From Sacculina carcini (lineage: Eukaryota > Arthropoda > Thecostraca > Sacculinidae): DNA of 64,000 nt. Below, piece after piece: positions 1-64,000 of this stretch; within the stretch, counting starts at the first letter, position 1; each line of letters opens with the position of its first letter. The DNA lies in assembly GCA_916048095.2 (NCBI GenBank), contig OU696591.1, positions 7,441,499 through 7,505,498 on the forward strand, in the 5' to 3' direction. Below the pieces are notes generated by a model. That model made no database searches. It was not told the origin of the DNA and worked only from the letters and a program-made list of their open reading frames with translations. The position numbers and the translations under genes are program-made.

Positions 1-130
1 CAACACACAACATTCACATCGAGCCAACAGACACACACACACACATATACAAACACACACACACATATATAAAAACACACACTCACACATATACAAACAC
101 ACACACACACACACACACACAAATATATAC
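1..130. repeat. (CA)n-rich microsatellite
   Basis: Interrupted CA dinucleotides with ATATAC spacers. Confidence 0.9.
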
Positions 131-2240
131 TAACACGCCATAAGTCCTCATTAAAAAGCAAAAGGTATCGATGTGTCCATCAAGGCTGTTGAAGCATTAG
201 CTTCACAAACACTTAGGGTCCGTATATAACTTACAAATACACCTATGCACCAGTGAAAATTTGCGTCTACAAATACTTTGACAATCATGAATTTTTTACG
301 GTAATTTTATGCTAGTCAGACAAGCATAGATCGGTACAGATATTATTTATGATACGACAAAATTGAATTCCTCTCAGAGAAAAATTTGGAAAGAATATGA
401 GTTCAACACATGGTGTTCTTTTAGATAAACAAGCAGTTGATGCCACGAACGTGAACAATTTTTCCGCTGACGCACATTTTCCGTTTTGTTGTTGCTGCTG
501 TTGCTTTGACTCAGTATTAGAGAACTCGGCCAAATTTGTTGGTCATGGGCAGATGTAGATAATGTTTAGACCTAGCATGTAATACTGATCGGGTGAAGTG
601 AACAAAAGAGTTGCATTTTGATTCAAGTCCACCAGAACAAGCGGACGAGCCATAACAACCAACCCAAAGCAAGCATAAATCATAAGTTATAAGCTCAAGA
701 CAAAGCGGCTTATATAAAAGTGAATTCAGGACTGTTTTCAGCAAGACATCAAATCGGTGCGGTGATCAGGGAGTGATCGTTGGCCAACGAATTGACAATG
801 TGGTGTTTTATAGATATGCGTTCACCGATTCTAGTCATTTGCAATGCAATATTGATTTTGCGTTGAAGGACAGACAGGCATATGGAGCAGCTGATCGTCT
901 TTAGGCGCACCATACTTGAGCTCACCGATAAATTCTGCAGAAGTGGTTGGGAAATTATCGGTGATATAATTTGTTACGAACATGAATTGATGCGTGAAAT
1001 TGGTTCCGCTTATCCACCAAGCTACCGCTGAAATACAACAATTATCTAAGTTTAAACGAGCCTTGATTGGCACCAGCGTTCCACAATTGAGTTTTCCACG
1101 AACCGACAGTCGTTCTGCAATGAAATTTCTCAATGTGGTCGAATATTTCCGCTGATAAATCGCCAACGAGCATGTTTACTTTGTGCGAAAATATTAATAC
1201 AATGTCTGTTTCATCTCGTTACTTACTTATTCCAGACTACGAATAAAATCGGACCGCATTATTTGGAGTGACAATCCTGACCAGAAAAACGGGCATTTTT
1301 TCGTGTAGGAAAAAAACGACTGAGGAAATATATTTAATGTACAAAAAGGTATTTGAACACAAATAACTACATCAAAGAAACCATCATTCATAAAACCAGT
1401 TCTAAAAACAGGTTATTATTAAAAAACCAAATAATTTGGTTCAACGTGCCTTGATCTCCCGCCAATTTGTTTTCAAAATCTCTACATCTACGAAAACCGT
1501 TTTTCAAAAAAATATATTAAGAAAAAAACATGGTTTACAAAAACAGTTTATATCAAGTGGTTTAACCAGCCGCTTATACCAGCAGGCTACTTGATATACA
1601 AAAGGTATTTGAACGCACATCAATCAAATTTATCTTCCATAGAGACTGTTCTAGAAAGAATTGTTTCATTAAAAAGCGTTAGTTTAAATCAACGCTTTTC
1701 AAAAACACACTTGACCAACCAATTAACTTATCTTGTTCTGCTGTCAACATTTTCTGAATCTGTACATTAATAAAACGAATTTAAAACGAGTTTTATAAAC
1801 ATCATTGCATTTTTTCACATAAAAAACCATGGTTTCATTATAAAGAACACATAATTACTCAATGAATGTGTTTTGTTCTGCTGACAAAATATTTCAAATA
1901 TCCACATCATTAAAACCATCTTTTAAAAAAACATGGGTTTCCTCAACGAAAAAAACCTAAACCACCGGATCCGGATGCACTTTCAAGCAATCTCCTGGGA
2001 TATTTATTGATGATAATTTTTGTTTTTTATACTAATATCAAATTATCTTTGAAATAAGACACGTGAAGATGAAAAATAAAAGATAAAACATCAATTAAAC
2101 TCATTTCTATGTATTAAAATCCAACATCCGATGACAATTGGGGCTAATTCTAAAAATAACACGAAAACAACAAGAAACATAAATAGAACATGTTTTTTTG
2201 CAAAAAAGCGGCATAAAAAATGTCTTTTTTGCATCTCTTA
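131..2240. other. AT-rich stretch without a recognised gene
   Basis: Only short unsupported frames. A minus-strand open frame at 831-1166 has a possible acceptor (TATTTCAG) on that strand but no recognisable family. Confidence 0.5.
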
Positions 2241-2252
2241 TTACAGTATTTG

Positions 2253-2445
2253 AGAATCTGTAGTGCGGTGCAGTATCTCAAAAGGTGTAGTGCGGTACAG
2301 TATGCTAATTTGTGTAGTGCGGTACAGTATGATGATTTGTGTAGCACGGTACAGTATTTTAGTTCGTGTATTACGGTACAGTATATTGGGATCGGTAGTG
2401 CAGTACAGTATGTTACCTTTTGTTTTAGGGTACAGTATTTCACAC
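2253..2445. repeat. 27-bp minisatellite, about 7 units
   Basis: GGTACAG recurs exactly every 27 bp (2294, 2321, 2348, 2375, 2402, 2429). The unit length is a multiple of three, so frames on both strands stay open through the array as 9-residue repeats. Confidence 0.9.
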
Positions 2446-2842
2446 TGCTGTAATATGAGGCATGTGTGAATGACTTTTTTTGTAGCTGTGCCGTAATTAG
2501 AGCATTCCTGGACACCTAGAGCTTAAGAAAGACGACCAATAGAGAGAAGGGCAATTGTATATGATCTTTACTAACTTAATTGATAACTGAGGCGCTCCAT
2601 GAAATTACTGACGAAGTAGTAACTGAAAGTGAAAGTAGTAACTGAAGCTAGATAAATTGTTATCTCAACGCAAATAAATGTTGAACGGAGCATACATGAA
2701 TCATATTCGGTCAGATATGACCAGATTTAATGCGGTAAAAATGACCGTAGCAGCACTGCATGGCGTGCTTGATATTACGACTGAAATTCTCTGTTTCCAA
2801 TGTATTAATATGTTTTGTTGGCTGCTGATAATATGATTTTTC

Positions 2843-2843
2843 G

Positions 2844-2874
<31 letters not shown>

Positions 2875-3390
2875 AAACAAGCAAACAAGCACACACAAAT
2901 ATACGAACACACACATTTCATTTCATTTATTGAAACATTAATATTGCGCAATCTCTACACAATGTCTCAGATGCCCAGACAGTACAATAGTTACAATACG
3001 GCATTGTACAAACGGACACATACATGTACAAATATTCACAAGGGCACACACACACACACATACATTCAGCGATACGGATTTATCACTGTCTCATGACAGG
3101 TTTGTTCGAATCCTTCGGTATTTCGGCAAGCTGAATATCATGTGTAGCCAAAAGGACCACACACACATATATACAAGCATACGCAGACACTGGAAAACAT
3201 CGGTGACAGTTCACTAATCATTCCTCATTTCCAGACAGGTGGTATTTTCACCATGTACGACCGAGATATCACACCAACTCACCATACACACACATACACA
3301 CAAATACAAAAGTGCACACGGACACACAAACACACAGACACACACACATACACAAACACACACACACAAACACACAAACACACACAATCA
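2843..3390. repeat. CA-rich microsatellite clusters
   Basis: Several (CA)n runs: 2843-2905, 3040-3062 and 3286-3386. Confidence 0.85.
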
Positions 3391-3660
3391 TTCATATAAG
3401 TAAAAAAATAGTCTGGCATGATGCATTCAATGAATGCATATTTTACAAACGTCTATAAAGTTCACAAACACCTTCAACACACAAATATACTCATGCATAG
3501 CAGTGGTAGAACCATGTTGAGACAGTCAGTGCCAGTACTGGTGTTTCTTGTGTTGTGCCGCGACATATCAAATACACGCGTTATTGCTGTATTGAAACGC
3601 TGGGCGATATTGAGAGTGAGAAGAGCATTTGAGATAGACAGTCAGACTACATACGACATA

Positions 3661-4235
3661 ATGTTATGTCGACATACTATGTAACATACTGTTATGCCGA
3701 CATACTATGTAACATACTGTTATGTCGACATACTATGTAACATACTGTTATGTCGACATACTATGTAACATACTGTTATGTCGACATACTATGTAACATA
3801 ATGTTATGTCGACATACTATGTAACATACTGTTATGTCGACATACTATGTAACATACTGTTATGTCGACATACTATGTAACATAATGTTATGTCGACATA
3901 CTATGTAACATACTGTTATGTCGACATACTATGTAACATACTGTTATGTCGACATACTATGTAACATACTGTTATGTCGACATACTATGTAACATACTGT
4001 TATGTTGACATACTATGTAACATACTGTTATGTCGAGATACTATGTAACATACTGTTATGTTGACATAATATGTAACATACTGTTATGTCGACATACTAT
4101 GTAACATAATGTTATGTCGACATACTATGTAACATACTGTTATGTCGACATACTATGTAACATACTGTTATGTCGACATACTATGTAACATACTGTTATG
4201 TCGACATACTATGTAACATACTGTTATGTCGGCAG
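3661..4235. repeat. 28-bp minisatellite, about 20 units, ending in a splice acceptor
   Basis: The unit contains GTTATGTCGACATACT and TATGTAACATACT. Units are nearly identical. The last one diverges at GTCGGCAG and is followed immediately by coding sequence. Confidence 0.95.
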
Positions 4236-28139
<23,904 letters not shown>

Positions 28140-28539
28140 ACAGCTTTTTGTGTTTAGGATCTGGCCTCCACTATGTGCATTTTAGTTTCGGAGCAGCGCT
28201 ATTTTCGTAAAATTTTAGAGCTAAAATGTTTACAAAATCGCACATGCGTCGTGTGTTATGTTTTGTCGGTGTTCATAGAATACATATGCGTGTATCAGTA
28301 GAATATTTGATGTCAAGGTAGAAAAATCGTGACAAACGTCGCTTGCTAGTCAAACACGTGTTTGACACGGGTGTGTGTGCATGCATGTATTTGTGAATAA
28401 ATGAAAAACAATTGCTGATTTGGCGCTTTAGATTAAGATTGGTTTGATTGTCGGAAATATTAGATACATGCATATTGAGTCGCCTAAATAACCCGAACTT
28501 TGTGTGCTGCTGCTTGGCTTGGGGCGAAGCAGATCAAGC

Positions 28540-28585
28540 CCGAGTTACGTCACAGCGACGTCCCACTTGGCAGCCAATCACAGCT
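28540..28585 (+). promoter_or_regulatory. Candidate promoter cluster upstream of syntrophin
   Basis: TTACGTCA (CRE-like) and CAGCCAATCA (CCAAT box) sit within 35 bp, 1.7 kb before the syntrophin ATG and 0.4 kb after the DPP-like stop. Regulatory role is inferred from motif clustering only. Confidence 0.4.
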
Positions 28586-28589
28586 TGAC

Positions 28590-29206
28590 AAGCCAGAAGG
28601 TCGATGAGTCAGTTCAAGTGTTAAGACCGGTCAAGATAACAACGATGCATTCATTCAAGCATTAAGGTCCGTTGTGCTCAAGCGAAAGTGAGCCAGGTTT
28701 CTTCAATTTGTTTTTCTAGTTGCTCAAGTCATCAGGTTATGCACGTCTACATATCTTCAAGTGTCTAATTCTACAAGTGTCTACATCGGCTAATTTCGCG
28801 GCACGTGGTCTCTGCTATTCGGAGGACCTGCTATTCGGTCTCTGCTATTCGGATCTCTATTCGGAGGACCGCTTTGAAAACCTCAGGCGAGTGGGCACAC
28901 AAACAAGCTCGGAAGTTCGCTGATTTGAAAGGCAAAATTTCCCATATGATGGGCACTCAGATGAAAGTTTTTACACTTGAGTCTCCAGAAGGCTGAGTGC
29001 AGTAGCGTAAAATAATCACATTATGTTGCTCATTAACGACTCAAAATAAACCCTCAATTTATGTGATACATAACGGATGTATTGTATATTTTACCATGCA
29101 CATTAAGTATTTGGTTTAAACACTTACGTTGTACATATTTTACGTTTGTTTTTCAACAATTACATATCAAGCATATCTCGTAAAGCCATATATGGTTAGT
29201 ATGCAT
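28590..29206. other. Intergenic or 5'UTR region without a supported gene
   Basis: Contains short direct repeats (GGTCTCTGCTATTCGGA type, 28806-28866). A noncoding first syntrophin exon could lie here. Confidence 0.35.
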
Positions 29207-29492
29207 CAGTGGCGGCGCCAAGTATGGGCTTGAAGAAGCTTCAGCCGCCACAAAAATATGCCAAGCCCCCCGAAAAATCACAATCATGAATTTTAAAGTT
29301 CTTACCACTGTAAATGAAACCCTGTAATTTTGGTTCGAGGACTGAATCAGTGTGCCTCAGTCCCTTATTATAATATTATGTAGTCAGCGTTCGGGTGTAG
29401 TTCTTCATGCTTCGCCAAGCCTCCACAACTTTTTCCTTAGCCCCCCTCAGCCCCCCCCCCCCCCATCGGAAAAATCCTGGCGCCGCGACTTG
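29207..29492. mobile_element. hAT-type MITE B
   Basis: Starts CAGTGGCGGCGCCAAG like MITE A and shares CTGTAATTTTGGTTC and AGTCAGCGTTCG blocks. The right end has decayed to CGCCGCGACT. Confidence 0.8.
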
Positions 29493-29779
29493 TTTGTATC
29501 AACTGTATTCGACACAAATTCATGTATAAACCATTAAAAATATAATCATTCAATGTGTCGGAGGAAGCCGTTGAACTTCATATTCCTCATTCAAAATGCA
29601 AAATACAAGATAGAACAGAAACAAAATATTTGTCGTTGTTATTTGTCTCAAATATGTTACGCGATTACCCTAAATATGTAATAGCTTAGACCCAAATATT
29701 GATCATATATCCATATGTTACAAATACAAAGTAATTTATAATAGTGCTTATAAGTTGTCTACAATAATGTTATGCTTCT

Positions 29780-30060
29780 GAGTAGCTCAGTTTCTATATA
29801 ACTCAATCGTTCAACTCAAACTTCAATCGTTGCAGGCTGCAAGCTCTAAACTCAAGCTTCCATGGTTGGCGGTTCGAATCTTGGCTTTGGTATATGTTTC
29901 AATACTCTCGCTCGAGTCTAGAAAAGGTTTTGCTATGTATGAGAACACAGCGAGGCTCATCATATAGAACCAACAAGCTGGTGCTCGCTTGAAACACCAA
30001 GAATTATAATTATCTGAATATCTGAATAGAATCAGAATTATAATAGTACTTGTACTAACG
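29780..30060 (+). mobile_element. Possible tRNA-derived SINE
   Basis: An A-box-like TAGCTCAGTT (29783) and a perfect B-box GGTTCGAATC (29871-29880) are spaced too far apart for a real tRNA, because of an internal duplication. A non-tRNA body follows. Confidence 0.4.
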
Positions 30061-30280
30061 TAAGTCGTTGGTTTATCGCTAGATTTTGTGGGCTGGGCCA
30101 CAGGTGAATGTTGATCAGGTGTTGCATGTTCGCTTCGTTCCACTGTTCGGTTGTTGTTGTTGCTGTTCTATTGTTAGTTGTTCTTGTGCTGCATGTTTTT
30201 CTGAATGCATACATGTTAATTTCTAGATGAAAATTTCCTTACTGTATCTGTAATTAACGGGTACAGCGCCAACGTCTCAG

Positions 30281-41439
<11,159 letters not shown>

Positions 41440-42339
41440 AACACAAACACACACATAACATACTTTATGCTTTACGGACTGTTGCTATGTAGTCGATCAG
41501 GATTTAACACCTCGAGACTAGTTTAGTCGCCAGAGTTTGACTGTTGGGATAACTTATCGCGGGGATCTGTTGCTATGTTGGTGCCTCACCTGTTGTTGTT
41601 TATTCGCTCATATCGTTGTCATGGTAACCACGCGTTTCTCGCCCTTCCTCGTCGCATGGACTTCGTACAAATACCGTACATGCTATATTTTTCCCGACTT
41701 TGTATTTCGGTGCATGCATGTGTACACATATGCCAGATTATGCGCGTGTGTATACGGTTGCGTGATTTACCCATGTTTGTTATTGTCTTCCTCGAATAAT
41801 GCAGTGTGCGGCAGCCGACACGGTGCGGTTTAATCATTAATTGTCGAGCATTTGTTTCACTGCAGTTGCACGAGCCCCCACTCCTCGGCTCCAAGAAAAC
41901 GCAAAGCACTGCATTGTGTTGTTCATGTATTTTTAACAATTGTGCTTCCGGGAATATACACATATCTATGAAAACACAAAGGATTGATACTGTAGTCAAA
42001 CGTTTCGATCGCCACACCTTCTTGCAGTGACTTTTGACAGATCGGTCTGTCTGTCTAAATGCCTAAACTTATGCCTAAATGTCTAATGTCTTCCTAAACT
42101 TTTGTCTATAGTCACTGAGGAAAATCTGACGACCGAAACATTTGACTACAGTAGCAATCATTTGTGTTTTTCTCATGCGTCATATATGCCAAACAGTTCA
42201 AATATATATAAACGTATGCTCAAAGGAGCTAATATACACATACGTTTTCAAGGACCATTAAAAATGATAAACATTCAGGAAAGAATTAACTATGATAAAA
42301 AGCGCGGGTTTCAACGACATCATGGGCACACGCTGTTCG
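41440..42339. other. Intergenic between convergent syntrophin and cytochrome b5
   Basis: Holds dispersed repeat copy 2 (42113-42210, matching 10916-11010). Confidence 0.6.
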
Positions 42340-42411
42340 CTAGCTGCACCAGAAGTATGTAATCAATGCCAAAACTACCACCATCAGCGCAGCCAATGCA
42401 AAATTATTGGA
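42340..42411 (-). CDS. CYB5: Probable cytochrome b5 tail-anchor exon
   Basis: Encodes [20 protein letters not shown] and a short polar end, after a TGTTTACAG acceptor. The hydrophobic length suits an ER tail anchor. The link to exon 2 is inferred, because the phases need one more small exon. Confidence 0.5.
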   Translation of the reverse strand, partial: SNNFALAALMVVVLALITYFWCS

Positions 42412-44283
42412 ACTGTAAACACACACAAAAGCACAAATAAACAAAGACACAAGAACTGCTTGAATTATCGTCCTATATGATTCGAGTTTCTGTATATTTA
42501 ATATTTGCATCTCAAATAACAGAACGAAGGCAAGATAAATTAAAATAATGATGTAGGTAACTTGAGGCATGTAATATTATAAGGGGTTGGTCAGCTATAT
42601 CAACCTATGAACTTTCTAGCAATTCCGTTTCAGTCGTGTTGAAGCGCAGTCTCTTGCGACTATGCGAATCACAAGCACACATAGTGAGGCTGGCAAATAG
42701 CCTAGCTACGCAAATGCATGTACTTCATATTTACATTTTGAAAATTATTCAGCACAAATTGCTCAATAGGCGTCTCTATTGTCACGCTCAGAGTGGCTGA
42801 AGAAATACAACGTGAACTTGACTTTTCCCAGAAACACATGTCTGAGGGGAAGAGTATCTTGCGTTGCACGTGAGAAAAACGTGTCCGCTAGTCAGAAGTC
42901 GCAGCTCGATCCACACAACAAAACGGCTACTCACTCGAAAAATATCAAATGCAAATAAACACGCATAACTGAATCACGGGATTATTACGCCTCGAAGCAA
43001 AGGTCCTAAATGACCCCTATATTACCGGAACGGCCCAATCAAGAACTTTAAGCCTTGGCCACGTACCACGAAAATTTCGCCTCCCTAAATGTGACTACTC
43101 AATAGAGTGTCGCAGAATACATGCTTAAAATGTAAATACGAAATAATGGGAAATTCACATATATGGAAATTGAATCACATATTTTGGAATTTCGACAAGA
43201 TATTTTGGCATTTTTCGTCACACAAAACAGAACATAAAACGCCAAAAATTATCACATAAAATTACCAACTCAAGTAATATTCATTGATGAATCTGTACCA
43301 GGTCAAACTCGTTGTGCCACTAGGACCAGGCGTGTGTGTGTGTGTGTGTGTGTGTGGGGTGAACAGTACCTGCTACTGCTGTCGTTGTTAGGACTCACTG
43401 CAGACCAGTCTATTATTCTCTCCTTCGTGTATTGCTTCTCGTCCTGTTGTACGTTTCAGGCATCATACACACACACACACACACATGAACTCACATAGTC
43501 TTAGATTCAAGGAATTATGTTGTGTAATGTATCGGTTGTTCAGCTTATTGTTTATATGGTCGCGCTGCTATTGACTGTTAGGTCGATGTTATCATCATCC
43601 CGTATTCATGCCTAGTAGAATATAGACCAGATAAGACCAGGTAATTAGAGGCATTATGTGTTGATTACCATACAGATAACACCGTTGACACCACATTATG
43701 AAGGGCAAGTGTGACTTTGTTCTGCGAGTTTGCACAAAGACTGTGAGTATTTTGGCTAAAATTAAGCAGTATTTATAGATGCAACTCACTTAACATGTAC
43801 GCGCAAGTAGAGTTGGCAGGTGTGTGTGTGTGTGTGTTTGCAATGTGTGTACGTGTACGTGTGTGTGTGTGTATGTGTGCATGAGTGTGCGTGTGTATAT
43901 GTGCACGAGTGTGTGCATGTATGTTTGCATGAGTGTGTGTGTGAGTGTACATACATGTATGTATGTATGTGTGTGTGACCTCGACAATTTCGCCGACCAT
44001 GAACGAGGCCATCAATTGGCGAGCATCGCTGCTGTGACCGACGTCCTCAAAGTTTTCCGTGGCCACTCGACCCGCCATGTCGAGCAGTATCTCTTCACCG
44101 CCCGGGTGCTACCACCACACACACACATATACACACACAAGTGATGACGTTCAGTTGCTAGCGGCCACAAATATGTACGTTTAGACATAGCTGATCAACG
44201 TATACTTGCTTATGATACGTCTAATAGCTCTCGCTGAAATGGTTCATGCATTGAGTGCCGCATACATGCTGAACAAATACACA

Positions 44284-44352
<69 letters not shown>

Positions 44353-45066
44353 TGCTCGGGCTGGTAGTGTGTAAGTGGTATGTATTATTATATATATATA
44401 TAATAATATATATGTATTCTGGACATTTCCGTCGTACCAACAGAGTCTTGTGACAGTGTTATGGTACCCAAGCGAATGAAAATGTGTAAACTGATTCATG
44501 CGAGTGCAAGTATAATCAGGCATCGTTTAGAGTTAGGGAAAATCACACAGTTGCACAGTGAGAATAGCACTGCAATTTGCGAACACGAGAGCTCGCGCGC
44601 TGATAACACCTAGGTCGATGACCCCACTCGATCAAGGAGCACCAGGATTCGGCGACCTTGAACAAGTGACTCTCAATGACAAACTGACAAAAACAACCGC
44701 TCCGCTCGTGCCACCCAATCAAACAACACTCATAATACGCTAGCGGGAGATTCAACTGGTTAATTGAATGTATTCTCTTGTTGAGGGCTAACGCTGTATT
44801 TAAACACGCCTCTAGCCAATTGATGTTGACATTCTGACATTTATTTGTACAAAGCATATTACACACATCATGACATATATATACTTGTTTTAAATTTGAA
44901 CTGCAACAATCAGCTATACGCTGCATTCAATAGATAGCAAGACTCTCACTTCATCAATGAATTTCGTGACATCGTACACTTTGTCGTGAATCACCAGCCA
45001 TATATCTTGTCGGTTGTTGTGCTTGGCAACCTCTGCCAGAGAAAACGTGCGCTTTTGTTGGTCCAT
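42340..45066 (-). CDS. CYB5: Cytochrome b5, membrane-anchored, minus strand
   Basis: Exon 1 is 45066-44950 (ATG at 45066). Exon 2 is 44108-43980. A likely tail-anchor exon is about 42411-42340. Exons 1 and 2 join in phase 0 into a classic heme domain: [48 protein letters not shown] and FMVGEI. Both axial heme ligands (HPGG and VGHSSD) are present. The last exon encodes a 20-residue hydrophobic segment ending YFWCS and TAG, as in ER tail-anchored cytochrome b5. The product would supply electrons to microsomal desaturases and P450s. Its phase does not match exon 2, so a small exon between them or a different donor is missing. The gene converges on syntrophin. Confidence 0.85.
42413..43979. other. 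Cytochrome b5 intronic region
   Basis: Two short (GT)n/(CA)n runs (43331-43356, 43467-43484) and a GT-rich tract 43819-43976. A missing small exon of cytochrome b5 may lie here. Confidence 0.4.
43980..44108 (-). CDS. CYB5: Cytochrome b5 exon 2 (heme ligands)
   Basis: 43 codons from [20 protein letters not shown] to MVGEIVE. Both heme-binding His are present. The acceptor is GGTAG. The donor GTCACA opens straight into a (CA)n-type tract. Confidence 0.9.
44287..44350. repeat. (TA)n microsatellite in cytochrome b5 intron 1
   Basis: About 64 bp of TA. Confidence 0.97.
44950..45066 (-). CDS. CYB5: Cytochrome b5 exon 1
   Basis: 39 codons from [17 protein letters not shown] to TKFIDE, with donor GAA|GTGAGA, phase 0. 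Confidence 0.88.
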
Positions 45067-45959
45067 CCTCCGTCTACAATTGCACACGGCATACATATGC
45101 TATACTCTTGCTATTTCACACGAGTCAGTCCCGCATCACAAACAAAATAAAAGCATAACAGCACCGCAACTACACTGATACTTAGTCGTGTATGCGTGGT
45201 TACGTAGTCATAGTATATACATATTTTATTATGCTTAGCTTAGATTACACAGTCATGCATGTAGTCGCTTTATGCGTGTATGAAACGACGGTGCACATAG
45301 GACGAATTTTTGACAGACCCAACAATCACCAATGTCCCTGAAACTTCGGCATGTTCACACACACTCTTTGCTCTCTACCTCAACATAAAATATCTCATCC
45401 AGTGGCATGTGATTAGACAGTCAATATGCGTGATGACCATTCACTCATTTCTCAGTTTCAAAATTGTTTTTAAAATATGATTTCGTGAACCATGAAGATC
45501 ACCAATCTTCAACAGTTTTTGTGCACCCCTGGACACTAACACGGCGTCCTCATATGTATGTCCTGTGTCCTTTACTATGTAATATGCGTCCTAATTTCAC
45601 TAACTTGGCGACCCTCGAAAACCCACAAACTTCCATTTTGTAGACAATATTATTAAGAAAACCACGATTTTGAAGAGAACCTATTGCAGATTGACTTGCC
45701 GTATGATTCATTTCCCATAGTTACTGAAATCAAAAGGAGAATTAGTCAAATGTCAACCAAATCTCAGTCGTCAAATGACGTAATGTCCAAAAAATTTCAC
45801 TCACTAACATCCACAATACTAAAACTATTTGCAAAAAGCGCGTCGCACTCGTTGGAGTCGTACACATTATATATCTATCTATTATATCTATAAATGTTCA
45901 ATCTATGTTCATATTTATTTCATTGTTCCATTCTTCATATTCAGTATTTAATGTGCTTT

Positions 45960-46045
45960 AGCTTTAAATAGACTGGGGGGTGCCGTGTGGTCCTAGAGGC
46001 CGGTGCACCCCATAAACGCAAATAACCAAACCAAACATGTTCATT
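45960..46045 (+). mobile_element. Possible LINE/SINE 3' end
   Basis: A hairpin GGGGTGC/GCACCCC (45975-46012) is followed by an AACCAAACCAAAC tail. Such hairpin-plus-short-repeat tails are typical of non-LTR 3' ends. No coding part is recognised upstream. Confidence 0.4.
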
Positions 46046-46304
46046 CGTTCCTTTCGTTTTGTCATTCCACATGTTCCTTGCCATCACACCTCTACGATCC
46101 TTTTCAAACTAGCTGGCTGAGCTAATTGAGCTAATAAAATAACCACATTTTTGCTAATAATCAACAATCTTAGTGTTACTCCAATCAACACTGAAGAACG
46201 CAACACTATCAATTCACCCCGCTTCTGATTCTTATCTGATTAATTCGCCCCAGCCTGATTCGTAAAGCGGCTCTTCAAATGAACCTTGTTTTCGTGTCGC
46301 GGCC

Positions 46305-46345
46305 TGTGATTGGTTCGATGCATTTCACGTGACTCTGACGTCACT
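46305..46345. promoter_or_regulatory. Candidate promoter cluster near cytochrome b5
   Basis: GATTGG (inverse CCAAT), CACGTGA (E-box) and palindromic TGACGTCA (CRE) lie within 35 bp, 1.2 kb upstream of the minus-strand cytochrome b5 ATG. Confidence 0.45.
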
Positions 46346-47106
46346 GCAGGCACTTTGACACGGGTCAGGTTGAGTTTGCGTTGTTTCCTAACACATTTGG
46401 TATTTGCTGGTCGTGCTAGCAAGCCGTTGCATAATTTTCATCAGTTGAGTGGTGCAGTTTCTCGTGTGATTCTTGTATTCGCTACTTCGTTCATCGACAT
46501 TTCTCGACATCCCCGCCTTTTCCTTTCATTTCCATGAATATTCATTATTTCTTTACCATTTTCTCGCGATTTTACTACAGCTACAAATTGACTCATCTAG
46601 AAGAGTCCGCTGTACACCTGCAGGTGATTCACCGGAAAAAAGTTGTACGAACTGAGATAATGAGAAATAATGTATTCATATAAAACAAACTTCAAACGAA
46701 CACAAGAGTAAATTAACAATCAGTTAGGTCGTGTCAAGGATAGCAAGTAGATTGATTATATCAGTGCAAGCCAGACAGAAGCACACAAAGTAAGCTCACC
46801 TGGAATATGTTAAGATAAGACTGTCTTCGTACTTGTTCCTCCTTACTCCTTGATGCTCTTGGTTACTGCATATAGCACAAGTTAGGCTTAGACGACACAC
46901 CGCTATATCCAACGTGAACCAAATGTGTTACATAGTCAACACAAGTGTAAGAATCGGGCGCATGGCGCATAGCGCCAGAATTAAGAGCAGATCAAATCAG
47001 TTGAATGTTCGAGGGATAGCCTTGACAATGACCCTCATATAATCAATTTGAAAAAATCTTTGAATAAATTAATTTTTTTATTTTATTCTTTCCTATATCA
47101 TGCTTT

Positions 47107-48270
47107 TTTCACAGCAAGTAAAATGACTACTGAAGTCAAATCTGGTGCTTCTGATGCGATACGGGATCGCCGTTGATCGTCGTACTCACAGACCTCGAAG
47201 TTCGCGATAGGTTCGCCGAGTTTTATCACCAAAACAAGGACTGGGTACACGTTTACACTGACGGGTCGAAGTGGCAAGACAGAGTAGGATGCGCGGTCAT
47301 AGTGAAAAACGTGCCACCTGAGCACCAGCAAACTTTTCGCTATCGCCTGCCGTCCTACACCACTGTGTTTCACGCGGAACTGTATGCAATCTACAAAGCA
47401 GTTGAGTTTGCGAGCTTTCAACATTACCCAAAGTTTTTTATCATATCAGATTCTAAGGCGGCACTTCAACATTTATCCAATCATTCATCACTCGATTTTA
47501 TTCACCATCGAATTTTAGACCTATATAGACAAATTGTGACGAGCGGCAAATCCTGTGTTTTTATGTGGGTGCCAGCTCACCGAGGAATCACTGGCAACGA
47601 ATTAGCGGATGCAGAGGCTAAATGCGCTCTCGAGGAGATCTCGATACAAAACTATCCTTTAAATAAGTCGATTACAGATGCGATCGTGGATAGTCATATT
47701 CGGCAATTTGTCAAGACCCGCTGGCAGCAAGAACGGCATCAATACAAACTGGGCGAGGTCACCGATGACGTTGGTCCCTGGTCAGTGACAGCTGTTCTAC
47801 CACGGAGAATAGAAGTATTACTGGCCAGACTGCGTATAGGCCACTCAAGGTTGACTCACGGGTTTTTAATGGAAAGTACTCCACCGCCTCACTGTTCTCG
47901 ATGTAATGCCGTTTTAACTATCGACCATATACTTTTAGATTGCATGTGCTATGCCGAGAGTCGAAAGCCATTGCACGAATACTGCCTCTATAAGAATATA
48001 TCATGGAATAGGGCGAGTTTGCTGAGCAGTAGCGATCCGCATTTGACCAAACATTTGGTTGAATACGTTTTTGTGACCGGTCTTGCCGAGGAACTGTGAT
48101 GTGCTTTAAATCATTTGCTTTTTATATCCTAGTCATTTCCACTCATATTTTTATCCTTTTTAAAATCTTGACGATTGACTTTTAACGACGATGTGACGCT
48201 GATCAGACTATTGTAGCGCAAAGTGGTCGGAATCGGCCGACGCGCTATACCAACAACAACAACAACAACG
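47107..48270 (+). mobile_element. LINE 3' fragment: RNase H domain, intact acidic residues, (AAC)n tail
   Basis: A 308-codon frame (to 48099) encodes an I-type RNase H: TDGS, HAELYAI, ISDSKAAL and GNELADAEAK carry the acidic catalytic set. A C-terminal knuckle CSRCNAVLTIDHILLDC follows. A 3'UTR of about 150 bp ends GCGCTATACC and (AAC)n at 48250-48269. 5'-truncated. Confidence 0.92.
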
Positions 48271-49080
48271 CCGTTTGTATTCTACTTGCTGGTCGGTAGG
48301 GAGGTTTCATTCTCAAATAGAATATTCATGCCGATTTGGACTATTGCCGTAATTCTATTGAAATAATTTCTGGCTTTTCTTACATCGCCTGCTTCACCAG
48401 ACATGACTTGCCTGATCTACATGACTTGCCTAGGGCGGAGTTTTGGATGTGGGAATTTTGAATTTTTGCTATAATTGGAGAAGCAAACGGTCAGTTTTTG
48501 CGAAACTGTTTGTTCTCGCAGGCGGACGAGCTGCTTAGTTGCGCAGTTTGTCCCCAGTGGTATTATTTGTACGTTAATTGCAAATCGAGTCGAGTTTCAT
48601 CTGTCGAAGTGTATAGACGTATTTGTTCAAGCTCCGTGTTTTCTGCGGTTTTGCCGTTTTTTTGGAGGATTTTAGTGATAGAATTGTTCATAGTTGTCTT
48701 GAGTGTGTTGTAGATTGTGACCTCGCCAGCAGTCCTTCAACAGCAAGCGTTGAGAGCCGTTAATGACCTCAGACTTTTCATGCTTTTTTATAATTTCAAG
48801 CAATTCCTTCATCTATTCTGGATTTTCTGCTCTATTGTGAGGAAAACTCAGCGGCGAAATCTCGTGCCTTGAAGTTTATGGGTGCTTCAACGATTAATTT
48901 GCATCAAATGAAAAATTGGCTGTGCAGATTTTATGCTAAAAATTATTGAGCGGGCAAGAAACGTGTGTGAGTGTATGTAACACGTGTATTGTCCGTTCAG
49001 CTCACAGAGCGCGGAGCTTGTGTGCACATGCGACCGGGGCTCGTCCTCGTCCTCATTCCTCGTTTCGTGATCGTGTAGTA
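48271..49080. other. Intergenic stretch without recognised content
   Basis: Short open frames only; nothing supported. Confidence 0.4.
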
Positions 49081-49543
49081 CATTGACGATTATTTTAAGT
49101 TCATTGCTGTTGTGGCGCGTGCTCCATCTCGCCAAGCCAGGTGAAAACAGATGGCGCGCTAGCTCACACCGATCAGCTGATTTCACCAGCGAAACAGCAA
49201 GCTCGTGGCGTCAGCGACAAGTTCAGCGACCAAATAATGTCGCAGTGTGCAAAAAACAAGCAGCTGTGGGCACTGCGCTACGTAGACAGTGTAAACGCAA
49301 ACACAGACGTGGACGTCGGGGGCACGGTCGCAACCGAGTTGTAAGAGGCGGCACTAGACGAGGTCCAAGAACAACAGCAAATGCTGATCAGGTCCACCAT
49401 TGGACATATACCCGTCTACAGCTACGCAGCGACTCAGCGTAATTGTGGGAAACCGCCCAACAATATCAGCAACTGTTATTTCATGCGGACCGCCACAGGA
49501 GCTTGTGACAATCAAATGTGTTAAAGACGCGGCCTGCAAGGGG

Positions 49544-49918
49544 ACCAAACGTAACAGTACATTCCGAGTTGGCCACCTGAATACACGTTCTCTGATACCC
49601 AAACTGGATGAACTCAATGCATTTCTGTATGAGCAACGCATAGACATTCTATGTGTGTCTGAAACATGACCAAACGTAACAGTACATTCCGAGTTGGCCA
49701 CCTGAATACACGTTCTCTGATACCCAAACTGGATGAACTCAATGCATTTCTGTACGAGCAACGCATAGACATTCTATGTGTGTCTGAAACATGACCAAAC
49801 GTAACAGTACATTCCGAGTTGGCCACCTGAATACACGTTCTCTGATGCCCAAACTGGATGAACTCAATGCATTTCTGTACGAGCAACGCATAGACATTCT
49901 ATGTGTGTCTGAAACATG
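49544..49918 (+). repeat. Three tandem 125-bp copies of the LINE endonuclease start
   Basis: Near-identical units begin ACCAAACGTAACAGTAC at 49544, 49669 and 49794. 125 is not a multiple of three, so each junction shifts frame and hits TGA. Confidence 0.96.
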
Positions 49919-50385
49919 GCTGGATAAATGTGTTCTTGACTATGCACTCATAACGCCGGGTTATAACATCTTCCGAAAAGACAGATGCCATAAGCCAGGA
50001 GGCGGTGTGGCGATTCTAGCCCGTGACATTTTTTTCAGTCAGAGTGGTAAATAACTCTCGGGTAAGTCTCGCAGTGGAGAGTCTAATAGCCGTCATATCT
50101 GGGTCTGGAATTGCTGCCACAACTGTGGTAGCTATCTATAGGCCACCTGACGCTCCGCTGACTAAATCATTTGCGGATCTTGAAGAGCTAATCAGTTCCT
50201 CCATTGCTCTGGGAAAACCTCTGATACTTGCAGGTGATGTTAACTTTGTTTGGCTGGAAAAGTCGAGCGAAATATATAGATATTGAGGGTTGTTAAACGA
50301 CTATGCGCTGTTGCAACTCATCAAGCAGCCAACATACACCAGTGAACCGTCACTGCTGGATCACATTATTACCATTGTACCAAAC

Positions 50386-51480
50386 TGTAATTTGACAAAA
50401 CAAAACTGAAAAACAAGATATATTACGACAGGCGCGCGTGGGACAGCGATGTCCCACGCGCGCCTACAAGAGCGCACTATAACAAAGTTATAATCAGACC
50501 AGTTTTCTATCTGTCAGTTTACTCAGTTTTCTTTCTTTCTCTCTTTCTCAGTTTACGTTCTCGTTCTTTCGCGGCTTGCTTGTGCAGCTGTCGTTAGGCT
50601 AATTTATGTGTTAGAGCGACGCCCGTATTACACGGTGCCTGGTATGTTTGGCTCTAGCGGAGTATGTGTGACAGTGATTAATGACCCTTTTTTGTACGTT
50701 TGACTTGGCTGATCATCTCGAGGCAACACGCCTGTGTACTGTCAAATCGCGTTTAGAAATAGCTTGTGTCCCGGTTGTGTGGTTCGAGCGGTTTGGCCAG
50801 TTGGCATTTTCTTGCGGAATATGGTGCCAACGACGTGTGTTCGTAGGTATATAACCCGGGGTTTACTAAGAATAGGGGTACTGAGGCTTGGAGGCTAGGC
50901 TTGGGCGGGACTTTGGCTGTGCTTGTTGGTGGGTCAGTTAGTTTGGCTTGGACTAGCGACTTGCGATGTATGACTCACCATTATTAAGTCGTCATTAGAG
51001 CATTAGGTTCAGGACTTTATTAAGTGTTAAGAGTAGATTTGACTGGTTGCCCTGAATACACAATTCAACTTCGACTGGGTGACTATTACTTGTTATCGCG
51101 GACCACAACATCAAGAGGAACTATCAAGACATCACGATCAGCCGAACGAAGATCAACATAACAACATATTATTATCACTATCGTTACACGCACCACCCAT
51201 CTACCACGCCCGAACACGACTCCCTCCACGAACTCAGAGGACAAAACAAGGACACCATTTCATGCGCTCACACACTCACATACACTTGCAGAGCAAACCA
51301 ACGCCACCACGACACCTGACACTCGACACTTGCAATCTTGCACACTCCTCGCTGCAATACAGCACATGCACAAATAATCCATTCACACAAGTACGCACTT
51401 CTCACACTACAATCACTCAACCATACGCACAAACCTACACTCCCATGCACACATCGTGACGCCATTACAATTTAGCCACA
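50386..51480 (-). mobile_element. Solo LTR-like insertion (1095 bp) with 5-bp target duplication CAAAC
   Basis: Starts TGTAATTTG and ends TTTAGCCACA on the plus strand (TG...CA). It is flanked exactly by CAAAC at 50381-50385 and 51481-51485. Reading minus, it starts TGTGG and ends TTACA, like the LTRs at 59758 and 60856. The end near 50.4 kb carries the same GC-rich hairpin and a matching AT-rich tail. Without it the host LINE frame joins cleanly. Confidence 0.85.
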
Positions 51481-53321
51481 CAAACACATATGTATTCAGC
51501 ACTACAGTGATAAACACGCCTTTTGCCGATCACTTACCAATTGTGGCAGAATTCAAGGCTAGAATGAAGCTTAAAAAGCCACCACCGACACTATCGTCCG
51601 GGGAATTCCCTCGATTGGGACCAACTTTGCGTACGTCTCCTGAATACTGATTATCATGCCCTAGATGTGACTGATTCTGTAGAAAATATGGTAGACTGCT
51701 TCATGAGAAAATGAAACTCTTGTCTGGATCAAGCATGTCCTCTGAAAAAGAGAAGACACCATACAAATCACACACCTTGGGTCTGCCAGTCTGCTGAGAT
51801 CATGTCTCTAAGGAAAACCCGTGACAAACTCTACAAGCAACGGTGCAGAGCGCGTCGTACGGCAGAAGAAAATAACCAAGCGGTCAATACATTGCGCGAT
51901 ATATACTGCAAAGCTAGAGACAAAGTCAAATCTATCATATGTTTAAAGCAGCGTGAATTGTTGACAGAACAAATACGAACCAGCAGCTCCAGTTTTTGGA
52001 CGGCTATCAGACGCAGAGTTATAAAGGGTTCCTCGACAAACACAATCACAGCGATAGACAGAAAAAGAGCTAGCGAATTGAACGAACACTTTTTATCCGT
52101 GAGACAACAGTTGGTAAGTTGTGCAAGAAAAGACGCAGACATAAATTTTGCGTCTCGCCCGCCGATTGTCCGCAGCTCATCATTTCGTGCTCATAACATC
52201 ACGCTTCCCGAGCTCAGCAGCATCGTCCAGCGGATGAAATCGACTACTTCTGTGGCAACTGACGGCATACCGCTCTTTGCCATTAAGCGAACATTTGCTG
52301 TTATTGGTCCAGTTTTACTTCGTATAGTTAACCAATCTAGCAGGTCTAGCAAGTTTCCAGGGCGATGGAAAACAGCAATTGTTGTACCTATACCAATGAA
52401 ATCAAGTGCTCTCAATAAAAATGAGTTTCGTCCAATATCACTGTTTTGCAGTCTGTCGAAAATTTTGGAGAAGGTCTACTGAACTTAGCTGACAAGCAAT
52501 GTTGATCAAAATAATAATTTGTACAGCAGACAGTATGCGTACCGCTCCTGTCATTCAACAGAGCATGCTCTGCTTGATAGCATTCAGCATGTCACTTCAG
52601 CAATGGAGAAGAAAGAAGTGATACTGCTTGTATCACTGGATCTGAGCAAGGCATTTGATTCGGTGCATCGCAAACAGTTGTGCGACATATTGTGCTGGTA
52701 TGGTGTGCAGAAGTACTGGATCAGTAGCTACATGACTGGACGGCGCCAGTTTGTGCGCGGTGCAAGTGATGCGATGTCTGTGTGCATGTCTGTGTCTAAC
52801 TCAGTCAGTTATTTACTATCGACCTGATTGTTTCTACACGTCTGAGGATAAGAAGGTCTACGCACTGTTTCGACACGTACTCAGTTAGTAGCAAGCGCTC
52901 AGAGCATGCTTCCTAGTACATATGTTCACACTATTCAACAGTGTATACTGACATCAGCTCGATACAAGTCGATTAATGATACAACACTGCAGGTACACAC
53001 GACCTGTAAACCAGTCAAGCTCAAAACACTACGATTCCGAGCAATGCAGCACATACGCACATGCACGAACACACTCATTAAAATAAACCAGCACAGGCGG
53101 CGCTCGTTTAAACGGTATCTACACAAATACTGACACTGGGCATATAATTCACAAAACATCCAACTAAATACGCCTATGGTTAGTTTATACATTACAGTTC
53201 GGATGATACAAGCGTGTGATATCTTTATAACTGCTAAAGTAGCCTAATAGAAACACAAAACAAAGAGAATATGGAAACAGAAATTCTGGTCCGACTGAAA
53301 CTTTGTTACATTTTAACATAA

Positions 53322-54442
53322 TTGTCTGTACGGTTGTCTCTTCCTTTTCCTTCTCCGTCTTTTCTCTTTGACATCCTATCCACCATCTCTTCTTGGGCGT
53401 CTTCCCGTCACCGTCTCCTCAAGTCGTCCAAGTCTGAGTTTCTGGCTCTTCATCCTCCTCGTATTCTTCCTCCTCGCTTACCTCTTATCTTATCCTCGAC
53501 AGTTCGCAATCTCGGAGTTATTTTTGACTCTTCTCTCTCTTCCTCCGACAACATCCTTTCTGTCGCCCGCACTTGCCGTCTTATCTTGAGGTCCCTCTAT
53601 CCTATACGCTAATATCTCGACAGACCTTCCGCAATCAAACTTATTCACTCTCATGTATTCTCTAGACTCGACTATTGTAATTCTTTGTACATCCATGCTC
53701 TTCTTCGTTCTCTTAAAATCCTACAACGCGTTATTAATCAATCTTGTCGTTTTGGCCTTCATCCTGTTCCTTGTCGTCACACTTCTCAATTTCTTTTTCA
53801 ATTTCGCTGGCTCCCTATTATTCCACGTATTCACTTTCGCCTGTGTTGTCTGATATATAATCTTCTCCACGATCCTCATCAGCCATCCTATCTCCGCCTT
53901 CTCCTCACTCCTTGCCTCACTCCTTCCCGAATTCCTCTTCCCCTTGTCTGCCCTCGTGCTGTAAATGAATCTCCTTGGTCCTCCAAATAATTCTTTTTTT
54001 CCACCCCTCGTCTTTACAATTCCATCCCAGTTCACATTACTTCTTCTCTTTCCTACAATCCTTTCCGCTCTAAGCTCTCCAAACACTTTTTTGACCTCTC
54101 TTTTGACCCAGTCTCCCACACTCTCACACCTTTTGCATCACTATAACATGTTACTTTAGCCTGTTCTTACTCGTATTCCTTCTCTCATTTGCATGCTTAC
54201 TTTATCTACGCTATGACTATATTCTCCCGAGTTGTGTTTGTTGTGTTGTGTTGTAATTATGTTTCAGTCGTGTTGTCTTGTCCGTCTGTTTTGTATGTTT
54301 CGCCCATATTTTTTCTCTATATTTATTGTCTTTATTGCATATTTATAGTTTACTTCTTTTGCATCTGTCCTGTTAGTTGTATTCCGTGTTCCTAACTGTT
54401 TATAATCGTGTCGCGCCCGAGCCCTTCGGTGCGCTATAAGAA
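53322..54442 (+). mobile_element. CR1/L2-type LINE 3' fragment
   Basis: Frames encode RNLGVIFDSSLSSSDN, HVFSRLDYCNSL, INQSCRFGLHP, FRWLPIIPRIHFRLCCLIYN and PLPLVCPRAVNE. A pyrimidine-rich 3' part ends CCTTCGGTGCGCTATAAG. Same family as the 22.6-kb and 12.2-kb fragments. It ends about 130 bp upstream of NEURL2. Confidence 0.88.
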
Positions 54443-54569
54443 ATACATGTTGTTGTCTATTGATGTTTTTATACTGTTTGGGATATTATTCAGGTCACAT
54501 AGCTGCCGTGTTTTCAGCGTGTCATTGGTCGCGCTTTTGTCGACTAATTTTATACTGCTTCTGGCACAA

Positions 54570-54728
54570 ATGCCCCACGTGCGTCAGTTTCATAATCACC
54601 ACGGCAGCAATATTGTGTTGTGCGACAACGACACCACAGCCTACCGCAAAAGCAGCTTCGCCAACGGCATCGTTTTCAGTCATAAGCCTGTGGCTCCGGG
54701 CGAAATTTTCTGCGTCGAAATTGAGAAA
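54570..54728 (+). CDS. NEURL2: NEURL2-like exon 1
   Basis: 53 codons from MPHVRQFHNHHGSN to FCVEIEK, with donor AAA|GTACGT. This ATG is chosen because homology begins at once; the upstream in-frame stretch is hydrophobic and LINE-adjacent. Confidence 0.82.
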
Positions 54729-56154
54729 GTACGTTTTCATGTCAGTCCATTGAAGTAGGAAATAACGGACAACTTATTTTGATCCTCAGTTTATTTTCAC
54801 TTTTGTGTTTTGTCTACATTTTAGCTTGGTTTCATTTTGTACCTTTCCACATTGGTGATTATGTTACGTTTTTGTGAATGTTTGCATGTATTTGTTTTTG
54901 CGTGTGCACGCAAAAGTGTGAGTGTTCATGCTCACGCTTGCAATTGTGTTTTTTCACCTAGTTGTATATATGATGTAACTGAGCTGACTCTGTACTTTCA
55001 TGCTTCATATATTATATCTTCATTCTGTTTGATAACAATTGTCGTGTTTGAGTGAACTATTTCCTCATATAGGCCCCAATTACACGTATTAATGCCTCGT
55101 TTGATTGTTCTGGTCAGTGTATATATCTCATATATAATATAACACTAGACGTTGGCGTTTGTCGTTGACGTGCGCTGTGGGCGATTTGTTTCCCTGAATC
55201 ATAGCTGATCTTGTCGTTCATCTCGTTATCTACGTGATTCCTTCCGTTGTTAGTTGCCGTCAGTATATTTATGTGTTTGTGCGTGCACATATATGTACGC
55301 TAGAATGAACCAGGCTGGAGCGGACATCTGCGTATCGGCTTGACCACATTCAATCCGGACTCGGGCGGACATATTCCGGCCTACGGACTGCCCGACTTGG
55401 TTAACGCGCACCGTTCATGGCTGGTGGCCGTACAGACTCCGCCGCATTGCTGCTGTCGGCGTCGTCAGCCCCCCCACTCGACCGCGACTTCCTCGTCCGC
55501 TCATCACACGGCGTCTCCGTCGGCCGGATACGTGCGCACGTGTTATGGCGTGGTGGCACGTGCCGCACTCTGTTCGTCGGCCTCGTGGTGCGGCGACGAC
55601 GGCGGCGGCAGAGACGACCGCCTTCCAACGGACGTCGGCTCGCGGCTCGCCGTCTTGTACGAGCCGGCGCCGCAGGAGACGCTCGGCGGCCGCATGTACG
55701 TGCTGGTCAATGGCGTGTTGGACGAGTGTCGCACAGCGTGTGTCGACCTGCCGGCCAGTGAGGCAACACCGCTGCCTCTACATGCTGTTGTCGATGTCTA
55801 CGGCTCCACCAAGCAAGTGCGCATTGTACAGCTTTATGGAGGTGAGGCCATGACCACGTGCACGCGCATATGCAGAGATAATGATGTTGTGTGAGTTTGT
55901 TGTGAGATAATGTTGTGTATGTGTGTTGTGAGTTTGCCGATGTCGGGAGCAGCGTCTTGTGGAAAGCCAATCATTCCTGCATTATACACACGTCATTATA
56001 CACACATCGCATACACATACACACACACGTATATTCATACACTTACGCACAAAGGCATACAATGATATACATCAAATTCGCAGTACTCACAAGACCACAC
56101 AGATCACGTAATACTTTAATAGTAATAATAATGTTAACTGCGCTTTTGATTACA

Positions 56155-56214
<60 letters not shown>

Positions 56215-56334
56215 CCAGTGCGGTCGTTAATGAGCGTGTGTCGCAGTGTGATTGTGGAAAACCTACAGAACATAAACGAATGCTATCTTCCGCTACCTCC
56301 AGCTCTCAAGAACTACGTGGCCTTCAAGAGCTGA
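54570..56334 (+). CDS. NEURL2: NEURL2/Ozz-like protein: NHR domain plus SOCS box, complete, 3 exons
   Basis: Exons 54570-54728, 55304-55841 and 56219-56334 join in phases 0 and 1 into 270 residues plus stop, near the family's usual 285. Residues 4-230 form a neuralized homology repeat: FHNHHGSNIVL, SSFANGIVFSHKPVAPGEIF, GWSGHLRIGLT, GLPDLVNAHRSW, RLAVLYEP and VVDVYGSTKQVRIVQL. The C-terminus is a SOCS box with a BC-box (SLMSVCRSVI) and a Cul5 box (LPLPPALKNYV). NEURL2 in vertebrates is a substrate receptor of an elongin-cullin E3 ligase in muscle. The same role is inferred here. An Arg/Ser/His/Cys-rich insertion at about 90-150 lies inside the NHR. A LINE 3' end stops about 130 bp before the ATG. 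Confidence 0.9.
55304..55841 (+). CDS. NEURL2: NEURL2-like exon 2
   Basis: Starts NEPGWSGHLRIGLT after acceptor CGCTAG and ends VRIVQLYG at G|GTGAGG, phase 1. Strongly GC-rich compared with flanks. Confidence 0.92.
56157..56213. repeat. (GT)n tract abutting NEURL2-like exon 3
   Basis: Pure GT for about 57 bp, then GACCAG and the exon. Confidence 0.97.
56219..56334 (+). CDS. NEURL2: NEURL2-like exon 3 (SOCS box)
   Basis: Encodes the SOCS box and ends NYVAFKS, TGA at 56332-56334. The acceptor GACCAG follows a pure (GT)n run with no pyrimidine tract. Confidence 0.88.
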
Positions 56335-57091
56335 TTACCTGACTGCGCTGAGGTGCCGGCATCTTTTCATGTTTCTCCGTTCTTGTTTTTGCTCTTCTGG
56401 AGAGTGTATATACTGGCTGGTGGACGCGAGTGAGTGGGATGAGTAGGCTAATTGAGTATGTTTTATGAATGAGTTCAGAATTTGGCTATTCGGTACACAA
56501 GGCTCAATCAATATTTTCCACTTTGTTAGCACAATTTGTGATAAAGTCGTTTAGTTAGGACAACACTTGATTGACTGGTCATCAGTATATATATATATAT
56601 ATATTCGCACTAATGAGGCTCTTTTTACTACTCAGTATATATTGGTACTAATAAGGTTTTTATGGCAATGCTCGTCGTCTGCGTGCATATGCTGAGTTAT
56701 TTTCTTATTGAAATCATTGCTCTTTCGCTGGTTAATCGGGTGATATTTGTGTTCTACCACTTGTGTGTATGTGTGTTTGCATGTTTGTTGTTTATGTATG
56801 CATCACGCAGACAAGCGCGTATACTTTAGCATACGAACATACGCGCGCACGTATTGTTCCTTGTGATATATTGCTGTGTGTTGTCTTTCAAATATTACTA
56901 CCGTTCTATGTGTTTTTATGTGAATTGGGTTTTATGGTTAGATAAAATACACATGTATATTACATGTAGCATGTGTTGTGGTGACATTCTGTGATTTATC
57001 AGCACAAGCAAAACAAGCAGCGCATATAAGATAGCATGAGAGAAGCTACAACGACGCACTTGCACACTACACACACACACACATACACACA

Positions 57092-57122
<31 letters not shown>

Positions 57123-57620
57123 CACTTTTCGCTCACTCAACACCGCTACCCCTTGTCTCTCACACAACGCATCGTTCGCTCGGAGACAGGCGTATATATC
57201 GCACATACACATATCAAACGATATGTATCTTATGACAATTCTACAATCAGTGCACAGTACATTCATACACATACACATACATGCACGCGTATATAGACAA
57301 AGTTCTGCCTCAACCGCAACGGAAACACATTTGTAGAGTATAACAGCACACACACACGCAAACACACAAAACAGACAAGCACATTAACACGCACAAACAC
57401 AAACAGACATTCCCGTTTACATACGCAGAAATACACACACACACCATTTTCAAACAAGAACATTGTAAATCTTATCTAAAGATGTTTTCTCGTACGGAAT
57501 CTCTAACATACACACATGCACACACGATAGATAATACTATCATACAACCTTTAATCATTGCACACTATATGGACAGAATTCCCACCATATTTCATTCACC
57601 AGCCATATCACCTATACCAC
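56335..57620. other. NEURL2 3' flank with CA/GT microsatellites
   Basis: (CA)n at 57066-57121 and scattered CA runs 57330-57450. No gene seen. Confidence 0.6.
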
Positions 57621-57621
57621 C

Positions 57622-58721
57622 TTGGTCGAATGTTCTTGGCACCATTCATCGATCAATGTATACACAACAGCATTTTCAATACGACCCAACAATTCCGACA
57701 CTATACTATCCAAATTCAATCACATAGATTCTGGCCTTTACCAACATTTTGTCAAAATATTCACGGATGGCTCACAAGACCCCATAAGAAAAGAGTCAGG
57801 AGCTGCACTGTACGTACAGCAACACAACCGAATTCAAACGTGGAAATTTCATCGTTTTGCCTCCGTCACGCATGCCGAGCTTTTCGCAATTCAACAAGCT
57901 CTCCAGTACATTCATAACCATCTGCCACCGTCAGAAAACGTCGTCATTTACACCGGCTCGAAATCATGTCTCGACCTCACCAACCAGCCACAGCCAAAAA
58001 ATCATCAAGGTCAAATCAACATCATACATAGACGTATTTCTATATTGAATGAGTCATCCTGCCGAATACATCTCCAGTGGATACCGTCACATGTAGGCAT
58101 CATCGGCAACGAGATAGCCGACAACGCAGCAAAGAAAGCCTCCCATTCTGTAGACAATTTCTCGGAAACTCTCTTGTGGGAAGACCTCAGTGACGCCGTA
58201 GCACATTTCATCAACACAGAGTGGCGGCAACACCTGCAACAACTGCTCTCACAAGATTCATCGACGACACAGCGTGTTACCAACTCCATTCGGCAGCTGA
58301 CCAAATGCACTAATCGGCATCTCGATGTATCACTCTTCCGACTCCGATCTGGACATACCAAACTCAACCAGCATATGACGCGTCTCAAGCTCATCACGAA
58401 TGTAGCATGCCCGCACTGCGCAAAAGACGAGACTGTCGATCACGTACTTGTTCAGTGTTGCAAGTACGCTGACAGCCAGAAGCTGCTCCTCATGACCAAA
58501 CTTCAACCACGTGGTATACAAAACATCACTACTCCAATTCTGCTTGGTGGCAATATGAGCCCTGGCATGCATCTCTTCGTGCGACGACATCTATGCATTT
58601 TTTTCAAGAAACTGGTCTGATCGACCGCATCTGATACATTCTTAAAAGAATACTCAAAGGCCGATCGATTTCCGAGTGAAAATCTTGTTGCCTTCATCAA
58701 GAAACAACAGCAACAACAACA

Positions 58722-58725
<4 letters not shown>
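57622..58725 (+). mobile_element. LINE 3' fragment: RNase H domain with a lost acidic residue, (AAC)n tail
   Basis: A 332-codon frame (to 58620) encodes FTDGSQD, HAELFAIQQAL, IPSHVGIIGNEIADNAAKK and knuckle CPHCAKDETVDHVLVQC. The usual TDSKS is TGSKS, so one catalytic Asp is Gly. The tail is (AAC)n-like at 58703-58722 running into (CA)n. 5'-truncated. Confidence 0.92.
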
Positions 58726-58756
<31 letters not shown>

Positions 58757-58821
58757 GGTACACGCGCACACAAACACACAACCCGAGCACTGAGGGGCCG
58801 TCCCCAAGGGAACGCTCCAGG

Positions 58822-58854
<33 letters not shown>

Positions 58855-59022
58855 GGAGGGTCGGGCCAGGCACAGAATTTAGCACCTAGCCGCGAAAACC
58901 TCAACCACTATCAGCAGCACAAATCACCAAGAAAACGCAAATAGCCGGAGCAACACGAAAGCACATCCGCACAGGACAAGTGCTCTAACAATAGTGCTCA
59001 CACACACACACACACACACACA
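58722..59022. repeat. (CA)n microsatellites
   Basis: CA runs at 58722-58750, 58820-58850 and 58998-59022. Confidence 0.9.
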
Positions 59023-59254
59023 CTGGCTCTCCCACATTCACTGGTCATGCTTTATATTATATATATATTATATATATGCTTTATTTTATATTATATATTT
59101 ACTTTTGCTTTATATTTATATTTTATATTGCGGTATTGCTCGTTGCTATGCCGTTGCCAGGACTTCACAAAAGCGTCTTTTTCAATACGCATTTTCCCAA
59201 AAACAACTCAATCGTGAACACATTGAAACATAGCGCCATAATCTATCAACTACG

Positions 59255-59335
59255 CCTAATTTAGCCTAACTTACCCTAATCTAACCTAACCTGATCTAAC
59301 AATTCAAACTAATCTAACATAACCTAAACCACAAA
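59255..59335. repeat. Degenerate CCTAA-type tract
   Basis: Repeated CTAACCT/CCTAATC-like words over about 80 bp, resembling decayed telomere-type repeats. Confidence 0.45.
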
Positions 59336-59757
59336 CAGTCCAGTATCGAGACATAATGCACTTTATGACGATAATTACTCTGACTATGAACTTTCCAAGC
59401 ATGCTATTGTCAGAATGACAATGGGGCACAAGCCCAACATCGACATTCCAAATTTGTCTTGTTCTCGTCTCCAAGACTCAATGTTGATCCGGACGGCGAA
59501 ATTATTATCAATAATACCAGCATATCCAGAGTCGAAACAATACATTTTCTTGGCGTGACACTCGATAGCAAGATATGCTGGAAAGATCACATCAATGGCA
59601 CAGCAAGAAAAGTATCAAAAGCTGCATTCATTCTTGGTAAAGCGAGACATTTACTTCAAAGAGAAGAAAGTTTAATACTTTACAATGCCCTGGTTAAACC
59701 CTATCTTGAATATGCTTGCGAAATATGGGGCCACACATGCAAATCATACATGAACAG

Positions 59758-60146
59758 TGTGGTGTAATCGTGTGTAGTGAGAGAGAGTGTCTGTGTGTGT
59801 GTGAAAGATTGTGAGTGCGTGAAAGTGTTAGTGTATCTGTGTGATCGTGTATAGTTGAATTGTATATTGCGTGCGAGAGTGTGTGAGCGAGTGTGTCTAG
59901 TTGTTTCGGTGTGTGTGTGCAGTTGTTTCGGTGTGTGTGTGTGTGTGTATGCGCTTGTGAATTGTCCATGCCCCGAAGCGGCGAGTGAATGACCGGCTCG
60001 CCGCTGATTGGTTCTTGCGGGCGGGCGGAGGAGAAATGAGTCTTGTTCGTGGTGCGATTGTGGTGTGACCTCTTGTAGGCGCGCGTGGGGCAGTGATGCC
60101 CACGCGCGCCTGTCTGTAATATATTTTAGTCTTTTTGTTTTTTACA
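59758..60146 (+). repeat. Left LTR of the TRIM-like element
   Basis: 389 bp, TG...CA ends, with the GC hairpin near its 3' end (60077-60111). Confidence 0.87.
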
Positions 60147-60855
60147 AGCTATTTCGGCCTTTTTGTTTTGGAATTATTTTTGTCTGCGACCCGGCTTCAG
60201 CAGCGGAGATGGTGCCTTCCAGCATCAGTAGCGGCCTACCAGCGGAGAACAGCGGTGGAGGTGCTCGGTGGCGTGTCAGGTTGGTGTGCAGGGGGACGGC
60301 AGTGCAGCATGATGCCGGCGGGAGGCAGCTGAGTAGCTGTGGCCGAGGGATGCTGGTCGTCTCGCCTGCACTGGTGTAGGGTACGTCGCCGGGCATCTAC
60401 AGGATTGTCGGTGGAGGCGACGATCGCTCGTGGAGGATGCTGGTGCTGGACGGCAGGTGACAGAGAGGGGCTGCTGAAGCCGGAGGAAAAAATGACGAAC
60501 GACGGCGACGGCGTGGCCTGTGTGAGCGGCGACGTCCCGGCTGTTTGCGGCAGGGTGCTGAAAAGCACTAGAGTCGACGGGAGCATAGTGGGTGCTGGGG
60601 TCGAAGTGTTGTGCCCTGTCGCGGCAGCCGGTGATGAAGAGGACGGCAGGCTGCGGCGGAGCACTGAAGAGCACGGGCGGAGGCGGGAGCGTGTTGGACG
60701 CTGGGGCCTGACGTGTTGTGTTTCGCCGCAGCGAAGGTGTGTGCATCTGGTGGAGGCCGTCGTCTAATTAGATTTTGGCTATTGGTTCATTTTTCCTGGT
60801 TTGCTTGGTTCGCGGTTTTTTGTTGATTTATGTTTCTTTGAAAACAGGTGGAGGT
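60147..60855 (+). other. Internal region of the TRIM-like element
   Basis: GC-rich. Long frames are open on both strands (60236-60767) but none resembles gag, pol or another family. Treated as noncoding. Confidence 0.5.
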
Positions 60856-61303
60856 GTGGTGTAATCGTGTGTAGTGAGAGAGAGTGTCTGTGTGTGTGTG
60901 AAAGATTGTGAGTGCGTGAAAGTGTTAGTGTATCTGTGTGATCGTGTATAGTTGAATTGTATATTGCGTGCGAGAGTGTGTGAGCGAGTGTGTCTAGTTG
61001 TTTCGGTGTGTGTGTCCAGTTGTTTCGGTGTGTGTGTGTGTGTGTGTGTATGCGCTTGTGAATTGTCCATGCCCCGAAGCGGCGAGTGAATGACCGGCTC
61101 GCCGCTGATTGGTTGTTGCGGCGGGTGAGGACTGTTTGTGTGTGTGTGTGTGTGTGTCCGTGTGTGCTCCCGTGTGACACGGTGTGAGCGGGGAGTCGTG
61201 TTTGTGGTGCGATCGGAGTGTGACGTCTTGTAGGCGCGCGTGGGGCGGTGATGCCCACGCGCGCCTGTCTCTAATATATTTTAGTCTCTTCAGTTTTGTT
61301 ACA
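60856..61303 (+). repeat. Right LTR of the TRIM-like element
   Basis: 448 bp. Nearly identical to the left copy except for a GT-rich expansion around 61135-61185 and small changes. GC hairpin at 61231-61265. Confidence 0.87.
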
Positions 61304-62020
61304 AACAGATTAGTGGTCTTGCAAAAACGAATAGTTAGAATCATATACAATTTACCACGAAACACACCATCCAAACCACTTTTCACCAGAGGAAAAATAT
61401 TGAATATTTCAGGTCTTATACACTTCAAAACATGTAAATTAATGTACAAAGTTTTTTATAAAAAATTGCACAAAAATCTACAGATTTGTTTTGAAACAAA
61501 TCCTCGTCGTCCCGACCTGTTCCTAGTTCAACACAGAAGAACATACGCCAGAAATCAAGCTTTGACCATAAACGGTGTGAAGCTGTGGAATGAATTGGTG
61601 AAGAACAAAGAAATAATTCTGAGTGACATGACGTCTATGAAAAAATTCACAACATGCCTATTCAACACCATTCTCTTAAAATATATGTAAATAACAAAGC
61701 CCAATGTTGACTCAATTGCCTGGTGGAGATTGCCGATCTTCTTATGATCTCATTATGAAAATGAGCTCTTGCTGAACTGTAAATTTAAGGTACAGCAAGC
61801 AACGCGTCTATTACTTGCCACTGTACATTTTCAACTGAACTAAACTGTATATATATGTTTTTTCATTTTCTTCTTTTATTTTATTTGTTCTTGCTTTTTT
61901 CAAGGGATATAAGCCTTTATGGCTTCCCCCGACACATGAAAATATGTTGTTTGGTGTTATTATATGTTTACTGTGTCGTTTTGAAATACAATACAATACA
62001 ATACAATACAATACAATACA

Positions 62021-62446
62021 TGTAGGAGTAAGCAAATGAAGCAAATCAAATGCAACTGAAAATATAACATTGCGTCTTGACCTGGAACGTAAAACAGGCC
62101 TCAGCGTGGAAAACTACCACCAAAACAAACCGACTGACAGATAGTACGAAGAGGAACCAACGAAGAGGAGCTAAGGCATATGCCGTGAATCTCACACTAC
62201 GGTGAGACCAGAAATGAAGGCAGAATAGATTTCATGAATTTTGAACATTAGAGCGAAAACACCGAACAAGATGACAACAGGCGCTGCTAAACTTTTTCTG
62301 TCTGGTAATTTGGTCAGCTAAGCAAGAACACATGATAGTATGCATCAACTTGTATATATTGATACATTGGAACATCAGGATACGATACGCCACTCGGTGA
62401 CTAATGATTATGTGGCTAATTACTGGATGACTGAAATTTTGAACGG
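62021..62446. other. Intergenic stretch without recognised content
   Basis: Nothing supported. Confidence 0.4.
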
Positions 62447-62794
62447 CTATGCATAAATATAAAAACGCAAACTGAGCGCGCACACGTCTGTTTTAATCGT
62501 GTATTCGTCATCGTTGCTCCAGTCGTCGACGGCGGTGAGAGCTGCTTGACATTCGCGTGCTCGTCTCGTGACACGGTGGTTCACGCACACGTTGTTGATT
62601 GTCACGATGCACACACACGCAGCATCAGTCTCCACCAGCGGCACACTCGACACTCACACACACGCCAGCACGTAGAACATGCGGTCGTGCACACTGTCGC
62701 CGATCAGTGAGTAAATCTGCACAATTATCGCACTAATCTGGCCACATTCTGTGCATTCAATGTCCTCGACGTTGCTGAGTGTTGATGAGCACAG
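62447..62794 (-). pseudogene. Unrecognised minus-strand coding stretch with an in-frame TGA
   Basis: One frame stays open for 116 codons except a single TGA at 62656-62654. Before it: VEDIECTECGQISAIIVQIY and HDRMFYVLA. After it: ETDAACVCIVTINNVCVNHR and RECQAALTAV. The composition looks protein-like and carries a CxxC. The second half has a strand-strand-helix pattern loosely like dsRNA-binding folds. I do not recognise the family. It may be one or two exons of a real gene, with an intron boundary or microsatellite slippage near the TGA, or a decayed copy. Confidence 0.35.
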
Positions 62795-63407
62795 TCAGTT
62801 GGGCCGGCCTCCCACCTTGCATGTCACACTCGAGGTTCTCGCTGGTGGAGATGACCGCATCTTCCACTCCCAGTAATATGAGACATGCGCCGAATGTTTA
62901 ATAGCCACTTAAACATGCGATGACGAGTTATTCGAGATGGAGCCGTATAGAACCAGTCGAGTTATATATTCGTTATCACACTATTTTTCACGGTGGCTAG
63001 GGTTACACAAAAGTGCAAGCAAATAAACGAGCATTGAGTTTAAAAATGACGTTCTCCTACTCTAAAATCGAAACAAACAACACATACTAGACGCATAACA
63101 AGTCTTGACTATGCTAAAAAGTACTTGGGCAGAGTTACTTATCCAGTATCCCAACGATTATCAAACACTGGGTGGCGACCCAAAGGTAAAACATCATAAT
63201 TAGACACTGTAAATATATAAATGCATGACAACTAATCTCAGGACTGTTTACATATCCGATGATCAAGTTGTATGGGCCCGCTCTTTCACACGCGAGAGAT
63301 GCATGCACCTATGAATACACTACACAATGAGCGAACACGGATCACATACACAGTCACATACATAATAAAACACATCCTTCAGTTTAACAGTGAGAGCTCA
63401 CGAAATA

Positions 63408-63499
63408 ATTCACACACGAGCGTGATTGACAGATTTAGTGGCAGACGCAAAATTCACACACGAGCGAGATTGACAGATTTAGTGGCAGACGCAATATTG
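63408..63499. repeat. 46-bp direct duplication
   Basis: AATTCACACACGAGCG...GTGGCAGACGCAA occurs twice in tandem with two differences. Confidence 0.9.
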
Positions 63500-63599
63500 G
63501 CCCGTGAATTTGACCCGCCTATGCGTGTGTGTTTGTTGGGCGTTGTCAAGGCTCGTTGAAGTTTGAGAGACACTGGATCACATTCGGTCAGTGTTCACG

Positions 63600-63645
63600 G
63601 TGACGTATTGTCACGTGACAGTGGTGGCGGCCGCTGATTGGCTGT
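63600..63645. promoter_or_regulatory. Candidate promoter cluster
   Basis: TGACGTA, CACGTGAC and GATTGGC (inverse CCAAT) occur within 45 bp, the same trio as at 46.3 kb. It could serve the minus-strand stretch at 62.4-62.8 kb or a plus-strand gene beyond the window. Confidence 0.4.
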
Positions 63646-63982
63646 TGAACAACAGTGGAAGTGAGACATAAATTGTTGTGTGTCAGTCTTGTGTGTCAGC
63701 TGTGCTCGTTCGTGTCTACAATTTCTGGTGTAGACCCAACTTCGTCCAGGTGTGTCAGATCTTCTTTTGAGGTTAGTGAGTTATTTATAGGACATAGGTA
63801 CTAATGGTATTTGATGCTTGTTACTTATGGTACTTAATACTATTGGTACTTAATGGATATGTTTATTATGTAGATTCTTTCAGACCTATAAAATATTATA
63901 TATTATTATCACAGACGATATTATTATATATTTCATTTCGTGAGCTCTCACTGTTAAACTGAAGGATGTGTTTTATTATGTA

Positions 63983-64000
63983 CTAACATTAAAACCCGCC
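63983..64000 (-). mobile_element. Helentron-like 3' end entering the window from the right
   Basis: CTAACATTAAAACCCGCC is the inverse of GGCGGGTTTTAATG[CT]TAG at 18101-18118. The element continues past the window edge. Confidence 0.5.

Follow-up and report, generated by a model that had tools for sequence, protein, structure and literature searches.

A 64,000-nucleotide stretch of the Sacculina carcini genome (contig OU696591.1, positions 7,441,499 to 7,505,498; hereafter the window) carries one copy of a young, mobile, multicopy TRIM family, inserted into a LINE. Together with a Ty3/gypsy-like lineage of LTR elements, this family is apparently primed by a fragment from the 5' end of tRNA-Phe, as judged from the sequence that directly follows the 5' LTR, and an autonomous member of that lineage, here called family A, is its likely partner.

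Primer choice is a defining step in the replication of LTR retroelements, and the modes described in the literature, as far as the available texts go, are mainly 3'-end tRNA priming, half-tRNA or internal-tRNA priming (Copia) and self-priming. If true, a 5'-terminal tRNA-Phe primer common to many gypsy-like families and a TRIM would add a further way to start reverse transcription, connect 5' tRNA fragments with retrotransposition, and explain reports of "no PBS" that come from searches for a site starting with TGG.

A TRIM insertion in a LINE and its genomic family

The LINE is interrupted by a 1,546-bp non-coding LTR element (59758–61303) with an exact 5-bp target duplication (TSD), AACAG. 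The features of the insertion and its host are the following.

59400–59757 (approximate start), plus strand: 5' part of the LINE, in a frame that is open across the empty site
59753–59757, plus strand: left TSD copy, AACAG, identical to the right copy
59758–60146, plus strand: 5' LTR as delimited, 389 bp, with ends TGTGGTG...TTACA
60078–60110, plus strand: GC-rich inverted repeat of the distal LTR with perfect 12-bp arms, GGCGCGCGTGGG / CCCACGCGCGCC, and a 9-nt loop
60147–60158, plus strand: putative primer-binding site (PBS), AGCTATTTCGGC, the reverse complement of tRNA-Phe(GAA) nt 1–12
60147–60854, plus strand: non-coding interior, 708 bp, GC 59.6%
60840–60854, plus strand: candidate polypurine tract, GAAAACAGGTGGAGG, 13/15 purines
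60855–61303, plus strand: 3' LTR, 449 bp, in which most departures from the 5' LTR begin at LTR position 257
61304–61308, plus strand: right TSD copy, AACAG
61304–61690, plus strand: 3' part of the LINE ORF, to its stop, in the frame that is open across the empty site

From our reading of its translation, the 5' part of the LINE would encode a C-terminal region, from the ORF of a non-LTR retrotransposon; the 3' part alone (61304–61690) has no Pfam match. When the flanks are joined in silico around a single TSD, the LINE frame stays open for 249 aa. An earlier sequence-only reading of the window, which described a TRIM-like LTR element splitting a LINE with AACAG on both outer sides (59753–59757 and 61304–61308) and a frame kept open by excision, is thus borne out; its lengths are exact for the 5' LTR (389 bp) and off by one base for the 3' LTR (448 for 449 bp) and the interior (709 for 708 bp). 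It was also right that no gag or pol lies between the repeats: four ORFs of the interior and LTRs gave zero Pfam matches at E ≤ 0.1, by which coding remnants in the interior are ruled out for the ORFs tested. A search of 59700–61350 against Rfam, up to an E of 1, returned no match, with no hammerhead ribozyme and no tRNA-like or 5S-like sequence in the LTR; the idea of ribozyme or small-RNA content was dropped, as a whole-window scan at gathering scores likewise found none in the element.

Elsewhere in the window, two plus-strand ORFs with RNase H domains (47173–48099 and 57622–58620) are probably pieces of non-LTR retrotransposons, and a long low-complexity stretch at 9699–10881, with (IYLS)n reading frames, is a tetranucleotide simple repeat of about 1 kb.

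With two direct LTRs, TG...CA ends and a TSD, the element has the structure by which a TRIM is defined. Its size (1,546 bp, LTRs of 389 and 449 bp) lies inside the definition of less than 4 kb, typically 0.5–1 kb, given in the available text of one source (PMC4558846), and above the narrower one of less than 1 kb with repeats of 100–250 bp in that of another (PMC6934838). Its interior is richer in GC (59.6%) than the window as a whole (41.1%). The candidate polypurine tract recurs at the same place in 20 TRIM copies (L009–L028), reading AAAAACAGGTGGAGG in 18, as in the window in one and AAAAGCAGGTGGAGG in one. The right arm of the inverted repeat contains the 8-mer CACGCGCG, which is found in the distal 5' LTR of 17/20 TRIM copies and also in a recombinant element, L041, described below; the repeat is possibly a structure or packaging signal in R/U5.

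The genome that we searched comprises 264 Mb in 43 contigs, some stretches of which are N. With the 40 best candidates scored per search, an LTR query gave at least 50 matches and an interior query at least 41. At up to 2 mismatches, the PBS plus the start of the interior occurs 200 times and the 30-nt LTR start 582 times, both with reversed controls of 0, so that the other copies anticipated by the sequence-only reading do exist, and the two counts alone imply that solo or diverged LTRs are common. Both LTRs were looked for in 23 copies, of which 18 could be delimited, the script having found no boundary in the remaining 5; because 20 of the 23 are best matches to the window interior, this sample is biased towards intact, young copies. 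An exact 5-bp TSD is present in 14/18 delimited copies and absent in 4/18, the LTR pair shows no substitution in 10/18 (two of these with short gaps), and LTR length ranges from 309 to 461 bp. Interiors differ by a median of 1.0% over 190 pairs from 20 copies, the window copy being 2.0% from the rest; the 3' LTRs are more divergent, with a median of 4.9% among 16 copies.

The two LTRs of the window copy are identical at 364/389 aligned bases (93.6%), with 3 gaps. Up to LTR position 256 there is just one substitution and one 4-nt microsatellite indel; from position 257 on lie 24 of the 25 substitutions, together with a 54-nt and a 2-nt indel. This uneven spread marks a mosaic rather than an age signal, and to read the pair as having a single age would be wrong. 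Either recombination in the course of reverse transcription or a subsequent conversion event can produce the pattern.

An identity of merely 93.6% could also be expected if the paired repeats came from segmental or tandem duplication and not from insertion, an origin that we regard as barely conceivable: the TSDs are exact at the window and in 14/18 copies overall, the 200 PBS-interior matches are dispersed, the empty-site frame is open, and the LTR difference is that of a mosaic. The copies, TSDs and empty-site frame likewise contradict both outcomes that the sequence-only reading had named against itself, a lack of other copies and segmental duplication. The reading of 59758–61303 as a TRIM-like LTR insertion into a LINE is supported, because of the TSDs, the high-copy family, the identical LTR pairs and the open empty-site frame. 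As an observation apart, four LTR matches of 504–508 bits with alike layout stand 111–122 kb apart on contig C30 (3564108, 3685675, 3796716 and 3911205; L003–L006), which suggests large tandem segmental duplications there.

The putative primer-binding site and host tRNA-Phe

At the edge of the 5' LTR (60147) the bases do not begin with TGG, as a site complementary to a tRNA 3' end would, and in this respect the sequence-only reading, which reported no standard primer-binding site, holds. What it missed is the 12-nt site located there, where it had proposed to look for tRNA complementarity: the 12 nt directly after the LTR, AGCTATTTCGGC at 60147–60158, are the reverse complement of nt 1–12 of metazoan tRNA-Phe. 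The 5' end of human tRNA-Phe(GAA) is printed as GCCGAAATAGCTCAGTTGGGAG in the available part of a published source (PMC10505166).

Preceded by TACA, the 12-mer has 2,153 genomic matches at up to 1 mismatch (1,087 + 1,066), with a reversed control of 0. Among the first 30 of these loci (L029–L058), 10 have TRIM-like interiors (L030, L031, L036, L037, L039, L040, L043, L044, L046 and L051). Eleven of the other 20 were translated and, by our reading, gag-like frames follow the site in 9; such frames are broken or short in L029, L052 and L057 and absent in L049 and L053.

A less motif-dependent test started from a 157-aa gag piece, itself taken from an element originally found by the PBS motif, with 150 of 2,147 candidate genomic matches scored. 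From these, 20 upstream regions at several divergence levels were chosen without regard to the PBS. The exact 12-mer stands at the LTR edge in 19/20 of them, after a CA-type end (one TA); in the remaining one, L076, it was not found within 3 mismatches. Because the bases 3' of the 12-mer vary from one family to another, conservation is limited to a sharply bounded block of 12 nt at the PBS position, whose last base is complementary to tRNA nt 1. The LTRs and their ends likewise vary between families while the PBS is constant.

Across L029–L058 and L068–L087 we noticed several distinct gag families with unlike LTR ends and one common 12-nt PBS, and many near-identical copies among the gag matches listed point to recent activity of several LTR families. 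A hypervariable base after the PBS, suggested by a first sample as a run-off signature, was dropped on larger counts: of 75 family A copies, 69 have A at this base, 5 have T and 1 has C, with the following base more variable, and the 91 exact TRIM matches listed have C in 86 cases, T in 3 and G in 2.

The site is about as long as the 11-nt primer of Tf1 (available text of PMC7175516) and is not complementary to a tRNA 3' end, as would be expected of Tf1/sushi-type self-priming, in which the 5' end of the TRIM RNA itself would pair with the PBS. However, the PBS is identical between families whose LTRs and LTR ends differ, and the longest run of GCCGAAATAGCT in any of 12 stretches, 4 of them LTRs and 8 of them upstream regions of 600 nt from other families, is at most 6 nt (values under 5 unrecorded); a control with the 4 LTRs shuffled reached a maximum of 7 nt. 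The PBS complement has no copy at up to 3 mismatches in the 4 LTRs, nor at up to 2 mismatches in the 8 upstream stretches. Since the LTRs checked hold no long complement, self-priming is disfavoured, and we consider it very improbable.

On the side of the host, queries for tRNA-Phe were built from a metazoan sequence. Pattern searches and a 73-nt query found no intact tRNA-Phe gene in the assembly, which contains N stretches. Patterns for the 5' half, at up to 2 mismatches, gave 0 matches in the genome; a D arm plus anticodon pattern, also at up to 2 mismatches, gave 6, all of them tRNA-Tyr according to ARAGORN. The 73-nt query matched at two loci, confined to nt 38–72 and 38–67, and a 3'-half pattern returned the same two loci plus one match unlike tRNA-Phe. 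A further candidate for a hidden gene, C12:3214833 (L088), was rejected, as ARAGORN predicts no tRNA there and the 5' part is not Phe-like by eye. Genes resembling tRNA-iMet are present (15 matches with 93% and one with 90% identity to the human sequence). N stretches occur in 3/6 of the tRNA-Tyr loci, and because of such stretches the missing tRNA-Phe gene is not decisive; Phe genes may lie in N or be unassembled. As no intact gene was found, which is the weak spot of the case, we infer the primer. Separately, the window holds a borderline Rfam tRNA match on the minus strand at 12034–12106 (29.2 bits, cut-off 29), where, as in the rest of the window, ARAGORN finds no tRNA.

The two loci matched by the 73-nt query are pieces of tRNA-Phe captured in TRIM-like or gypsy-like sequence.

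C19:4480881–4480915 (L060, 1501–1535), sense: tRNA-Phe nt 38–72
C12:8527627–8527656 (L061, 1501–1530), sense: tRNA-Phe nt 38–67

Both begin exactly at nt 38, inside retro-derived sequence. At L060 the piece reaches nt 72, where TRIM-like interior takes over, and its other flank is an inverted piece of interior; Rfam scored neither 3'-half piece as a tRNA. G37 of tRNA-Phe is modified, and the pieces could have formed if reverse transcriptase had jumped from the PBS to the tRNA acceptor strand, the two sharing TTTCGGC, and had halted at that base.

It is rather unlikely, in our judgement, that the 12-mer is another conserved signal (packaging, translation or protein binding), accidentally similar to tRNA-Phe, and that the true primer is a different one. 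The gene not found intact in the assembly and the reading of priming from sequence leave room for this, but the 12-mer occupies the exact PBS position as a 12-nt block with sharp edges across families and matches from tRNA nt 1; a chance match has, by our arithmetic, a probability of about 3e-6 (about 45 tRNA 5' ends against 4^12), and tRNA-Phe sequence was captured in two retro-derived loci. Priming by the 5' piece of tRNA-Phe is the reading that we follow.

A likely autonomous partner and a recombinant copy

Family A has 75 genomic places with the exact PBS and gag start. One of its elements, L059 (reverse complement), is a 4.57-kb gag-pol element with LTRs 98.4% identical over 309 aligned positions, stop-free gag (272 codons) and pol (1,014 codons) frames, and the TSD AAACG on both sides. 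For pieces of this element, Pfam matches to zf-CCHC, RVT_1 and rve exceed the curated cut-offs, those to Retrotrans_gag and Integrase_H2C2 fall just below and that to RNase H below; the protease piece has no Pfam match. The L059 pol frame also shows a strong DUF7047 match (E 5e-27) between the RT and RNase H regions. A phmmer search against PDB for the partner gave weak matches to retroviral RTs. The integrase follows the RT in pol, as in Ty3/gypsy and unlike Copia; by this order, also common to BEL/Pao and retroviruses, we call the family Ty3/gypsy-like.

Family A and the TRIM have in common the PBS, the TSD length, the LTR ends and an LTR core, which spans about 100 nt in an alignment of 6 family A and 2 TRIM LTRs. 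Of the autonomous partner sharing LTRs for which the sequence-only reading had proposed to search, family A has the core and ends; outside the core, the 5' part of its LTR is unlike that of the TRIM. The family A element has no plus-strand match to the TRIM interior, which rules out the TRIM as a simple deletion derivative of family A.

In one copy, recorded as both L041 and L059, the 5' part of the LTR is of family A and the distal part of TRIM type, in both LTRs. We classified 48 family A records, two of which are one locus (L058 and L089), that is, 47 distinct copies of the 75; their distal LTR end is of family A type in 46 and of TRIM type in 1, the recombinant. The simplest account of L041/L059, as its sequence suggests, would be that the growing strand switched between a TRIM and a family A RNA packaged together, and such a transfer would support the copying of TRIM RNA by family A proteins. 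The recombinant is thereby genomic evidence for which autonomous machinery copies a TRIM, and family A is the likely partner; one recombinant is insufficient for calling it the main helper.

Other autonomous families with the same PBS might mobilise the TRIM today, family A having recombined with it once. Several gag families do carry this PBS, and outside the shared core the 5' part of the family A LTR is unlike that of the TRIM; against this stand the common core of about 100 nt, the similar LTR ends, and the fact that family A is the sole gag family with a TRIM-type LTR end among the sampled loci, where most families are represented by one or a few loci. We hold such a helper to be possible though somewhat unlikely, and continue with family A as the partner.

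Proposed mechanism and known systems

With fairly good confidence we propose a young TRIM family that is mobilised in trans by family A or a close relative and primed by a 5'-terminal piece of tRNA-Phe. The TRIM RNA would be packaged together with family A RNA, and reverse transcription would begin from the tRNA-Phe piece annealed to the PBS, with U12 as the 3' end of the primer. Position 12 of a tRNA lies inside the D stem, and a primer ending at U12 requires cleavage of the tRNA between positions 12 and 13. The nuclease is perhaps of host origin, or it may be the RNase H of the element itself, in the way that Tf1 cuts the 5' end of its RNA. A transfer of minus-strand strong-stop DNA from one RNA to another within R would follow and would account for the recombinant and perhaps also for the mosaic LTRs of the window copy; integrase would then insert the cDNA, making the 5-bp duplication. 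A broader version is tentative, at somewhat short of even chances: the whole Ty3/gypsy-like lineage and its TRIM parasite may be primed by a 12-nt tRNA-Phe fragment (G1–U12) released by a cut where the PBS duplex ends, a mode that would combine Tf1 self-priming with tRNA priming, with full tRNA-Phe kept in the particle and sometimes copied up to the modified nt 37, leaving nt 38–72 in aberrant copies.

An animal TRIM, PbTRIM of ants, has reportedly been described before. According to the available texts, TRIMs are known in taeniid cestodes (ta-TRIM, PMC4558846) and bivalves (biv-TRIM, PMC6934838), and Helenus and Ajax TRIMs in Hymenoptera, vertebrates, bivalves and nemerteans (PMC10886601). 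The Sacculina TRIM has in common with PbTRIM, ta-TRIM and biv-TRIM that it is short and gene-less, with LTRs, a TSD, a putative PBS and a candidate polypurine tract at the corresponding positions, and a presumed reliance on an autonomous partner; it is larger than these, at 1.55 kb with LTRs of 309–461 bp, and differs in that a TRIM/partner recombinant was found. Ta-TRIM likewise has a candidate partner, lennie, with an identical PBS (PMC4558846, in part), and in the accessible portions of the bivalve and cestode papers autonomous partners are not found or merely proposed (PMC6934838, PMC4558846). The ta-TRIM PBS pairs with the 3' region of a Leu tRNA (PMC4558846, same portion), whereas that of the Sacculina TRIM complements the 5' end of tRNA-Phe; biv-TRIM is given without a clear PBS, but in two bivalve species the sequence just behind the 5' repeat matches the central part of tRNA-Tyr (PMC6934838, excerpted text). 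Matches away from the tRNA 3' end in animal TRIMs were thus glimpsed earlier, in bivalves.

As in the half-tRNA (hemivirus) elements Copia and Ty5, the PBS here would pair with an internal tRNA end made by cleavage and not with the CCA end. The Copia half-tRNA PBS pairs with the anticodon-loop region (PMC10886601, available text), unlike the present one, which would use tRNA-Phe nt 1–12 with a cut in the D stem. In the accessible texts, half-tRNA primers of plants are confined to Ty1/copia (PMC6317226), and FunCo1 of fungi, a Copia element, has a PBS that pairs with an internal part of tRNA-Lys (PMC5445492). The Sacculina elements fall outside the Copia half-tRNA type, since the PBS complements tRNA nt 1–12 and the partner RT precedes rve. 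They resemble Tf1/sushi in that the primer, derived from the 5' end of an RNA, would be very short (11 nt in Tf1, 12 nt predicted here) and would have to be released by cleavage where the duplex ends. Tf1 obtains its primer from the element mRNA (PMC7175516, in part), whereas here a tRNA would supply it; self-complementarity was sought in the LTRs checked and not found. The same source text reports that novel priming was proposed for Cryptococcus Tcn2-5 and that half of the ten Tcn families are gypsy-type (PMC7175516); these elements and the bivalve tRNA-Tyr cases count against full novelty of the priming site.

Like Helenus, Ajax and Cassandra (TRIMp3), the Sacculina TRIM would belong to those mobilised by autonomous LTR elements; unlike them, it has no tRNA-like or 5S-like sequence in its LTR (Rfam to E 1), nor is it a retrozyme, Rfam having matched no hammerhead in 59700–61350 up to E 1. 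In the available text of PMC10886601, the PBS regions of animal Helenus resemble Gypsy, and the TSD is 5 bp in Ajax and 4 bp in animal Helenus. Within the portions of open-access PMC literature covered by our search we found no description of a 5'-terminal tRNA-Phe PBS, and among the five open-access papers matched by the exact 12-mer or its complement none is, by title, work on retrotransposons. As to the undescribed family surmised by the sequence-only reading, a high GC content of the interior does not by itself argue for novelty; TRIMs of animals have been described before, the Sacculina family is a new member by structure, and its priming site is the variant part.
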